Origin: Ruminococcaceae bacterium R-25
GTDB lineage: Bacteria > Bacillota > Clostridia > Saccharofermentanales > Saccharofermentanaceae
Reading direction: 5' to 3'
Assembly (NCBI GenBank): GCA_003149065.1
Contig: QGFZ01000001.1
Coordinates: 930,001-994,000, forward strand
Length of the DNA stretch: 64,000 nucleotides
Made by a program: the position numbers and the translations under genes. Positions 1-64,000 of the stretch are shown here, piece after piece. The notes beneath the pieces are model-generated. The model was not told the origin of the DNA. It did no database searches and saw only the letters and a program-made list of their open reading frames with translations. The first letter of the stretch is position 1. Every line of letters begins with the position of its first letter.

Positions 1-2
1 TT

Positions 3-1163
3 AAGGGCGGTTCCGAGATCCGCAAGATGTTTGAGGAAGGCGGAAGACTTAAGGCTATTTATGGTGCTGACAATGTTTATGATTTCTCGATCGGAAACCC
101 CGACCTGGAGCCTCCGAAGGAAGTCTTCGATGCTTTAAAGGACCTTGCAAATAATCCTACACCCGGTATGCACGGATATATGCCCAACGCAGGTTATCCG
201 TCCACACGCCAGATCGTAGCTGAAAAGCGCGGCAAGGAAGCCGGAATGGAGATCGGACCTGATGCAGTATGCATGACCGTTGGTGCGGCTTCTGCCATGA
301 ATGACGTTCTTCACTCGATCCTTGATGCAGATGACGAAGTAATCCTTCTTGCTCCCTACTTCATGGAATATAACGGCTATGTCGCTAACCACAATGGTAA
401 GGTAGTTATCGTTCAGACTGACGATAAGTTCATGCCCGTCATCGCCGATATCGAAAAGGCTATCACTTCCAAGACAAAGGCCATTATCGTTAACTCACCT
501 AACAACCCGTCCGGTGTTGTTTATCCGGCTGAGCTCCTTACCCAGCTTAACGACATGCTCAAAAAGCAGGATCACACGATCTACGTAATCTCCGATGAGC
601 CTTATATCGACTTAGCTTACGATGGAGCTGAGGTTCCCTGCGCTCTCAAGTACATCGATAATCTCATCATCTGCTTCTCATGGAGCAAGTCACTGTCACT
701 CCCCGGTGAGAGAATCGGTTATACTCTCGTTTCACCTAAGTGCGCTGATTTTGCCGAACTCACAGGTGCGATCGTTCTTTCTAACAGAACACTCGGAAGC
801 GTTAATGCTCCTGCTATCTGGCAGAAGGTTATCGAAAAGGCTATCTACGCAAAAGTAGATGTTGCAAACTATGAGAACAGAAGAAACCTTCTTTACTCCA
901 ATATCGTTGACGCAGGCTTTGATGCTGTTAAGCCTAACGGCGCTCTCTACATCTTCATGAACACACCTGAGGGTCTGACAGACGAAGAGTTCGCTAAGAT
1001 CTGCGCCAAGCAGAATCTCCTTCTCGTTAAGGGTTCGAGCTTTGCACGCCCCGGGTACTGCCGTCTTGCTTTCTGCGTTTCTGAAGCTTCTATCAGGAAT
1101 TCCAGAAAGGCTTTCTTCGCAGTTGCTGAAGAGTTGGGCTTAAGCCACAGAACTGAACTCTGA
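3..1163 (+). CDS. PLP-dependent class I/II aminotransferase (5' partial)
   Basis: Fold-type I aminotransferase that moves an amino group between an amino acid and a 2-oxo acid through pyridoxal phosphate. The N-terminal signature YDFSIGNPDLEPP, the substrate-loop motif NSPNNPSGVVY and the PLP-lysine segment SWSKSLSLPGERIGY are visible, followed by the usual C-terminal arginine region. The frame stays open back to base 3 (codons for KGGSEIRK precede the first in-window ATG at 27). Relatives start about 15-20 residues earlier, so the true start lies before the window. Substrate specificity cannot be read from the sequence; aspartate/alanine-type enzymes look most alike. It converges on the sortase gene, with 11 bp between the stops and no clear terminator. 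Confidence 0.9.
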   Translation, partial: KGGSEIRKMFEEGGRLKAIYGADNVYDFSIGNPDLEPPKEVFDALKDLANNPTPGMHGYMPNAGYPSTRQIVAEKRGKEAGMEIGPDAVCMTVGAASAMNDVLHSILDADDEVILLAPYFMEYNGYVANHNGKVVIVQTDDKFMPVIADIEKAITSKTKAIIVNSPNNPSGVVYPAELLTQLNDMLKKQDHTIYVISDEPYIDLAYDGAEVPCALKYIDNLIICFSWSKSLSLPGERIGYTLVSPKCADFAELTGAIVLSNRTLGSVNAPAIWQKVIEKAIYAKVDVANYENRRNLLYSNIVDAGFDAVKPNGALYIFMNTPEGLTDEEFAKICAKQNLLLVKGSSFARPGYCRLAFCVSEASIRNSRKAFFAVAEELGLSHRTEL

Positions 1164-1174
1164 TAAGCATTAAC

Positions 1175-1858
1175 TTAGGAAGGTATCAGCGTAACTATAA
1201 AGCGCCAGCTGTTTCCTTTCTCTCTGGCACAGGTGATCAGGGTTACCATCACGGGATAATCTTCTGAAGTGCCGACATAATCTTGAAGATCATAGGGTGA
1301 ACAGTAGTATCTGCCGTTCACCCTATAATTTTGCTCAAAGCCTTCGGGTGTGGTTATTGTGACGGCAGCGCCGTTTTTTATCTTTGTAAGTTTATCGAAG
1401 ATAGTATGTGTAATGTTATTCCTGTGTCCTACTATTATGCTGTTGCCTTTATCTCCGGGACTGGGCGAATAATCCATAAGGATCACGCCGTAGCGCATGG
1501 CCAGATCCGTGTTTTCTTCCCATATAGGTTCTTCGATATCTAGTGAAGGTATGCTGATTATCCCAATAAGATGCAGCTTATCTGTCGCGTTAGTATTTCC
1601 TGCGGTATATCTCGCTATCTGTATCAATCCTTCTGCTGCATTTTCTTCAGCTGTAGTCTCTTCGCCATTTATAGCAAGATAGTCGCCTTTAGGCACATCA
1701 TATTCAACATCGTCATTTTCTCTTCTGTTAAGCACTTCATCTTTTACAGTATTCCGGATATAGGACTTCGCATATTCTTCCAGGAACAAAAGCATCCCGA
1801 TAACGGATAAGATTATCAGGACTGCTCCCAGAAACGCTTTGAAATAGTTGCTTTTCAT
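1175..1858 (-). CDS. Sortase family transpeptidase
   Basis: A cysteine transpeptidase, 227 residues, that would attach the adjacent adhesin to the cell wall or polymerise it. It has an N-terminal membrane anchor (about residues 8-27, hydrophobic VLIILSVIGMLLFL). The sortase core carries the three catalytic residues in order: His in VGHRNN, Cys in TLITC, and Arg in SWRFIV near the C-terminus. The start ATG overlaps the adhesin stop (ATGA), so the two are translationally coupled and almost certainly dedicated partners. The subclass is unclear: the TLITC-AREKG ending does not clearly match class A, B, C or D. Confidence 0.88.
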   Translation of the reverse strand: MKSNYFKAFLGAVLIILSVIGMLLFLEEYAKSYIRNTVKDEVLNRRENDDVEYDVPKGDYLAINGEETTAEENAAEGLIQIARYTAGNTNATDKLHLIGIISIPSLDIEEPIWEENTDLAMRYGVILMDYSPSPGDKGNSIIVGHRNNITHTIFDKLTKIKNGAAVTITTPEGFEQNYRVNGRYYCSPYDLQDYVGTSEDYPVMVTLITCAREKGNSWRFIVTLIPS

Positions 1859-4800
1859 CTTATGTTCCTTTTGATCATTTTTCTCTTGATCTCATCCGTT
1901 ACAAAATATGCGCCGGCACCAACTGACACCAAGAAGATCACTGCGCCTATAACAGTCTTGCTGCTTAAGAGTTCGCCTGATATAGGAATGTCTGTTACCG
2001 AAAGGCTCTGGTCTTTGTTATCCAGGTCTTCGTGCGCTATTACCCGGATATCCTCATACTGGATGCCGAGAGCGGTTTCTTCTTCGGTCGACATGTCGTA
2101 GATATTCTCGATCACGACGACCGTATCTCCGCTGTTAAGGCCCTGTGCCTTGAACTTTAGTTTTACATCTACAACTCCGGAAGGTTCCTCCGGTTCGAAC
2201 TTCTGCAACGATACTACTTCGGTACCTTTGCTTGTGACCTCCGAACCGCTGCTGAGCTTTAAGGTCGCTTTTGCATAGTATGTATGCCCCACTTCCAGAT
2301 TCTCGTAGCTTACGTGATCGACGATCGTTACTGTCGAATTCTTAAGGAAGGTCTTGTCGCCCTTTACTGTGGTTGCCAGTGTTTTACACGAAGGCCTTCT
2401 TACAGTCTGACCTTCATCGTTTATGTCTTCGTGCACAGCGATAGGATTTGTTCCGTTCTCGGTCTTTACTGATTCGAATACAACCAGTTCTATCGTATCC
2501 AGCGGCACATTAACGTTCTCGAAAGGAACGATCACGTAACCGTCAGGTGATTTGGGCGTAAACTTGACCGTCTTTGTATATGTATTTCCGTCTGAATCCA
2601 CATATGGCTCACCCGTTGCTTTATCCATCAGGATTCCTGTCGCGATATATTTGTCACCTGGATTAAGGCCTGTAAAGCTCAGGCTGTCGTTAATACCTAT
2701 CGTCTCAGATAATGTCATTACACTTGTATTCGTATTGGCATCTGTGGCACTGGTTGAAATCGCCGGACTTATCGATATGGTCTGATCGTTGTCATTAAGA
2801 TCTTTATGTTCTGCTATTACGATATCTCTAAAAATTAATGTCTCAGTGCAAACTACTGACAATTCCGCCGCACCTTCTGCAAATGCCTGTTCAAACAACA
2901 ATCCGCTGTCGATCTTAAATCTAACAGAAACATCTCCCGTGACTACTTCTCTTCCCTTTTCGTCCAACGAGATCTCACCTAAAGACTTATCTGCTTTAAA
3001 GGTTACTGTTGTCTTATATTCGTTTCCGTCCTTGTCCTTAAGAATCCCACCTGAGATCTTATTTACCAGGCAGCCGGTTATCTTGTATTCATAGCCTGCT
3101 GTCAGGTTTTCGAAATGGACCTTATCTGTCAGCTCGATATCCTTGCCGCAGTTGATCTTATGCGACTGGTTGTTATCTGTAAGAGACGTTGACAACAAAG
3201 GCTTGATGTCGATCTTGTTTGCCGCCTTAACTTCTATAACTTTATTGTCATCTGCTTTAGTAAGTTTAAATATCCTGGACTTGCCTGTTGTACCGTCGTC
3301 CCAAGTCACCTTATATGCAGGTTCGACCTTCTCGTCCACCCTGTACCAGCCTGTAGGAAGATTCGTGAAAACAAGATATCCCTTGCTGTCGGTCTTACCG
3401 TTTGACAAGGGCTTGCTGTCCCATACCGGTTCTTCGTTAAGGCCACCGTAAGTTATGGAAAATTCCACGTTACTGATAACTTTGTCCTCAGAAGATTTGG
3501 CGACCTTTACCGAGCATTCTAATCTGTCATTAACTACAGTTTCTTTAATGGTGTCGGCGGCAACAGTTATTTCCTTGTACCACTTTCCGTCTTTCCCGTC
3601 TGTGAATCCTTCAGGGACCTCATATACATACCTGGCTTTAGATCCATGATAAGAAATATCAGGACACACCTCGCATAGAACGTATCTTCCGCAAGGCACG
3701 TCTGCGAGCTCAAAAGCAGCTGCCCCCTGTGATTTCCATTTAACTTTTCCATCTTTATCTGACACTCCTTCCGCTAATTTAATTGTCTTGTCTTTATTCC
3801 AAAGTTCGAAAACACAGCCTTCTTTTGAATCGTCTTTATCCTTAACCTCTTTATAGACTTCGATCTTGCCCGAAAGCTTGTTGTTCTCGCATGTAAACGA
3901 GTATGTTTTCTTTGAGCCTAAGCTATCTGTCTTAAACATATACTTATAAGTCGTTTCGTTTACTTTCTCCCAGTCTGAATCATTGGTGAATTCGTAATCT
4001 ATGGTATTGCCGTCACTGCAAGCAAAGGGAGGAGCTTTTTCGAAGGTCTCGGTTATTACATATTCGGTATCGTACTTGAGCGGGAAAGAACTGGTCCCTT
4101 CCCACTTGTTTCCGAAAGCATCGTACCAGTTCCAGCAGCCGTCTAAGAATTTATAAGTCGCAACGAGATTTGCGCCTTCTGTTATGGTAAAGACAGTAGT
4201 CGTTATATCAAATGAAGTCTTTGTAGTCTTTTCCAATGACAAACTGCTTCCGTCTGAAAAAAGGCCTGCGCCTTTGCCTCTTCCTGCTGTCTCTTCAGCA
4301 GTGCTCATGTTAGTTATCAGCATTACATTGGAACCAGACGTATAAGGGTAGTCGTTCTTTGTAAATGAATAGAGGTCTTTGCCTCCTGATCTTTTTACCG
4401 AATACTCAAGCTTTCCTTTTGAGCCGTCGGTACCGGATACTTTTACATGGACCACATAAACATCAGGATCAAGAAATGAGTAGACAGAAGGGATATTTCC
4501 GTCAGCATCTTTAAGGCTCTTTTTAGATCCGTCGGGAAGCAAGACACCCGACGGCTTGTTTGTCTCCCTGATATAAAGAGTATCTTCGTATGTGCCTTCT
4601 TCACCGCTCTTCGGAGTAATGGTAAAGCTCTGCTTTGCAAACGCAGATCCTGACAGAGCATAGTAATCAGTGTAGACCCCGTCACCGTCATCATCTCTTA
4701 ATTCACCGGCACGGTTTTTAAGGTCAGAGTCTTTATAGACCGTGAATACCGCACCGAGATAATTGATGCCGGAAGGGTCTCTTTTATCCAGATAGAAACC

Positions 4801-5586
4801 CGCATAAGCAGAATCTCTTAAGCCGGTTGCCTTAAGGCCCATGAAGCCGGTAAAGCTTCCCTTGCCTGCTTCGGAAGAACTGCTCGCCAAAGACTTTTTG
4901 CAGAAATATCCGGTGGTGGAACTTGCTGTCCAATGCATAGGGACGCCGTTTTCGATGCCCGCATAGATCGTAATGTGCTGGGCATTATTCTTGTCGTTAT
5001 TGTCGTTCCACCACAAGATCATGTCGCCGGGCTTAAAGCCGTAAGTGTTGATTATCGTGATCCATTCATCGTTTTGAATGCCCTTGGTGCCGTTCGTATC
5101 AAAGCTCGAAAACTTATTTTCTGTGGGAGTTATGCCTTTTTTCTTAAGAAGGCCGTCTTTAAAGCTAGACTTGATGCCTGCAAATCCCGGTCTGTAAAAG
5201 CCGTATTTGTCGGGATTGCCGCCGCCTGCATAAGATAATGTCCTGTTACCGTAAGTTCCGGGCGTACTCTGGATATAAGCAGTCTTCAAAGTGACGCTGT
5301 ATACAAAACTTACCGAACCTGCGCAGTCTATGCCGTTCCAGCCGCCTCCGCCCCATGTATACTTAACACCGTTTAAGCTGCTGCAGGCAGAAAGGATACG
5401 GTCCCTGAAAGCCTTCTCGCTCGTATATCCGGCTTTCCTTGTATCAGATTCGGAAACAAGCGCATTTGAACTTAATACAGCGGCACAAACATCAGTTCCA
5501 ACAAATAACGGCAGAGCGCTCATCGCAACTGCTGCCGTCATCAGAAAAGCCAGTATCTTGGCTTTATTCTTTTTTCGTATCTTCAT
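1855..5586 (-). CDS. Large surface adhesin: NlpC/P60 + SpaA-like + VaFE repeats
   Basis: A 1243-residue exported protein. I start it at the ATG at 5586 (MKIRKKNKAK...) because GGAGG sits 12 nt upstream and a typical signal peptide follows (residues 1-36). Residues about 55-230 look like an NlpC/P60 cysteine peptidase, with Cys88 in GIDCAGSV and His204 in QHITIYAG. Next come SpaA/Cna-B-like domains (for example the segment starting SGKIEVYKE and the one starting LECSVKVAK). Then there are three VaFE-type repeats, each ending in AxHEDLxDxxQ (the Thr-Gln ester-bond signature) near EHKDLNDNDQ, VHEDINDEGQ and AHEDLDNKDQ. The C-terminus has IPISG, a hydrophobic span and the basic tail KRKMIKR. That is a cell-wall sorting layout, but IPISG replaces LPXTG. 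The sortase gene is coupled downstream. Confidence 0.85.
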   Translation of the reverse strand: MKIRKKNKAKILAFLMTAAVAMSALPLFVGTDVCAAVLSSNALVSESDTRKAGYTSEKAFRDRILSACSSLNGVKYTWGGGGWNGIDCAGSVSFVYSVTLKTAYIQSTPGTYGNRTLSYAGGGNPDKYGFYRPGFAGIKSSFKDGLLKKKGITPTENKFSSFDTNGTKGIQNDEWITIINTYGFKPGDMILWWNDNNDKNNAQHITIYAGIENGVPMHWTASSTTGYFCKKSLASSSSEAGKGSFTGFMGLKATGLRDSAYAGFYLDKRDPSGINYLGAVFTVYKDSDLKNRAGELRDDDGDGVYTDYYALSGSAFAKQSFTITPKSGEEGTYEDTLYIRETNKPSGVLLPDGSKKSLKDADGNIPSVYSFLDPDVYVVHVKVSGTDGSKGKLEYSVKRSGGKDLYSFTKNDYPYTSGSNVMLITNMSTAEETAGRGKGAGLFSDGSSLSLEKTTKTSFDITTTVFTITEGANLVATYKFLDGCWNWYDAFGNKWEGTSSFPLKYDTEYVITETFEKAPPFACSDGNTIDYEFTNDSDWEKVNETTYKYMFKTDSLGSKKTYSFTCENNKLSGKIEVYKEVKDKDDSKEGCVFELWNKDKTIKLAEGVSDKDGKVKWKSQGAAAFELADVPCGRYVLCEVCPDISYHGSKARYVYEVPEGFTDGKDGKWYKEITVAADTIKETVVNDRLECSVKVAKSSEDKVISNVEFSITYGGLNEEPVWDSKPLSNGKTDSKGYLVFTNLPTGWYRVDEKVEPAYKVTWDDGTTGKSRIFKLTKADDNKVIEVKAANKIDIKPLLSTSLTDNNQSHKINCGKDIELTDKVHFENLTAGYEYKITGCLVNKISGGILKDKDGNEYKTTVTFKADKSLGEISLDEKGREVVTGDVSVRFKIDSGLLFEQAFAEGAAELSVVCTETLIFRDIVIAEHKDLNDNDQTISISPAISTSATDANTNTSVMTLSETIGINDSLSFTGLNPGDKYIATGILMDKATGEPYVDSDGNTYTKTVKFTPKSPDGYVIVPFENVNVPLDTIELVVFESVKTENGTNPIAVHEDINDEGQTVRRPSCKTLATTVKGDKTFLKNSTVTIVDHVSYENLEVGHTYYAKATLKLSSGSEVTSKGTEVVSLQKFEPEEPSGVVDVKLKFKAQGLNSGDTVVVIENIYDMSTEEETALGIQYEDIRVIAHEDLDNKDQSLSVTDIPISGELLSSKTVIGAVIFLVSVGAGAYFVTDEIKRKMIKRNIR

Positions 5587-5587
5587 T

Positions 5588-6550
5588 TCACGATGCTTCC
5601 TCCATTTTGTCAGTGATGCACTTAAGAGAACCATCAACAATGCTGATGCGGTAAATACTGTCAGATAATCTCTCGGAAATTCTTACATGCTCGCTGTTTG
5701 TTTCCTTAACGAGGCTTATCAGTTTATGGCTCTCGCTGAAAGTCTCGGTCGAAAGGATCACGAGGTCATGTACTGATGAGGGCAGGATATAGCAATCAGT
5801 TCCGATGCTGTTTACGATCTTTTTCAGGACATCGGAATACAAAAGCGCATTAGCGCCGAAGAACTCAGCTTCGTTGCTGATAACATAGACCCTGTCTTTT
5901 TCGGGGATGTCGTCTTTGCCTGCAAATGTTTCTTCTATATGCTTGTCCTCAACGCCCCAGCGCTTCATAAGGCGCACCATCGTATCTTCGATCCTCTCGC
6001 TCTTAAAAGGAAATAACTTTTTCGTATTCTTCTTAGCGAGGCGGTACAAAACAGATTCAGTAAGTTCTTCTGATTTGGCGATATCGTTGGTAATAAGGAA
6101 TCCCGAAACTCCGTGCTCATCCATGTTGACTATTGCTCTATAGACGACCGTAAGATCCATGAAATCCCTGTGGGGGCAGTGCTTGATCATCTCCTGGTTT
6201 TCCTTGGTATTAACGATCTGGAAAACTATCTTGTCCTTGATGCTTTCAAAATCAAATTGCAGGATGTCATCAGGCAGGCACTTTAATGACTCTTCAAGGT
6301 AGATTGCCTGGTTAGCCATGACCTTCTCGAAAGATTCACATTCAAGATACTGGTCGTACATTCTCTCCATGTAGAAAGTTGGGCTGCAGTATGAACGCGG
6401 CGTTCCCTTAGGCTTTATCACAACACCCGTAAGGCATGTATTCACCTTCGGCACTTTCCTAAGCTCGATTTCGCAGTCTGAATACCTCTCAGGCATATAG
6501 TCCAAGAACTCATTCATTACTCTCTCCTTAAAACTCTCGTAGTCCATCAT
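5588..6550 (-). CDS. DUF5688-like cytoplasmic protein
   Basis: 320 residues with no signal peptide or membrane span. It resembles the DUF5688 family of clostridial proteins, which has no known function: an N-terminal block beginning YESFKERVMNEF, a middle block YRAIVNMDEHGVSGFLITNDIA, and a C-terminal block CYILPSSVHDLVILS. GGAGG lies 9 nt before the first of two adjacent ATGs, so either Met could start the protein. Its stop codon is 1 nt before the adhesin ATG, which puts it first in the adhesin-sortase operon. Whether it has a role in surface-protein production is inference from position only. Confidence 0.7.
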   Translation of the reverse strand: MMDYESFKERVMNEFLDYMPERYSDCEIELRKVPKVNTCLTGVVIKPKGTPRSYCSPTFYMERMYDQYLECESFEKVMANQAIYLEESLKCLPDDILQFDFESIKDKIVFQIVNTKENQEMIKHCPHRDFMDLTVVYRAIVNMDEHGVSGFLITNDIAKSEELTESVLYRLAKKNTKKLFPFKSERIEDTMVRLMKRWGVEDKHIEETFAGKDDIPEKDRVYVISNEAEFFGANALLYSDVLKKIVNSIGTDCYILPSSVHDLVILSTETFSESHKLISLVKETNSEHVRISERLSDSIYRISIVDGSLKCITDKMEEAS

Positions 6551-6582
6551 GTTTTCTGTCCTCCGTAAAAAATATTGGAAAT

Positions 6583-6612
6583 AAAAAAACGCACCCTCAA
6601 AAGGATGCGTTC
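6583..6612 (-). terminator. Rho-independent terminator of the def-thiN operon
   Basis: On the minus strand AACGCATCCT pairs with AGGGTGCGTT (10 bp including one G-U pair) across a TTTG loop and is followed by seven T residues. It lies 130 bp past the thiN stop. The strand between (about 6613-6740) holds no gene that I can see. Confidence 0.8.
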
Positions 6613-6740
6613 ATTCATTTGCACTATAAGTATAGATCCCTTCCCCGGTCTCATTCAATAAGCCAAAGTCTCAATTTTGGCACCCGGAATTTCAATTTGT
6701 CTTTTTGAAAAACATGCTCAAACGCAATTGCAGCAGGGCT

Positions 6741-7409
6741 TTAGTCCGCTTTTGTAACCGTTAAAAGGAGCTTGCCTGACTTAATGGAAACTGAGATGGA
6801 AAATACGCCTTTAACAGGATGGTTCGAAAAAGAATAAGATGACCCGGCTTTTAGCGTTGCATCTTTTAAAGCATAGTAAAGGCCTTCAGTGGTAACGCCT
6901 GTTACAGGTGTATCGAAATCAAACGGAATAAGCGAAACACTTGCATCATCTTTATAAGCCCTGACGCTGCATTCCGCATGATCTTCGCCTGATAACGGGA
7001 AGCACACGGTGATACCGTCTGAGACCGTTATCTTATAACCTTCAGCTCTGAACTTCATCGCAAGGCCCAGGTTTGCCATGACGTGATCGATCCTGCCGGA
7101 CAAAGGACATACAAGGATTATCTCATCGTCTTTAGTTGCCTTGCCCAAAGCTATCTCTGAGTCTGTCCAGTCTTTTTCGACAGGGTATTTTTCGACAGGG
7201 ATATTATTTGCACTGATATATTCCAGACCGGCCTTGGAGATAGAATCCATGTCTCCTACTACAAGAGACGGGATTATACCGGCTTTAGCAAGGAAATCAC
7301 AGCCTGAATCGCATGCGATGACAGTTGTATCGGCAGCTTCCGAAAAGCCCCTGACAACGTCAGCAGCATGAACGCTCAATGGTCCGCCTGTTACGATAAC
7401 AAAGCGCAT
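6741..7409 (-). CDS. thiN: Thiamine pyrophosphokinase
   Basis: Transfers pyrophosphate from ATP to thiamine, giving thiamine diphosphate in the cytoplasm. The 222 residues have the family's N-terminal catalytic part with the Asp-rich motif VVGDMDSI, followed by EKYPVEKDWTDSEIAL and the loop CPLSGRIDHVMANLGL. The C-terminal beta domain holds the thiamine-binding stretch (TEGLYYAL, SFSNHPV). Length is normal. The start overlaps the end of rpe by 19 bp, so it is the last gene of the def-to-thiN operon, as in Bacillus subtilis. Confidence 0.93.
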   Translation of the reverse strand: MRFVIVTGGPLSVHAADVVRGFSEAADTTVIACDSGCDFLAKAGIIPSLVVGDMDSISKAGLEYISANNIPVEKYPVEKDWTDSEIALGKATKDDEIILVCPLSGRIDHVMANLGLAMKFRAEGYKITVSDGITVCFPLSGEDHAECSVRAYKDDASVSLIPFDFDTPVTGVTTEGLYYALKDATLKAGSSYSFSNHPVKGVFSISVSIKSGKLLLTVTKAD

Positions 7410-8053
7410 CTTTTAAGGTCTTCTATGGCTTTTGCAGGATCTTCAGCATTAAAAACGGTGCTGCCTGCAACGAATAATCTGGCACCAGCGTCGTAGACTT
7501 CTTTTACATTGCCTAATGTGATGCCGCCGTCAACGGAGATGATGGTATCAGCGCCTGCGTCATCAATTGCTTTTCTTAATTTAGCGATCCTCTCATTTGA
7601 GGAAGCAAGATAGCCCTGGCCGCCAAAGCCGGGATATACGGTCATGATGAGGATTATCTCTACTTTTCCGATGTAAGGGAAAACCTTTTCGATTGGCGTA
7701 TCGGGATGGATTGAGATTCCTGCCGTGCACCCTAATGCCTTGATGTCTTCAATCAACTTATCAGGGTTTTCGGAACACTCGACGTGGAATGTGATGTTGT
7801 CAGAACCTGCGTCTGCAAATGCCTTGATATACTTTTCGGGCTCAGTGATCATGAGGTGCGTATAAAACTTCATGTCTGTATATTTGCGGATTGACTGGAT
7901 GACAGGGATTCCGAAGGAGATGTTATTAACATAATGGCCGTCCATAACGTCTATATGGAGGTATTCACAGTGGCCTTCGACCTTCTTGATATCTCTCATC
8001 AGATAGCCAAAATCCGCTGCAAGAATGGACGGTGCTATATCAATGTAACTCAT
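7391..8053 (-). CDS. rpe: Ribulose-phosphate 3-epimerase
   Basis: Interconverts ribulose 5-phosphate and xylulose 5-phosphate in the pentose phosphate pathway, a TIM-barrel metalloenzyme. It shows PSILAADFGYL at the N-terminus, the metal/catalytic motif LHIDVMDGHYV, the second metal His in YTHLMI, MTVYPGFGGQGY, and the catalytic Asp in ISVDGGI. The phosphate-binding AGSTVF is near the end. 220 residues is full length. Its ATG overlaps the rsgA stop (ATGA) and its 3' end overlaps thiN, so all three are coupled. Confidence 0.95.
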   Translation of the reverse strand: MSYIDIAPSILAADFGYLMRDIKKVEGHCEYLHIDVMDGHYVNNISFGIPVIQSIRKYTDMKFYTHLMITEPEKYIKAFADAGSDNITFHVECSENPDKLIEDIKALGCTAGISIHPDTPIEKVFPYIGKVEIILIMTVYPGFGGQGYLASSNERIAKLRKAIDDAGADTIISVDGGITLGNVKEVYDAGARLFVAGSTVFNAEDPAKAIEDLKRCALLS

Positions 8054-8976
8054 TGTTTTCTCCTATGCTTGTAATTGTTCCTATTATCGTAAAGCTCCGT
8101 ATAAAAGCTCTTATATCTCTCGTAGCGGCCTTCGTCCAAAAGGCCTTCTGCCAAAGCGTTTCTTACGACGCACCCGTCTTCTTTCCTGTGCGAACAGTCG
8201 TCGAACCTGCAGCCTTGCGCAATCGAAGTTATCTCTGGATATCCGTATAGAACATCCCTGTAATCGACGCCCTGGTCCTCTAAAGACAGCGAGGTAAAGC
8301 CCGGTGTGTCGCAGATAAAACCGTCGAAAAACTCGTGAAGCTCGACATGCCTCGTGGTATGTTTTCCGCGCTTGATCTTTGCACTTACTTCACCTGTTTC
8401 CATCAGGTCATACCCTAAAAGAGAATTACAGAGCGTACTCTTGCCGACGCCGGAAGGACCGGCAAAGGCCGCAATTCCATCACCTATTATATCCTTAAGA
8501 TCACTTTTGGTAAGAGGCTTTAGATGTGAAGATAATAAAACTTCGTAACCTGCCTTAGTATAAACTGAACAAAGCCTGCTGCCGTCATCTTCATTAAGGT
8601 CGCTCTTGGTAAAAATGATGACAGGCTTTATGTCTCTTAATGAGCATACTAAAAGCATCTTATCGAGTAACGTAAGGTCCGGTTCGGGATTAGTAACGGA
8701 AAACGTCAGGAGCATAATCGAAAGGTTTGCTACAGGAGGCCTTGCTATAAAGCTTACCCTGTCCTTGATATCAGTAATGACATAAGGAACATCAGGGTCA
8801 CCGGAAGGCATGATCGTTACCTTATCGCCGATTGCAGGCTTGATGCCCTTTAATCTGAACTGGCCTCTGGCAGCGCAGCTTACATATTGATAAGAGCCAT
8901 CATGAAAGAAGCGAACGGTGTAAACACCGCCCACTCCTTTAGTAATTACTCCGTTAAAAGTTCCGGTTTCTGCCAT
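8050..8976 (-). CDS. rsgA: Ribosome small-subunit-dependent GTPase A
   Basis: A late 30S-assembly GTPase that checks and releases maturing small subunits. Domain order is the expected circular permutation. An OB-fold lies at about residues 1-75. The GTPase then carries G4 (TKSDL) before G1 (GPSGVGKST), G2 (HTTRHVEL) and G3 (DTPGF). A C-terminal zinc motif follows, with Cys/His residues in CRFDDCSHRKEDGCVV. 308 residues is typical. It sits 11 nt after prkC and overlaps rpe. In B. subtilis the orthologue is a PrkC substrate; the shared operon fits that but does not prove it here. Confidence 0.95.
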   Translation of the reverse strand: MAETGTFNGVITKGVGGVYTVRFFHDGSYQYVSCAARGQFRLKGIKPAIGDKVTIMPSGDPDVPYVITDIKDRVSFIARPPVANLSIMLLTFSVTNPEPDLTLLDKMLLVCSLRDIKPVIIFTKSDLNEDDGSRLCSVYTKAGYEVLLSSHLKPLTKSDLKDIIGDGIAAFAGPSGVGKSTLCNSLLGYDLMETGEVSAKIKRGKHTTRHVELHEFFDGFICDTPGFTSLSLEDQGVDYRDVLYGYPEITSIAQGCRFDDCSHRKEDGCVVRNALAEGLLDEGRYERYKSFYTELYDNRNNYKHRRKQ

Positions 8977-8987
8977 CAGTTCTAACC

Positions 8988-11129
8988 CTATCCGTTGTTT
9001 CCGGGTCCGGGATTGGGGTTCTGATTCTGGTTCTGGTTCTGATTCTGGTTAGGATCAGGCTGCTGTCCGCCGCCACCGCCCGTGCCGGGATCCGGCTGTA
9101 CAGGTGTAGGTGTCGGAGGTACAGGTGTAGGTGTATCCGTAGGCAACGGCGTATTTGTCGGCAATGCAGAGAATACAACCGTAAATGTCGTGCTCTCCTT
9201 AACGACAAATGTGTAGTTAAGTGAGTAAGTTACGATATTGCCCAAAGAATCCATCCAGTACTCAAACTTGAAGCCTGCGGCAGGAGTTGCCGTGAGAGTT
9301 ACCTGGGTATTGAGCTCATATGTTCCAGCACCGGTTGCTGTACCGCTTCCCTTCATAGCGATGTCGATGACTGCCTGAGGAGGTGTAGGCGTAGGTGTGC
9401 CGCCGTTCTGGTAATCTTCCTTGGTTCCGACAAAGAGCTTGACGGAAGACTTTCTTGCAACAGAGGAACCTGCTACAGGATTTGTAAGGATTACGTACTG
9501 CTTCTTTGCATCGAGTGCAAGAACTTCAGGCGAGCCTTCGATCGTATAGTTGAGGCTGCTTTCTTCAAGCTTCTTCTTAGCTTCTGCAACAGTATTTCCT
9601 ACAACGTCAGGAACGATAGAGGACTTAGGCTCGGTAGCATAGATGATGATTACCGATTCGCCTCTTAATACCTGTGTATTAGCTTCAGGTTCAGTCCTTA
9701 TTACCTGACCCGGAGTTACATTGTCCGAAGGCTCTGTGCGCAAAACAGGCTCAAGACCGAGATTCTTTAAGGACTTATATGCATCCTTATAGTTCATGTT
9801 TGAATAATCCTGAAGGATTACCGATTCTTCGGCAGAAGATACTGTGAGGACAAGGTTGCTGATCTTATTTGTCGTGGAAACCACAACGCCCTCACGGATG
9901 CTCTGGGCAATAACGATTCCGGGCTCATAAGCATCAGAATCCTGATATTCGATCGAATAGTATACATTAGCGGCATCAAGCTTCTTGATGACTTCGTCTG
10001 CCTTAAGGCCGACATAGTTTTCGATCTCATAGTCTGTATTCTGCTCGATGCTTGTGGCATTTCCGACTGCCCTTATAACGAGGATTCCGATACCGATCAG
10101 AACGCCTACGATAACAACAATAATGAGAGCTAAAAGGACATTGTCCCTGAATCTTGAGATACGTCTGGATTCAGCGCTCTTTTCGATCTCTGAGATCTTC
10201 TCATACTCAGGATCCTGTCTGAAAGAGATATTTGTATCTGTGCTTGCAGCCTTTTCGGGAACGTTCGTGATAACGCCGTATACACCGTTAGGATCAACGA
10301 GCAGTGAATCAAGCTCGGTTACGAGCTGGCGCATTGTCTGGTAACGTCTCTCAGGGCTCTTCTGCATACACTTGGCGATGATGGAATCAAGGCCTTTCGG
10401 GATTCCCTGCATCAATGAAGAAGGAACCGGTGGTGTTTCCTGAAGGTGCTTAACTGCGATAGCAACGTTGGAATCGCCGTCAAACGGAAGTCTTCCTGTT
10501 ACCATCTCGAAAAGGGATACGCCCAATGAATAGATATCAGACTGGGGACCTACATTGCCGCCTCTTGCCTGCTCGGGCGAGAAATAATGAACGGAGCCCA
10601 TCTGAACACCGGTCATGGTGATCGTCGTGGAAGATGCGGCTCTTGCGATACCAAAGTCCGTTATCTTAGCTACACGGTCACGTGAGATAAGGATATTCTG
10701 GGGCTTGATGTCTCTGTGAACTATTCCGTTCTGGTGAGCATAGTCCAATGCAAGACCGATCTGGATAACGATCGGGACAGCATTTTTCCAGTCCAGGTGT
10801 CCATTCTGGTTGATGAGGTCTTTTACAGTGATGCCTTCGATATATTCCTGAACGATATATCTGAAGTTTCCTTCGTGGCCTACACCGTAAACCTTAACAA
10901 TGTTGGCGTGGTTTAAAGATGCTACAGACTTAGCTTCCGCATCGAACCTTCTGATGAATTCATCGTCAGATGAGAACTCGGGCTTTAAGATCTTGATGGC
11001 AACGTTAGCGCCGGTGTTCATGTCGATTCCGAGATATACGTTAGCCATACCGCCTGAGCCAATAAGCTTGACGATCCTGTACTTGTTCGCAAATATCATG
11101 CCCTCAGGGCCGTGAACCTGATTTGCCAT
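8988..11129 (-). CDS. prkC: PASTA-domain Ser/Thr protein kinase (PrkC/Stk1 type)
   Basis: A membrane Ser/Thr kinase that senses muropeptides or lipid II through external PASTA domains and controls growth and cell-wall functions. The kinase domain (about residues 13-275) has the Gly loop IGSGGMANVY, VAIKIL, the catalytic loop VHRDIKPQN, DFGIA and SPEQARG. A single TM helix (about 330-352, NVLLALIIVVIVGVLIGIG) is followed by three PASTA repeats (about 365-570). After these come a TPTPP linker, a domain resembling an InlB B-repeat (about 590-650), a second TPTP-rich stretch and a Gly/NQ-repeat tail. That tail is unusual for PrkC. GGAG lies 5 nt before the ATG; prpC ends 9 nt upstream. Confidence 0.95.
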   Translation of the reverse strand: MANQVHGPEGMIFANKYRIVKLIGSGGMANVYLGIDMNTGANVAIKILKPEFSSDDEFIRRFDAEAKSVASLNHANIVKVYGVGHEGNFRYIVQEYIEGITVKDLINQNGHLDWKNAVPIVIQIGLALDYAHQNGIVHRDIKPQNILISRDRVAKITDFGIARAASSTTITMTGVQMGSVHYFSPEQARGGNVGPQSDIYSLGVSLFEMVTGRLPFDGDSNVAIAVKHLQETPPVPSSLMQGIPKGLDSIIAKCMQKSPERRYQTMRQLVTELDSLLVDPNGVYGVITNVPEKAASTDTNISFRQDPEYEKISEIEKSAESRRISRFRDNVLLALIIVVIVGVLIGIGILVIRAVGNATSIEQNTDYEIENYVGLKADEVIKKLDAANVYYSIEYQDSDAYEPGIVIAQSIREGVVVSTTNKISNLVLTVSSAEESVILQDYSNMNYKDAYKSLKNLGLEPVLRTEPSDNVTPGQVIRTEPEANTQVLRGESVIIIYATEPKSSIVPDVVGNTVAEAKKKLEESSLNYTIEGSPEVLALDAKKQYVILTNPVAGSSVARKSSVKLFVGTKEDYQNGGTPTPTPPQAVIDIAMKGSGTATGAGTYELNTQVTLTATPAAGFKFEYWMDSLGNIVTYSLNYTFVVKESTTFTVVFSALPTNTPLPTDTPTPVPPTPTPVQPDPGTGGGGGQQPDPNQNQNQNQNQNPNPGPGNNG

Positions 11130-11138
11130 ATTATCTCC

Positions 11139-11885
11139 TTATAGTTCGGTTGCGGGCTCTGCTTTCGCAAGCGTAACCGTAATATTATCTGTACTTTGTC
11201 CTTCGAGCGCCCGGGCAATCAGCTTGCTGCAGATGCTTTCAGGGTTATTTCTTTCTTTTGTGCAGGCCTTGAACTGCTCGTCAGTCATATATGAATAAAG
11301 TCCGTCCGAGCAAAGGAAGACCAGATCACCGTAACTTATATTATAACTGTAAATATCAGGATTGAGATACTGGTTCTCCCCGACGACCATGAGGAGCCTT
11401 GATCTTCCGGGATGATATTTAGCATCATCTTCAGTCAAAAGCCCCTGTTTTACGAGCTTGGCAGCTTCATTGTGATCTTCAGTGAGCTTGATGAGCTCAG
11501 ATCCGTGCAGGAGATATCCCCTGGTATCGCCTATATGTGCGATCGTAAGTTCCGTTCCCTTCATGAGCGCAACAGTAAGCGTCGTGCACATGCCCATGCG
11601 CTCCCTGTTTTCGAGACAGTCATGGAGGATCATGATATTTACTCTGTTAAATAATACTTTTAGGAAATGCGGGAGCTCGTCTTTGCTGTCGATAAAAGCA
11701 AGGCTGTCCTTTAGAGTTGCCATGACGCCGTCTACGGCAATCTTGCTCGCGATCTCACCGCAGCATTCGCCGCCAACACCGTCAGCTACGGCCATGCAGA
11801 AATAGCCGCCTATCTGAGCATAGGCAAAGCTGTCTTCGTTGGTGTCCCTTACGGGACCTTTTTCGGACATTCCGTAAGTTAACAT
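11139..11885 (-). CDS. prpC: PP2C-type Ser/Thr phosphatase (PrpC/Stp1)
   Basis: A soluble metal-dependent phosphatase that reverses PrkC phosphorylation. The 248 residues carry the PP2C motifs: RDTNEDSFAY, VADGVGGECCGE, HIGDTRGYLL, FLCSDGLY and STDNITV, with the metal-binding Asp residues intact. The start overlaps rlmN by 7 bp, and prkC follows after 9 nt. This is the normal prpC-prkC pair of Bacillota. Confidence 0.95.
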   Translation of the reverse strand: MLTYGMSEKGPVRDTNEDSFAYAQIGGYFCMAVADGVGGECCGEIASKIAVDGVMATLKDSLAFIDSKDELPHFLKVLFNRVNIMILHDCLENRERMGMCTTLTVALMKGTELTIAHIGDTRGYLLHGSELIKLTEDHNEAAKLVKQGLLTEDDAKYHPGRSRLLMVVGENQYLNPDIYSYNISYGDLVFLCSDGLYSYMTDEQFKACTKERNNPESICSKLIARALEGQSTDNITVTLAKAEPATEL

Positions 11886-12919
11886 CTTTCTGCCTCTATT
11901 GTTCCCCTTCTGAGTTGTCCGCAGGCGGCCATGATGTCGCTGCCCATCTCTCGCCTGATAGTAGCATTTATGCCGCCGGATTCAAGGATTTCCTTAAATT
12001 GCTTTACTTTTGCCGGAGAAGCCGACTGGAATTTAGTTCCGGGCACCTTATTCATTGCAATGAGATTTACATGATAAAGTCCGCCCTTTAAGAGCTTGAC
12101 TAATTCCGCTGCGCATTGCGGTGTATCGTTGATCCCTGCTAAAAGGCTGTACTCGAAAGTGATCCTTCTGCTTGTTGCCTTTGTATAGTTCTTGCAGGCA
12201 GTCATGAGCTGCTCGATAGAATACGCTTTTGCGACAGGCATGAGCTTTTTACGGAGCTCATCATTAGGCGCATGAAGCGATACTGCGAGGTTGACCTGAA
12301 GGCCTTCTTTTGTGAATTGTTCGATCTTCGGAACGAGTCCGCATGTTGAAAGCGTGATGTGTCTTGCACCTAAGTTCAAACCTTCAGGATCGTTTGCAAG
12401 CCTTATAAAACCCATGACATTATCATAGTTGTCAAAAGGCTCTCCGATGCCCATGATCACTACGCTGTGGACTCTCTCTCCGAGATTTTTCTGGGTCAAT
12501 GTAACCTGCGCAAGGAGCTCGCCCGAAGAAAGGTTTCTACCGAAATCGATCTTTGCTGATGCGCAGAAAGCGCAGCCCATCTTGCATCCTGCCTGGGATG
12601 AAATGCAGACGGATATGCCTGTCTTATATCTCATTGCAACAGTCTCAATGATGTTGCCGTCGTAGAGCTTATATACGAACTTTTCGGTGCCGTCGAGTTT
12701 GGATACCAGATGTTCTCTTAATTCGAAGCCGCCGAAAATAAAGTCTTCTTCGAGCATTGCCCTGACGTTTTTGGGGACATTAGTCATCTCATCAGTCGTA
12801 ACAGAACCTGATGAAAGCCAGCCGTAGATCTGGGAAGCGCGGTACTTCGGAACACCGCGTGTTTCACACCATGCGGTAAGATCTTTTAAAGTTAAATCCA
12901 GGCAGAACTTATCCTTCAA
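11879..12919 (-). CDS. rlmN: 23S rRNA (adenine-2503-C2)/tRNA methyltransferase
   Basis: A radical-SAM enzyme that methylates C2 of A2503 in 23S rRNA and A37 in some tRNAs. The CxxxCxxC cluster motif is in AGCKMGCAFCAS; the C-terminal catalytic Cys lies in AACGQLRRG. I chose the TTG at 12919 (346 residues, protein beginning with a Leu codon before KDKFCLDLTLKDL). AAGGAAG is 7 nt upstream, and the protein then starts where family members do. An ATG at 12973 would add 18 unlike residues that overlap rsmB by 52 bp. The gene lies between rsmB and prpC, as in other Bacillota. Confidence 0.93.
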   Translation of the reverse strand: MKDKFCLDLTLKDLTAWCETRGVPKYRASQIYGWLSSGSVTTDEMTNVPKNVRAMLEEDFIFGGFELREHLVSKLDGTEKFVYKLYDGNIIETVAMRYKTGISVCISSQAGCKMGCAFCASAKIDFGRNLSSGELLAQVTLTQKNLGERVHSVVIMGIGEPFDNYDNVMGFIRLANDPEGLNLGARHITLSTCGLVPKIEQFTKEGLQVNLAVSLHAPNDELRKKLMPVAKAYSIEQLMTACKNYTKATSRRITFEYSLLAGINDTPQCAAELVKLLKGGLYHVNLIAMNKVPGTKFQSASPAKVKQFKEILESGGINATIRREMGSDIMAACGQLRRGTIEAERC

Positions 12920-12921
12920 GA

Positions 12922-14337
12922 TCAATCTTCCTTTCTGTCTCTTTCCATGCGGCAGATAAAGAATCCCTCGCACTTGTCTTTATGAGGAAGGAGCGTGATC
13001 ATGCCGTTCGCGGCGCTCTCTGCCCTTTCTTCATCCATATAGATCCCTTCAGGAAGATACTTGTCGATCGGCACAGTGTGAAATCTCTTATGCTCAGCAA
13101 GGAATGTCTCGACCTGATTCTGGTTCTCATCTGAATTAAGAGTGCATGTGCAGTAAATAAGGGTTCCGCCCGGGCGCACCATTTTCGCAGCATGCTCCAG
13201 GATCGAATATTGCAAAGGGATCAGCTCATCTAATTCATCGTATGTAAACTTATCCCTGATATCGGGTTTTCTTCCCAAAAGGCCTAAGCCGCTGCAAGGG
13301 ACATCACACAATACGATATCGTAAGACTTCTTTGAATCCTTATCGTCCTTGCTGATATTTGAAGCATCAGCGCAGATCGTCTCTATTGATGTAAGGCCGA
13401 GTCTTTCACAGTTATCCCTGACGAGCTTCAATCTTGCCTCATTGATATCTAATGCATAGATATAGAGGTCATCCCTGCACATCTGTGCCATGTGGGTGGA
13501 CTTGCCGCCGGGAGCTGCGCAGCAGTCAAGGATCTTATCAGCAACTCTCGGGTGTGCCACGTGGGATGCGAGCATCGCGCCCTGTCCCTGGACGAACATG
13601 CCGTATTTATTGAAGCATTCGGTATTTTCAAGTCCGTTAAGGCCGCCTGTGATCTCAACGCAGTCAGGAATGAAGCTTCCCTTGATTGCAGTAATGCCTT
13701 CTTTTTTGAGTTCCTTAATAAGTGTTTCCTGATCTACCTTATACGCATCAAATCTGACCGTGATGTTCATGGGTTCAAGGAACGCTTTTCCGATCTCATA
13801 AGCTTCCTGCTTGCCGAAATCTTTTTTCAGGATGCCGTAGATCTCAGGCTTTAATGCAACCTTGATGCCGGGCTTAAACTGATCAAGATATCTCTTTGCT
13901 TCAGGGGCTTCAGCGAACTTTCTCAAGACCGCATTAACGTATCCCGAAGCCTTCGGGTTATACTTTTTCGTAATCTCTACAGATGCGTCAACAGCAGCAT
14001 AAGCGGGGATGTTATTTCCGAACTGGATCTGCCATACTGCCATTCTTATTGCAGTTCTTGCGACAGGATCCATGAAGTCGGTTTCTTCTTTTGTAATGTG
14101 CCTTATAAGAAAATCGATCGTGAATGTATAAGTAAGAGTTCCGTAGAGCATCGCTCTTGCAAAATCGATCTTCTTCCCTTCGGAATTTGCGATCTTATCA
14201 GCCTTCTTGATCACGAGATTTGAATAAGCGTCCTTCTCATATACCCAGTAGAGCATGAGAAAGCAAAGTTCTCTCTCGTTATCTTCGGCAATTAATCTCG
14301 CCAGTTCTTTCTTCTTATACTTGATATCGTCAGACAT
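12922..14337 (-). CDS. rsmB: 16S rRNA (cytosine-967-C5)-methyltransferase
   Basis: Methylates C967 of 16S rRNA. There is an N-terminal NusB-like RNA-binding domain (about residues 1-140, including RTAIRMAVWQIQF and AYAAVDASVEI). The Rossmann methyltransferase domain follows, with the SAM motif DCCAAPGGKSTHM. The two conserved Cys residues of m5C enzymes are in CDVPCSGLG and TLIYCTCT. 471 residues is slightly long for the family but intact. It follows fmt by 10 nt and its TGA is 2 nt before the rlmN TTG. Confidence 0.94.
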   Translation of the reverse strand: MSDDIKYKKKELARLIAEDNERELCFLMLYWVYEKDAYSNLVIKKADKIANSEGKKIDFARAMLYGTLTYTFTIDFLIRHITKEETDFMDPVARTAIRMAVWQIQFGNNIPAYAAVDASVEITKKYNPKASGYVNAVLRKFAEAPEAKRYLDQFKPGIKVALKPEIYGILKKDFGKQEAYEIGKAFLEPMNITVRFDAYKVDQETLIKELKKEGITAIKGSFIPDCVEITGGLNGLENTECFNKYGMFVQGQGAMLASHVAHPRVADKILDCCAAPGGKSTHMAQMCRDDLYIYALDINEARLKLVRDNCERLGLTSIETICADASNISKDDKDSKKSYDIVLCDVPCSGLGLLGRKPDIRDKFTYDELDELIPLQYSILEHAAKMVRPGGTLIYCTCTLNSDENQNQVETFLAEHKRFHTVPIDKYLPEGIYMDEERAESAANGMITLLPHKDKCEGFFICRMERDRKED

Positions 14338-14347
14338 TAGGTATCTC

Positions 14348-15307
14348 CTACATTATCGGATTTCCGACGGTGAAATTATGGGCGCAGTCTCTGGACATAA
14401 GTCTCTTTCCGCCCGGTACCTGCAGTTCCTTTACCTTAAGATATCCCTTGCCGCACTTAACGATAAGGTTCTCGCCTTTTGCTTTTACAACAGTTCCGGA
14501 AACAGAATCTTTAAGATCTTCCGGTACCATTGCTTCATCTTCCAATACTTCTGAATCAAGGACTTTGAGCTTATTTTCACCCTTCATTACAAATGCGCCG
14601 GGCCATGCGCTTAAAGCTCTTACCCTGTTGTGGATATCCAAAGCGTCCTGATCCCAGGAAAACTCACCTTCTTCAGGTCTTATCGGAGGGCAGGAAGTTG
14701 CCAAAGAATCGTCCTGCTTTGTGGCAGTAAGTCTGCCATCTACCCATGCATCAATGATGGAAGGGAGCTTTTCAGCGCTTGCAATAGCAAGCCTGTTCAT
14801 GAGAGTTTCAGTATGCTCATTGGGATCGATCTCAACTTCGATCTTTTCGATGATGTCGCCTGTATCCATTCCGACATCCATCTTCATGAATGTGATGCCT
14901 GTTACCTTATCGCCTTCCAGAACAGCGCGCTGTACGGGAGCTGAACCTCTTCTTGCAGGAAGAAGGCTTCCGTGGCAGTTGATGCAGCCATACCTGGGAA
15001 GGTCCAAAACAGCTTTCGGAAGGATCTTTCCATATGCTGCAGTAACGATGAGATCGGCATTATAGGAAGAAAGCTTTTCGAGCGCTTCTTCAGTCTTTAA
15101 TGTGTCAGGCTGGAATACCTCAATGCCGTTTTCTTGTGCCAATACTTTAACCGGCGGTGCCGTAAGGATATGTTTACGTCCGACGGGCTTGTCGGGCTGG
15201 CATAAAGCCAGAACGACGTTAAAGCCGCCGTCTATAAGTGCCTTGAGATTCGTCTGTGCGAATTCAGGCGTTCCCATGAATATTATTTTAAGATCACGCC
15301 TGTCCAC
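14348..15307 (-). CDS. fmt: Methionyl-tRNA formyltransferase
   Basis: Formylates Met-tRNA(fMet) for translation initiation, using 10-formyl-THF. The 319 residues show KIIFMGTPEFA at the start, the catalytic CHGSLLPARRGSAPVQ block and MDVGMDTGDI, then the C-terminal OB-like tRNA-binding domain. I chose the GTG at 15307: AGAGGA lies 8-13 nt upstream, and it begins 5 nt past the def stop. The longer ATG (15364) would run 53 bp into def and add residues not seen in the family. Peptide deformylase directly upstream removes the formyl group it adds. Confidence 0.93.
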   Translation of the reverse strand: MDRRDLKIIFMGTPEFAQTNLKALIDGGFNVVLALCQPDKPVGRKHILTAPPVKVLAQENGIEVFQPDTLKTEEALEKLSSYNADLIVTAAYGKILPKAVLDLPRYGCINCHGSLLPARRGSAPVQRAVLEGDKVTGITFMKMDVGMDTGDIIEKIEVEIDPNEHTETLMNRLAIASAEKLPSIIDAWVDGRLTATKQDDSLATSCPPIRPEEGEFSWDQDALDIHNRVRALSAWPGAFVMKGENKLKVLDSEVLEDEAMVPEDLKDSVSGTVVKAKGENLIVKCGKGYLKVKELQVPGGKRLMSRDCAHNFTVGNPIM

Positions 15308-15311
15308 TTTA

Positions 15312-15794
15312 TCAGTCCTCTGAATCATCTGTTCTGTAGACTTTGCCGTCAACAGATTTATCAATGAAGAGAATGCCGTTCAAATGGTCATTCTCGTGGC
15401 AGATGCATCTTGCGAGAAGGTCGTCTGCTTCTAATACAAACTCGTTGCCGTTACGGTCAAGAGCCTTGACCTTGATGTGTGAAGGTCTCTCGACTTCGCA
15501 TGTCTTGCCGGGAACGGAAAGGCATCCTTCGTTATCCGTCTGTGAACCTGAAGATTCAAGGATCTCAGGATTGATGAACTCGATAAGTCCGTGCTCGTCA
15601 CCAACGTCAACAATGAATACTCTTCTTAAAACGCCGACCTGGGGAGCAGCGATTCCGATTCCCCTGCCGCCGTAATACATTGTGTCAGCCATATCATCCA
15701 GGAGCTTTAAGATCCTGGGTGTGATCTCATCAACAGGCCTGCTCGTCTTACGAAGCAGCGGGTCACCTTCAATAACTAAGTTTCTTAAAGCCAT
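15312..15794 (-). CDS. def: Peptide deformylase
   Basis: An Fe/Zn metalloenzyme that removes the N-formyl group from new proteins. All three family motifs are present: GIGIAAPQVGV, EGCLSVP (metal Cys) and HENDHLNGILF (the HExxH-type helix with the two metal His). 160 residues is normal. GGAGG is 7 nt before the ATG. It is the first gene of the def-fmt-rsmB-rlmN-prpC-prkC-rsgA-rpe-thiN operon, with a promoter just upstream. Confidence 0.95.
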   Translation of the reverse strand: MALRNLVIEGDPLLRKTSRPVDEITPRILKLLDDMADTMYYGGRGIGIAAPQVGVLRRVFIVDVGDEHGLIEFINPEILESSGSQTDNEGCLSVPGKTCEVERPSHIKVKALDRNGNEFVLEADDLLARCICHENDHLNGILFIDKSVDGKVYRTDDSED

Positions 15795-15827
15795 ACTATG
15801 GCCTCCAATCCATATTTTTCCTAATAT

Positions 15828-15855
15828 ATTATAAATTATTATATATAACTAACAA
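15828..15855 (-). promoter_or_regulatory. Sigma-A-like promoter for the def operon
   Basis: On the minus strand TTGTTA, a 16 bp spacer and TATAAT, in a very AT-rich stretch between the ahcY terminator hairpin and the def start. It is the only good promoter match in the gap. Confidence 0.6.
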
Positions 15856-15880
15856 GTGCCGAAGATTTGCTCCGGCACTT
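15854..15880 (-). terminator. Hairpin terminator after ahcY
   Basis: AAGTGCCG and CGGCACTT form an 8 bp perfect stem 32 bp past the ahcY stop. The following minus-strand tract (GTTAGTTATA) is only weakly T-rich, so termination may be partial. The end abuts the def -35 box. Confidence 0.55.
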
Positions 15881-15911
15881 GCGATTTTTAGTCTAAATTG
15901 TCTATTGGTTA

Positions 15912-17171
15912 TCAGAGATCCCAGGAGCTGATATACTTCTTCTGCTCTTCTGTGAGCTCGTCGATCTTGATTTCCTTGGTCGTGAGCAATATCTCGGCAA
16001 CACGGTTATCGATGACTTCAGGAGTCTGATATACATCGATCGGGAGTCTTTCCGGGTTATTTGCGATATACATAGCCGACTGTGCCTGAAGAGCAAAGCT
16101 CATGTCCATGATCTCTACAGGGTGACCATCGCCTGATGCAAGGTTAACAAGTCTTCCTTCAGCGATAACGCAAACAGTCTTACCGTTATCGAGCTTATAA
16201 CCGATGATGTTATTTCTAAGTTCCGTGCTCTCTACGCACATTTTCTTAAGTTCGGCAACGCTTACTTCACAGTCGAAATGTCCCGCATTGCAGCATACCG
16301 CGCCGTCCTTCATAGCTTCGAAATGTCTTCCTACGATAACATCCTTGCATCCGGTAACAGTTACGAAGAAATCGCCCAAAGGAGCTGCCTCGTCCATAGT
16401 CATGACTTCGTAGCCTTCCATAATGGCTTCGCAAGCCTTAACAGGGTCGATCTCAGTTACGATTACCTTTGCGCCAAGGCCCTTAGCCCTCATGGCAACG
16501 CCCCTGCCGCACATTCCGTAACCAGCGACAACTACTGTCTTTCCTGCTACTACGAGGTTTGTCGTAGCCATGATCGCAGTCCAGACTGATTGGCCTGTTC
16601 CGAACCTGTTGTCGAAAAGATGCTTGCATCTTGCATCGTTAACTGCGATTACGGGATAAAGGAGCTTATTTTCGCCCTTAAGGATCTCAAGCCTGTGAAC
16701 GCCTGTAGTGGTTTCTTCGCAGCCGCCCTTGATATCTGCTGCCATATCCTTTAATTCGGAATGCAGGAGTAAAGCAAAATCGCCGCCGTCGTCGATTACG
16801 ATGTCAGGCTTAAACTCCAATGCTTTCTTAAGTCTTGCCCAGTAATGTTCTTCGTCATCACCGTGAACGGCATAAACGTTCATGATATCCAAAGATGCAA
16901 GGCCTGCAGCAACTTCATCCTGAGTGGACAAAGGATTGCAGCCTGTAAGAGCTACCTCAGCGCCGCCTCTAGCAAGGGCTCTCGCAAGGCACGCTGTCTT
17001 AGCTTCGACATGAACTGAAACGGATATCTTCATTCCTGCAAAAGGCTGTTTTTCAATGAGTTCAGCTTCGATTGCTCTTAATACCGGCATATTGCGGTAT
17101 GCCCATTCGATCTTTTCCAAGCCCTTCGGAGCAAGACTGATATCTCTTACTTCGTAATTAAACTTTCCCAT
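15912..17171 (-). CDS. ahcY: S-adenosylhomocysteine hydrolase
   Basis: Reversibly splits S-adenosylhomocysteine into adenosine and homocysteine, removing the inhibitor formed by methyltransferases. At 419 residues it is the short bacterial/archaeal form. It has GAEVALTGCNPLSTQDEVAA, DDGGDFALLLH, EETTTGVHRL, and the NAD-binding loop VVAGYGMCGRGVAMRA. GAGGA stands 10 nt before the ATG. It lies 27 bp after the purine nucleoside phosphorylase gene; that enzyme could use the adenosine-derived nucleosides, so a shared salvage unit is likely (inference). Confidence 0.94.
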   Translation of the reverse strand: MGKFNYEVRDISLAPKGLEKIEWAYRNMPVLRAIEAELIEKQPFAGMKISVSVHVEAKTACLARALARGGAEVALTGCNPLSTQDEVAAGLASLDIMNVYAVHGDDEEHYWARLKKALEFKPDIVIDDGGDFALLLHSELKDMAADIKGGCEETTTGVHRLEILKGENKLLYPVIAVNDARCKHLFDNRFGTGQSVWTAIMATTNLVVAGKTVVVAGYGMCGRGVAMRAKGLGAKVIVTEIDPVKACEAIMEGYEVMTMDEAAPLGDFFVTVTGCKDVIVGRHFEAMKDGAVCCNAGHFDCEVSVAELKKMCVESTELRNNIIGYKLDNGKTVCVIAEGRLVNLASGDGHPVEIMDMSFALQAQSAMYIANNPERLPIDVYQTPEVIDNRVAEILLTTKEIKIDELTEEQKKYISSWDL

Positions 17172-17198
17172 AGTTAAATATTCCTCTTTCTAAACTGT

Positions 17199-18044
17199 TT
17201 AAACCTTGATCCTGTTAACGAATTCTTTTACCAGAGCACAGCTGTTGTCAGATGCCAAAGCCGCATTATCGAGCACTTCCTGCTCTGATAAAGGATTTCC
17301 GGAGATGCCTGCCGCCATATTGGTAATGCAGGACATTGCGGCAACTCTGATCCCCATGTGGGATGCAGCGATCGCTTCAGGTACGGTAGACATACCTACA
17401 CAGTCAGCACCCAATATACGGAGCGCCCTGATCTCTGCAGGAGTCTCATACTGGGGGCCCTTGGAATAAGCATATACTCCCCTGCTGATCCTTATATTGA
17501 GGTCTCTTGCGCTGTTGACAAGAGTATCCGTAAGTTCGGGATCGTAGACATGGCACTGGTCAGGAAACCTCGTGCCGAATTCTTCAATGTTAGGGCCTCT
17601 TAATACCGGCTCGGCGTGGAAGGAAATATGGTCAGTAACAGCTACCAGTTCAGGCACTTTCATCTCAATATTTATACCGCCTGAAGCATTGGTAAGAAGA
17701 AGGACCTTAACTCCCAGTCTGCCCATTACCCTGACATAGAATGTAACGGTCTCCATCGGATAACCTTCATAGTAATGGAACCTGCCGTTCATCATGAAAA
17801 CAGGCTTATCAGAAAGCTTTCCGACAATAAGCGAACCCTTATGGCCCGGTGCAGTCGATACAGGGAATCCGGGAATGTCCTTATAGGGAATCTCAAGAGC
17901 ATCCTCCGCCATCTTTGAGAGTGGACCTAATCCGGAACCTAAGACAATGCAAATGCTGGGAATCTCCTTGCCGGACAAAACGCTCCTGATATAATCAGCA
18001 GCGCCGTCGACACGTTTGATAAATTCATCAATATCAGTAATCAT
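17199..18044 (-). CDS. Purine-nucleoside phosphorylase (trimeric type)
   Basis: Phosphorolysis of (deoxy)inosine/guanosine to the base and (deoxy)ribose 1-phosphate. Signature blocks are LGSGLGPL, APGHKGSLIVG, MNGRFHYYEGYPMETVTF, TNASGGINI, KGPQYETPAEIRA, GMSTVPEAI and SCITNMAAG (substrate Asn). I start it at the ATG at 18044 (281 residues), the normal length before GSGLG. The longer in-frame ATG at 18095 overlaps AT-rich promoter-like sequence. No Shine-Dalgarno site precedes 18044; a TATAAT ends 6 nt upstream, so the message may be leaderless. Confidence 0.9.
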   Translation of the reverse strand: MITDIDEFIKRVDGAADYIRSVLSGKEIPSICIVLGSGLGPLSKMAEDALEIPYKDIPGFPVSTAPGHKGSLIVGKLSDKPVFMMNGRFHYYEGYPMETVTFYVRVMGRLGVKVLLLTNASGGINIEMKVPELVAVTDHISFHAEPVLRGPNIEEFGTRFPDQCHVYDPELTDTLVNSARDLNIRISRGVYAYSKGPQYETPAEIRALRILGADCVGMSTVPEAIAASHMGIRVAAMSCITNMAAGISGNPLSEQEVLDNAALASDNSCALVKEFVNRIKV

Positions 18045-18050
18045 GGAATT

Positions 18051-18056
18051 ATTATA
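18051..18056 (-). promoter_or_regulatory. -10 element that may give a leaderless PNP transcript
   Basis: A perfect TATAAT on the minus strand with 6 nt between it and the PNP ATG, which would put the transcription start on or next to the start codon. No convincing -35 box is visible. Confidence 0.4.
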
Positions 18057-18103
18057 TAGTTTTTTATTTGTTTTCGCGATTAAATATGCGGCCAAAAATC
18101 ACA

Positions 18104-18133
18104 TAAAAGGGCCGGCACATTTAATGCCGGCCC
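18104..18133 (-). terminator. Rho-independent terminator after secA
   Basis: GGGCCGGCA and TGCCGGCCC form a perfect 9 bp stem around a 7 nt loop, followed on the minus strand by TTTTAT. It lies 25 bp past the secA stop. Confidence 0.85.
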
Positions 18134-18157
18134 GGTAATAAAATCATGTTTTAAGAA

Positions 18158-20953
18158 TTACTTCTTGCCGCAGCAATCCTTATACTTCTTGCCTGAACCG
18201 CAAGGGCACGGATCGTTTCTTCCGACCTTTGAAGAATCACGCTTGACAGGTGCCTGAGGAGCGTTGTTGCCTGCAGTACCTTCGATGCGCTTTGAAGCGG
18301 ACTGAGGTGTTACAGCAGCTGCGCTTGCGTGGCTCTCCTTAATATCCTTAACAGCGGACTTTGCTTCGATATGAGTCTCAGGTGTGAATCTTGCTCTCAT
18401 GATGAACTTAACAGCATCATTCTGGATGTTCTCGTTCATCTCTTCGAACATTGCAGAACCTTCGAGCTTATATTCAACAACAGGATCGTGCTGGCCGATA
18501 CTTCTCATTCTGATGGAATTTGAGAGCTGGTCTAATGCATCGATGTGGTCCATCCACTTGAGGTCAACCGTTCTTAAGAGGATCTGGCGCTCAGCTTCAC
18601 GGAATACTTCCTGTGTAATCTCCTGTTCCTTCTGAGCAACAAGCTCTTTAGCTTCTTCTGCAATGTTTGCAGCGAGTTCGTCGCACTCAGGGATATCCTT
18701 GCTGTCATCCTGTACGAGAAGTACTGAAGGAAGCTGGCCGAAGATCTCTTCTAAGAGCTTTCCGAGAGAGTATCTCTCTGTAGATGTGATCTTGCCGTCA
18801 AGAGCGAACTGGTTGCAGATTCTTGATGCAACACGATCGATCATCTGGAGGTAGATACCGTGTACGTCCTCACCCATGATGACCTGCTTTCTCTGGTCGT
18901 ATGTGATAGTTCTCTGAACGTTGTTAACGTCGTCGTATTCGAGGACGGACTTACGGGCTGAAAAGTGCATTGCTTCGAGCTTCTTCTGTGAGCTGTCGAT
19001 AACCTTTGTAAGGGATCTTACCTGAAGCTCCATGTCGTCTTCGATACCAAGGCTCTCGTAGATCATGGAAACTCTTTCACCACCGAAGATTCTCAGGAGG
19101 TCATCTTCCAGAGAGAGGAAAAACTTGGATCTTCCGGGGTCTCCCTGACGTCCTGCACGTCCCTTTAACTGGTTATCGATACGTCTTGATTCGTGACGCT
19201 CTGTACCTACGATATAAAGACCTCCGAGCTCTCTTACCTCAGCTGCCTCAGGAGCAAGTTCTTCCTTGAACTTTGACTCGAGATCGTTAAATCTCTGTCT
19301 TGCTTCGAGGATGAGCTCATCATCTGTCTCGTTATGTGCTGTGGATGCAGTGATAAGGTCTTCTGTATAACCTAATCTTCTCATCTCCTGCAAAGCCATG
19401 AACTCAGCGTTACCGCCAAGGATAATATCGGTACCACGGCCTGCCATGTTTGTAGCGATAGTAACTGCGCCCTTACGGCCTGCCTGTGCGACGATCTCAG
19501 CTTCTCGCATATGGTTCTTGGCGTTCAACACGTTGTGCTTGATACCGTACTTGGAGAAGATCCTTGAAAGGAGCTCTGACTTATCGACGTTTACTGTACC
19601 TACGAGTACAGGCTGGCCCTTGTCATTTGCTTCCTTAACTGTCTTAAGGATAGCTGCATACTTACCGTTCTCAGTCTTAAATACCGCATCGTATTCGTCG
19701 ATTCTTGCGATAGGTCTGTTGGTAGGGATCTGGATAACGTCGAGATTATAGATCTGTCTGAACTCGGCTTCCTCTGTATAAGCAGTACCGGTCATTCCGG
19801 AGAGCTTCGTATACATACGGAAGAAGTTCTGGAATGTAATCGTTGCGAGTGTCTTATTCTCGTTTGCGACCTTAACATGCTCTTTAGCTTCGATAGCCTG
19901 GTGGACACCGTCACTGAAACGTCTGCCCGGCATAAGACGGCCTGTAAAGTCGTCTACGATGATGACCTGGCCGTCATCAACGATGTACTGCTGGTCCTTC
20001 TTGAAGTTACCGTTAGCCTTCAAAGCGTTGTTGATATAGTGCTGAAGGTCGAAGTTATCAGGATCTGAGAGATTTTCGATATTAAAGAACTTCTCGGCCT
20101 TGGCGATACCGTTTGCCGTAAGGACGGATGTCTTAGCCTTCTCGTCCGTAACATAGTCAGCGTCACCTACGAGCTCGTCCATATCTACCTTGTCATCTGT
20201 CTCGATAACGGTGTACTGCTTCAACGACTTAACGAATGTATCAGCCTTCTGGTAGAGATCTGAAGATTCTGTGCCTCTTCCTGAAATGATGAGAGGTGTT
20301 CTCGCTTCATCAATCAGGATCGAGTCGACCTCGTCGACGATAGCGTAGTTAAGCTCTCTCTGAGCGATCTGCTCCTTGCTTACAACCATGTTGTCACGGA
20401 GATAGTCGAATCCGAATTCGTTATTTGTTCCGTAAACGATGTCGCATGCATACATGCTCTTACGGTCCTTCATGGGGATGTCGTGAATAATGAGACCTAC
20501 GCTCATCTTAAGGAACTTGTAGATCTTACCCATCCACTCGGAGTCACGCTTTGCGAGGTAGTCGTTGACCGTAACTACGTGAACGCCTTTTCCTGTGAGG
20601 GCATTGAGATAAACAGGCATTGTAGCAACGAGTGTCTTACCTTCACCAGTCTTCATCTCGGCGATTCTTCCCTGGTGGAGAATGATGCCGCCGATTACCT
20701 GTACTCTGTAAGGCTTCATGCCCAGAACTCTCCAGGCAGCTTCTCTAACCGTTGCAAATGCTTCAGGAAGGAGTGAATCCAAAGATTCGCCATCTTCATA
20801 TCTTTTCCTGAACTCGTCTGTCTTGCCGGCAAGGTCGTGATCTGAGAGCTTTGAATACTCTTCCTCATAAGAGAAGACCTTGTCTACAAGAGGATTGATC
20901 CTCTTGAGTTCGTGATCGCTGTGTGTACCGAAAATACTTTCAATTAAACCCAT
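18158..20953 (-). CDS. secA: Preprotein translocase ATPase SecA
   Basis: The motor ATPase that drives unfolded preproteins through SecYEG. The 931 residues hold nucleotide-binding domain 1 (Walker A MKTGEGKTL, Walker B VDEVDSILIDEARTPL), the preprotein cross-linking domain, nucleotide-binding domain 2 (NMAGRGTDI, GRAGRQGDPG), the helical wing/scaffold, and a linker. A C-terminal SEC-C zinc motif ([15 protein letters not shown]) would bind SecB or ribosomes. AAAGG lies upstream of the ATG. The gene follows yerC by 13 nt. Confidence 0.97.
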   Translation of the reverse strand: MGLIESIFGTHSDHELKRINPLVDKVFSYEEEYSKLSDHDLAGKTDEFRKRYEDGESLDSLLPEAFATVREAAWRVLGMKPYRVQVIGGIILHQGRIAEMKTGEGKTLVATMPVYLNALTGKGVHVVTVNDYLAKRDSEWMGKIYKFLKMSVGLIIHDIPMKDRKSMYACDIVYGTNNEFGFDYLRDNMVVSKEQIAQRELNYAIVDEVDSILIDEARTPLIISGRGTESSDLYQKADTFVKSLKQYTVIETDDKVDMDELVGDADYVTDEKAKTSVLTANGIAKAEKFFNIENLSDPDNFDLQHYINNALKANGNFKKDQQYIVDDGQVIIVDDFTGRLMPGRRFSDGVHQAIEAKEHVKVANENKTLATITFQNFFRMYTKLSGMTGTAYTEEAEFRQIYNLDVIQIPTNRPIARIDEYDAVFKTENGKYAAILKTVKEANDKGQPVLVGTVNVDKSELLSRIFSKYGIKHNVLNAKNHMREAEIVAQAGRKGAVTIATNMAGRGTDIILGGNAEFMALQEMRRLGYTEDLITASTAHNETDDELILEARQRFNDLESKFKEELAPEAAEVRELGGLYIVGTERHESRRIDNQLKGRAGRQGDPGRSKFFLSLEDDLLRIFGGERVSMIYESLGIEDDMELQVRSLTKVIDSSQKKLEAMHFSARKSVLEYDDVNNVQRTITYDQRKQVIMGEDVHGIYLQMIDRVASRICNQFALDGKITSTERYSLGKLLEEIFGQLPSVLLVQDDSKDIPECDELAANIAEEAKELVAQKEQEITQEVFREAERQILLRTVDLKWMDHIDALDQLSNSIRMRSIGQHDPVVEYKLEGSAMFEEMNENIQNDAVKFIMRARFTPETHIEAKSAVKDIKESHASAAAVTPQSASKRIEGTAGNNAPQAPVKRDSSKVGRNDPCPCGSGKKYKDCCGKK

Positions 20954-20966
20954 TTGTCCGTTACCT

Positions 20967-21392
20967 TTATTGTTTTTGTTCGTTATTTTCTCCGGAAGCT
21001 TCCTTGAGCCTGTTCAATGCTGTTCTGTATCCTCCATCGGGATTTACATAGCAGTTCTTGACTCTCGAAATTGTCGTGGAGCTGACCTTTGTAGAAGATC
21101 TCGCCTTGCCGCGAACTCTGCCGGTTGATTTCTTGTTTGTGTTAGCCTTATCGGCCTGGGGCTCATCCTTAGGTGAGATCTCGTTTATGATCTCCTCATA
21201 GCTCTTGCCCTGTTCGATCCTTCTTACGATCTGCCAACGGTGAAGAAAAGAATGCAGCTCGTTTATAGAGCAGAGATCCACAAAGAACTTATGCATCTCC
21301 GTGCTGTCTCTCATTGTCAGCATTGCGTTATAAAGATCGGTTAATTCCTCTAACTCGCTCTCAGTAAAATGAGCATCATTTATGCTGTCCAT
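20967..21392 (-). CDS. YerC/YecD-type TrpR-like regulator with an inserted basic segment
   Basis: A small putative DNA-binding protein of the TrpR/YerC family, 141 residues. The N-terminal helical part aligns by eye with YerC (FFVDLCSINELHSFLHRWQIVRRIEQGKSYEEI), and the recognition-helix region is SSTTISRVKNC, followed by the C-terminal helix. Family members are near 100 residues. The extra length is a Lys/Arg/Thr-rich stretch at about residues 74-102 (containing GRVRGKAR), placed between the two helices of the predicted helix-turn-helix. Target genes are unknown. It lies between a small membrane protein gene and secA in one likely transcript. Confidence 0.8.
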   Translation of the reverse strand: MDSINDAHFTESELEELTDLYNAMLTMRDSTEMHKFFVDLCSINELHSFLHRWQIVRRIEQGKSYEEIINEISPKDEPQADKANTNKKSTGRVRGKARSSTKVSSTTISRVKNCYVNPDGGYRTALNRLKEASGENNEQKQ

Positions 21393-21411
21393 CTTGCCAC
21401 CTTACCTGATA

Positions 21412-21645
21412 TCACGAAACGACACGGAGAAGATAATCCCATATCGGCTTAGCATATCCCATATATACCGCAGCAAAGATTACTGTAGCAGCCATAACCA
21501 AAAGAATACCCAGGAGCAATCTTGAGAAAATAAGATTGGTCTTAGCCTTCCTAAGCGAGTCCCCAATTGATAGCGACGCAGTCTTATCCGTAGTGATCTT
21601 CGAATTTGCAAGACTCGGACGCCTTACGCTGTTATTATGTCTCAA
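21412..21645 (-). CDS. Small single-span membrane protein
   Basis: Unrecognised protein of 77 residues with a basic, Ser/Thr-rich N-terminus and one TM helix (about residues 41-61, LLLGILLVMAATVIFAAVYMG). I chose the TTG at 21645 because GGAGG lies 8 nt upstream; the ATG at 21669 lies before that site. It is the first gene after a good promoter and precedes yerC and secA, spaced like an operon. A link to secretion is only positional. Confidence 0.55.
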   Translation of the reverse strand: MRHNNSVRRPSLANSKITTDKTASLSIGDSLRKAKTNLIFSRLLLGILLVMAATVIFAAVYMGYAKPIWDYLLRVVS

Positions 21646-21672
21646 TTTGAATACCTCCAAACATACCAATAC

Positions 21673-21701
21673 ATAATAACAAATTATTATTTTTAATACA
21701 A
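21673..21701 (-). promoter_or_regulatory. Sigma-A-like promoter for the membrane protein-yerC-secA unit
   Basis: TTGTAT, a 17 bp spacer and TATTAT on the minus strand, 28 bp before the TTG start at 21645, in an AT-rich gap after the TadE-like gene. Confidence 0.6.
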
Positions 21702-21720
21702 TAAAGGGGACTTTTTGAGA

Positions 21721-22728
21721 TTACCCTTGGTACCTTTCAGACGTCTCATACTCGCAGATCTCGAGTATAACGCCCTGTACAAAGGCATATCCTTTAAGAT
21801 TCTCGACGGTTTCCCTGCCGATCTGGCCGGAATTCTTAGGTATTATAACCTTAAGATGCTTAGAATCCACCCGGTCGACCGTATATTTTTGTCCGTTTAT
21901 CGTGGCAGACTGGGGTCCGAAACCTTTTAAGGACCTGATATCGTCCTTGATCTTCTTTTCGATATTAGACACATCCTGGTAGTAAGGTGACGTCAGATCC
22001 ATGCTCCTTATCGCGGTTACTTCTCCCCCGTCGACCGAATCTATTACCGGAAATGTCTTTGGGAGGTTAGCACCGTATTTTTCCCTGAAAGCCTCGCCCC
22101 TGTCGAAATTGCTCAATGACCAGATATTGTCCTTATCCTTGTCTTTATCCTTGCTTTCTTCGGCATTGAGCGTAAGGATAGGCTCTCCGTAGAGGGGTAT
22201 CACGGAATAAACGGCTCTGCTTTTCTTTCCTGCTATGGTCACGACCGAGTATTCAGTCAGAACTTCGATTATGTGATGCCTCTTGTTGATAGCGAAATAC
22301 ACCTCGATCTCATCAGGACAGAAGAAATCAGACCCGCCGTTCCTCTCGATATAGGCATTTCTTATCTGCTTTTCCATCGTTTTCGAAAAAAGACCCTGCA
22401 GGATGAGTTCTTTTATGTTATTCCCGGTCATGTTATCAAGGCCAATCCCCATGGATAGGACCTTCGATATGACATCGCCGCCTTTTGTATTGCCGATGCC
22501 TAAGTCTGGAAAAGCATTTACGGCAGCTGACATAAAATCTGCCGAAGGAACGGACATCGGATATAAGAGAGCCATCTTCTCGCATGTCTGCTCTACTGAT
22601 CGTTTCATGAGGATGTCAGTCCTGTAAAAGCAGATGGCGCTCACAATTGATGCGAGCAATACCATGGTTATCGTAAAAGCGATCGCTGATTCAATAGTCA
22701 CAGCGCCTTTTTTATTGCGGGTCCTCAT
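21721..22728 (-). CDS. TadE-like pseudopilin/membrane protein
   Basis: 335 residues with a short basic leader, then a TadE-like N-terminal helix that includes the acidic Glu typical of pseudopilins (GAVTIESAIAFTITMVLLASIVSAI has Glu in the fifth hydrophobic position). The rest is predicted to be outside the membrane. TadE/TadG-type proteins are minor components of tight-adherence (Tad) or Flp pilus systems. A strong AAGGAGG site is 5 nt from the ATG. It is the last of three similar genes (13 nt after the DUF5702-like gene). No tadA, tadB, tadC or flp gene is in the window. Confidence 0.7.
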   Translation of the reverse strand: MRTRNKKGAVTIESAIAFTITMVLLASIVSAICFYRTDILMKRSVEQTCEKMALLYPMSVPSADFMSAAVNAFPDLGIGNTKGGDVISKVLSMGIGLDNMTGNNIKELILQGLFSKTMEKQIRNAYIERNGGSDFFCPDEIEVYFAINKRHHIIEVLTEYSVVTIAGKKSRAVYSVIPLYGEPILTLNAEESKDKDKDKDNIWSLSNFDRGEAFREKYGANLPKTFPVIDSVDGGEVTAIRSMDLTSPYYQDVSNIEKKIKDDIRSLKGFGPQSATINGQKYTVDRVDSKHLKVIIPKNSGQIGRETVENLKGYAFVQGVILEICEYETSERYQG

Positions 22729-22741
22729 AAAAGCCTCCTTC

Positions 22742-24100
22742 CTAATCGTAGAGCCTGTAAGACTTCGTTATTTGATAAGTGTTTCCTCTGAAATCAGCTT
22801 CGAGCGTTAAGCCTTTATAGAGCTCTCCGTAATCTCTCTCGAGCACGGAAAGAGCTCTTTCAAGGAGCTTTTCTTCAGGTACAAGAAGGCAGAAAAGGAA
22901 CAGGAAATCCCTGTAATTGTAGGTAACGATCTTTTGGCCGTCGTATTCAAAGATCACTGCCCTTCCGCCCTTTACAACGGTCCAGAATTCCTTCATGGAC
23001 TGGAAGATAGCGCAATAAAATGTAAGTCCCGCCTGGATTATCCTCGGATCGATAATAATGGTGCCTTCACTTAGCGCGAAGATTATGTCTGAGAGGACCT
23101 CTGCAATGGCGTACATGGTGTTCCTGAATTTCTCATCAGCATAGTCCTTGAGCATCGCGGAACCAATAAGGACATGTACCATCAGGATCTCCACTTCGAT
23201 CACGGAATTAAAGCCTGAATAACCTGTGATAATGTATTCGCAGTCGTGGATCTTCTTTCCGTGAATGGAACTGAAGTCAGTGCCGTTAATGGTCGAATCT
23301 CCGTCCGGGCGGAAATGGCAGTCAAAGTTATATGCGCAATAGTGCGCGGTATTAAATCTTGTAAGGATTTCAGGATTATTAGAACTCATGGCATCGTGAG
23401 TCTTTTCGAGCGTCGAAAGTGTCTTAAGAAAACTCTCCCAGCTTGCTATATCAGCATTGATATCCAGGCCGAAATCCTTTACGGCATTTTTGTAATCGCG
23501 GCTTAAGTTATTTATATCGTTAGCTTCGTCAACGAGATCATCGAGATTTAAGACTCCCCCTGCCTTTTGTATCCACTGTTCAGCGGTGTCCGTACCCGTG
23601 ATTATCTTTGAAACGTAGCCTGCTGCAGGGCTTCGCATAAACTGGCTTATGTTCTTCAGGATCCCTTTGTTATCGAGTTCAACGATCATTTCAGAATAAC
23701 CCTGAGCGAGCTGCCTTAAAGCCGTCCCGGTTCCCCTGTACCAGTAGTAGGAATCGATGGCTTTCCTTAAGTCATCGCAGGTAAACCTCTGTTTTCCTGA
23801 TACATAGAGCTCGGATTCTGCCGTAAGGCCGTTTATCTCAAGGGCCTTTTTAAAGCATTCGTTGTCGATTCCTTCTATCGCGAAAGCATATATCCCGTAG
23901 ACGCTGAAAAGCTGCCTGTTGTAATCTGCAAGGATCGTTTCAGCCTGATCTTTCAAAGCGCAATTAATGCCCAATGCATAATCCAGGTTCCACACAAATG
24001 CAACGAACGTGCATTCCACAAGGATCACAGCAGACATAATTATCGCCAGAAATATCGAAGACGCACCGCGCTTGGTCTTTGTCTTAAGTTCAAGTCTCAT
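22742..24100 (-). CDS. DUF5702-like TadE/TadG-associated membrane protein
   Basis: 452 residues starting at the ATG at 24100 (AAAGGAGG 6 nt upstream). After a basic leader (LELKTKTKRG) there is one hydrophobic helix (about residues 15-37, SSIFLAIIMSAVILVECTFVAF), then a large, probably extracytoplasmic domain (QLFSVYGIYAFAIEG early on). This layout matches the DUF5702 family found next to TadE genes in Clostridia. The ORF could extend upstream to 24211, but those residues overlap the preceding gene. The role in a pilus is inferred from family and neighbours. Confidence 0.65.
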   Translation of the reverse strand: MRLELKTKTKRGASSIFLAIIMSAVILVECTFVAFVWNLDYALGINCALKDQAETILADYNRQLFSVYGIYAFAIEGIDNECFKKALEINGLTAESELYVSGKQRFTCDDLRKAIDSYYWYRGTGTALRQLAQGYSEMIVELDNKGILKNISQFMRSPAAGYVSKIITGTDTAEQWIQKAGGVLNLDDLVDEANDINNLSRDYKNAVKDFGLDINADIASWESFLKTLSTLEKTHDAMSSNNPEILTRFNTAHYCAYNFDCHFRPDGDSTINGTDFSSIHGKKIHDCEYIITGYSGFNSVIEVEILMVHVLIGSAMLKDYADEKFRNTMYAIAEVLSDIIFALSEGTIIIDPRIIQAGLTFYCAIFQSMKEFWTVVKGGRAVIFEYDGQKIVTYNYRDFLFLFCLLVPEEKLLERALSVLERDYGELYKGLTLEADFRGNTYQITKSYRLYD

Positions 24101-24398
24101 CTGTTGCCTCCTTTGCTTCCTGTGAAAGCCCGAAAACAGATCCGTAAATAAGCCTGAAGTTATCGGAAATTCCCGAAAGATAAGTGCAGAACTTTTCAGG
24201 CGAGGTGTCATAACAGACAGCGCCTTTGACAGTATTCCTATATATCAGTTCCCTGTCCTGCTCCATGTAGAAAAGCTCATTGCCGCCGGCTTTAGCGCAC
24301 TCAAAACTGTCCAGGGCAACAGCCTCAGGACCGGTGATCATGAAAGCTAGAAGAATAAGTATCAGAGAAAAGCAGATTGCAGATTCCAAAGTAGACAT
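24090..24398 (-). CDS. Small TadE-like pseudopilin
   Basis: 102 residues, beginning MSTLESAICFSLILILL: a Glu two residues before the hydrophobic helix, as in pseudopilins. I start it at the ATG at 24398 because GAGGAGG is 6 nt upstream; the in-frame ATG at 24449 has no ribosome site. It overlaps the DUF5702-like gene by 11 bp and is first in the surviving three-gene row. Upstream (24399 onward) the sequence runs straight into the IS110-type element, so earlier genes of the pilus operon seem to be missing or displaced. Confidence 0.6.
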   Translation of the reverse strand: MSTLESAICFSLILILLAFMITGPEAVALDSFECAKAGGNELFYMEQDRELIYRNTVKGAVCYDTSPEKFCTYLSGISDNFRLIYGSVFGLSQEAKEATDET

Positions 24399-24449
24399 AA
24401 CGGGCCTCCTCGTATTATTAGATTTGTAGTTTTTATAGACCCTCATCAA

Positions 24450-25901
24450 GGTCTTATAATGCTCACAGACGCTGTGGATTAGTCTATGGCCTCCTAACGC
24501 TTTGACGTTTTAAGAAAGGCAATAACCACAGCCGTTTGTTTAAGCGGTAATTAGTTAGATAACGCATAACGTTTCATTTAGCACGAGGTTACGTGGGAAC
24601 AAACATGTCTGTGGATCAAAGCAGTGTCAAATCTTTATTTGGAGGTTCTGCTATGTTTTACGCAGGAATTGATGTGGCAATGGATAAACACGATTGTGTT
24701 GTCCTGGATTCGGGAGGTAATTGTGTTGTTGAAGTTTTTACCTTCGAGAACAGTGGTAACGGATTTAAGACTTTGCACAAGGTTCTTAAATCCTGTTCCA
24801 AGAAACCCGAGAATATAAAAGTAGGACTGGAAGCAACCGGTCACTACAGCGATAATCTCCTAGCTTTCTTGAACAGTATCGGTTACTCCCCCGTGCTGTT
24901 CAATCCGTTACATACTAATCTTTTCAGAAAAGGTCAGAGCCTTAGAAAGACGAAAACGGATCACGTCGATGCGCACACCATTGCGACTATGCTGAGAACT
25001 GAAGATCTCAAGTCCTACTCGCAACCATCTTACCACCTGAATGAATTGAAATCACTAACGCGTTACCGTTCAACACTTGTATCTGACTGTAGCCGACGTA
25101 AGATTTCTCTTGTCAGACTCTGTCAGATTTTGTTCCCGGAACTTAAGAATCTTGTTCCTTCGCTGCACATGAGTTCCGTTTATACCTTGCTTTCAGAATT
25201 GCCATCCGCTGATAAGGTTGCTAAGTGTAATCTTATGCATCTGACATCTCTGCTTTCTTCTGCTTCTAAAGGCCACTATGGACGCGATAAAGCCATTGAG
25301 ATCAGAGAACAAGCCCGATCTTCAATTGGCATTAGAAGCGTTGTCAAGGAATTAGAACTTCAGCAAACCATAGAACTCATCAGGATTCTTCAACAACAGA
25401 TTGAAGCCGTTGAAGAAGAGATTAACAGCCTTATGGATGACATCGACAGTCCGATAACTTCAATTCCTGGTATCGCTAACCGTATGGCCGCCGTAATTAT
25501 CGCTGAAACAAACAATTTCAATGACTTCGAGCGTGCGGAACAAGTCCTCGCATTCGCCGGTTTGGATCCTTCCGTCTATCAGTCGGGTCAACTTACATCT
25601 ACGCATTCCAAGATGGTTAAACGCGGTTCAAAATATCTTCGCTTTGCCATCTTCAATGCTACGAAGTATGTTTGTCACTGGGATCCAACATTCAGAGCCT
25701 ATCTGGCTAAGAAACGAGCTGAAGGCAAGCCGTACAATGTAGCCGTATCTCATGCCGCCAAGAAGCTGACCAGGGTTATGTTCCATCTCGTAAAAACAAA
25801 CAAGGAGTTCGTTCCACAAGCATAAACCACAGCAATTCATACCACTTGTTTCGTTATGCAATTATCAAGGTTCGATGCATGTAGCGTTTACGCTACATTT
25901 T
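24450..25901 (+). mobile_element. IS110-family insertion sequence (bounds approximate)
   Basis: The transposase gene with flanking noncoding ends of about 200 bp (left) and 75 bp or more (right). IS110 elements lack terminal inverted repeats, so exact ends cannot be set by eye. ACCACAGC occurs directly at 24525-24532 and 25826-25833. GCATAACG at 24564-24571 is inverted at 25852-25859, a possible subterminal repeat. A 6 bp stem-loop (CCGTTT/AAGCGG, 24532-24547) lies in the left noncoding part, where a guide (bridge) RNA could be encoded. No target duplication was identified. Confidence 0.6.
24653..25825 (+). CDS. IS110-family DEDD transposase
   Basis: 390 residues, taken from the ATG at 24653 with GGAGG 7 nt upstream (an ATG at 24593 has none). 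The N-terminal RuvC-like DEDD domain shows Asp in GIDVAMDKHD, Glu in VGLEATGHY, and Asp in TKTDHVDAHTIA. After a coiled-coil linker (about residues 225-260) comes the C-terminal Transposase_20 domain: ITSIPGIANRMAAVIIAE, FAGLDPSVYQSG and KRGSKYLRFAIFNATK with a candidate catalytic Ser. The frame is intact, so the element may be active. Its strand is opposite to the flanking pilus genes. Confidence 0.92.
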   Translation: MFYAGIDVAMDKHDCVVLDSGGNCVVEVFTFENSGNGFKTLHKVLKSCSKKPENIKVGLEATGHYSDNLLAFLNSIGYSPVLFNPLHTNLFRKGQSLRKTKTDHVDAHTIATMLRTEDLKSYSQPSYHLNELKSLTRYRSTLVSDCSRRKISLVRLCQILFPELKNLVPSLHMSSVYTLLSELPSADKVAKCNLMHLTSLLSSASKGHYGRDKAIEIREQARSSIGIRSVVKELELQQTIELIRILQQQIEAVEEEINSLMDDIDSPITSIPGIANRMAAVIIAETNNFNDFERAEQVLAFAGLDPSVYQSGQLTSTHSKMVKRGSKYLRFAIFNATKYVCHWDPTFRAYLAKKRAEGKPYNVAVSHAAKKLTRVMFHLVKTNKEFVPQA

Positions 25902-25902
25902 T
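25879..25902 (+). terminator. Hairpin after the transposase
   Basis: ATGTAGCG and CGCTACAT form a perfect 8 bp stem with a TTTA loop, followed by TTTTTC on the plus strand, 53 bp past the transposase stop. It may be a terminator or a structural part of the element's right end. Confidence 0.65.
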
Positions 25903-25977
25903 CATATTGACTTTTAATAGTTAGTCTTTTTTATGTGATTCTACAATCTGAAAGCGTTTGACATTCCCTACAATTTT

Positions 25978-26003
25978 CGACAATTTCCGACAAAAACCGA
26001 CAA
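25978..26003. repeat. Three CGACAA motifs spaced exactly 10 bp
   Basis: CGACAA at 25978, 25988 and 25998, one helical turn apart. The 17 bp string CCGACAAAAACCGACAA (25987-26003) recurs exactly at 38442-38458. It lies between the IS end and the MBL-gene terminator. The rest of the 285 bp gap (25826-26110) holds only the IS end and two hairpins. Confidence 0.6.
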
Positions 26004-26030
26004 AGAAAAACGTCCCTTTCAAAGGACGTT
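26004..26030 (-). terminator. Terminator after the MBL hydrolase gene
   Basis: On the minus strand AACGTCC and GGACGTT (extended by TTT/AAA with one bulged base) form a hairpin followed by TTTTTCTTT. It lies 80 bp past the MBL-fold gene and closes the icd-mre-PBP2 transcription unit. Confidence 0.75.
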
Positions 26031-26110
26031 CAAAATAGCCGGATGCCTTAATTTATTGGGTTTGAGAGTTGTCTTACGACAAATTCCGTCTTAATATTCT
26101 TATTTTTACA

Positions 26111-26770
26111 TTACAGAGAGAAAAACGGGTTAAATCTGATCTCTTTATCTATATCAGATTCAGGTCCGTGCCCGGGATAGATCACGAGCGAAGGATCAAG
26201 TTTGCTTATCCTCTTTATCGATTCCATAAGAGTCTTGGATGAGCCGCCCGGCATATCGGTACGGCCTACAGAACCTCTGAATACGGTATCACCTGTAAAA
26301 AGGACCTTTTTGCCGCCAAACTCAACAAGAAAACATACACTTCCCATGGTATGTCCGGGCGTCTCATAGACAGTAAACGAAATATCGTCGTCAGTATAAG
26401 CTTTCCAGCCGTTGGTCCCTGCGATATTCGAATACTTGAAGTTATATGAGACTTCCATTCCTTCCATATACGAGCAGTTCATGAAGCCGTTTTTTACAAG
26501 GTCATTATCATTGCTGCTGAAAAAGACATTAACCAAAGGATATGCCTCGATCCACTCGTTAATATACTTGATGTGGTCATGGTGGCCGTGTGTAAGGAAC
26601 AAAGCCTTAACCTTTGCATCTCCTGTAGCAAGACCGTCAATTCCGGAATATTCTTCTGCCATTTTGGGAGATACAGAAGGATCAACAATATAAACACCGG
26701 ACGAGCCGGTGATCAGATACATGTTGGAACCTAAAGGTCCTAAGGGAATTGTTATCAGCCTGCTGTCCAT
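26111..26770 (-). CDS. MBL-fold metallo-hydrolase (glyoxalase II-like)
   Basis: A 219-residue soluble metallo-beta-lactamase-fold hydrolase. The metal ligands are all present: THGHHDHIKY (HxHxDH), the His of PGHTMGSV, the Asp of FTGDTVFRGSVGRTD and the His of YPGHGPES. This subfamily includes hydroxyacylglutathione hydrolase-like enzymes, but the real substrate is unknown. The ATG overlaps the end of the methylglyoxal-synthase-like gene by 16 bp. A glyoxalase-like function beside a methylglyoxal-related gene is suggestive, but that neighbour seems to lack catalytic residues. Confidence 0.85.
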   Translation of the reverse strand: MDSRLITIPLGPLGSNMYLITGSSGVYIVDPSVSPKMAEEYSGIDGLATGDAKVKALFLTHGHHDHIKYINEWIEAYPLVNVFFSSNDNDLVKNGFMNCSYMEGMEVSYNFKYSNIAGTNGWKAYTDDDISFTVYETPGHTMGSVCFLVEFGGKKVLFTGDTVFRGSVGRTDMPGGSSKTLMESIKRISKLDPSLVIYPGHGPESDIDKEIRFNPFFSL

Positions 26771-27147
26771 TCGCGATAATCAAGAGCACCGCTGTCGATG
26801 GCGGTTACTAAGATCTCAGCTGAAGCGATATTTGTTGCATAAGGGATCGTGTTCTGGTCGCATACGTCCAAAAGCTCGAAAGGATTGGACTCACCAACCT
26901 GACGGCCGTCCCTCAAATAGATTACACAGTCGATACCGTTATATTCTGCTCTGGAAGCGAGCTGCTCAAAGCCACTCGAATAGTCGACTGAAAGTCCTGA
27001 GACATCCAGATCTGCAGCAGACTTAAGGAGCTTAGCGGTATTATAAACAGAGATGAGCTGATGTTTCTCAAGCAAAGGCTTGTAGGCAATGCAGAAGTTA
27101 ACCAGTAATTCGGTCTTCCTGTTGTCGGCCATCAAAACGATCTTCAT
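26755..27147 (-). CDS. Methylglyoxal-synthase-like protein, active site not conserved
   Basis: 130 residues that align over their full length with methylglyoxal synthase: MKIVLMADNRK at the start, IDCVIYLRDG in the middle, and IPYATNIASAEILVTAIDSG near the end. The residues that make the enzyme work are changed. The N-terminal His is Asp, the GPLGGDQQIG loop with the catalytic Asp reads VDYSSGFEQL, and the His of DPLxxxPH is absent (DGRQVGESN). I therefore expect no methylglyoxal production from dihydroxyacetone phosphate; a ligand-binding or regulatory role is possible. It lies between PBP2 and the MBL hydrolase. Confidence 0.7.
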   Translation of the reverse strand: MKIVLMADNRKTELLVNFCIAYKPLLEKHQLISVYNTAKLLKSAADLDVSGLSVDYSSGFEQLASRAEYNGIDCVIYLRDGRQVGESNPFELLDVCDQNTIPYATNIASAEILVTAIDSGALDYREWTAG

Positions 27148-27292
27148 CCAAATTCTCCCATTAAAAAACTATAAACAGATTGTACAGTAAAACCCTGTTT
27201 TGAGCAACTGTTTTTATAAAAAATTCACAAGGGAAAGACAATCGTTTCGGAAGGCTGAAAAACGGCATCAAAATGCTCTGATCACGCGGATG

Positions 27293-29614
27293 TCAGCGGC
27301 TTGCTCTCGCATTAACCTTAGGCAGATAGTCGCCAAGGATAGGATTGTTAATGTAATTGGTCTTGGTCCTGTCTACAGGCTGGTTGAAATATGCAGCCAT
27401 AAGTCTTTTAGCGATACCTACGGATGATGAACCCCACTTACCCTGCTCTACAACGAGCGCAACTGCAACTTCCGGGTTGTCCTTAGGTGCATAACAGATA
27501 AAGAGACCGTTTGAATACTCCTTACGTGAATCCTCGAATCCCGTCTCGGCCGTACCTGTCTTACATACCATTTCAACAGGGAAATTCTTAAAAGATCCGC
27601 CGATCGTCGTTCCCCACCTGTAAGTACCTGTAGCAGCACATCTCATCGCTGTTCTTACTGCATTGATGCTGCCTTCGGAGATTCCGATATCAACTGATTC
27701 AGTCTGTCCTTCGTACAGGATCGAACCGTCACTTGCGACGACCTTTTCAACTACATAAGGCGTGCAGAGCTTGTTTGTTGCGATACCTGCCGTATATCTG
27801 CAGAGCTGGAGGATCGTAAAGCAGTCGTCGAACTGTCCGATAGATGCCTGAGCAGTATTTGACGGGAACCAGGTCTTATCGTAGACAGACTGTCTTGTAA
27901 GTCTTTTATACTCACGGCTGGACATGACACCCGATACTTCGCCCGGAAGGTCGATACCGGTCTTAACGCCAAGGCCGAATCTGTTAGCCATTGTGGATAT
28001 GTTATCGATACCTGTCTTGATACCCAAGATCATGAAGTAGATGTTGCAGGACTGCGCCATCGCTTCGTTAAGGTTAAGATTTCCGTGACCGCCCTTAGGA
28101 TACTCCATGCATTTGAACTTCCATCCGTCTACATAGTAAGGGCTTACGCAGGCAATGGTTGTTTTCTGGGGAGTGATGTCTCCGTTTTCGAGCGCCGCAA
28201 GAGCCGTACAGGGCTTAAATGTCGAACCCGGAGCATACATTGACATTATCGCGCGGTTCCACAAAGGGAGGTCGTGCGAAGTTACCTCTTCATATTCATC
28301 AAGTCCCAAATAGTATTTGACCTGGACTTTCGCCTGCTCTGAGCCGTAGTTTGCAAGAATAAAATCATTAGGATCATAGTTAGGATAAGAACCCATCGCG
28401 ATAATAGCGCCCGTATTAACGTTCATCATGACGAAAGCGCCGGCGGACGCGGTCTTATATCCTGAAACGTCTGACTCTTTTTCGTTCTGGATATATTCCT
28501 TTAGAGCTTCTATTCCGGCTTCCTGAACACGTGAATCGATCGTGAGATATACGGTAGCACCTTCTTCAGGCTGGACTCCGTAGCTCTGCGGGACAAAAAG
28601 GCCCTCTTCACCATTCTTTGTCCAGATGCTGTAAGGCGTAATTCCATTGCTGCCGTGGAGGTATCTTTCCATCTGTGATTCGATGCCGGCCTTGCCTACA
28701 ACATCATAACTCGTATATCCGAAGGGCGCGAGGTCAGCATAAGAAACATTGGAGATCTTACCGCAGTAACCTACAATATGGCTCGCATAAAGTGCTTCAG
28801 ACGTATAGGTCCTTGCATATTCTTTTCCTGATACGATACCCATATAGTGATAATTCTGCTCTTCAAAGATCCTTATTAGCTCATCCGGAACATCGGTGGC
28901 GATCTTTACGGGCGTACCCTTGATAAATGCCCAGTTATCGGCAAAGATCTGATATCTGATCCTGATGATCCTGTATGCTTCTTCGATCGTGTAAGCATTG
29001 TCGATGTTGAATTTACGTCTTAAGTAAAGGAAAAATACGTTAGGATCGGTCTTTACGTAATCGTCCGAGAAAGTAACGATAACGCCGGATGCATAGTCCT
29101 TCAGATCAAACAGGTTGGAATCTGTCTGCCACTTCCTGATCTTCGCTTCTTCTTTTACAAATCTGGCTTTGGGATCTAACACGAAATACGAGTCGAGGTC
29201 CGCTACAGATAAGCAGTGATACTGGTCGAAAAGATAAGAAAGCTCAAGGCAGAGCGAATTAAGAGAAGCATCGTCCAGATAAGCATTGGCGATCATGACG
29301 TTGTTGTATTCGTTGGTAGATGCAAGAAGAACGCCCTTGCCGTCGTAGATCTCGCCTCTGGGCGCTGATGAAACATACTGTCTTACAACACCGGACGAAC
29401 TTTCTGACAATGTCTTCTGATAACCTGAGAACTGGAGGCTTATCGTCATCGCGAGGATGATAACTCCGAATATCGAAAAAAGCTCAGCCAGAACAAGATA
29501 TCTGTTGGTCAGGAACTTAAATGCGCGCTTAAGAACGGACCCTGCTTCAGCATGGCCGCCCTTTTCGGCATTATGGTCAAATGCGCCGTAATCTTCTATC
29601 AGATTCCGAGCCAT
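27293..29614 (-). CDS. mrdA: Penicillin-binding protein 2 (elongation transpeptidase)
   Basis: A class B PBP that cross-links peptidoglycan during cell elongation with RodA and MreBCD. 773 residues: a cytoplasmic N-terminus, one TM helix (about residues 38-60), a dimerisation/pedestal domain, then the transpeptidase domain with SxxK (STFKP), SxN (SCN) and KTG (KTGTAE). The position straight after mreC and mreD supports PBP2 rather than PBP3. It overlaps mreD by 16 bp. The 145 bp to the methylglyoxal-synthase-like gene downstream shows no convincing terminator. Confidence 0.93.
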   Translation of the reverse strand: MARNLIEDYGAFDHNAEKGGHAEAGSVLKRAFKFLTNRYLVLAELFSIFGVIILAMTISLQFSGYQKTLSESSSGVVRQYVSSAPRGEIYDGKGVLLASTNEYNNVMIANAYLDDASLNSLCLELSYLFDQYHCLSVADLDSYFVLDPKARFVKEEAKIRKWQTDSNLFDLKDYASGVIVTFSDDYVKTDPNVFFLYLRRKFNIDNAYTIEEAYRIIRIRYQIFADNWAFIKGTPVKIATDVPDELIRIFEEQNYHYMGIVSGKEYARTYTSEALYASHIVGYCGKISNVSYADLAPFGYTSYDVVGKAGIESQMERYLHGSNGITPYSIWTKNGEEGLFVPQSYGVQPEEGATVYLTIDSRVQEAGIEALKEYIQNEKESDVSGYKTASAGAFVMMNVNTGAIIAMGSYPNYDPNDFILANYGSEQAKVQVKYYLGLDEYEEVTSHDLPLWNRAIMSMYAPGSTFKPCTALAALENGDITPQKTTIACVSPYYVDGWKFKCMEYPKGGHGNLNLNEAMAQSCNIYFMILGIKTGIDNISTMANRFGLGVKTGIDLPGEVSGVMSSREYKRLTRQSVYDKTWFPSNTAQASIGQFDDCFTILQLCRYTAGIATNKLCTPYVVEKVVASDGSILYEGQTESVDIGISEGSINAVRTAMRCAATGTYRWGTTIGGSFKNFPVEMVCKTGTAETGFEDSRKEYSNGLFICYAPKDNPEVAVALVVEQGKWGSSSVGIAKRLMAAYFNQPVDRTKTNYINNPILGDYLPKVNARASR

Positions 29615-30234
29615 TTTCCGCCTCCGTGATCATCAATTATCTCGTCATCGTTTGTCTTGCTCTTAAATGAGACAGGTCCCAAGAACCTTATAAGCAATAA
29701 TAACGGTACAGCCGCTATGGTGTTAAGCAGTAACTGTGGCAGGAATGAATAAACGATTGCCGTAAGTGGCGAATAGATTCCTGCAGCAGATCCTGCGAGG
29801 ATGCTCCAGCCGTAGATAAGAACATATCCTCCCACCTTGTAGCACAATGTCGTAAATAAGACTGCCACGATCGAAAAAGGAATATTCCTGTGCATTCTCC
29901 TCGTAAAGAAAGATGCTCCGGTGATACCTGCTGCAAAGAGCGTAAAAGCGCCGATAAACGCGGTAACTCTTACTTCCCCGTCAAGGCCGATTACCGCAGG
30001 CGGCGAGAAAACATCTCTTACAAGCCCGCAGATAAAGCCTACGACAGCTCCATCCCAGAATCCGTTGAAATATCCTGAAAGCACTACGAAAACAAACATA
30101 AGGTCAGCCGTCTGCCCCATGAATCCGAATGCATCCGGGAACGAAACCTGCAAAGACGAGAGCAGGAGAATATAGATCGCATAAACGACTACTTTCCTGA
30201 TCTTGGCTTTTTCAATGATACCGAGTAAATACAT
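29599..30234 (-). CDS. mreD: Rod shape-determining protein MreD
   Basis: A 211-residue polytopic membrane protein, about five to six TM helices, of the elongasome. The loop LSGYFNGFWDGAVVGFICGLVRDVFSP is typical of MreD. The family is poorly conserved, so the call rests on length, topology and its place between mreC (3 nt upstream) and PBP2 (16 bp overlap). Confidence 0.85.
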   Translation of the reverse strand: MYLLGIIEKAKIRKVVVYAIYILLLSSLQVSFPDAFGFMGQTADLMFVFVVLSGYFNGFWDGAVVGFICGLVRDVFSPPAVIGLDGEVRVTAFIGAFTLFAAGITGASFFTRRMHRNIPFSIVAVLFTTLCYKVGGYVLIYGWSILAGSAAGIYSPLTAIVYSFLPQLLLNTIAAVPLLLLIRFLGPVSFKSKTNDDEIIDDHGGGKWLGI

Positions 30235-30237
30235 GAC

Positions 30238-31122
30238 TTATGTGCCCTGCGTGGTGGTAGCAGCCGTCTTATCCTCCGGTTCAACATAAGGCATCATGAT
30301 AAATACGTCCTCAAGCTTACCGATCTGGGAATAAGGCCTTATAGCCGCTGTAACCTGAAGAGGGTTTGAATTATCAACTGATTCTACGACACCGATCGGA
30401 ATACCTTCAGGGAAAAGTCCGCCGTTACCGGAAGTAACGATCTCCATTCCGGGTTCAAGACGCGCATCAGCGCTGATATCTTTTGCAAGGCATAAGCCCT
30501 TACGCTTAAGCTCTGCATCTCCGTAGACCATGAATGTAGCGCCGTTGACTGCATTAACCTTTGCAGAAACCGCAAAACCTTCGTGAAGGAGCGGCAGTAC
30601 TCTTGATTCCGTATCGGATGTCTCGATAACTCGTCCGACGAGGTTCATCTCAACGTCAAGAACCGGATAAGAGTTGCCTTCTTCAAGTACTACGCCGTCT
30701 GCTTTTCCGGCATTGAGCCTAATCGTTGAGAACCATTCGTCTGACTCTCTCGAAAGGATCGAAGCACCGTAGATTACATAGTTACTGAACGTATCCTTGA
30801 TATGAAGCGCTTCTTTAAGCTCCTCATATCTGAGCGCCGCCTCTTCATTCTGCGTGAGATGGTATCTTAAGTCGGCGATCTGCTCTTTGAGAGCTCTGTT
30901 CTCTTCTCTTATCGCTATACCGTCGGTAATAGCCGCCCAAAAGTCAGTTATCGTATCACCTGCTCTTTTTACGATCGACTGTGCAGGCGTACCTACTAAT
31001 TGAACCGGCTTTAAGAGATTTTTAACAGGGCTTCCGGGAAGCAGACTCAAGATAGCACCTGCCGCCAGTACGAGCAGAACGATAAGTGCTATGAACCATT
31101 TTGACTTCAGCAGTTTTTTCAA
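30238..31122 (-). CDS. mreC: Rod shape-determining protein MreC
   Basis: A bitopic scaffold that activates PBP2 in the elongasome. 294 residues: a TM helix (about 9-28), a coiled coil (about 70-110, IREENRALKEQIADLRYHL), then the beta-domain (YVIYGASILSR, LPLLHEGFAVSAKV, VTSGNGGLFPEGIPIGVV). The start codon is TTG at 31122, with GAGGAG 5 nt upstream. mreB is not adjacent; the gene follows a SEC-C protein gene by 25 nt instead. Confidence 0.92.
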   Translation of the reverse strand: MKKLLKSKWFIALIVLLVLAAGAILSLLPGSPVKNLLKPVQLVGTPAQSIVKRAGDTITDFWAAITDGIAIREENRALKEQIADLRYHLTQNEEAALRYEELKEALHIKDTFSNYVIYGASILSRESDEWFSTIRLNAGKADGVVLEEGNSYPVLDVEMNLVGRVIETSDTESRVLPLLHEGFAVSAKVNAVNGATFMVYGDAELKRKGLCLAKDISADARLEPGMEIVTSGNGGLFPEGIPIGVVESVDNSNPLQVTAAIRPYSQIGKLEDVFIMMPYVEPEDKTAATTTQGT

Positions 31123-31147
31123 GGATACTCCTCTGGCTGATCAGATA

Positions 31148-31672
31148 TCAGCCCTTCTTGCCGCAGCAGTTCTTGTACTTCTTGCCGGAACCGCAAGGGC
31201 ACGGATCGTTACGTCCGATGTGATCGGAGTGAGCCATGTTGCTCTCACGATACTCTTTTGTGATTTCGTTTCTCTTATCTTCAGAGAGGATATCCTTCCA
31301 TGCCTTGATGTTGAAAAGCCAGTCAGCCTTTGCATCACGCATGTTGTAGTAAAGCTTTTCGTAATCGATATCGAGCTTTAACTCATAGTTATCGTCAATT
31401 GCTTCGAGATCTAAATCGTCGCCGTTCTTAAGGCTGGACTTGATACCGTCGATAAATCCCACGAATACATCCATTGCATCCTTAGGAAATTCGAGCTTCT
31501 TAGCGAGCTCAGCTGCAGTGCCGTTCAAAAACTCTGCGTTATCAGGATAAGCACCGAGGATCTTCTCGTAAGCTACCTTTTCGAGAGCATAGTAACGGTT
31601 GATGTATTCCATGTATTCCTGTCTGTTGGAAGCGTCCTCTGACTTATCCATCCATGTTTTGTAATAACTCAT
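31148..31672 (-). CDS. SEC-C motif protein of unknown function
   Basis: 174 residues from the ATG at 31672 (GGAGG 8 nt upstream; the longer TTG at 31687 lies at the ribosome site itself). The N-terminal 145 residues are acidic and helical and I do not recognise them. The C-terminus is a full SEC-C zinc motif ([19 protein letters not shown]), nearly identical to that at the end of SecA in this window. Such motifs bind zinc and can mediate contact with SecB, ribosomes or other partners. It is 4 nt after icd and 25 nt before mreC, in the same likely operon. Confidence 0.75.
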
Positions 31673-31691
31673 TTCATATTCCTCCAAATTA

Positions 31692-32888
31692 TTAAAGCTT
31701 GGCAGCTACAGCCTTAAGGAATTCCTCAGTTGTAACTGTTTTCTTGTTCTCATTTTCGAGAAGATTATTGAGGTCACCGGTGATCGTGCCTTCTTCGATA
31801 GTTGCAATGGAAGCCTTTTCGATCTTGTCGGCAAATGCCTCAAGTTCAGGAAGGTTATCGAGCTGTGCTCTCTTTCTGAGAGCGCCGGACCATGCGAAAA
31901 GCGTAGCCATCGGATTTGTGGAAGTCTGCTCACCGTTCAAGTGTCTGTAATAGTGTCTTGTAACTGTGCCGTGAGCTGCCTCATACTCGTAAACACCCTT
32001 AGGTGAAACGAGAACGGATGTCATCATGGCAAGGGATCCGCATGCGGAAGCCAGCATGTCGCTCATAACGTCGCCGTCATAGTTCTTGAGAGCCCAGACA
32101 AATCCGCCCTTTGAACGCATAACTCTTGCAACAGCGTCATCGATAAGCGTGTAGAAATATGTGATTCCTGCTGCTTCGAACTTCTCCTTGTACAGTGTGT
32201 CATAGATGTTCTGGAAGATTTCCTTGAAACGTCCGTCGTACTTCTTGGAGATAGTATCCTTTGTAGCAAACCAGAGATCCTGCTTTGTATCCAAAGCATA
32301 CTCGAAGCAAGATGTAGCGAAAGCGGAGATGGACTTGTCAGTATTGTAAAGTCCCTGAACTACGCCTGCGTCCTTATATTCAAAGATCGTCTGGCTCTCG
32401 GTCCTGCCGTCGGGATAAGTGATAACAAGATCAGCTCTTGCAGGACCGTCAACAAGGAACTCAGTGTCTCTGTAAACGTCACCGTAAGCGTGTCTTGCGA
32501 TAGTGATAGGCTTTTCCCAGCAGGAAACGAAAGGCTTGATGCCGTTAACGAGGATCGGAGCTCTGAAAACCGTACCGTCAAGGATAGCTCTGATAGTACC
32601 GTTAGGGCTCTTCCACATTGTGTGGAGGTTATACTCGGTCATTCTCTGAGCGTTAGGTGTGATCGTAGCGCACTTAACTGCAACGCCGAGCTCATTTGTC
32701 CTGTTAGCTGCATCGATAGTAACCTGGTCAGCTGTCTCGTCTCTGTGCTTGAGGCCCAAGTCAAAATACTCGGTCTTCAAATCAACAAAAGGTAAAATGA
32801 CAATGTCCTTTATCTGCTTCCAGATAATTCTTGTCATCTCGTCCCCGTCCATCTCTACGAGGGGGGTCTTCATCTGAATCTTAGCCAT
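31692..32888 (-). CDS. icd: NADP-dependent isocitrate dehydrogenase
   Basis: Oxidatively decarboxylates isocitrate to 2-oxoglutarate with NADP, supplying glutamate synthesis. 398 residues of the homodimeric, eukaryote-like subclass: [24 protein letters not shown], the [19 protein letters not shown] substrate region, metal-binding Asp residues in DDAVARVM and NYDGDVMSD, and the NADP motif [11 protein letters not shown]. It is first after a strong promoter. The SEC-C, mreC, mreD, PBP2 and later genes follow with tiny gaps, so it may head a long operon. Confidence 0.95.
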
Positions 32889-32920
32889 AAGATCTCCATT
32901 CTTATAAATAATACTAGAAG

Positions 32921-32949
32921 ATTTTAAGGCATTAGTACCCTAACGTCAA
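32921..32949 (-). promoter_or_regulatory. Sigma-A promoter for icd
   Basis: TTGACG, a 17 bp spacer and TAAAAT on the minus strand, 32 bp before the icd ATG. It is one of the best promoter matches in the window and probably serves the icd-mreC-mreD-PBP2 row. Confidence 0.75.
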
Positions 32950-32987
32950 ATAGAATAATGGGGAAAAAACTTATGAATTTCTGACTC

Positions 32988-34028
32988 TTAAGTGGTGGTT
33001 TTGGCAGATGCCTTGACGAGGATTATCTCAAGAGAATAGCGCTCGTCGATAAGTCCGTGCTTAAACTCGCTGTCAGAATCAGAAGCCGCCAGATAAAGCG
33101 AAATAAGACTCTTCATGTTGAAATTCTGAGACTGGGCGACCAGCTTTTTGGCCCTGAAATCGTTCATGCCGGTCCTGTCGACCAAGGCTTGCGCACTTCC
33201 CGCATCTTTGGCCATTATCAGAGCCTTGATGTGATTTACGATAGATACCCTGATCCTGGGCAACGGTTCCTTGTTTGCGATGAGCTTATCAAGGGTGCCT
33301 AAGGCGATTTTCGCATTGCCGGAGCCGCATGCGTCCATGATGTCGAAGATCTTGCCGCTCAAGTCCGGCGGACAACAGAGCTCGACGATATCCGGCGTTA
33401 CTTCCGAATATCCTTTTCCCTGGCAGTAAAGCGAGAGCTTGTTTATCTCGTTTACGAGCTCCATCATGTTATTTGCGCACCTTGAAGCCATTGAATTTGC
33501 AGCCTCAAAGCCGATCTTCAGGTTTTCTTTTGCAAATCTCTTGGATATCCAGCCCGTGAGCTCGGATTCTTCAAATCCGCTCATCGAAGCAACTGTTCCG
33601 TACTGCAGGAATGCCTTAAATGACTTCTTTCTGCTGTCTACGGTCTCTTCGAAAAAGACTACTACCGCAGACGAAGGGATATCTTTTAAGACGGCCAGAT
33701 CCTTGTCTGACAGCTCCTTATTGGGAAGACCCGACTGCTTAATGACCACAAGCCTCTTGGGAGACATCCACGGCGGCATGGAAACAAGCTCTTCTAACTT
33801 TCCCATGTCGAACTTATCGCCGGTCCTTGTATCTACAACGGCATAATCCATGTCCTCAGCACCTTCTCCGAGGAAAGCCTTTTTCAGCATGGAAACTGCA
33901 CCATCGATCATGTAGCTCTCTGTGCCATAGAGCAGCACAAGACCCAAAGAGTCAGGCTCTTTGTTGATCTTGGTAAGCATCTGACGGGAATCCAAGACTC
34001 CCTTGGGAAGTGCCTTTGCCTTAGCCAA
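32988..34028 (-). CDS. holA: DNA polymerase III delta subunit
   Basis: The clamp-loader subunit that opens the beta clamp. 346 residues with the weak but recognisable delta layout: LLYGTESYMID near the start, then SMPPWMSPKRLVVIKQSG, and the C-terminal collar with RIRVSIVNHIKALIMAKD and RAKKLVAQSQNFNMKSL. The start codon is TTG at 34028 with GTGGAG 6-7 nt upstream. It overlaps the GH25 gene by 8 bp, so the two are coupled although functionally unrelated. Confidence 0.88.
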   Translation of the reverse strand: MAKAKALPKGVLDSRQMLTKINKEPDSLGLVLLYGTESYMIDGAVSMLKKAFLGEGAEDMDYAVVDTRTGDKFDMGKLEELVSMPPWMSPKRLVVIKQSGLPNKELSDKDLAVLKDIPSSAVVVFFEETVDSRKKSFKAFLQYGTVASMSGFEESELTGWISKRFAKENLKIGFEAANSMASRCANNMMELVNEINKLSLYCQGKGYSEVTPDIVELCCPPDLSGKIFDIMDACGSGNAKIALGTLDKLIANKEPLPRIRVSIVNHIKALIMAKDAGSAQALVDRTGMNDFRAKKLVAQSQNFNMKSLISLYLAASDSDSEFKHGLIDERYSLEIILVKASAKTTT

Positions 34029-35292
34029 CTATGTCTCCACTGCCCTGATCGGCGTCTGTGTCTGCGCTGCCGTTGCTGCCTGCGTTATTTGAACCCGTGA
34101 TGCTGGATTCCGTGCCGAAGACCTCAGGATATTTGCTCTTGAAGAGAATATCGGTATCGACGTCTTCAGAGCATCCGGGGATCCTTCCGATAGAACCAGT
34201 CTGCCACATCGTGTATTCGCCCTCATAAGTGGTCTGCTTTACATAATGAGCGAGCCACACATCGTAGCCTGCGGGCTCCCAGATTATCTCAAGATAATAC
34301 TTGCTCGCATAAAGAATAGTCTTATAGCCGTTCTGGGTCATAATATCCGCGAACTCGTAGAACAGGTTATTAATGTCTATGATGCTCATCTTATACTTCT
34401 GGAAATTCCACCAGCTCTCCCAGTCGAAAGCCACAGGAAGGTCCAATTCCTTGTCTTTTAAGACCTTAAGGAGCTCATCGGTATGTTCTTTGAGCATCTC
34501 GAGAGTGGAGTCAGTTGAATAGTAATAAACGCCGATCTTAAGGCCTGCTGCCTTTGCATCCTTGTAATATTGTTCGAACTTACGGTCTTCACCAAGTTCG
34601 CCGTTGTTATAGATCATGGCTCTGAGCATTACGAACTCGCAGCCTGCATCCCTTACCTTCTGGAAATCGATATCACCCTGATATCTGGAAACATCGATAC
34701 CGTAAGCGATGTCGCTGTCAGGGTATCTTGCCATGAAATCGCTGAAAGCAAGAGTCTTATGCGTATCAGTACCGCCACCGCCGCCTCCGCCTGAACTGCT
34801 CGGTTTATAGACCTTAACTGTCATCTTGCCGGTCTTGGTATTGCCTGCGTCATCAGTCAGAGTGATAGTGATCGGATAACTGCCTACAGTCGAAGTATCG
34901 ACCTCGCCCTCAACATTAATATCAACATTAGGATCACAGTCATCGATATAACCGATATGCTTCTGGATATTAAATTCGCTTCCGACCTTAATGCTGACTG
35001 ACTCAGGAAGGCTCAAGAACATAGGCGCCTTTGTATCCTCAGTGGGCTTATCCATGTGGGGCTTGACAGGAGTCGGTGTCGCCGTCGGCGTCGGAGTCTC
35101 CGTAGGTGTCGGTGTTTCAGCGGGTTCAGTCTCCGGTTCTTCAGATGATTCCAGAATATTGGAACCGTCACCGATGTCAGAACCGGCAGGCTCTAACGGT
35201 ATAGTACAACCTGTAAATGAAGCCAAAGTTACAGCTGCCACAACAGCCGTAACGGCTAAAACCCTAATTAGTTTTTTAATCCTCAAATTCAT
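34021..35292 (-). CDS. GH25 lysozyme-like lipoprotein with Ig-like domain
   Basis: 423 residues. The lipoprotein signal peptide ends at a lipobox (ASFTGC, Cys about residue 29). A TPTPTPT-type linker follows, then an Ig-like/DUF5011-type domain (about residues 85-160, starting SLPESVSIKVGSEF). A Gly-rich hinge leads to a glycoside hydrolase 25 domain (about 195-395). That domain has YGIDVSRYQGDIDF with the catalytic Asp, FVMLRA, GLKIGVYYYS and LPVAFDWESW with the catalytic Asp/Glu pair. It would cut peptidoglycan at N-acetylmuramic acid from the outer membrane face. The upstream region is the repeat island. The ATG is close to AAGG; a better-placed GGAGAG is 14 nt away. Confidence 0.9.
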   Translation of the reverse strand: MNLRIKKLIRVLAVTAVVAAVTLASFTGCTIPLEPAGSDIGDGSNILESSEEPETEPAETPTPTETPTPTATPTPVKPHMDKPTEDTKAPMFLSLPESVSIKVGSEFNIQKHIGYIDDCDPNVDINVEGEVDTSTVGSYPITITLTDDAGNTKTGKMTVKVYKPSSSGGGGGGGTDTHKTLAFSDFMARYPDSDIAYGIDVSRYQGDIDFQKVRDAGCEFVMLRAMIYNNGELGEDRKFEQYYKDAKAAGLKIGVYYYSTDSTLEMLKEHTDELLKVLKDKELDLPVAFDWESWWNFQKYKMSIIDINNLFYEFADIMTQNGYKTILYASKYYLEIIWEPAGYDVWLAHYVKQTTYEGEYTMWQTGSIGRIPGCSEDVDTDILFKSKYPEVFGTESSITGSNNAGSNGSADTDADQGSGDIVG

Positions 35293-35361
35293 AACCTTAA
35301 TATTACTCTCCGTTCTCCGGCAGGCCGCCGGATCCTTTCCTATGAATTCCCATACAGACCG

Positions 35362-35370
35362 ATTATAACA
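35362..35370 (-). promoter_or_regulatory. Extended -10 promoter before the GH25 gene
   Basis: TGTTATAAT (TGnTATAAT) on the minus strand, 70 bp before the GH25 ATG. No clear -35 box at the expected distance. Confidence 0.45.
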
Positions 35371-35516
35371 AATAGATTACATTTTCCAGCGTGATTTATA
35401 GGACAATTTTAGGTAAAGGTTGGAACAAGCTTGAACGGACTATGTCTGGTCAGCCGCGTGGAACATTCAGCGAGAGCCGCCAAGTCGTGTAGAAACTATC
35501 GTCCGGCAGGCTTTTT

Positions 35517-35638
35517 AGCGAATGACTGAAACAGTGACTGATTTCGGGTTTTTAGTCACTGTTTGAGTCATTTTGACCCCAAAATGACTGGAGTGGTGAC
35601 TATTTGGGAAAAAATAGTCACTGTTTAAGTCATTCGCT
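35517..35638. repeat. Two tandem hairpins, 62 bp period, with outer 23 bp inverted repeat
   Basis: A 19 bp unit (AATGACTGAAACAGTGACT and variants) occurs forward at 35521-35539 and 35583-35601, and inverted at 35554-35572 and 35616-35634. Forward copies and inverted copies are each 62 bp apart. The outermost arms (35517-35539 and 35616-35638) are complementary at 22 of 23 positions. It can fold either as two adjacent long hairpins or as one larger cruciform. Confidence 0.85.
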
Positions 35639-35639
35639 T

Positions 35640-35725
35640 GATGAAGGGCTTTACAAGTGAATCACTAGCTGAAAGAAGGGCTCTTCAAGTGTGTCACTTG
35701 CCGGATAAAGGATTCGCAAGTGCAC
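35640..35725. repeat. Three degenerate tandem repeats of about 32 bp
   Basis: Units begin near 35640, 35671 and 35704. Each has an AAGGGCT-like core followed by CAAGTG; in the first two, CAAGTG pairs with a nearby CACTAG or CACTTG (CAAGTGTGTCACTTG in unit 2 is a perfect 6 bp stem). The third unit is shortened. Confidence 0.6.
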
Positions 35726-35758
35726 GAAAATTTGACCTTCACCTCGCCCATTACGTTC

Positions 35759-35871
35759 ATTGACGAAAAACTGTACGAAAATGACCAAAATCGTCAATAA
35801 ATTTGTCAATTACGCCCTTTTTCACGATTTTATTGACAGTTTGAGCTGTTTTCGTACAGTTTTTTGTCAAT
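35759..35871. repeat. 113 bp inverted-repeat element with 40 nt arms
   Basis: Two 40 nt units (35759-35798 and 35832-35871), each bounded by ATTGAC...GTCAAT, stand in opposite orientation. Their outer 23 bp match as an inverted repeat with one mismatch (core AACTGTACGAAAA). The 34 bp between them carries further TGTCAAT and ACGATTTT half-sites. Confidence 0.75.
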
Positions 35872-35981
35872 CAACCAAGCACTGATTTCTCGACAAGCTG
35901 TCGAACATCTCATAGAAGATTTATGGGACAATTTGAGGTCCTTCCCGTCAATGATTCCGTTATTTGGACTTATGCCAATTT

Positions 35982-38375
35982 TCAACTCCGATATTCCAGC
36001 ACCACAGCCCCTTCCAGGTCTGTTCTGAAGATATTGCAGCCGTAGTTTTCAAGGCGTTCGAGTGTTGCAGGGGCCGGATGACCGTAGAAATTGTGGGCAC
36101 CGACGGAGATTATGGCGACCTGAGGCGAGCATGCTTTAATGAAGGCTTCTGATGAAGAGTATTTTGACCCATGATGAGCAACTTTGAGGATGTCGCAGTC
36201 AAGGCCTGCGGTTTCTGAGATCAGGCGGGTTTCTGTGAGAGTGCCGATGTCACCTGTAAACAGGATGTCGACGGGATCATTGCAGGATATATGGAGCTTT
36301 GCCACCAGGCTGTCTTCATTACCTGCTCCGGTGCTCGCGGAAGGATATAAAATATCTAGAAAGACTGAATCCGAAAGCGTGATATGGTCACCAGCAAGAC
36401 AAAGTGTAAGCTGCGATAAATAGAGGGACTTATCGCTGTCTTTAAGACCTGTGAATTTGAAGAAATCCAGAACATCCTTGTTTTTGTCTGAAGCACCGGG
36501 AATATAGGACGTAAGGATGGACTTTGTTCTTCCCTGCACACATAAGGCTGCTATACCACCGGCGTGGTCAACGTCCCAGTGGCTCATGATGCAGAGATCG
36601 ACTTGCCATATGCCGTAATAGTCGAGCAGATCGGTAACGGTGGAAGCACCCTCGTCATAGGTGCCGCCATCAATGAGGCAGGTCTTGTCACGGGTCATGA
36701 TAAGGCAGCAGTCACCCTGCCCAACATCAGCGAAAACGACACGGCACTCAGGTTTGTTGATCACTGATACAATGCTAAAGCCTGTCATAATGGCAAGGAC
36801 CAGGCAGGAAAGCTTGAAAAACAGGCGCCTTAAGATACTTGGCGGCACAAAGAACAAGAATACGGAAAGTCCCAGAACGACAAGGAATGCTTTGGACAGA
36901 TGAATGGGGGCGCCTCCTTGCTCGCTTAACCCGCAGCCGAAGGAGACTAAGTGCCTTAAAAACTTAATACAAAGAAGCAACGGCGAGGACAGGTATTCTG
37001 ACCAAAACGGCAAGATTAAGCAGAGCAAAACGCACGGGATAAAGAAGGTGCAGCAGGCTCCGGCAATAAAAGAGCCCGCTATCTGGATCATGAGATGTAA
37101 AAGATCAGGCCGCATAGAAATATCTGACCAGAACGGGATCATGCCAAGTCCTGCGCAGATTGCGGCGCTGAACATTTTGGAAACAGTCTCGCCAAGATGG
37201 AATTTCATGAGAAAAGATGTGACCTTAGGGCTGTAAACCTTTATTCCTATTACTGCGCAAAAGCTCATCTGAAAGCCTGAAGACAGCGGACTGAACGGAT
37301 CTGCCAGAGTCATTATGCTCGAAGCAAGGCTTAAGGCGGACAGCCAGTCTCTCTCCGCGAAGGTACAGATGCTCATTATTGCGGCTCTTGTCACCGAATC
37401 ACTCCAGCCGGTCATTGATCCTATGAGGATACAGAATGCAGAATGGACCAGGAATGCGCTTATGCGTTTTAATCTCAAGGCATTGAGGACCATGGGAAGG
37501 CATACGAGAAAACCTGCAAAATGTGTACCTGACACAGCTAAAAGATGCGAGCAGCAGGACATCTTGAAATCACGCCTGACATCATTTGTTATCAAGGATT
37601 TGTCGCCTGCACAGACTGCAGCCGTCAAAGCACGGGACTGCCCGTCAAATTCAGAAGATACGGCATTCAGAGCCTTCTTTCTCATATTGAAAAAAGCATT
37701 CCGAATATAGCCTATAAGATTGGCAGGAAAAATGCTGCTTTCCACAACCTCAACATAATCAGCCGTAAGGATGTATCTTATCCCCTGCTTTTTCAGGTAT
37801 TCCCTGTAGTCGAATTCGCCAGGATTGCCTGCTTTTTCAGGCTCTTTGAGCTTTCCTTCAAGGAAAAGACTATCGCCGGTCGCAACTTGCGCGAAAACAG
37901 GATCAGTACCATAGTATTTCAGTATGCAGTAAGTCCCTCCGTCGAGCCTTGCAACGACATCAATGCCGCCTGAAAGATCGCGAGATACTGAGGTCACACG
38001 GCATCTGAATTCCTCCTGGCCGGTATCTGCAAAGGAATTAAGTCTTGAAGATATGTAAAAGCCGCTGTAAACGAGCATAGAGCTGATGAGGACGCCTGCC
38101 AACAAAGCGTTTACAACCTTGCGGCGGCGGTAATATAACACACAAAACAGAATAACGAAGGTGCTGATCAGAAAACCCGGAATTAGCGAATGGAACAGGA
38201 AACTTAAAAAACAGCACCCCAGAAGCAAAGCCGCAGGAATCAAAAGAGGCCTTTTCTTAAAGACCCGGTCAAGATTGGCAAGGTCTTCAAATACCGATCT
38301 TGCCTTTAACCCTAAGCGTTCTGATAAACTTTTGCGCCTGAAGATTCCTTTTGTTTTGCCATAAAAGTTGTTCAT
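35982..38375 (-). CDS. comEC: ComEC/Rec2 competence DNA channel
   Basis: Inner-membrane channel for single-stranded DNA during natural transformation. 797 residues: N-terminal TM helices (about 48-110), an OB-like region, the Competence domain with multiple TM helices (AVSGTHFAGFL is the family motif), and a C-terminal MBL nuclease-like domain with VGQGDCCLI, HWDVDHAGG and FTGDI plus VAHHGSKYSSS. No start-proximal ribosome site is obvious; ATG 38375 gives the usual N-terminus. comEA and comG are not in the window. Confidence 0.93.
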   Translation of the reverse strand: MNNFYGKTKGIFRRKSLSERLGLKARSVFEDLANLDRVFKKRPLLIPAALLLGCCFLSFLFHSLIPGFLISTFVILFCVLYYRRRKVVNALLAGVLISSMLVYSGFYISSRLNSFADTGQEEFRCRVTSVSRDLSGGIDVVARLDGGTYCILKYYGTDPVFAQVATGDSLFLEGKLKEPEKAGNPGEFDYREYLKKQGIRYILTADYVEVVESSIFPANLIGYIRNAFFNMRKKALNAVSSEFDGQSRALTAAVCAGDKSLITNDVRRDFKMSCCSHLLAVSGTHFAGFLVCLPMVLNALRLKRISAFLVHSAFCILIGSMTGWSDSVTRAAIMSICTFAERDWLSALSLASSIMTLADPFSPLSSGFQMSFCAVIGIKVYSPKVTSFLMKFHLGETVSKMFSAAICAGLGMIPFWSDISMRPDLLHLMIQIAGSFIAGACCTFFIPCVLLCLILPFWSEYLSSPLLLCIKFLRHLVSFGCGLSEQGGAPIHLSKAFLVVLGLSVFLFFVPPSILRRLFFKLSCLVLAIMTGFSIVSVINKPECRVVFADVGQGDCCLIMTRDKTCLIDGGTYDEGASTVTDLLDYYGIWQVDLCIMSHWDVDHAGGIAALCVQGRTKSILTSYIPGASDKNKDVLDFFKFTGLKDSDKSLYLSQLTLCLAGDHITLSDSVFLDILYPSASTGAGNEDSLVAKLHISCNDPVDILFTGDIGTLTETRLISETAGLDCDILKVAHHGSKYSSSEAFIKACSPQVAIISVGAHNFYGHPAPATLERLENYGCNIFRTDLEGAVVLEYRS

Positions 38376-38396
38376 GTTAAAATTCTAAGGCGGACC

Positions 38397-38458
38397 TTTG
38401 TCGGTTTTCGTCTCAACTTTTGCCAAATACCGACAAAATAACCGACAAAAACCGACAA
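38397..38458. repeat. ACCGACAAA motif cluster between comEC and engB
   Basis: Three direct copies of CGACAA (38431, 38443, 38453) and one inverted (TTTGTCGGTTTT, 38397-38408) lie in the 111 bp divergent gap. CCGACAAAAACCGACAA (38442-38458) is identical to 25987-26003. The copies are 12 and 10 bp apart, which would suit a bound regulator controlling one or both divergent genes. Confidence 0.55.
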
Positions 38459-38486
38459 GTTGAACACTTTGAACAGAGTTATCTAC

Positions 38487-39092
38487 ATGGCTATTAATTT
38501 TGGAAAGATCAAATATCTTAAAACCTGTGCTTCCACAAAGGACCTGCCCGGTGAGGATCTCCCTGAGATCGTGCTCGCAGGAAGATCCAATGTCGGAAAG
38601 TCTTCTCTTGTAAACGCTTTGGGCAGCAACAAAAAGCTTGCCAGAGTTTCTCAGACGCCCGGCAAAACGCAGCAGATCATATACTTTGACATGGATGGAC
38701 AGGCAATTCTGGCTGACCTCCCCGGTTATGGCTTTTCAAAAGCTTCAAAAGACAAGTCCAGAGGGTTTTCGGAGCTGTGCGACAACTATTTCAGGGTCAG
38801 GAAAGGAATCGACCTTGTACTATTGCTGATAGATATCAGGCATGAGCCTTCAAATGACGATATCGGAATGCTGAATTTCTTAAATAGTGCGGGGCTTCCC
38901 TACTTTTTGGTCTTCACCAAATGTGACAAGCTTTCAGCCCAGCAGGTCAGAAAGCAGCTCCAAATGATGTCAAACTGTCTTGATTTTGCCGAAGATGCTC
39001 GTATTTTCGCGGTTTCTTCGAGTGAGACCAATCCTCAAAAATCAGGAATAAATGATTTAAAGCAAGCACTCTCTGATGAGGTGTGCAAATAA
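38487..39092 (+). CDS. ysxC: Ribosome biogenesis GTPase EngB/YsxC
   Basis: Essential GTPase for late 50S assembly. 201 residues: G1 GRSNVGKSSL, G2 near SQTPGKTQ, G3 DLPGYGFSK, G4 TKCDKL and a C-terminal VSSSET (G5). I start it at the ATG at 38487 (MAINFGKIKYLKTCAS). The longer reading frame begins with a TTG at 38460 inside the repeat motifs. Neither start has a good Shine-Dalgarno site, unusual for this genome. It is the first plus-strand gene of the EngB-Prs-RqcH row, but its own 3' end is 112 bp from prs. Confidence 0.93.
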   Translation: MAINFGKIKYLKTCASTKDLPGEDLPEIVLAGRSNVGKSSLVNALGSNKKLARVSQTPGKTQQIIYFDMDGQAILADLPGYGFSKASKDKSRGFSELCDNYFRVRKGIDLVLLLIDIRHEPSNDDIGMLNFLNSAGLPYFLVFTKCDKLSAQQVRKQLQMMSNCLDFAEDARIFAVSSSETNPQKSGINDLKQALSDEVCK

Positions 39093-39141
39093 TGAACAAT
39101 CTTTTTATTTCTTTTCGTGCAAATTTTTGTGCGTGCGTACT

Positions 39142-39169
39142 TTGAAATATTTTTGTACTCAGATATCAT
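39142..39169 (+). promoter_or_regulatory. Probable promoter for the prs pair
   Basis: TTGAAA, a 16 bp spacer and TATCAT, 36 bp before the first prs ATG. Confidence 0.5.
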
Positions 39170-39204
39170 TTAATTAGCTTCATTTTAGGGGGTATCTTGT
39201 TGCC

Positions 39205-40437
39205 ATGAGTGACTTAGAAGTCAACAAAGACTATAAGCCTTTAACTTTGGCACCATTCGGCCCTATCGGCATTATTTCACATACAACCAACAAAGATTTT
39301 GTTTTAAGGGTCTCAGAGGATCTTTCCAAGAGGAGAAAGAACCGTTCTTTAAAGCCTGAGAATATCTTTGCCAACACGCCCGGCTATTTCCGTGAGAGCT
39401 ATATGTTTGATTCCGATCTGGTCCGTTTCCAGACCGGCGAAGGCAAGTTCACTATCGGTGAGAGCGTAAGAGGCCATGACATTTTCGTCATTACCGATGT
39501 CCTCTCACATAATATGGAGATCGAGCTCGCTGACGGTTCACACGTTATCTCCCCTGATGACCAGTATATGGACCTTTTGAGAATCCTCTCCACACTTAAG
39601 GGCAAGTCTAAGAGAGTCAACGTCATCATGCCTTTCGTTTACGAAGGCAGACGCGAAAAGCTGGATTCCCACAGAGAATCCTACGATTGTGCGGATATGC
39701 TCAAGAAACTCTATGAATTGGGCGTTTCCAATCTCATTGTTTTCGATCCCCACGACGCGAGAATTGCAAATGCAGTTCCTCTTATGTCAATTGAAATGCC
39801 CCGCTGCCAGTTTAAGATGACATCTACCCTCTTAAACAAGTTTGGAACATTAAGATTAGACAAAAACAGCACGCTCGTGGTAAGCCCTGATGAAACCGGT
39901 GTATCGCGAGCTGTTTTTTACGCTTCTAACCTCAATCTTCCTTTAAGCCTGTTCTATAGAAAATATACCGGAAAGCCGGGCCAGGACGGCAGGATCTTTG
40001 AGTATTTAGGCGAAGATGTCACCGGAAGGGATATCCTCCTTATCGATGACATGATCAATTCAGGCAATACAATGTTCAGAACAGCTGAGCAGCTCAAGGC
40101 TGCCGGCGCCAAGGACATATACTGCCTCGCACCGTTTGCCCTTTTCACAAACGGTCTGGAAGAATTCGACAAGAAATACGAGGAAGGCATTTTCAAGTGC
40201 GTTTGTACGACAAATCTTATATATGCACCTGAAGAACTTCAGTCACGTGAGTGGTATCTGGCTGCAGACATGGTCCCTTATGTCAGCAGGATAATCGATG
40301 CGCTTAACGCTGACGAATCTGTTTACGACCTCATCAATTCGACATCAAGACTCCAGGATCTCAAGAGCCAGATGAGAATCGATGAGTTAATCGGCGGCAA
40401 CGACGAAAATAACCAAAACGAACCAATTAAGGAATGA
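39205..40437 (+). CDS. prs: PRPP synthetase-like protein, copy 1
   Basis: Ribose-phosphate diphosphokinase family: makes PRPP from ribose 5-phosphate and ATP. At 410 residues it belongs to the long clostridial form (usual enzymes are near 315), with an extra N-terminal block (LAPFGPIGIISHTTNKDF). The catalytic His region is VFDPHDARIANAVP; the PRPP loop is LLIDDMINSGNT; the phosphate site is VSPDETGVSRA. The flexible catalytic loop reads LFYRKYTGKPG, without the KRR of copy 2, so this copy may be weaker or regulatory. GGGGGT lies upstream of the ATG. Confidence 0.88.
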   Translation: MSDLEVNKDYKPLTLAPFGPIGIISHTTNKDFVLRVSEDLSKRRKNRSLKPENIFANTPGYFRESYMFDSDLVRFQTGEGKFTIGESVRGHDIFVITDVLSHNMEIELADGSHVISPDDQYMDLLRILSTLKGKSKRVNVIMPFVYEGRREKLDSHRESYDCADMLKKLYELGVSNLIVFDPHDARIANAVPLMSIEMPRCQFKMTSTLLNKFGTLRLDKNSTLVVSPDETGVSRAVFYASNLNLPLSLFYRKYTGKPGQDGRIFEYLGEDVTGRDILLIDDMINSGNTMFRTAEQLKAAGAKDIYCLAPFALFTNGLEEFDKKYEEGIFKCVCTTNLIYAPEELQSREWYLAADMVPYVSRIIDALNADESVYDLINSTSRLQDLKSQMRIDELIGGNDENNQNEPIKE

Positions 40438-40453
40438 AAGGCAGGCTGCAATT

Positions 40454-41659
40454 ATGACATCAGCATCTGACGAAAGAGCTTATTCCCGCTACGACCAATA
40501 CGGCGACAACCCGATGGCACCCGTAGGACCTATCGGTCTTATCGCATTAAGGGGAAGTGAGGAATTTACTCAAAAGGTTAACTTCTATCTCAACAAGAGA
40601 CGTAATGAGTACCAGAAAGAGCAGATCGTTAATACCTACCCGGGATTCTTCAGAGAGGATTATACGATCCCCGTTGAGAACGCAAGATTCTCTTCCGGCG
40701 AAGGCAAAGCTGTCGTAAAGAACACAGTAAGAGGCCATGACCTCTACCTCATCAGTGACATCATGAACTGCTCCTGCACATACAAGATGTTCGGTCAGGA
40801 CAACAGAATGAGCCCTGACGATCACTATCAGGACTTAAAGAGAGTTATCCTCGCTTGCTCCGGCAAATCAAGAAGAATCAATGTCATTATGCCGTTCCTC
40901 TATGAGAGCCGCCAGCACAAGAGAAACTCCAGAGAATCTTTGGACTGCGCTTTCGCACTCGAAGAACTCTACAATCTCGGCGTTGCAAACATCATCACAT
41001 TCGACGCACATGACGAGCGAGTAGCAAATGCTATTCCTCTCGCAGGTTTCGAGAGCCTCCCTACCGCTTACCAGATCATCAAGGAAATGTACCGTCAGGT
41101 ACCTGACCTTCAGTTCTCAAACGGTAAGTTCATGATCATCTCACCTGATGAAGGCGGTATCGGCAGAGCAATGTACTACGCTTCCATCCTCGGTGTCCCT
41201 CTCGGAACATTCTATAAGAGAAGAGACTATACAAAGGTCATTGACGGCAAGAACCCCATCGTAGCTCACGAGTTCTTAGGTGACTCCGTTGAAGGCATGG
41301 ATATCCTCATCGTTGATGACATGATCTCATCAGGCGATTCCATGATCGACATCGCAAAGAAGATGAAGGATAAGGGCGCTAGAAAAGTATTCTGCGCTGT
41401 TACATTCGGTCTTTTCACAGAAGGCATCGAAAAGTTTAATGCCGCATACGAAGAAGGCATCATCGACAAGGTTTTCGCTACAAACCTCATCTACAGAAGA
41501 CCTGAGCTCCTCGAAGCTCCCTGGTTTGCTGATGTTAACCTCTGCAAGTTCGTAGCTCTCCTTATCGACGCTATCAACCACGATGCTTCCCTCTCCAGCC
41601 TCATCAATCCTACTGAGAAGATCAAGAAGCTCCTCAAAGAGAAAGAAAATATCGGCTGA
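40454..41659 (+). CDS. prs: PRPP synthetase-like protein, copy 2
   Basis: Second long-form paralogue, 401 residues, 16 nt after copy 1. It keeps the recognisable elements: N-terminal APVGPIGLIALRGSEEF, MPFLYESRQHKRNSRESLDC, the catalytic TFDAHDERVANAIP, phosphate site ISPDEGGIGRA, flexible loop FYKRRDYTK and PRPP loop LIVDDMISSGDS. The Lys-Arg-Arg loop makes it the better candidate for the main catalytic subunit. The two may form a mixed oligomer (inference from tandem arrangement). Confidence 0.9.
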   Translation: MTSASDERAYSRYDQYGDNPMAPVGPIGLIALRGSEEFTQKVNFYLNKRRNEYQKEQIVNTYPGFFREDYTIPVENARFSSGEGKAVVKNTVRGHDLYLISDIMNCSCTYKMFGQDNRMSPDDHYQDLKRVILACSGKSRRINVIMPFLYESRQHKRNSRESLDCAFALEELYNLGVANIITFDAHDERVANAIPLAGFESLPTAYQIIKEMYRQVPDLQFSNGKFMIISPDEGGIGRAMYYASILGVPLGTFYKRRDYTKVIDGKNPIVAHEFLGDSVEGMDILIVDDMISSGDSMIDIAKKMKDKGARKVFCAVTFGLFTEGIEKFNAAYEEGIIDKVFATNLIYRRPELLEAPWFADVNLCKFVALLIDAINHDASLSSLINPTEKIKKLLKEKENIG

Positions 41660-41661
41660 TA

Positions 41662-42036
41662 ATGGCAAATACAAGGTCACGTTCAACAGCTTCTTCCAGA
41701 GGTGCGAAAAAGAGCACCTCCGGAAAGCCTGCCCGTTCAAACAGCGGAAGAAGGACATCTTCAAGGTATTCTGCACCTGTAAAGGAAGAATCAGGTTTTG
41801 TTTCTGCTGTTAAAGCTTTTGCTGCTTCAAAAGCTTCATCTCCTATTATCTTTATCGCTTCAGTCCTTCTTATTGTCGGAATCGACCTCTTAATAAGCTG
41901 GGACAGATACGATATGTTCTTTAAGATCCTGGGAATTGAAGTACTTTTGGCAGTAATCGTCTGGGTAATACTGACCCTGGTATTTTCTTCCAAGAAGAAT
42001 TCCGATTCCGACGCTGACTACGATAACGAGGTATAA
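41662..42036 (+). CDS. Small two-span membrane protein with basic N-terminus
   Basis: Unrecognised, 124 residues. Residues 1-40 are Ser/Arg/Lys-rich and low-complexity (RSRSTASSRGAKKSTSG). Two TM helices follow (about 60-78 and 87-108) and an acidic end (SDSDADYDNEV). It starts 2 nt after the prs stop and ends 3 nt before rqcH, so it is translated with them. No function can be assigned. Confidence 0.6.
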   Translation: MANTRSRSTASSRGAKKSTSGKPARSNSGRRTSSRYSAPVKEESGFVSAVKAFAASKASSPIIFIASVLLIVGIDLLISWDRYDMFFKILGIEVLLAVIVWVILTLVFSSKKNSDSDADYDNEV

Positions 42037-42039
42037 GCC

Positions 42040-43968
42040 GTGACATTAGACGGCATCACCTGTCAGCTTTTAGCCAAAGAGCTTAATACCGAGCTTGAAG
42101 GAAAGCGTGTAGATAAGATCTACATGCCTGATAAGCATACGGTAATACTCCACATCAGATTTACAGGCGGCTATAAAAAGCTCCTAATATCAATAGATCC
42201 GGGCGCTCCGAGGATCTGCTTTTCTGAAAACTCTCTCGAAAACCCTTCGATGCCGCCCTCATTCTGCATGCTACTTCGTAAGTATCTGGCAGGCTCAAGG
42301 ATCGAGAGCGTCACAAATCCCGGTTACGAGAGAATAATCGAGATCACCGTAAGCAAGTTCGATGAACTTAAAGACCGTAAGACATATACACTTACGGCAG
42401 AGCTCATGGGACGTTTCTCAAATCTCATTCTGTTAAATGAAAACGGCCGTATCTTAGATTCCGCGATCCATGTCGACTTCTCGGTATCAAGAGTCAGAGA
42501 AGTAATGCCCGCCCGCATTTACGAATATCCGCCGGCACAAAACAAGATGACTCCCGAAGAAGCTCTCGGAATAATCGAAAAGGGTGACCTCCCTATTATG
42601 GAATCAGAACTCTCAAGGCCTATCGAAAAGGCACTTGTAGGTTCTATCAAAGGCCTGTCCCCTATCCTTGCAGCTTACCTGACAGACAAGGCTGATATAG
42701 ATGACAGGAAGACCCTGTCCATGCTCACACCTGACCAGAAAGCAAGGCTTAATTCCGCAATAAAGGACTTCTTAAGATCCGTTATCGAAGGAACATATAA
42801 AGCATCTGTTTTCTACGATGATTCCGGAGATCCTGTAGACTGCTCGATCGCAGAGCTCAAAGGCTTTGCCGATTCCAAAGTCCTGCCTTCGATCTCAGAT
42901 GCCATAAATCTCTATTACCTCTCAAGAGACTCAAGACTTGTAATAGATATGGGGAGCGATCGATTAAGACAGATAATCTCCAATGCTCTTGCGAGAGTAA
43001 TAAAGAAGCGCGAGCTCCACGAACAGGACTTTGAGGAAGGCAAAAAGGCTGAATCTTATAAGCATTCGGGAGATCTGATCCTCACCTACAAATACATGGT
43101 AAATCAGGGTGCTTCCAGCGTCACCCTGACAGATTATACTGACGACGGTCAAAAAGAAGTGGTCATAGCATTAGACCCTACTCTCGATGCCTCAGGAAAT
43201 GCTCAGGATTACTATAAGAGATTCCATAAAGCGAAGCGAAAAATGGAACTTGCCGAACAGTACCTTAAGGAAGACGAGCTCGCTGCCCAATACTTAAGAT
43301 CGCTGATGGCTGCCGTTAATGCCGCTTCGAGCATGGAAGACCTCGTTGCAATAAATGATGAGATAAGATCCGAGATCACAGGCGATTCCGGACTCCGAAA
43401 AGGCTCATCCCGTAACAGTAATGCCGGCAAAGGCGATCCGAATAAGATGGTCGGCGTTGCCAAGTCCGGAAAAGCTTCTTCAAGAGCATTAAGAGAAGCC
43501 GCCAAGAGAGCAAACCAGGGAAAATCCGGCAAGAACGCAGGAAAAGAAAAAGCCCTGCCCTTAAGAAGATATGAAACATCCGACGGCTATGAGATCCTTG
43601 CCGGAAGAAACAATATCCAGAACGACCAGCTGACTTTCCACGTGGCATCAAGACGTGACTGGTGGTTCCATGTAAAAGGACTTCCCGGAACACACGTAAT
43701 CTTAAAGACCAAGCCCAATGAAGAGATGCCTTCTGATAATGCGGTTCTTGAGGCAGCAAGCCTTGCAGCATTCTTTTCAAAGGCAATAATACTTGAAGAA
43801 CACATGACCAGCAGCGATTCAAAGCCCGGACAGCTTAAGGCAGAAGTTGACTACTGCCCTGTTTCCCATGTAAAAAAGATTCCGGGAGCAAAGCCCGGAA
43901 TGGTAATCTACGAAGGTTATTATTCAGTTCTTGTTGAAGCGAAAGAGCCTCACTCAAAGGACTTATAG
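42040..43968 (+). CDS. rqcH: Ribosome quality control factor RqcH (NFACT family)
   Basis: Binds split 50S subunits with stalled peptidyl-tRNA and directs C-terminal Ala tailing. 642 residues, GTG start with GAGG 9 nt upstream. It has an NFACT-N domain (MTLDGITCQLLAKELNTEL, VDKIYMP), helix-hairpin-helix and coiled-coil middle (about 330-450), a Lys/Gly-rich insert, and the NFACT-R domain with GRNNIQNDQLTFHVASRRDWWFHVKGLPGTHVIL (the D-W-W motif). The 3' end overlaps the convergent queH gene by 19 bp. Confidence 0.93.
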   Translation: MTLDGITCQLLAKELNTELEGKRVDKIYMPDKHTVILHIRFTGGYKKLLISIDPGAPRICFSENSLENPSMPPSFCMLLRKYLAGSRIESVTNPGYERIIEITVSKFDELKDRKTYTLTAELMGRFSNLILLNENGRILDSAIHVDFSVSRVREVMPARIYEYPPAQNKMTPEEALGIIEKGDLPIMESELSRPIEKALVGSIKGLSPILAAYLTDKADIDDRKTLSMLTPDQKARLNSAIKDFLRSVIEGTYKASVFYDDSGDPVDCSIAELKGFADSKVLPSISDAINLYYLSRDSRLVIDMGSDRLRQIISNALARVIKKRELHEQDFEEGKKAESYKHSGDLILTYKYMVNQGASSVTLTDYTDDGQKEVVIALDPTLDASGNAQDYYKRFHKAKRKMELAEQYLKEDELAAQYLRSLMAAVNAASSMEDLVAINDEIRSEITGDSGLRKGSSRNSNAGKGDPNKMVGVAKSGKASSRALREAAKRANQGKSGKNAGKEKALPLRRYETSDGYEILAGRNNIQNDQLTFHVASRRDWWFHVKGLPGTHVILKTKPNEEMPSDNAVLEAASLAAFFSKAIILEEHMTSSDSKPGQLKAEVDYCPVSHVKKIPGAKPGMVIYEGYYSVLVEAKEPHSKDL

Positions 43969-44510
43969 ATCTTGTCCCTGAATTTGGATTCTTCCAGAGA
44001 AAAGATACATCCGCAGAATTTCTGCCTGTAAAGGCCTATCTCTCTTGCCATATCCTGGCCCTGCCTGAAGCCCGGTCTGAAATCCATATATTCGAATTTA
44101 ACACCGTACTGTGAAGCCTTCTTATCGCTTATCTCAGCTATCTTGTCGTGCTGCTGGTAAGGACTTACCAAAAGCGTTGTACAGAAAGATTCATAGCCGT
44201 TATCAAGAGCGAACTTTGCAACCTGGTCCATACGGATGTCGTAGCACATCTCACATCTTGAAGCGAACTCTTCCAAATAAGATTTGGATTCCCAGTATTC
44301 CTGCATGCATTCAGTGCCGACCGAGATCAGCTTTACACCATAGTGGTCACAGGCTTTCTGGAGATTCTCATGACGTCTGTCAAACTCAAACTGGGGCTGG
44401 ATATTCGGGTTATACCAAAAGCAATCGATATCTTTTGCTTGGGTCAGCAAAAGATCTATAGGATACATGGCGCAGGGGCCGCAGCAGCAATGAAGAAGCA
44501 TCTTCCCCAT
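43950..44510 (-). CDS. queH: Epoxyqueuosine reductase QueH
   Basis: Reduces epoxyqueuosine to queuosine in tRNA, the iron-sulfur alternative to QueG (DUF208). 186 residues with the cluster cysteines LLHCCCGPCAMYP near the start, then CEMCYDIRMDQVA and CGCIFSLEES near the end. The start shares one base with the ruvB stop (TGATG), so it is coupled to ruvB. The end overlaps rqcH on the other strand. Confidence 0.93.
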   Translation of the reverse strand: MGKMLLHCCCGPCAMYPIDLLLTQAKDIDCFWYNPNIQPQFEFDRRHENLQKACDHYGVKLISVGTECMQEYWESKSYLEEFASRCEMCYDIRMDQVAKFALDNGYESFCTTLLVSPYQQHDKIAEISDKKASQYGVKFEYMDFRPGFRQGQDMAREIGLYRQKFCGCIFSLEESKFRDKIYKSFE

Positions 44511-45631
44511 CAGCCGTTATCACCGTTCCTTTCGGCATTCTGCCAGTCTTCGATAGAGATATTCTCGTATTTGGGCGGCATGGATTCAGCCTTCATGCCG
44601 GCGATAAATGACGGCGGAGGTGTCATGCCAAGGTGCTCGAAAGCCCTTAAAGTAAGCATTCTTCCACGGGGTGTCTTATGAAGGAAGCCGTTCTGCAATA
44701 AGAAAGGCTCATAAACGTCTTCGATAGTAACAGGATCTTCACCTGTGCAAGCAGCCAGAGTCTCAAGACCGACAGGACCTCCTTTGAAGATATCGGCGAT
44801 CGATGTGAGCAGTCTCCTGTCTACAGCATCAAGACCTAGATCATCGATATCAAGAGCCTTAAGGCCGTAATCTGATACTTCCTTATCGATGGTATCTTTT
44901 TCGAGATAAGATGCGAAGTCTCTCATACGCTTAAGGAGTCTTATCGCGATTCTCGGAGTGCCACGGGATCTTGAAGCGATATTTCTGAGTCCTTCTTCAT
45001 TGATTGCAATTCCAAGGAGCTGAGCGTCACGCTTTAAGATCTCCATAAGGTCTTCAGTCTCATATAAATCAAGACGGTGGATCATGCCGAAACGGTCTCT
45101 TAAAGGAGCAGATAACATACCTGCCCTGGTAGTTGCGCCGACCAAAGTAAAGTGCGGGAGATCAAGTCTTACGGACCTTGCGGCAGGACCTTTGCCGATC
45201 ATGAGATCGAGGCAGTAGTCTTCCATCGCAGGATAAAGGACTTCCTCCACATTTTTATTCAGTCTGTGTATCTCATCGATAAAGAGAACTTCATTCTCAT
45301 TGAGGTTCGTAAGAAGCGCTGCGAGGTCGCCTGCCTTCTCGATAGAAGGACCGGTTGTGATGTGCATCGCAACACCCATTTCAGATGCGATGATGCCTGC
45401 AAGGGTTGTCTTGCCCAATCCCGGAGGACCATATAAAAGAACATGATCCAAAGCTTCACCGCGCTTCCTGGCAGCGTCGATAAAGATCTTGAGATTGGTC
45501 TTGACCTTGGTCTGTCCGGAATACTCTTCGAAAGTTACAGGCCTTAAAGCCTTTTCCTCGTTATCTCCGGGCTGTCTGAGCCTGCCTAATACGCGCTCTT
45601 CCTCGTTATCGTGTTCGTTAAAATTCATCAT
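44510..45631 (-). CDS. ruvB: Holliday junction helicase motor RuvB
   Basis: AAA+ hexameric motor that drives branch migration with RuvA. 373 residues: N-terminal [11 protein letters not shown], Walker [12 protein letters not shown], Walker [10 protein letters not shown], sensor 1 GATTRAG, arginine-finger region APLRDRFG, and the C-terminal winged helix. Two adjacent ATGs (45631 and 45628) are possible starts. It lies 17 nt after ruvA. Confidence 0.96.
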
Positions 45632-45648
45632 TTAAATTGACCGGTCCA

Positions 45649-46275
45649 TTATGAGAACTTCTTGCCTGCTGCGAGCTTTAATGCCTTGCGGATGAGATCT
45701 TCAAGACCTATGCCGTCTTCGTAGGCTCCGGCTACAGCATCTGCTGCTTCCTGATCTTTATATCCTAACACAACGAGAGCGCCGACAGCATCCTGCATGA
45801 CGCCTGTATCGCCCATACCTGCAGCTGACAAAGCCACAGGAGTTGTGCTTACAGAAGCAGAACCTCCGAGCTGTGCCTTAAGCTTATCCTTGAGCTCTAA
45901 TATGATCCTCTCGGCTGTCTTCTTGCCAAGACCCTTAACGCCGGTAAGGAGAGCTACATTATTGCTCATTACCGCTGCAGCGATCTGCTCGGCAGAAAGT
46001 GAAGCGCATATCGTATGAGCAACTTTGGGACCTATGCCGCTTACTGTAATGAGCTTTAAAAACATCTCTTTCTGGTCTCTGGAATTAAAACCGTAAAGAG
46101 AGATATCGTCTTCTTTTACGCTCTGGTAAAGATAAACCGTAACCTCATCGCCGATTCCTCCGATCTCAGCCGATATACCGAGAGGACAATTAATAAGATA
46201 ACCAATTCCGTTATTTTCTATTACGATCTGCTGGTCGTTCCTGTCTGTTACAACACCTTTGATATATGCGTACAT
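45649..46275 (-). CDS. ruvA: Holliday junction-binding protein RuvA
   Basis: Tetrameric protein that holds four-way junctions for RuvB. 208 residues: the OB-fold (MYAYIKGVVTDRNDQQIVIENNGIGYLI), two helix-hairpin-helix motifs (ITVSGIGPKVA, LTGVKGLGKKTAERI), and a C-terminal RuvB-binding helix after a variable linker. AAGGAG is 8 nt before the ATG. Confidence 0.96.
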   Translation of the reverse strand: MYAYIKGVVTDRNDQQIVIENNGIGYLINCPLGISAEIGGIGDEVTVYLYQSVKEDDISLYGFNSRDQKEMFLKLITVSGIGPKVAHTICASLSAEQIAAAVMSNNVALLTGVKGLGKKTAERIILELKDKLKAQLGGSASVSTTPVALSAAGMGDTGVMQDAVGALVVLGYKDQEAADAVAGAYEDGIGLEDLIRKALKLAAGKKFS

Positions 46276-46318
46276 TAAAAGTTCTCCTTAAATTATCTGG
46301 AACTATTCTATCAATAAA

Positions 46319-46885
46319 TCAGACAAAACCTTCGTTGCGTTTGGTATATCCGTATCTGCCGTACTGGTATCCGGAAACGGCTTTGCCTGCATAGGCGGTT
46401 CCGGTATTTGCGAGAGTAACAGCAAGAGCCAAAGCATCTGCAGCATCGTCAGGCTTCGGGATCTCCTTAAGGCCGAGTATGGACTTTGTCATTAACTGGA
46501 CCTGCTTCTTTTCAGCCTTACCATATCCTGTAATAGCGAGTTTTACCTGACCCGGCGTGAATTCAAATACTTCGACACCTGCCCTGCCGGCTTCAACCAG
46601 GACTGCGCCTCTGGCCTGGGCGGTACCGATTACCGTGGTATGGTTGTGTCCCATAAAAAGCTCTTCTATAGACATGAATTCCGGCTTATACTGCTCTAAA
46701 AGATACCTTACCTTGTCATTTATCGCGAGAAGTCTTAACGGGAAATCGACACCTGCCTTGGTCTCAATTACACCATAATCGATAACTTCGAACTTGGAGC
46801 CGACCTTGTCGATAATGCCATAACCCGTTATCGCATAACCCGGGTCGATACCGATTATTCTTTTCTTAACAGGTGCTGCAGCCAT
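46319..46885 (-). CDS. ruvC: Holliday junction endonuclease RuvC
   Basis: Resolves junctions by symmetrical cuts. 188 residues, RNase H fold with the acidic residues in IGIDPGYAITGYG (Asp), SIEELF (Glu) and PDDAADALALAV (Asp-Asp). A short C-terminal extension (YGRYGYTKRNEGFV) goes past the usual end. GGGAG lies 4 nt from the ATG. First gene of ruvC-ruvA-ruvB-queH. Confidence 0.95.
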   Translation of the reverse strand: MAAAPVKKRIIGIDPGYAITGYGIIDKVGSKFEVIDYGVIETKAGVDFPLRLLAINDKVRYLLEQYKPEFMSIEELFMGHNHTTVIGTAQARGAVLVEAGRAGVEVFEFTPGQVKLAITGYGKAEKKQVQLMTKSILGLKEIPKPDDAADALALAVTLANTGTAYAGKAVSGYQYGRYGYTKRNEGFV

Positions 46886-46917
46886 AATACTCCCAATCTA
46901 TATAAACATTTGTTCGT

Positions 46918-46945
46918 ATTATACAATAACGATATTATAAATCAA
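46918..46945 (-). promoter_or_regulatory. Promoter for the ruvCAB-queH operon
   Basis: TTGATT, a 16 bp spacer and TATAAT on the minus strand, 32 bp before the ruvC ATG; the -35 box overlaps the stop of the upstream gene. Confidence 0.6.
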
Positions 46946-48786
46946 GCAAAGAGCTCGAGCTCATAAAGATAGTATTCGTCTCTTGCAACATTTCCGTTTA
47001 TGTCGGTATATGCGCAGTACCTGGCGTCGATCAGGCGGTATCCGCAGCCCGAGAGGTCATAAAGGTCATTCGTAACGACAAATCTTACCCTGCGCATGGT
47101 TACCATATCGAGAGGCTCTTTTACGGCTTTGGTATATTTACCGGGATAATTTACCTGATAGAAGAACCTGAAATCAGGAACAGTATCCGTTGCATTATAG
47201 ATACCTGAGTCAAGGCACTTGAAGTTCAGCACAGTAGGATCACCGGAATCAAGGATCGTTCTGGCAAATACATACTGCGGATATTTTTCGCGGTCACGGA
47301 AAATAATGAGAGTGCTGTCAGAAGCCGAAAACGCAGCAACGCAGAACGCCGTTGAAGCCAATAATGATATAAGGATCTTTTTCGAATTTGATCTTATCCT
47401 GCTCATTATGTTCTTGAGAAGAGGGATCAGTGCGATCCATCCCAACACGGAGAAACATGCAAGGCCGAAGCAATAGTAGAACATCGGCTTTTCGCCGGAA
47501 TAAAGGCACATATATGAGCTGATAAACGTAAGCAGGATAAATGCAATCTCGTCCTTTACCCATCTTGCCAGGAAATAAATGAATCCGAGAGCTATTGCGA
47601 GCGCAAAAATGCGGTTCCTGCCGAGCTGGATAAACATGAGGATCAACGAATAAGGGATCCTTCCTGCAACAGAGACCGAGTTTCCGCTGTAGACAAAGAT
47701 ATTAAAATAGAAATATGCTTCGTAAAGAGATGACATGGAACCCGTGATCGCAAAATAAGACAGCACAGGCAGAGTGATCACGGCAAATCCCGCAATGAAC
47801 ATAGCGCTGAGCTTTAAGATCTCCAAAGGCTTTTTTAATCTTATGCATCTGTAGATAACGAAAATGATAAAGCCGATATAAAAGCCTGTAAGAGTAAATT
47901 TCATCCAGAACAAGAAACCTGATGCCATGCCAGAATACAAAGCCTCGGATAATTTAGGAAGCCTGTTTTCCTTTATTGCCTTAAGGCCGATATAAAGACC
48001 GAGCATTAAGAAAGGCAGAGCATATTCTTCCGTACTTCCGCCGTAATGAAATGAATTGACTGAATAAGTCAGCATCGCCAAAGGCAACACAGCGATAAAG
48101 CTCGTCCTATCGAGTTTTAAATACAGCGACATTATCTTGAGCGCCAGGATCAGCCAGAAGAAGCAGAATATGACTTCAAGGATGAATACACCGATATAAC
48201 TCTGGTGGTTAAATGCCGAGAAAGGGATATTCAGGAAATGAAGCAAGGGGCCTTTGTGGTCGAAAATATCTTTATACAACACTTTGCCTGCCACCAGCGC
48301 CCTGCTGACCGTGACATAACTGTTTACGTCATCCCAGTAATTCAGAGGATATAAGGGCGAGGACTGCGACAAAAAGCTGCAGTTTATGATAGCAACTATA
48401 AGAAGATAAAAATATCCGGCCTTCCCTATTCCGTTATCCTTGATCTCAGGGACCTTCAAAGATGCCCTCATCTTAGGGAGCATATTTAAGATATTAAGCA
48501 CGAACCAGAACGTTCCTGCCATGGTAAATACTGTAAAGAGCGCAGGGAAAATCAGGTTGTCATTAGATGCATCGCCGAATGTGATGAATACAAAAAGCGT
48601 ATAAATAAACGTAATTACTACAGAGAGCAATAAAGACTTTTTACCGAACTTTTCAGGCAGTCCCGGTCTTTTTACGAGGACTGATATAAGCAGCGTCAAA
48701 AATAAGCATAAGAAGATCTCCCAGCCATGGGGCTGAAAGCCTGCAAAGAACAGTAAGCAAGATATTATGAATAAGACTTTTCTCAT
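46942..48786 (-). CDS. Polytopic membrane protein, GT-C/GT39-like
   Basis: 614 residues with about 12 TM helices and a soluble C-terminal part (about 500-614). After the first helices the loop NYWDDVNSYVTVSRALVAGKVLYKDIFDHKGPLLHFL resembles the catalytic loop of GT-C glycosyltransferases that use polyprenyl-phosphate sugars, with Asp residues at the expected place. The acceptor is unknown; wall polymers or glycoproteins are candidates. It follows the pyrimidine phosphorylase gene by 7 nt, but the two have no clear functional tie. Confidence 0.65.
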   Translation of the reverse strand: MRKVLFIISCLLFFAGFQPHGWEIFLCLFLTLLISVLVKRPGLPEKFGKKSLLLSVVITFIYTLFVFITFGDASNDNLIFPALFTVFTMAGTFWFVLNILNMLPKMRASLKVPEIKDNGIGKAGYFYLLIVAIINCSFLSQSSPLYPLNYWDDVNSYVTVSRALVAGKVLYKDIFDHKGPLLHFLNIPFSAFNHQSYIGVFILEVIFCFFWLILALKIMSLYLKLDRTSFIAVLPLAMLTYSVNSFHYGGSTEEYALPFLMLGLYIGLKAIKENRLPKLSEALYSGMASGFLFWMKFTLTGFYIGFIIFVIYRCIRLKKPLEILKLSAMFIAGFAVITLPVLSYFAITGSMSSLYEAYFYFNIFVYSGNSVSVAGRIPYSLILMFIQLGRNRIFALAIALGFIYFLARWVKDEIAFILLTFISSYMCLYSGEKPMFYYCFGLACFSVLGWIALIPLLKNIMSRIRSNSKKILISLLASTAFCVAAFSASDSTLIIFRDREKYPQYVFARTILDSGDPTVLNFKCLDSGIYNATDTVPDFRFFYQVNYPGKYTKAVKEPLDMVTMRRVRFVVTNDLYDLSGCGYRLIDARYCAYTDINGNVARDEYYLYELELFA

Positions 48787-48793
48787 ATGCTTA

Positions 48794-50119
48794 TTATGTT
48801 ATCACATCCAAAATCGCTGCTTTCTTTTCGGGCGGATTAGGACCGATCTCGTAAGCTTCCAAAATCAGGTCCATTGCATCGAAAAGCCTCTCTTCTGGAA
48901 GAGTGCTGTTCCCGCCCTGATAAAGAGCGCAAAGGGAATCGCCCCTTTCGACCTTATCGCCGGTCTTAACAAAGAAACCGATTCCTGCACCGTAATCGAT
49001 AGTATCGGTTTTAGTAAGACGCCCGGCGCCGAGAAGTACTGAAGCCTGGCCGATCAAGTCTGCGCGCATGCGCTGTACATAGCCGGATTCAGGGCTGTTG
49101 ACGTGCATAGCGTCGAAAGGCTTATCAACATATACGGGATATCCGGAAGGGCTTATTTCGCCTCCCTGGGACTTTATGAGCATCTTAAACTTCTCATAGC
49201 AGGTTCCGTCAGCAAGCCTTGCGCGGATCTCGCCTCTCAAGACTTCAGGACTCATTCCGGCATCTTTTCCGGCCAGAGTAATAAGGTGGAACGCTAGTTC
49301 TGTCACTACTTCAATGACATCCTCTTCGCCCTTGCCTGTTACCGTGTCGAATACCTCCTGCATCTCAAGGATATTTCCGCAGAATCTTCCCAGAGGCTGG
49401 TCCATATCAGTAATTACTGCTACGGTCTTTCTGCCTGCGAGATTACCTATCTTGATCATGGCTTCGGCAAGCTCTCTTGCCATCTTGTAATCTTTCATGA
49501 AAGCGCCAGAACCGCATGTAACGTCCAAAACTATTACCTTTGCGCCTCCTGCAATCTTCTTACTCATGATGGAAGATGCGATAAGAGGAATGGAATCTAC
49601 CGTGCCTGTTACGTCTCGTAACGAATAAAGTATCTTGTCTGCAGGTGCGAGATCAGGAGTCTGGCCGGAAATTACCATGCCGGTCTCTTTCACGAGCCTC
49701 GGAAAATCTTTCGAATCGACTTCGATATTAAAGCCCTTAATCGATTCGAACTTATCTACCGTACCACCCGTAAAGCCTAATCCCCTGCCGCTGAGCTTAA
49801 CTGTCTCAACGCCGAATGTTGCGATGAGAGGCAAAAGGACAGGCGTAATCTTATCACCGACTCCGCCCGTGCTGTGCTTATCAACGGGAATGCCTTCCAG
49901 ATAAGATAAGTCCATCTGGCTGCCTGATCTTGCCATCTCCAATGTAAGAGTCGTCATCTCGCGCTCATCCATGCCGTTTAAAACGATGGCCATAAGGAGT
50001 GCCGAAATCTGGTAATCAGGAATTGTCTTGTTCGTTACGCCTTCGATAAAGAACTTGATCTGCTCGTCAGTTAAGCTCTTTTTATCCCTTTTATCGATGA
50101 TGATGTCTCTGATATTCAT
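48794..50119 (-). CDS. pdp: Pyrimidine-nucleoside phosphorylase
   Basis: Phosphorolysis of thymidine, uridine and deoxyuridine. 441 residues of the thymidine/pyrimidine phosphorylase family: N-terminal helix domain (LTDEQIKFFIEGVTN, YQISALLMAIVLNGM), the phosphate motif VDKHSTGGVGDKITPVLLPL, and DVTCGSGAFMK. The C-terminal PYNP domain includes YGAGIGFFVKTGDKVERGD. Start ATG at 50119, upstream of which is a 110 bp divergent gap shared with the oxidoreductase gene; a TATAAT lies there without a good -35 box. Confidence 0.94.
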   Translation of the reverse strand: MNIRDIIIDKRDKKSLTDEQIKFFIEGVTNKTIPDYQISALLMAIVLNGMDEREMTTLTLEMARSGSQMDLSYLEGIPVDKHSTGGVGDKITPVLLPLIATFGVETVKLSGRGLGFTGGTVDKFESIKGFNIEVDSKDFPRLVKETGMVISGQTPDLAPADKILYSLRDVTGTVDSIPLIASSIMSKKIAGGAKVIVLDVTCGSGAFMKDYKMARELAEAMIKIGNLAGRKTVAVITDMDQPLGRFCGNILEMQEVFDTVTGKGEEDVIEVVTELAFHLITLAGKDAGMSPEVLRGEIRARLADGTCYEKFKMLIKSQGGEISPSGYPVYVDKPFDAMHVNSPESGYVQRMRADLIGQASVLLGAGRLTKTDTIDYGAGIGFFVKTGDKVERGDSLCALYQGGNSTLPEERLFDAMDLILEAYEIGPNPPEKKAAILDVIT

Positions 50120-50229
50120 TTCAAGAACGCCTCCTATTTGATCCCTACGGATATATTATAATCAAATAGCTTCATAAATACCCTTATTGTGCTAAACTAT
50201 TTCAAGCAAAAACCAAACGGAGGCTGTAA

Positions 50230-51369
50230 ATGGCCGGAGATATGACATCAACATCTTTTTCTGCTCCATTGGGAGTCGTCCTTATCGGATGCGGCAGAGT
50301 CGCTGAAAAGCATTTAAAAGCAATATCCAAGCTCAAGGGCTTGGAACTCAGAGCCGTTGTTGACGTCAATCCGGATTCCTGCAAAAGGCTCTTAAATTCC
50401 GTCAAGGGTTTTAAAGACGTTAAGCAATATAGCGACTATAAGCAGGCTATAGATGAGATAAAGCCCGCCATCGTGTCTGTTACGGTTCCTTCAGGTCTTC
50501 ACTTCCAGATCGCCAAATATGCCATGGAGCACGGCTCAAATCTTCTTTTGGAAAAGCCGATGACAATGTCCGTATCTGAAGCCCGTGAGATCTATGAGAT
50601 ATCCAAAAAGACCGGCCTTAAGATCGCAATGGGCCACATATACCGCTATCTTCCTATCGTCGGTCTTGTAAGACAGGACATTGCTGAAGGCAAATACGGC
50701 AAGGTCACTCACGGAACCATCTATGTCCGCTGGGGCCACGGCGAAGATTACTACCAGAGCGCAGCATGGCGCGGAACCTGGAAGAGCGACGGCGGAGCAT
50801 TGATGAACCAGACTATCCATGCAATAGACCTTTTGGTCTGGCTCATGGGTTCTGAACCTGAAGAAGCTACTGCCATGATCGCAAAGCGTTTAAGAAATAT
50901 TGAGGCTGAAGACTTGGGCATGGCTGTCTTAAGGCTCGAAAACGGTTCCCTTGCCCAGATCGAAGGCACTACAGCAACAATCCCTTCAAAACACACGGCA
51001 GAATTTTCAGTCTTCTGCGAAAACGGTCAGCTGTCGATGGGTCTTGATTCAGGAAAGCCCCATATCTCCGTATTCGGCGTTAAGCCTGACGGCAAAACAA
51101 AAAAGCTCAACGGCTACTATATAAGAAAGCAGTTTAAGGAAGGCGGGCTCTTTTCGTACAAGTGTGCGCTTAATCCACACCTCGGAATCTATAAGGATCT
51201 TTCTGATTCAATTATCGAAGGAAAAGATCCTATCGCCGATGCATATGCCGGTTTTTCTTCTGTTGAAACCCTCTTAGGCATATATAAATCAGCCAAAGAA
51301 GGACGTCCTGTAAAACTCCCTTTGGAGGAAGATTTCAACTCAATTGATATGACAGGATATTTTGAGTAA
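50230..51369 (+). CDS. Gfo/Idh/MocA-family oxidoreductase
   Basis: A soluble NAD(P)-dependent sugar dehydrogenase-type protein of 379 residues. The Rossmann motif is IGCGRVAEKHLKAI; the signature EKPMTMS and the catalytic-region GHIYRYLPIVG follow, then the C-terminal substrate domain with GGALMNQTIHAIDLLVWLMG. GGAGG is 6 nt from the ATG. Family members act on sugars, inositol or UDP-sugars; the substrate is not evident. It stands alone between a divergent gene and a tRNA gene. Confidence 0.9.
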   Translation: MAGDMTSTSFSAPLGVVLIGCGRVAEKHLKAISKLKGLELRAVVDVNPDSCKRLLNSVKGFKDVKQYSDYKQAIDEIKPAIVSVTVPSGLHFQIAKYAMEHGSNLLLEKPMTMSVSEAREIYEISKKTGLKIAMGHIYRYLPIVGLVRQDIAEGKYGKVTHGTIYVRWGHGEDYYQSAAWRGTWKSDGGALMNQTIHAIDLLVWLMGSEPEEATAMIAKRLRNIEAEDLGMAVLRLENGSLAQIEGTTATIPSKHTAEFSVFCENGQLSMGLDSGKPHISVFGVKPDGKTKKLNGYYIRKQFKEGGLFSYKCALNPHLGIYKDLSDSIIEGKDPIADAYAGFSSVETLLGIYKSAKEGRPVKLPLEEDFNSIDMTGYFE

Positions 51370-51377
51370 AAAAACTG

Positions 51378-51406
51378 TTGACTTGTAAATGCCTTATGGC
51401 TATAAT
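51378..51406 (+). promoter_or_regulatory. Sigma-A promoter for tRNA-Lys
   Basis: TTGACT, a 17 bp spacer and TATAAT, ending 17 bp before the tRNA: close to consensus and as expected for a stable RNA. The -35 box starts 8 bp past the oxidoreductase stop. Confidence 0.85.
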
Positions 51407-51423
51407 AATGCACGTTGCTTGAC

Positions 51424-51499
51424 GCACCTCTAGCTCAGATGGTAGAGCAACTGACTCTTAATCAGTGGGCCCAGGGTTCGAGTCCCTGGAGGTGCACCA
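51424..51499 (+). tRNA. tRNA-Lys (anticodon CTT)
   Basis: Full cloverleaf of 76 nt with encoded CCA: acceptor stem GCACCTC/GAGGTGC, D arm with GCTC/GAGC, anticodon stem ACTGA/TCAGT with loop CTCTTAA, T arm CAGGG/CCCTG with TTCGAGT. The anticodon CTT reads AAG (Lys). It has its own promoter and a terminator 7 nt after the CCA. Confidence 0.97.
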
Positions 51500-51505
51500 A
51501 AAAGA

Positions 51506-51534
51506 AAAGCCTTGGATAATCCAAGGCTTTTTCT
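51506..51534. terminator. Bidirectional terminator: tRNA-Lys and coiled-coil gene
   Basis: AAAGCCTTGGA and TCCAAGGCTTT form an 11 bp perfect stem with a 3 nt loop. Plus strand is followed by TTCTTTT, minus strand by TCTTTTT. It closes the tRNA transcript and the kinase-VWA-PP2C-coiled-coil operon. Confidence 0.9.
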
Positions 51535-51555
51535 TTTATCCGTATTTTTTTAATA

Positions 51556-52449
51556 TCAGAAATCGTCGCCGTCTTCCAGGAATTCCTTGAATGCTTCAGA
51601 AGTCTCTTCTGCAGAAAGCGTAGTAGTCTTCTTCTTGACTTCCCAAACAGGTTTAGTAGGTTCTTTCTTTTCCTTTTCTTCAACAGACTTGACGGCAGCA
51701 TCAGCAGCTTTGCCCAAAGCTTCCCTGGCAGCTCTCTGTGCAGCTTCCTTGGCAGCCTGAACCTGAGCTTCTCTTTCAGCGATTGCTGCTTTCTTTCTCT
51801 CTTCTTCTTCTCTGGCAGCTTTTTCCGCAGCCTCTTTTGCCTCTCTGGCAGCCTTTTCTTCAGCCTCCTTAGCGGCTTTTTCCGCAGCTTCCTTGGCTGC
51901 CTTTTCAGCAGCTTCTCTTGCAGCTTTCGCTTCAGCCTCTTTTGCGGCCTTTTCTGCTGCTTCCCTGGCAGCCCTCTCAGCCTCAGCCTTAGCTCTTGAT
52001 TCTTCAAGGATCCTCTGCTGGAGCTGTTTTCTCTCTTCGCGGGCCTTGATCTTAGCGTCTTCCTCAGCCTGCTGCTGATTAGCTTCCTTCATGTCCTCTT
52101 CTAACTGCTTACGCTTCTCATCGTTAAGCTGGGCAATGTGGGATGCTTTGAGATCACCTATTGTTTCAGGTGCTGAAACATTCTTCATGATCTTCTCCAT
52201 CTTGGCCTTGCTCTCAGCCTTGGAGCGTTCTTCATCTTCAGCAACCTTAACGCCTAAAGCCTCAAGTCTGGCACGTTCTTCAGGTGAAACAGACGGGTTA
52301 ACATGTGTTTCGACAGGCTCATATGAAACCGCCTTGATTTCAAAATCTTCTACTTCGGAAATGCTGAAATCTGAAGCCGCTTCCTGAATCTTTTTGATAT
52401 CCGGTATCTCAACACCGGGTAATATTTCGTATTTCTTTTCTTCTCTCAT
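51556..52449 (-). CDS. Long coiled-coil protein, Ala/Glu/Lys-rich
   Basis: 297 residues, no signal peptide or TM. Residues about 1-60 are acidic and may be globular. From about 60 to 250 the protein is an almost continuous charged alpha-helix with repeated AAxKAAxEAEEKAAxE-like heptads. A short tail follows with the motif VWEVKKKTTTL and an acidic end (EFLEDGDDF). The extreme bias limits homology calls. It is the last gene of the PP2C/VWA/kinase operon (6 nt after PP2C). A scaffold or substrate role for the kinase/phosphatase pair is inference. Confidence 0.7.
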   Translation of the reverse strand: MREEKKYEILPGVEIPDIKKIQEAASDFSISEVEDFEIKAVSYEPVETHVNPSVSPEERARLEALGVKVAEDEERSKAESKAKMEKIMKNVSAPETIGDLKASHIAQLNDEKRKQLEEDMKEANQQQAEEDAKIKAREERKQLQQRILEESRAKAEAERAAREAAEKAAKEAEAKAAREAAEKAAKEAAEKAAKEAEEKAAREAKEAAEKAAREEEERKKAAIAEREAQVQAAKEAAQRAAREALGKAADAAVKSVEEKEKKEPTKPVWEVKKKTTTLSAEETSEAFKEFLEDGDDF

Positions 52450-52455
52450 AGACGA

Positions 52456-53535
52456 TCACCCTTTAAGCGAAAGCACTAATTCTATTGAACCGATAATGAA
52501 AAGGAAAATTCCGATGGCAAGTACGATAATGGAGAACTTGCTGATCTTCGAAGGTTCCTTTTTAATCTCTTCTTTTGTTTCGGAATACTTGGCTGTTTCT
52601 TCCTTTGAAGGCTCCGATGGCGCCTGATCAGTCTCAGGAACTTCACCGCCGGCACACTTCACGATTATCTCATGCGCATTTATAAGCTCAGGCTTGATAG
52701 CCAGAGACAGGTCTTTGAACGTCTCCGTTGAAGAAGCGAACTTAGCCGCATTACTCTCTAAAGTATCCGGTGACGGTACCTTTGTGCCTTCGAAATACAT
52801 GACACCGAAACTTGCATCATCGCTGGCATTTGAAGAACCGACGATATACTGCTTAACAGTATCCAGGATGGATTTCTCGCCTTCTTCCCTGCCATCCTTA
52901 AACGTTTCAGCCATCTTGGCCACAACGGGCTTAACAAGGCCTGACTCTTCGTTATAGACACTGTCCTGGACGCCGTCTGTCATAAGAGCTATGGCATGAA
53001 CGTCATCTACAGTAGTCTTAAGAAGACGCATATAGTTATCAGCATGAGCAGCAGTAACAAAATATGTCTTGCCGTCCTTATCGTTCTGAGGCATCGAAAT
53101 GGGGCTTACACCTGAAGGAGAGATCCTTACGATAAGACCGTCACCAATATGGCCGATCATCATTCTCCTGTCCTTAACTGCGACGAAGAGCAGTGTGCAT
53201 GAAAGTCTGTCGATGACATCGATCGTGCGCTCTTCCATAATGCCTGCAAAAGCAACACGGAGCTTGGCCATAAGATAGCCTCTTACGGCAGCCTCCCTGT
53301 TTTCGCTGTATAAAGCATCGAAATGATCACATAACGTATCTGAAATAACGTGGACTGCACAGTCAGAACCGAATCTCGCATCGGTATACTGTTTACCGCC
53401 TGCACCATCGGCTATACAAACAACGGAAACGCCGTTTTTGGTAACAGCAAAAGACGCGTCCTCGCATGGAGTACCGCGGTTAACATGCTTATTACCAATC
53501 GTTGTTATCGCACCAACTGTAATTCCCGTATACAT
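52456..53535 (-). CDS. PP2C-type phosphatase with C-terminal membrane anchor
   Basis: 359 residues. The PP2C domain (about 1-255) has CEDASFAV, IADGAGGKQYTD, IGHIGDGLIV, ALMTDGVQDS and SDDASFGV, with the metal-binding Asp residues present. A linker rich in Ser, Glu and Pro follows (about 260-330), then a C-terminal TM helix (about 333-355, FSIIVLAIGIFLFIIGSIELVL). This differs from PrpC elsewhere in the window. The ATG shares one base with the VWA gene stop (TGATG). It is likely to dephosphorylate proteins acted on by the operon's kinase (inference). Confidence 0.88.
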   Translation of the reverse strand: MYTGITVGAITTIGNKHVNRGTPCEDASFAVTKNGVSVVCIADGAGGKQYTDARFGSDCAVHVISDTLCDHFDALYSENREAAVRGYLMAKLRVAFAGIMEERTIDVIDRLSCTLLFVAVKDRRMMIGHIGDGLIVRISPSGVSPISMPQNDKDGKTYFVTAAHADNYMRLLKTTVDDVHAIALMTDGVQDSVYNEESGLVKPVVAKMAETFKDGREEGEKSILDTVKQYIVGSSNASDDASFGVMYFEGTKVPSPDTLESNAAKFASSTETFKDLSLAIKPELINAHEIIVKCAGGEVPETDQAPSEPSKEETAKYSETKEEIKKEPSKISKFSIIVLAIGIFLFIIGSIELVLSLKG

Positions 53536-54266
53536 CAGCTTTCCTCGTTAATGAACTTCATGAAATCGTCCACATCAACAGCATTGCCTTGAGGCGTTGT
53601 GTCGATATTATAAAGTGCATCGTCACTCATTCCGGACGATACGATCGAAGACGAAGAAGAACCGAGGAATTCAAAGAGCTTACCGAAATCTGCGGAATTG
53701 ACCGAGATAGGCTCAGGACGCTTGATGGAGAGTCTCTTTAATAAATCAAAGTCAACACCGGATCCAACGCCGATATTGAATACAACAAGTTTATCGTCTT
53801 TCTCAAGTGCGTTGCATGCTTCTATGGCACGTTCCATGTTAGCCATCGCATTAGGACCTTGAGGAGCGCCGTCAGTGATTACAACGAGCCAGGGCTGGAA
53901 ATACTTGATACCCATCTCCTTATAGCCTTCTTTACGGGCATTGAGGAGCTCTAAAGCTGTAAGGACACCCTCACCGATAGGTGTAAGTGTTGTAGAAGCT
54001 GTGATCTCGGGTAAACCATTTTCCTTGGAGATCTTACCGAAAGGCATTACGATCTCAACCTTGGATCCGAAAGTAATGATAGCGATGTCAGTAGAAGATC
54101 TGGTGTCATCATTGGATTTAATGGAAGATACGAAGTTCTGCAAGCCCATATTGAGCTGCTTGATCGGGTTTCCCATCATTGAACCGGATGTATCCAATGC
54201 AAAACAGATTGGTAATCTTCTTTTAGTACTTGTACCGAAATCGGAACTTGAAAAACCGTCCGCCAT
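53535..54266 (-). CDS. VWA-domain protein, TerY-like
   Basis: 243 residues from the ATG at 54266 (GGAGG 6 nt upstream; a GTG at 54281 has no such site). The von Willebrand A domain has the MIDAS metal site: ICFALDTSGSMMG, the Thr in TLTPIGEGV, and VVITDGAPQG. This is the cytosolic TerY type (no signal peptide or TM), the metal-binding partner in TerY-kinase-PP2C modules. A C-terminal tail (about 215-243) is disordered and acidic. It is coupled to the PP2C gene. Confidence 0.88.
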   Translation of the reverse strand: MADGFSSSDFGTSTKRRLPICFALDTSGSMMGNPIKQLNMGLQNFVSSIKSNDDTRSSTDIAIITFGSKVEIVMPFGKISKENGLPEITASTTLTPIGEGVLTALELLNARKEGYKEMGIKYFQPWLVVITDGAPQGPNAMANMERAIEACNALEKDDKLVVFNIGVGSGVDFDLLKRLSIKRPEPISVNSADFGKLFEFLGSSSSSIVSSGMSDDALYNIDTTPQGNAVDVDDFMKFINEES

Positions 54267-54328
54267 AAAAGTCCTCCGCACATTTCAGAGTTAAAAGTTT
54301 GCACAATTGAATTATATCAGAAGAGACC

Positions 54329-56029
54329 TCAGAATAAACCGAAGAATTTCTTCTTGGGAACAGGTGAAGCTATAGGTGACGTAGCATCGTTTTTAGCCGG
54401 TTTCTCTTCGTCGTCAAACCTCATAGGCCTAAAGCTGGAAGACTGGCCGACAGAAGATGAAACAAATCTTCCTGAAGGCACATTATCGAATTGCTTTTTC
54501 TCAAACTTCGGCTTCGGTTCTGCCGCTCTCTGAGCGCGGTCATTCTGAGCGGCAAGCTTATTTCTGTATTCTTCAACATTAATGCTGACCTGCTTATAGT
54601 CTTCGCAAGGGAAAAGCTTATATGTTTCCGCATCATCGTACTTGAATGTCTCAAGTTCAGTCATGTACTGCTGAACCGCATCTCTCCAGCATACAGCTTC
54701 ATAAGACTTTCCTTCTTTGAAAGTCCTGTAAAGCATTTTGCGCAGGTATTCAGGGAGATACTCCCAGATATGGACATAACCGCCGAGCGGAATGTGTTCC
54801 GTATCAGAATTATCAAGTGTATAAGGGAAATTCTTATTAAGGATCTCTTCCCTTAAAGTCTCGGCACCGTTTCTGGTTGCATAAGGATGAAGACCGCAGA
54901 ACAGCACTGAGAAAACGAGCATTGCGATGGAATAATCCTCATCTTTCAATGTCCTTACGAAGCCTGAAAAATCCTTGCCCCAGAGTGCAGGATCCGTAAA
55001 GTCTTCCGTACCTACAGGACAAGGGAGATTTCCGATCTGGACGCTGTCCATATCGATAAGATACTGGTGCGCGGAATCCTCGATCAATGCATTCTTAAGC
55101 TGGATATCACCGGCAATAACATCATGCATGTGGAGATAAAGATATTTGCCGATAAGTGAGAGCAAAGTCTCGCAGATATCGAGTCTGGTCCAGTATGGGA
55201 ATTTCTCCAAGATCGCATCAGGTCCGTCGAAAACATTGCTTAACGTCGTACCCTTACCTATGAACATCGTATAACCGATGGGAACGTTTCTGAAATAGAG
55301 CAGAGACTGGGGCGCGCAGAAAGATGTTGAAGTAATGCCCAATTCGGTGAGCTTTTTAAGCTTGGCCCATCTTAAAGGCGTAATAACACCCTTATGGTAA
55401 ACCTTTGCGATCAATTTCTTATTATCAGTAAGGAATACCATGCCTTCGGCACCGCCGGAAAGTCTCTTTTCGAGGACCATCCTCTCGCCACCGTTGTAAT
55501 TTACAATATCACCGATGCTGGCTCTGGCATCTGAATCGAGGAAGGAATTGATCTTCGCGAGATTGCTGATTTCAGGCAACGGGTTATCTTCTTTCATCTC
55601 CTTAAGAGACGAATAGATGCGAAGACCCTTATGGGAGAGAATAGCAACATCGTGATTATATTCGAGATCTTTTTCATAAAATCTCTTATAAAGAATACTC
55701 TTCTCAGTTGTAAGAAGAACCGAGAAATCGAGTTCATTTACCTGCTCGATGAATCTCTCGGTATTGCATGTGTTGATAAGGTGGAGCTTATTTGTTGTAA
55801 GAAGGCTCTGCATCAGGGAGCGCATAGCGGGTTGTACTGCCCTGTCCTTAGGGTCTGCTTGAGCAATAACACATTTATGGAGAACTTTGAAGGTATCGTT
55901 GACGTAACAGTCGATTCCGTAGTCATTAAAAAGGTTCAAAAGCTCATCAAAGAGCACTCCGTTGGAGCACTCCAATACAACAGAGTAATCGAGAACAATC
56001 GATAAATACTTGCTCAAGCCTTCAAACAT
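54329..56029 (-). CDS. Atypical protein kinase of TerY-triad type with extra N-terminal domain
   Basis: 566 residues. N-terminal domain (about 1-150) begins SIVLDYSVVLE and contains FSVLLTTEKSILYKR; its pattern is PIN-like, but this is tentative. The kinase-like domain (about 165-470) has a Gly loop in LSGGAEGMVFL, Lys in LIAKVYHKG, a catalytic loop HDVIAGDIQLKNALI and the metal loop LIDMDSVQIG in place of DFG. This pattern matches kinases of TerY-P triads rather than PrkC. The C-terminal 100 residues are low-complexity. It is the first gene of the operon, 30 bp after a promoter -10. Confidence 0.8.
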   Translation of the reverse strand: MFEGLSKYLSIVLDYSVVLECSNGVLFDELLNLFNDYGIDCYVNDTFKVLHKCVIAQADPKDRAVQPAMRSLMQSLLTTNKLHLINTCNTERFIEQVNELDFSVLLTTEKSILYKRFYEKDLEYNHDVAILSHKGLRIYSSLKEMKEDNPLPEISNLAKINSFLDSDARASIGDIVNYNGGERMVLEKRLSGGAEGMVFLTDNKKLIAKVYHKGVITPLRWAKLKKLTELGITSTSFCAPQSLLYFRNVPIGYTMFIGKGTTLSNVFDGPDAILEKFPYWTRLDICETLLSLIGKYLYLHMHDVIAGDIQLKNALIEDSAHQYLIDMDSVQIGNLPCPVGTEDFTDPALWGKDFSGFVRTLKDEDYSIAMLVFSVLFCGLHPYATRNGAETLREEILNKNFPYTLDNSDTEHIPLGGYVHIWEYLPEYLRKMLYRTFKEGKSYEAVCWRDAVQQYMTELETFKYDDAETYKLFPCEDYKQVSINVEEYRNKLAAQNDRAQRAAEPKPKFEKKQFDNVPSGRFVSSSVGQSSSFRPMRFDDEEKPAKNDATSPIASPVPKKKFFGLF

Positions 56030-56058
56030 AGTTATCTAAACACCTTCTCTCCATAGTA

Positions 56059-56087
56059 ATTCTAAACAATAGAAAATTAGAATGCAA
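56059..56087 (-). promoter_or_regulatory. Promoter for the kinase-VWA-PP2C-coiled-coil operon
   Basis: TTGCAT, a 17 bp spacer and TAGAAT on the minus strand. A GGAGAGAAGGTG ribosome site follows 11 nt before the kinase ATG. The AT-rich stretch just upstream (56100-56140) repeats TGACAA-like motifs. Confidence 0.65.
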
Positions 56088-56164
56088 GATAAAAGCCAAG
56101 AAATTTGACAATTTTGCAAAAAATATGACAAAAATGAGGTAAAAATGCAATATTTCCTTAATTG

Positions 56165-58027
56165 TTACTCAATTCCAACCAGTTTCATCAGATATTTAGC
56201 ATTTGACTGCCTGCTGATACCTGCTGAAAGCTTATAGTCGAAGAGTATTTCAGTATCTGTATATGACTCTGAGAAGTGATAGTAGCGGATATTATCAAAG
56301 CCATTCTCGGTCTTATCGATCATCGCGTAATCATGTGTCGTCATAAGGCCACAGATATAAGGCTTGGAAAGCTTCTTTAAAACAGTGAGAGCGCCTTCGG
56401 TCCTGTCATCGGAATTGGTTCCTCTGAAGATCTCATCGATAAGGAACAATAATGCCTTCTTCTCTCTTGCAGCATTAACGATTCCGGAGATCCTTATGAG
56501 CTCAGCCTTAAAAGTACTCATGTTTTCTTCAATACTGTCTACGATCCGCATGGAGCTCATGACTCTCATCCTGCCTAACTTAAGGCCTGTGGCAGGAACA
56601 AGACCTCCTGTAAGTGCAAGGATCGTGCATACGCCAACGGTTCTTATCATCGTAGTCTTACCTGACATATTAGAACCTGTAATAATAGCTATATCATTAC
56701 TTATCTTTACTGAATTCCTTACAACGCCCGCATGGTCAAGCAAGGGGTGCGCGAGATCAAAACCTTCGAAATATGCATTATCCTCAGGCTTTTCGGATTC
56801 GATGAATTCAGGGAAAACGCTCTCTTCAAACACAAGACCGGTCTGTGCCGCACACATCAGGGATTCGATCTCTGAAAGCCCGCTGATATAGGAAGGAAGC
56901 TCTTTGCCGTAACTTACTGCCCAGTTTCCCAAAAGGAATGAGATCAAGTAATCCAAAGGAACAATGAGATTTAAAAGCAGAGCAAACAAAGGCTGGGATC
57001 TTAAAGCTGCTATTCCCAATATGTCTTTTAATTTTTTTAAGGACTCGTAAGCGCCGCCCGATCTGTCAGTTCCTTTAAGAAGGCTCTTTAATCTACCGTC
57101 TTCGAAACCAGCATCTTCCAATATCTTATAAAGCTTAAGGATAGTCTTTACCTGATTAGGCATGCCTTCGCAGGCCTTCAGATACAGGTCATTAAAAAGG
57201 CGTCCTGCCATAAAGATAAAGAGGTTGATTATAAGGCATACAGGAATAGTTGCTGCCGCATAATCAGGAACTAAGATATAAGCGACAGGAACCGAGAGCC
57301 AGATGACGCATCCTATAATTCCCAATACATTTGCAACGGTCTTTGTTTTCGAACCGGTCCCGGCAAAATCCATGAGGGCCTTCGGATCCTTTATCATCCT
57401 GCCGAGCCTTGCTGTCGCCTGGTAGTTCATAAGAACTTGGGGCTTATCACACAATTCTTTAACAGATGCCTGCTTAGCCTTTAATTCATCGACTGAAATG
57501 TCTGATACATGAAGATCCAAAAGGCTTTCGGCAAATCTTCTTCTGCCAAAAGAAGTCTCTGAAACATTAAGAAGAGAAAAGATCGATTTCTTGCCGAAGA
57601 GGTCTAAATCAAGACAGTAATCATGTCCGTCTTTTTCAAATTCTTTTCCGTATAATCTGGACTTTGCAAGACCGATGTCCTCTGCCCTCTTTAAGCCCTT
57701 AACGGCTATATTTCTAAGCTCATTGAAATCGCCTTTGATCCTTGCGATATAAGATGCATTTACTTTGAAAAGCTCATTCAGATAATTGACCTTATCTATT
57801 ATTCCGCCGTGGATCAGGCACAAAACAATAAATACGATAAGCATGAAGCCGCCGGCAAAATAAAGAGCGGGGATCTTTGCAAAGTATCCGCCGGCAAAAA
57901 GAGCTGCCGCGCCTAAAAATGCAATCAGCCTTAAAAATGATAAAATGCCGCTCTGCTTTCCATACTTAGCAAGGTCGGCAATTATCTCCTGTTCTTTATC
58001 TTCGAAATACTTAAGATTTGCTTTCAT
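56165..58027 (-). CDS. Membrane-anchored MutS-like ATPase
   Basis: 620 residues from the ATG at 58027; the longer ORF to 58228 only overlaps the sirtuin tail in another frame. Two TM helices near the N-terminus (about 37-53 and 58-78), then a MutS core/lever-like helical part with a further hydrophobic stretch (about 230-275). The C-terminal ABC-type ATPase has Walker A ITGSNMSGKTTMIRTVG, the signature region STFKAELIRI, Walker B LFLIDEIFRGTNSDDRTEG and the switch LMTTHDY. No mismatch-recognition domain is seen. This TM-MutS family has no settled function. Confidence 0.85.
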   Translation of the reverse strand: MKANLKYFEDKEQEIIADLAKYGKQSGILSFLRLIAFLGAAALFAGGYFAKIPALYFAGGFMLIVFIVLCLIHGGIIDKVNYLNELFKVNASYIARIKGDFNELRNIAVKGLKRAEDIGLAKSRLYGKEFEKDGHDYCLDLDLFGKKSIFSLLNVSETSFGRRRFAESLLDLHVSDISVDELKAKQASVKELCDKPQVLMNYQATARLGRMIKDPKALMDFAGTGSKTKTVANVLGIIGCVIWLSVPVAYILVPDYAAATIPVCLIINLFIFMAGRLFNDLYLKACEGMPNQVKTILKLYKILEDAGFEDGRLKSLLKGTDRSGGAYESLKKLKDILGIAALRSQPLFALLLNLIVPLDYLISFLLGNWAVSYGKELPSYISGLSEIESLMCAAQTGLVFEESVFPEFIESEKPEDNAYFEGFDLAHPLLDHAGVVRNSVKISNDIAIITGSNMSGKTTMIRTVGVCTILALTGGLVPATGLKLGRMRVMSSMRIVDSIEENMSTFKAELIRISGIVNAAREKKALLFLIDEIFRGTNSDDRTEGALTVLKKLSKPYICGLMTTHDYAMIDKTENGFDNIRYYHFSESYTDTEILFDYKLSAGISRQSNAKYLMKLVGIE

Positions 58028-58961
58028 CCTTCTTGGCCTTTGAAGCTGCAGGTTTCTTAGCAGAAGGTTTCTTAGTTGTTTCTTTCTTTGAAGCAGCTGC
58101 CTTCGTAGTTGTCTTAGCAGCAGTCTTTGTTGTTGTTTTCTTTGCAGTGGTCTTCTTAGCGCCCGTCTTGGAAGTTGTTGTCTTCCTTGAAACACGCTTC
58201 GGAACCACTTTATCAAGGACTTCACCAACGTTATCGTGGATAGTAAGGAGCGCCTTAAGATCCATATATGTGGAACTCTTATTGATGATGACGATCCTGT
58301 CGTGCTTTAAGAACTGGGCAAAAGTTGCAGCAGGATAAACCGTAAGGGATGTGCCTGCAATGATCATGAGATCGCACTTCTTTACTGCCTTTATCGCGTT
58401 GTCGACATTCTCGTGCTCTAAGTTCTCTTCATAAAGAACGATGTCAGGTCTTACGATACCGCCGCACTTGTCACAATGAGGAACGCCTTCCTGGGATGCG
58501 ATATATTCGATATTGAACTTCTTACCGCAGTCCATGCAGTAGTTTCTGTATACGGAGCCGTGGAGCTCGATAACGCACTTGCTGCCTGCTTCCTGGTGAA
58601 GGTTATCGATATTCTGAGTGATGATAGCCTTGAGCTTGCCCTGTCTCTCAAGCCTTACGAGAGCCTTGTGAGCCTTATTGGGCCTTGCGTCAGGATAGAT
58701 GAGCTTACGCTTATAAAAATCATAGAAATCCTCAGGATGCTCCATGAAGAAATCGTGTGCAATGATGTCTATAGGTCTGTATTTAGTACCGCTCTCAGTA
58801 TTGTAGATGCCGGCACCGCTTCTGAAATCAGGGATTCCGCTCTCGGTAGATACACCTGCTCCGCCAAGGAACACGATATATTTAGACTCTTCGATCAACT
58901 CTTTGAGTTGCTTTATCTTGTCCTCACGGACACTGCCGAATCTGTCAATTCTCGTTTCCAC
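58011..58961 (-). CDS. NAD-dependent protein deacylase (sirtuin) with Lys-rich tail
   Basis: 316 residues, GTG start at 58961 with GAGGTG 5 nt upstream. The Sir2 domain (about 1-245) has FLGGAGVSTESGIPDFRSG, TQNIDNLHQEAG, the catalytic His in ELHGSVY, four zinc Cys (CMDCGKK and CDKCGG), and GTSLTVYPAA. The last 65 or so residues are almost only Lys, Thr, Ala and Ser, like the tail of histone H1 or bacterial Hc1/KfrB-type proteins. This tail is not part of usual sirtuins. It overlaps the MutS-like gene by 17 bp. Confidence 0.92.
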   Translation of the reverse strand: METRIDRFGSVREDKIKQLKELIEESKYIVFLGGAGVSTESGIPDFRSGAGIYNTESGTKYRPIDIIAHDFFMEHPEDFYDFYKRKLIYPDARPNKAHKALVRLERQGKLKAIITQNIDNLHQEAGSKCVIELHGSVYRNYCMDCGKKFNIEYIASQEGVPHCDKCGGIVRPDIVLYEENLEHENVDNAIKAVKKCDLMIIAGTSLTVYPAATFAQFLKHDRIVIINKSSTYMDLKALLTIHDNVGEVLDKVVPKRVSRKTTTSKTGAKKTTAKKTTTKTAAKTTTKAAASKKETTKKPSAKKPAASKAKKDESKS

Positions 58962-58974
58962 AAATACACCTCAA

Positions 58975-59430
58975 TCAATGAATATCGGGAATTCCGTCAC
59001 CGTCAAGATCAACGCCTTCGAGGTCACCGTGATCATGGAACATACCGGCTGCGCCAAACATTTCCTTACCGGTAACTCTCTTCTCGTCACGTCTCAGTTC
59101 TACGAGAGTGCTCAAAGCTTTTCTGATCCTGTCCGGAGTCTTTATATTCTTGAGTTCAAGAACCGGTGTGGACTTATCTGCAGTCGTAAGTATGACTGAA
59201 CCCACACCAAAGATCTTCTGCCAAATGGACTGTTTGAATGTGATATCCAAAATTCTGTACAAAAGAATCTCTTCGGAACTGATGTTGAAGATACCTTTCT
59301 TATAGTACAGCTTGTTCTGTGTAAAGCTGTAGATCGTGAAAGAAATGGGCATGCCAAAATATCTTTTTCTGTCTTGCCAGAGGACCTCTTCCTTCTCGGT
59401 AAGATTGGTAAGTTTATCGATTCTGCCCAT
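58975..59430 (-). CDS. Bacterial PH-domain protein
   Basis: 151 residues from the ATG at 59430 (GGGAGC 5 nt upstream). The core (about 12-110) resembles bacterial pleckstrin-homology domains: FTQNKLYYKKGIFNISSEEILLYRILDITFKQSIWQKIFGVG. No TM segment. The C-terminus ends in DLDGDGIPDIH, an EF-hand/dockerin-like calcium loop (DxDxDG). It starts the sirtuin-MutS row. Function unknown. Confidence 0.75.
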   Translation of the reverse strand: MGRIDKLTNLTEKEEVLWQDRKRYFGMPISFTIYSFTQNKLYYKKGIFNISSEEILLYRILDITFKQSIWQKIFGVGSVILTTADKSTPVLELKNIKTPDRIRKALSTLVELRRDEKRVTGKEMFGAAGMFHDHGDLEGVDLDGDGIPDIH

Positions 59431-59474
59431 AGTAAGCTCCCTTCGGGAAGGCATAATTGCTCTTCACATCTTAC

Positions 59475-59504
59475 ATTATAATAAAAAACACTTTATGTGA
59501 ACAA
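59475..59504 (-). promoter_or_regulatory. Promoter for the PH-sirtuin-MutS row
   Basis: TTGTTC, an 18 bp spacer and TATAAT on the minus strand, 44 bp before the PH-protein ATG. A short CAC/GTG hairpin with a T-run overlaps the spacer and may weakly end the upstream gene. Confidence 0.5.
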
Positions 59505-59534
59505 AGATTTTGAAAATGAAATGTAATATTAATA

Positions 59535-61436
59535 TTAGCCCTGTTTCGTATCCTGGTCCGTCTTTCTGGCAGGATCGATGATCTGGGTATAATCGAAAAG
59601 GTCCTTATAAGCCTTTCTGTTCAAGGTCGTATAGCTCATCATGGCACGGTCTACAAACAGATAATTGTCTCCGTAAATATGGTAAGGCGTAGCGCCTCCG
59701 CCAAAGAAGATCCTGTATCCCTTGTTCTTGAAATACACTGCCCTGTCATCTGTACCATAGATATAATTGCCGTTCGGATATACGAGTATGTGGACCTCTC
59801 CAAAAAGGCTTCCTATCTGGTCTTCCCATTTGGCACAATCTTCCACAAGCACCTGCTTTTCGGTATTTCTGCAGTCTGCAATATAAGAATAAGTGCAGGA
59901 TGCGAACTTCCAGCCGTTGTCTGCAAGGACATTTTTGATCTCGGTAACCTTGGATCTCGCAAAGTCGATATCGTCATTTGTGATGTTCGTAAGCTGGGGA
60001 AGATTTGCTGCGGAAAGCGCTGCATTTCTTTCTTCTATCTCGCCTGCAGCGACGACATAGCCAAAGCACGCTTCGTGGCCGCTGACCGAGATGATTCCCT
60101 TCGCACCGTCATATGTGAAATCAGGATGCTTTTCGACAAAGACATCTAAAAGTCCGATCGCTTCAGCAGTTCTGCTGACAACGGTCTCGCCAGCATTATT
60201 CTGATATTCGCCGCATACCTGGTTCTCATCGTTGAGCACCAGTTTTCTGCATGTGCCGCACCTGTAATCGGCAACGCTGTACTGCAGGTCTTCGATTACA
60301 ACGATCAAAGGCTTCTTGCCCTTGGGGACCTTAAGATTTCTCTCAAGAAGGAATGTAGGATCCCTCTGGTCTATAAGGTCTTCAACATCAACAAGGACAT
60401 ATCCTCTCTCGTAGAGGTTTTCCAAGATCTTCTCGAATTCCTTTACGGTCAGGTGAAGCTTGGTATTGCTCGAATTATAACGTCCGGAGAAAGCAACTTC
60501 AGTATCTGCAATAAGGGATCTTACGCAGATGCATTCGATCTTTCCCCTGTACTCCTTAACTTCGCTCGTATGGGAAGTCGCAGTAAGGAGATTGCTCTTG
60601 ATCATTTCATCTTCCGGGAAGATAACTGCGAGATCCGAGAAAAGGCTCTCAGCAGAATAGAACTTGTATGTCGAGAGCAGATGTTCGCCCTCAGCCATCA
60701 TCGGCTCATACATCTCTGCCTTTATGCTAGAGATCCTCTTTTCGCAGTAATCGCCTACAAAGCCTTCGTAGTTTGCATTGACCTGTGTGTACTTTTTAAC
60801 TGCCGCAATATAATCGCCGTTGCCCAAAGACTCTTCTGCATTCTGGACATCACCTGTGGCAGTCTCGATAAAATCCAATTCACGGAGCAAAGGATTTGCC
60901 GTGGCAGAGAAGTTACCTATAGGCTGGAGCTGGTCGAAGAAGTAGGTAACGACAGGCTTTTCGACCTTGCCTAAGAGGAACTCTTCACAGATGCTGTAAA
61001 GTCTTTCGGATACGACAGAGCTCGTAAGTTCCTTCATCGAATCGAGGAAATTGATGTCGCTCGGTGTGAGAACATAACGGTTGCTGATGATCCTGTTGCA
61101 GATCTCATCGACACGGGTCCTTACGATATTCTGCATATCATCCAGCATCTGGATCCTCGTTGCATTGGAAGTCGTCTGATTATCAGGAGAAGACTTTAAT
61201 ACATCATCCTGAACGCCTCTGTAGATATCAAGAGCGTCACTGTATCTTCCCTCATCTATAGCGAGTTCGAAGCTCGGAACCGTCTCAAGTTCATATGCTG
61301 CCTTTCTTCCGAGAACGACCGTAGTAACAGTCAGTGCTAAAAGCACGACCGCGCAAAGGACGGCTGCAATATTGTAGCCTCTGGTGTCCTTATGCTCGTC
61401 TTCTACGACGTGATACTCGGAAGAAAATGCCGTCAC
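59535..61436 (-). CDS. Membrane protein with repeat region and polysaccharide-deacetylase-like domain
   Basis: 633 residues. GTG start overlaps the parC stop (GTGA). A single TM helix (about 22-46) is followed by a helical, TPR-like extracytoplasmic region (about 50-300; ALDIYRG and AAVKKYTQ resemble helical repeats). Then comes a NodB-like fold (about 305-600): FEKILENLYERGYVLVDVEDL, PLIVVIEDLQYS and a C-terminal PNGNYIYG region. The metal ligands of active deacetylases are not clear: Asp-Asp is ED in IEDLQYS, and the His-rich motif is missing (ISVSGHEACF). It is probably a non-catalytic or divergent member. Confidence 0.6.
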   Translation of the reverse strand: MTAFSSEYHVVEDEHKDTRGYNIAAVLCAVVLLALTVTTVVLGRKAAYELETVPSFELAIDEGRYSDALDIYRGVQDDVLKSSPDNQTTSNATRIQMLDDMQNIVRTRVDEICNRIISNRYVLTPSDINFLDSMKELTSSVVSERLYSICEEFLLGKVEKPVVTYFFDQLQPIGNFSATANPLLRELDFIETATGDVQNAEESLGNGDYIAAVKKYTQVNANYEGFVGDYCEKRISSIKAEMYEPMMAEGEHLLSTYKFYSAESLFSDLAVIFPEDEMIKSNLLTATSHTSEVKEYRGKIECICVRSLIADTEVAFSGRYNSSNTKLHLTVKEFEKILENLYERGYVLVDVEDLIDQRDPTFLLERNLKVPKGKKPLIVVIEDLQYSVADYRCGTCRKLVLNDENQVCGEYQNNAGETVVSRTAEAIGLLDVFVEKHPDFTYDGAKGIISVSGHEACFGYVVAAGEIEERNAALSAANLPQLTNITNDDIDFARSKVTEIKNVLADNGWKFASCTYSYIADCRNTEKQVLVEDCAKWEDQIGSLFGEVHILVYPNGNYIYGTDDRAVYFKNKGYRIFFGGGATPYHIYGDNYLFVDRAMMSYTTLNRKAYKDLFDYTQIIDPARKTDQDTKQG

Positions 61437-63694
61437 TTCAAATCATCAAAGCTTACCTGCTTTGCCTCCAAAGAATTTTCCTTAATGTAGTAACCGATAG
61501 CGGGCACCTTGCGGATCCTGTAATACTCCGGATCCTGAACATTTACTTCTGCAAGACGTGCCAAAGACTTTAATACAGAACCCTTCTTTGAAGCAAGCAG
61601 CTGTACGCCCTGCGTGGTTCTCGTTGTCTTAAGCGGAATCAGGGATGCCTTGAATACGGCAGCCTTGTCGAGGCTGTTGGTAACGATAAGATCAGGATCT
61701 TCAGTCTCATCAAGGAGCATGAATCCGACAGCTTTGCTGCCGTCAAAATATGCGTTGATGAGCTTCTTTCTGTTCTGCTTTGTCTCATAAGATGAGATCG
61801 GGAATCTGGCAGCCTTGCCGTTTTCGAAAGCGATGAAAAGGATACCCTTGTAATCTGTCGTGGATATCATGAACATCGGTCTCTCACCGTCTTCCATCTC
61901 AAGTTCGCTGTTAAGGTAGTGACCCAGATCACCAGGCTTCGTGTCGGAGAAATCGTAAACGTGGGTCTTATAAAGATTGCACTTGTCTGTAAAGATCAAA
62001 AGGTCTGACTTGTTCTCGCACTCAAAGCCCATGAAGATCTCGTCATCGTCCTTTGTCTTAAGTTCGCCTGCGCTCTGCAAAGACTTCATCGTGTGCTTCT
62101 TAAGATAGCCGTGACGGGTAAGCATCAGGTGGAGCCTGTAATCAGGAATGACTGCAGACTCAACAAAGGTCTCAGTCTCTTCCATTCCTACGAGCTCAGA
62201 CTTTCTGGGCTGGCCGTACTTTTCTGCGACTTCCTTCAATGTTTTGGCGATAAGGTTGTTGATCCTTCTGGGGCTGTTTAACATGTCCTCAGTATCAGCA
62301 ATATCTTCCTTTAACTTATCCCTGTCTGAAATACGGTTGATGATGTACTGCTTGTTGATGTTACGGAGCTTGATCTCAGCAACATATTCAGCCTGCTCTT
62401 CATCAATGCCGAAACCTTGCATGAGGTTAGGGATAACGTCAGCTTCTAATTCAGTCTCTCTGATGATCTTAATTGCCTTATCAATGTCTAAGAGGATAAC
62501 TGCAAGACCGTCTAACAGGTGCAGTTTTTTCTTCATCTTATCGAGATTATAAGAGAGCTCACGGCAGACGCATGTTCTTCTCCACTTGAGCCATTCGTCG
62601 AGGATCTGGGCAATGCCCATAACTCTCGGTGAACCGTCGATAAGGATATTGAAATTGCATGAGAAAGTATCTTCGAGCTTTGTAAATCTGAAGAGCTTTG
62701 TCATGAGCTGTTCGTGATCGGTACCGCGCTTGCAGTCGATCGTGATCTTAAGACCATCAAGGTCTGTCTCGTCACGTATGTCGGCGATCTCTTTTGCCTT
62801 GCCGCTCTTAACGAGATCCGCAATGTTGTCGATGATAGCTTCAACGCTTGTAGAATAAGGGATCTCAGTGATCTCGATAAGGTTTTTGGCCTTATCCACC
62901 TGATACCTGGCTCTTACAGAGAACGTTCCCTTACCTGTATCATAGATGGCCTTCATCTGATTCTTGTCGTAAAGGATCTTGCCGCCGCCGGAAAAATCAG
63001 GTGCAGGCATGATCTCCAACAGATCTGTTGAAGGATCTCTCATATATGCTTCTGTTGCAGCGCATACTTCAGCGAGGTTGAATGAACAGATATTAGATGC
63101 CATACCTACGGCGATACCCTGGTTTGCATTTACCAGAACTGCCGGGAATGTTGTAGGAAGAAGCGTAGGTTCCTTTAAAGTACCGTCATAGTTATCGACC
63201 ATATCGACAGCATCTTTATCAATGCCCTTGAAGATCTCTTCGCAGATCTTTTCGAGCCTTACCTCTGTATAACGCGGTGCAGCGCACTGCATGTCCCTGG
63301 AATACTGCTTACCGAAGTTACCCTTTGAATCAACAAAAGGATGAAGCAATGAACCATTGCCTCTGGTAAGTCTTACCATCGTATCGTAGATAGCCTGGTC
63401 GCCGTGAGGATTGAGCTTCATGGTCTGACCTACTACGTTTGCAGACTTGGTCCTGTTGCCGCCCAAAAGTCCCATCTTATACATCGTATAAAGGAGCTTT
63501 CTGTGTGAAGGCTTGAAGCCGTCGATCTCAGGAATTGCACGGGATACAATGACGCTCATTGCATACGGCATGTAGTTGATCTCGAGCATCTCGGTTATCG
63601 GCTGATCGATAGCCGGCATGTCCTTGGCATTGCTGTCTGTAAGCCTTGCCTTAAGTGAATCTGAATTGATATCTTCTTTTTTCTTACGTGCCAT
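61433..63694 (-). CDS. parC: DNA topoisomerase IV subunit A (ParC type)
   Basis: Breaks and rejoins DNA in a type II topoisomerase with the ParE subunit next to it. 753 residues with the breakage-reunion domain: INYMPYAMSVIVSRAIPEIDGFKPSHRKLLYTM, active-site Tyr in CAAPRYTEVRLEK, and the C-terminal six-bladed repeat part. No GyrA box (QRRGGKG) is present, so it is ParC rather than GyrA. The quinolone-contact Ser of E. coli GyrA position 83 is Gln here (NPHGDQAIYD). It lies 5 nt after parE. Confidence 0.9.
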   Translation of the reverse strand: MARKKKEDINSDSLKARLTDSNAKDMPAIDQPITEMLEINYMPYAMSVIVSRAIPEIDGFKPSHRKLLYTMYKMGLLGGNRTKSANVVGQTMKLNPHGDQAIYDTMVRLTRGNGSLLHPFVDSKGNFGKQYSRDMQCAAPRYTEVRLEKICEEIFKGIDKDAVDMVDNYDGTLKEPTLLPTTFPAVLVNANQGIAVGMASNICSFNLAEVCAATEAYMRDPSTDLLEIMPAPDFSGGGKILYDKNQMKAIYDTGKGTFSVRARYQVDKAKNLIEITEIPYSTSVEAIIDNIADLVKSGKAKEIADIRDETDLDGLKITIDCKRGTDHEQLMTKLFRFTKLEDTFSCNFNILIDGSPRVMGIAQILDEWLKWRRTCVCRELSYNLDKMKKKLHLLDGLAVILLDIDKAIKIIRETELEADVIPNLMQGFGIDEEQAEYVAEIKLRNINKQYIINRISDRDKLKEDIADTEDMLNSPRRINNLIAKTLKEVAEKYGQPRKSELVGMEETETFVESAVIPDYRLHLMLTRHGYLKKHTMKSLQSAGELKTKDDDEIFMGFECENKSDLLIFTDKCNLYKTHVYDFSDTKPGDLGHYLNSELEMEDGERPMFMISTTDYKGILFIAFENGKAARFPISSYETKQNRKKLINAYFDGSKAVGFMLLDETEDPDLIVTNSLDKAAVFKASLIPLKTTRTTQGVQLLASKKGSVLKSLARLAEVNVQDPEYYRIRKVPAIGYYIKENSLEAKQVSFDDLK

Positions 63695-63699
63695 TTAAA

Positions 63700-64000
63700 T
63701 CACCCTAAATCAAGCATATCGAGGTACTTCTTGCCGTCCATCTCGATATGGAGTTTTCTTCCTGCGAGGTTGTCTCCTAAAAGAAGATCGAAAACTTCAG
63801 CAGTTCTCATTGCATCTTCAGGACAAGCCTTGATAAGTCTTCTGGACTTCGGATTCATTGTGGTCTTCCACATCATCTCAGGCTCGTTCTCGCCCAAACC
63901 TTTGGATCTCTGGATCGTGCAGAGCTTGGGATCGACCTTGGATAATATCTCAGCCTTTTCCTTCTCGTTAAACGCGAAGAAGGTTTCTTCCTGCGCATTC
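63700..64000 (-). CDS. parE: DNA topoisomerase IV subunit B (ParE type), C-terminal end
   Basis: The ATPase subunit partner of ParC; only the last 99 residues are in the window, and the frame continues past base 64000. It shows the end of the TOPRIM and C-terminal domain: QRSKGLGENEPEMMWKTTMNPKSRRLIK, typical of GyrB/ParE, and the end YLDMLDLG. Together with parC this forms the parE-parC pair. The apparent start at 63897 is internal. Confidence 0.9.
   Translation of the reverse strand, partial: NAQEETFFAFNEKEKAEILSKVDPKLCTIQRSKGLGENEPEMMWKTTMNPKSRRLIKACPEDAMRTAEVFDLLLGDNLAGRKLHIEMDGKKYLDMLDLG

Follow-up and report, generated by a model that had tools for sequence, protein, structure and literature searches.

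A four-gene operon on the minus strand of a 64,000-nucleotide stretch of the Ruminococcaceae bacterium R-25 genome (the window) raises the question of what a known kinase-VWA-phosphatase trio does when it is joined by a partner protein of its own. Published passages on TerY-P triads link them chiefly to defence or to stress, and name no substrate. Neither the operon nor a PIN-kinase form of TerY-P is described among the literature matches listed, with an earlier mention in Anantharaman et al. 2012 being possible. We propose that the operon probably encodes a resident, membrane-associated phosphorylation switch of the TerY-P or YegI-PphC-YegL class, in which the fourth protein would be the dedicated substrate or adaptor. 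Because this version is seemingly fixed in its family, with one partner at a constant place in the operon, the substrate question becomes directly testable.

Operon layout and homology to TerY-P triads

Four minus-strand open reading frames, at the positions given by the first-pass annotation, were recovered in an ORF check and encode the kinase, the VWA protein, the PP2C and the fourth protein (Table 1). An ATG at 54266 (243 aa) is a better VWA start than the GTG giving 248 aa, and the coupling noted earlier between this gene and the next was borne out, the VWA TGA and the PP2C ATG overlapping as TGATG (53537-53533). The promoter proposed upstream of the kinase is retained as probable, given that TAGAAT is present in eight of nine close relatives, but its consensus is weak (TTGCAT 3/6, TAGAAT 5/6) and it is missing from the list of a more strictly set promoter scan, in which promoter-like sites were no commoner than in shuffled sequence. 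The leader TGGAGAGAAGG is likewise present in 8/9 close relatives. At the distal end the annotated terminator was recovered as a hairpin (minus-strand folding z -5.9) which separates the operon from a convergent tRNA-Lys gene and may serve both. Ratios of dN/dS for the four genes ranged from 0.03 to 0.18 (three pairs), a rough estimate with several dS values >1.

Table 1 Positions of the operon and its features within the window
Feature	Position	Strand	Description or basis
Probable promoter TTGCAT-17-TAGAAT	56059..56087	-	Sequence; TAGAAT conservation; weak consensus
Kinase gene	54329..56029	-	566 aa; kinase fold; YegI homology
PIN-like domain, kinase residues 1-166	55532..56029	-	AlphaFold2, Foldseek, VIA; probably without nuclease activity
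Protein kinase domain, ~residues 175-476	54602..55507	-	Catalytic K209, D308, N313, D326
KKKFFGLF tail after disordered linker	54332..54355	-	C-terminal; presumed membrane-binding
VWA (TerY/YegL-like) gene	53535..54266	-	PF00092; YegL hhalign; intact MIDAS
PP2C phosphatase gene	52456..53535	-	359 aa; PF13672; PphC hhalign; alignment of 22
PP2C C-terminal transmembrane helix	52459..52554	-	Hydropathy
Fourth gene	51556..52449	-	297 aa; partner, so far only in Saccharofermentans-like family
Conserved N-terminal motif KKYEILPGVEIPDIKKIQEAASDFS	52363..52437	-	Alignment of 37 copies
Variable Ala/Glu/Lys rod, residues 156-245	51715..51984	-	Composition, 4-residue period
Acidic S/T tail motif LSAEETSEAFKEFL, C-terminal	51577..51618	-	Sequence comparison of copies
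Terminator hairpin, operon / convergent tRNA-Lys	51504..51532	.	13-pair stem; folding z
tRNA-Lys gene	51424-51499		Convergent with operon

The correspondence to a TerY-P triad suggested by the first-pass annotation, including the relationship of its kinase to TerY-P kinases, is supported by homology to an E. coli triad: in hhalign comparisons the kinase matched YegI (E 1.3e-22, 283 columns), the VWA YegL (E 3.3e-32) and the PP2C PphC (E 2.5e-11). Pfam searches identified the VWA (PF00092, E 3.8e-15) and PP2C (PP2C_2, PF13672, E 3.5e-33) domains; neither the kinase nor the fourth protein matched any Pfam family at E ≤ 1. In the structural model, kinase residues 175-476 match protein-kinase folds (Foldseek E 1.5e-9; VIA Z 19.2 over 259 residues at 3.5 Å), and K209, D308, N313 and D326 are invariant in 41/41 family kinases. 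The TerY-like VWA does carry the MIDAS first ascribed to it, the assigned residues D25, S27, S29, T95 and D132 being invariant in all 23 VWAs; it is also the most conserved of the four products, with 61-97% identity between the window's copy and 22 relatives. The metal-binding acids of the PP2C are conserved in an alignment of 22 sequences.

The homologous kinase, PP2C and VWA genes of E. coli K-12 (YegI-PphC-YegL, 2149039-2153128) resemble the operon in having VWA followed by PP2C with overlapping ends, and in the hydrophobic, transmembrane-type stretches of the kinase. They differ in that YegI has its kinase domain at the N-terminus without a PIN-like domain, together with a weak HhH match below cut-off, while PphC lacks a membrane anchor and the annotated stretch holds no such fourth gene. 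A passage in PMC13232886, citing two papers, describes YegI as an autophosphorylating membrane kinase that is dephosphorylated by PphC. The set of VWA, PP2C and kinase is also common to the TerY-P triad with a zinc-ribbon kinase of CoCoNuT systems, as outlined in a passage of PMC11090510; by comparison with that outline, the window's operon has no zinc ribbon (Pfam), is widespread across its family, and no adjoining nuclease or helicase genes were seen.

Domains and membrane-type ends of the kinase and phosphatase

The extra N-terminal domain of the kinase, already noted in the first-pass annotation, is folded in the AlphaFold2 model (pLDDT 89.7) and resembles a PIN nuclease domain without two of its three acids. 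The PIN domain of Utp24 was the top Foldseek match (E 8.9e-4), with a second PIN row at 1.4e-3 and methyltransferases next (1.4e-3), and VIA gave Z 8.3 to the SMG6 PIN domain (115 residues, 3.1 Å) and 8.2 to a terpene synthase. An hhalign comparison with the PIN domains of relatives gave 43.6% and E 2.4e-4. No PIN family was found in a Pfam scan of 37 members, and a viral fold search with the N-terminal domain returned nothing at E ≤ 0.001, its best match being a PIN protein (2.5e-3). An AAA_18 identity was rejected (E 7e-4, under its cut-off; matched in 8/37 members only). At the positions which we take to be those of the three PIN catalytic acids, the first is kept across the 41 family kinases (D 39/41, E 2/41) and the second and third are replaced, suggesting that the domain is probably without nuclease activity.

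Triads with a PIN-kinase were found in few genomes outside the family and follow the order kinase, VWA(s), PP2C (L192; L211, from Lysinibacillus capsici pFN9B; L212, from a Fusobacterium vincentii record; and L235-L238). Their N-terminal PIN_4 match, at or over the cut-off in L192, L212, L235 and L238 and below it in L211, L236 and L237, is collinear with the extra domain of the window's kinase. Three aligned PIN-kinases share 25-28% identity with the latter and, unlike it, have the PIN acids. Every one but L235 also has a treble-clef/zinc match, which in L212 and L237 falls below cut-off, and the fourth gene of the pFN9B triad is a different one that weakly matches DnaJ. The end of the L235 kinase was not accepted as a transmembrane helix (best 19-residue hydropathy 1.47, cut 1.6), and is a hydrophobic end only.

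No zinc ribbon or OB-fold was matched by Pfam at the C-terminus of the window's kinase, where residues 504-566 have pLDDT <50 and end in KKKFFGLF, placing this kinase outside the TerY-P zinc-ribbon/OB-fold kinase subtype. Among the 41 family kinases, 13 end in a transmembrane helix and 27 of the remaining 28 in a basic-hydrophobic stretch, together 40/41, the loose rule for the latter also being met by 576 of 5600 linker windows. We presume that the KKKFFGLF tail is membrane-binding. The membrane-anchored PP2C of the first-pass annotation is upheld by a C-terminal helix in 39/39 phosphatases examined (hydropathy), but the anchor is not the phosphatase's alone, as the kinase also has a membrane-type end.

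The fourth protein and the proposed switch

The fourth product had been taken for a long Ala/Glu/Lys coiled coil. The window's copy does contain a long helical, Ala-rich stretch, but this has no heptad period, and what the gene conserves lies elsewhere. With 42% Ala, only 3% Ile/Leu/Val/Met/Phe and a 4-residue (90 degree) period, residues 156-245 are more like a single alpha-helical rod than a coiled coil. Conservation lies in the N-terminal motif and, in the window's close relatives, in an acidic S/T-bearing tail. This tail motif retains its S/T in 66/75 named copies, 59 of which fit one pattern while seven, the window's own among the Ala variants, differ by one Ala; the g5-type relatives L187-L190 have another sequence in its place, and L153, L163 and L164 have lost it. 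Protein lengths range from 93 aa (a fragment at a contig end) to 448 aa, and six copies from genera g2-g4 are 114-135 aa long, without the rod and with a divergent end. A by-eye likeness between the tails of the VWA and the fourth protein was discarded, since shuffling a VWA tail still gave the median real score or better in ~21% of cases.

The switch that we infer, with its enzyme activities, the membrane location of the window's kinase, its substrate, the role of the VWA, its signal and its output, would operate as follows. The kinase would be held at the membrane through its C-terminal tail and would phosphorylate Ser/Thr of a dedicated partner; the most likely target is the fourth protein's acidic S/T tail, with the kinase itself as a possible second one. 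The membrane-anchored PP2C would strip the phosphate. The metal-binding VWA may be what unites kinase, phosphatase and partner, and could render the switch metal-sensitive. The fourth protein would dock on the complex through its N-terminal motif, its variable helical rod spacing the tail.

GarA-type substrates of actinobacterial kinases are small proteins with an acidic phospho-acceptor stretch bearing Thr, and GarA has an FHA domain. The acidic candidate phospho-acceptor stretch of the fourth protein is alike, although the protein lacks a Pfam match where GarA has FHA. An FHA reader was considered and set aside: the one FHA match of the genome adjoins a type II secretion F-type (T2SSF) protein, with no link to the operon shown.

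Less probably, the fourth protein is a membrane scaffold or spacer rod whose kinase has its true substrates elsewhere. Its variable length, low-complexity rod, conserved N-terminal motif and single copy per genome alongside the kinase would suit such a part, but the retention of S/T in most tails is not accounted for, and the rodless g2-g4 copies indicate that spacing is not a constant function of the protein.

Distribution across the family and possible origin

The kinase was found in 108 of 115 family genomes, a G032 match (E 2e-4) being left out of this count, and the fourth gene in 107 of 115; both are present in 62/62 near-complete genomes. The fourth gene is single-copy per genome and occurs together with the kinase. 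Neither gene was found in 73 other genomes of the same order. Gene order was compared in the best 80 of 109 confirmed loci, which therefore lean to close relatives. The order kinase-VWA-PP2C-fourth is kept in 75/80; among the other five, three end at a contig edge, one has an inserted island and one a fourth gene without the N-motif, the model of that motif having been built partly from copies in these genomes. The fourth gene is thus a regular member of the operon in relatives, lying 3' of PP2C in 77/80 loci with the other three cut by a contig end. Gene maps made by greedy ORF picking omit it in L038 (island), L057 and L061, where the genome search finds it (G051, G104 and G006).

Outside the family, 12 genomes of the class sample matched the kinase, eight of which (E 9e-6 and weaker) were treated as other kinases, leaving four strong; in the phylum sample the same was done for 61 of the 66 genomes from other families (E 2e-11 or weaker), leaving five strong. 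Plasmid searches gave 48 records for the kinase, all <60% identical and none covering >80% of its length, and no match for the fourth protein. The operon appears to be standard equipment of one gut/rumen bacterial family, not an optional phage-defence island.

It is improbable that the operon serves anti-phage defence in the manner of the stand-alone TerY-P reported by Gao et al. 2020, with infection triggering the kinase and the cell being arrested or killed. A passage in PMC7699616 reports TerY-P activity against T7-like phages, and among relatives L192 has type III restriction-modification genes on one side and type I on the other, a TIR protein precedes L193 and the Lysinibacillus triad is plasmid-borne. 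The kinase, however, is found in every near-complete family genome, with a MutS-like gene upstream in 38/40 loci (the remaining two cut); it has no match in phage records and its PIN-like domain lacks acids 2 and 3. The only PADLOC match is PDC-M13A over 25 kinase N-terminal residues (E 0.0025), from a library that may hold no TerY-P model. Equally doubtful is a metal-stress response, a hypothesis for TerY-P with Ter proteins cited in a passage of PMC11090510, in which metal sensed by the VWA would, through the switch, govern metal resistance: the MIDAS is intact and the VWA very highly conserved, as would fit, but TerD (PF02342), noted earlier as missing from the window, has no match in the whole genome and was found in 1/113 family genomes only.

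As to the origin of the proposed membrane switch, we tentatively suggest that a PIN-nuclease-kinase TerY-P defence module may have become a housekeeping system through domestication at the root of the Saccharofermentans family. The nuclease domain would have died, a nucleic-acid-binding zinc ribbon would have given way to membrane-binding ends on kinase and phosphatase, and the fourth gene, a new family, would have become a dedicated phospho-effector. If true, a defence-type kinase module would have been converted to routine cell signalling. The same window also encodes a PknB/Stp1 PASTA pair (8988-11885), likewise a Ser/Thr kinase with a PP2C, which belongs to other families and lies at another locus.

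Identity and surroundings of the triad

The four genes agree with the first-pass annotation: kinase, VWA, PP2C and a protein of low complexity are transcribed leftward in that order, and VWA and PP2C overlap at a TGATG. Pfam matched the VWA and PP2C among the window's proteins and found no kinase family for the operon's kinase. Profile comparison with hhalign matched an alignment of 39 family kinases to Escherichia coli YegI (E 1.3e-22, 283 aligned columns), the VWA to YegL (E 3.3e-32) and the PP2C to PphC (E 2.5e-11). In the structural model of the kinase, residues 175-476 adopt a protein-kinase fold, and K209, D308, N313 and D326 are unchanged in 41/41 kinases. As we assigned them, the MIDAS and PP2C metal-site residues are invariant across 23 and 22 aligned sequences, respectively. 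Based on these matches, the fold and the invariant residues, the set is very probably homologous to the TerY-P triad, as had been proposed.

A MutS-like gene and a sirtuin lie 5' of the operon, and a convergent tRNA-Lys adjoins the terminator on its 3' side. Among 40 fetched loci, 38 have the MutS-like gene upstream and the remaining two are cut. An extra gene separates the MutS-like gene from the kinase in 21 loci; the single one scanned encodes a PLP-dependent decarboxylase. A bacterial PH-domain protein adjoins the sirtuin gene. The window also encodes a canonical PknB-type PASTA kinase with a Stp1-like PP2C ~40 kb away, so the triad would constitute a second Ser/Thr system.

Coordinates of the operon genes and of other features observed
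Feature	Sequence	Position
Kinase (minus strand)	window	54329-56029
VWA (minus strand)	window	53535-54266
PP2C (minus strand)	window	52456-53535
Fourth gene (minus strand)	window	51556-52449
PH-domain protein (PF03703)	window	58975-59454
PknB-type kinase and Stp1-like PP2C	window	8988-11885
Island inside operon	L196 (G051)	5305-10936
FHA protein	L205 (G000 C1)	6322-7554
HTH protein	L192	8029-9018
HTH protein	L212	5439-6347
HTH protein	L235	5480-6343
TIR-Sel1, kinase homologue, VWA	L193	7105-11017

Distribution and gene order

The 3.07-Mb genome containing the window belongs to family f1, labelled here the Saccharofermentans-like family; the genome's nearest named relatives come from the gut and rumen and carry the titles Saccharofermentans, Mageeibacillus, Ruminococcaceae or Clostridiales. 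The kinase was found in 108 of the family's 115 genomes and the fourth gene in 107, both including 62/62 near-complete genomes (≥90% complete, ≤5% contaminated). Each gene gave a single match per genome, except for the kinase in genome G013, present as two pieces on two contigs. Both genes are absent from six draft genomes, while one has the fourth gene alone and two the kinase alone; all nine fall short of 90% completeness. Neither gene was found in 73 genomes from other families of the order. Across a class sample of 391 genomes, the kinase had matches in 23 (11 within the family and 12 outside, only four of the latter strong) and the fourth gene in 11, all family members.

The named loci are the best 80 of 109 confirmed by search. 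The kinase-VWA-PP2C-fourth order is kept in 75/80, with the VWA split into two ORFs in one. Three others stop at a contig edge (L158, L170, L180), L176 has a fourth gene without the N-terminal motif, and in L119 VWA and PP2C are separated by a ~6 kb island whose genes are of response-regulator, histidine-kinase and ABC-transporter type, the fourth gene following PP2C. In L196, from genome G051, the operon is interrupted between VWA and PP2C by ~6 kb that include genes for a response regulator, a histidine kinase and the ATPase of an ABC transporter. Named loci mostly share genomes with the G-handle loci, and the two sets were therefore not summed.

TerY-P is reported to counter T7-like phages (PMC7699616), to accompany CoCoNuT systems (PMC11090510) and to occur in a Helicobacter pylori island (PMC4978471). 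The family-wide, syntenic occurrence of the present operon speaks for a resident role.

Fourth protein and membrane-type ends

The fourth protein varies from 114 to 448 aa (longest ORF; copies uncut by contig ends), its constant part being an N-terminal motif: within the first 110 residues of 37 diverse copies, four positions (Y, P, A, G) are invariant and nine further are ≥90% conserved. The 'coiled coil' label derives from an Ala/Glu/Lys rod (residues 156-245) nearly without large hydrophobics and with a four-residue period. A tail, [DESAG][DESG]FxxF[LFM], lies near the end of 59/75 named copies, with S/T ≤7 residues before it. Seven further copies, closely related to the window's (L112-L118, excluding L119), have Ala at the second tail position, as does the window's own. 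The nine that do not fit comprise two cut by contig ends (L185, L191), four with a different acidic Ser-rich end (L187-L190) and three with a divergent tail (L153, L163, L164). In three pairs, dN/dS was 0.11-0.18 for the fourth gene and 0.03-0.10 for the other three, several dS values exceeding 1.

A transmembrane helix ends 13/41 kinases and a short basic-hydrophobic stretch 27 of the remaining 28, a rule also satisfied by 576/5600 linker windows; a C-terminal helix is present in 39/39 PP2Cs. Kinase and PP2C are likely both at the membrane. In the E. coli triad, transmembrane-type stretches occur in YegI but not in PphC. PMC13232886 describes YegI as a membrane kinase dephosphorylated by PphC. 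We favour a reading in which the operon encodes a phosphorylation switch associated with the membrane and the fourth protein is its dedicated substrate or adaptor; we consider the chances of its being the substrate evenly balanced. The sole FHA match in the window's genome (G000), adjoining a type II secretion F-type protein, is a possible phospho-Thr reader.

Kinase N-terminal domain and distant relatives

The N-terminal 166 residues of the kinase are confidently folded (pLDDT 89.7). Searched alone with Foldseek, this domain gave PIN proteins in the top two rows (E 8.9e-4 and 1.4e-3), followed by methyltransferases (1.4e-3 and 2.9e-3). VIA placed SMG6 PIN best (Z 8.3, around that tool's middling level); further PIN entries, but also a terpene synthase (Z 8.2), scored close to it. 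Pfam found no PIN in 37 family members. Among eight distant relatives' kinases scanned, PIN_4 was at or over cut-off, at the same position, in L192, L212, L235 and L238, under cut-off in L211, L236 and L237, and not found in the L193 homologue. The full-length kinase is collinear with three distant relatives; the domain profile matched four relatives modestly (43.6%, E 2.4e-4) and one alone at 1.6%. At what we take to be the positions of the three PIN catalytic acids, family kinases retain the first and not the second and third.

Kinases with a PIN domain and a C-terminal treble-clef/zinc match, followed by VWA and PP2C, occur in L192 (class sample, flanked by restriction-modification genes), L211 (Lysinibacillus capsici plasmid pFN9B), L212 (a Fusobacterium vincentii record) and three loci of the phylum sample (L236-L238), the zinc match being under cut-off in L212 and L237. 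The L235 PIN-kinase has a hydrophobic end just below our transmembrane cut and no zinc match. These relatives suggest a PIN-kinase branch that includes the window's operon, with loss of the zinc ribbon and PIN acids and gain of the membrane ends and the fourth gene, in an order that we infer.

L193 encodes, in this order, a TIR-Sel1 protein, a zinc-ribbon kinase homologue with kinase motifs degenerate by eye, and a VWA; no PP2C was found in this stretch. HTH proteins lie 5' of the PIN-kinase genes in L192, L212 and L235. The second half of the L192 protein appears PIN-like by eye, Pfam finding HTH only, and the HTH-protein ends GLKGW (L192) and GIKKW (L212) resemble the GIKGW of the adjacent VWAs.
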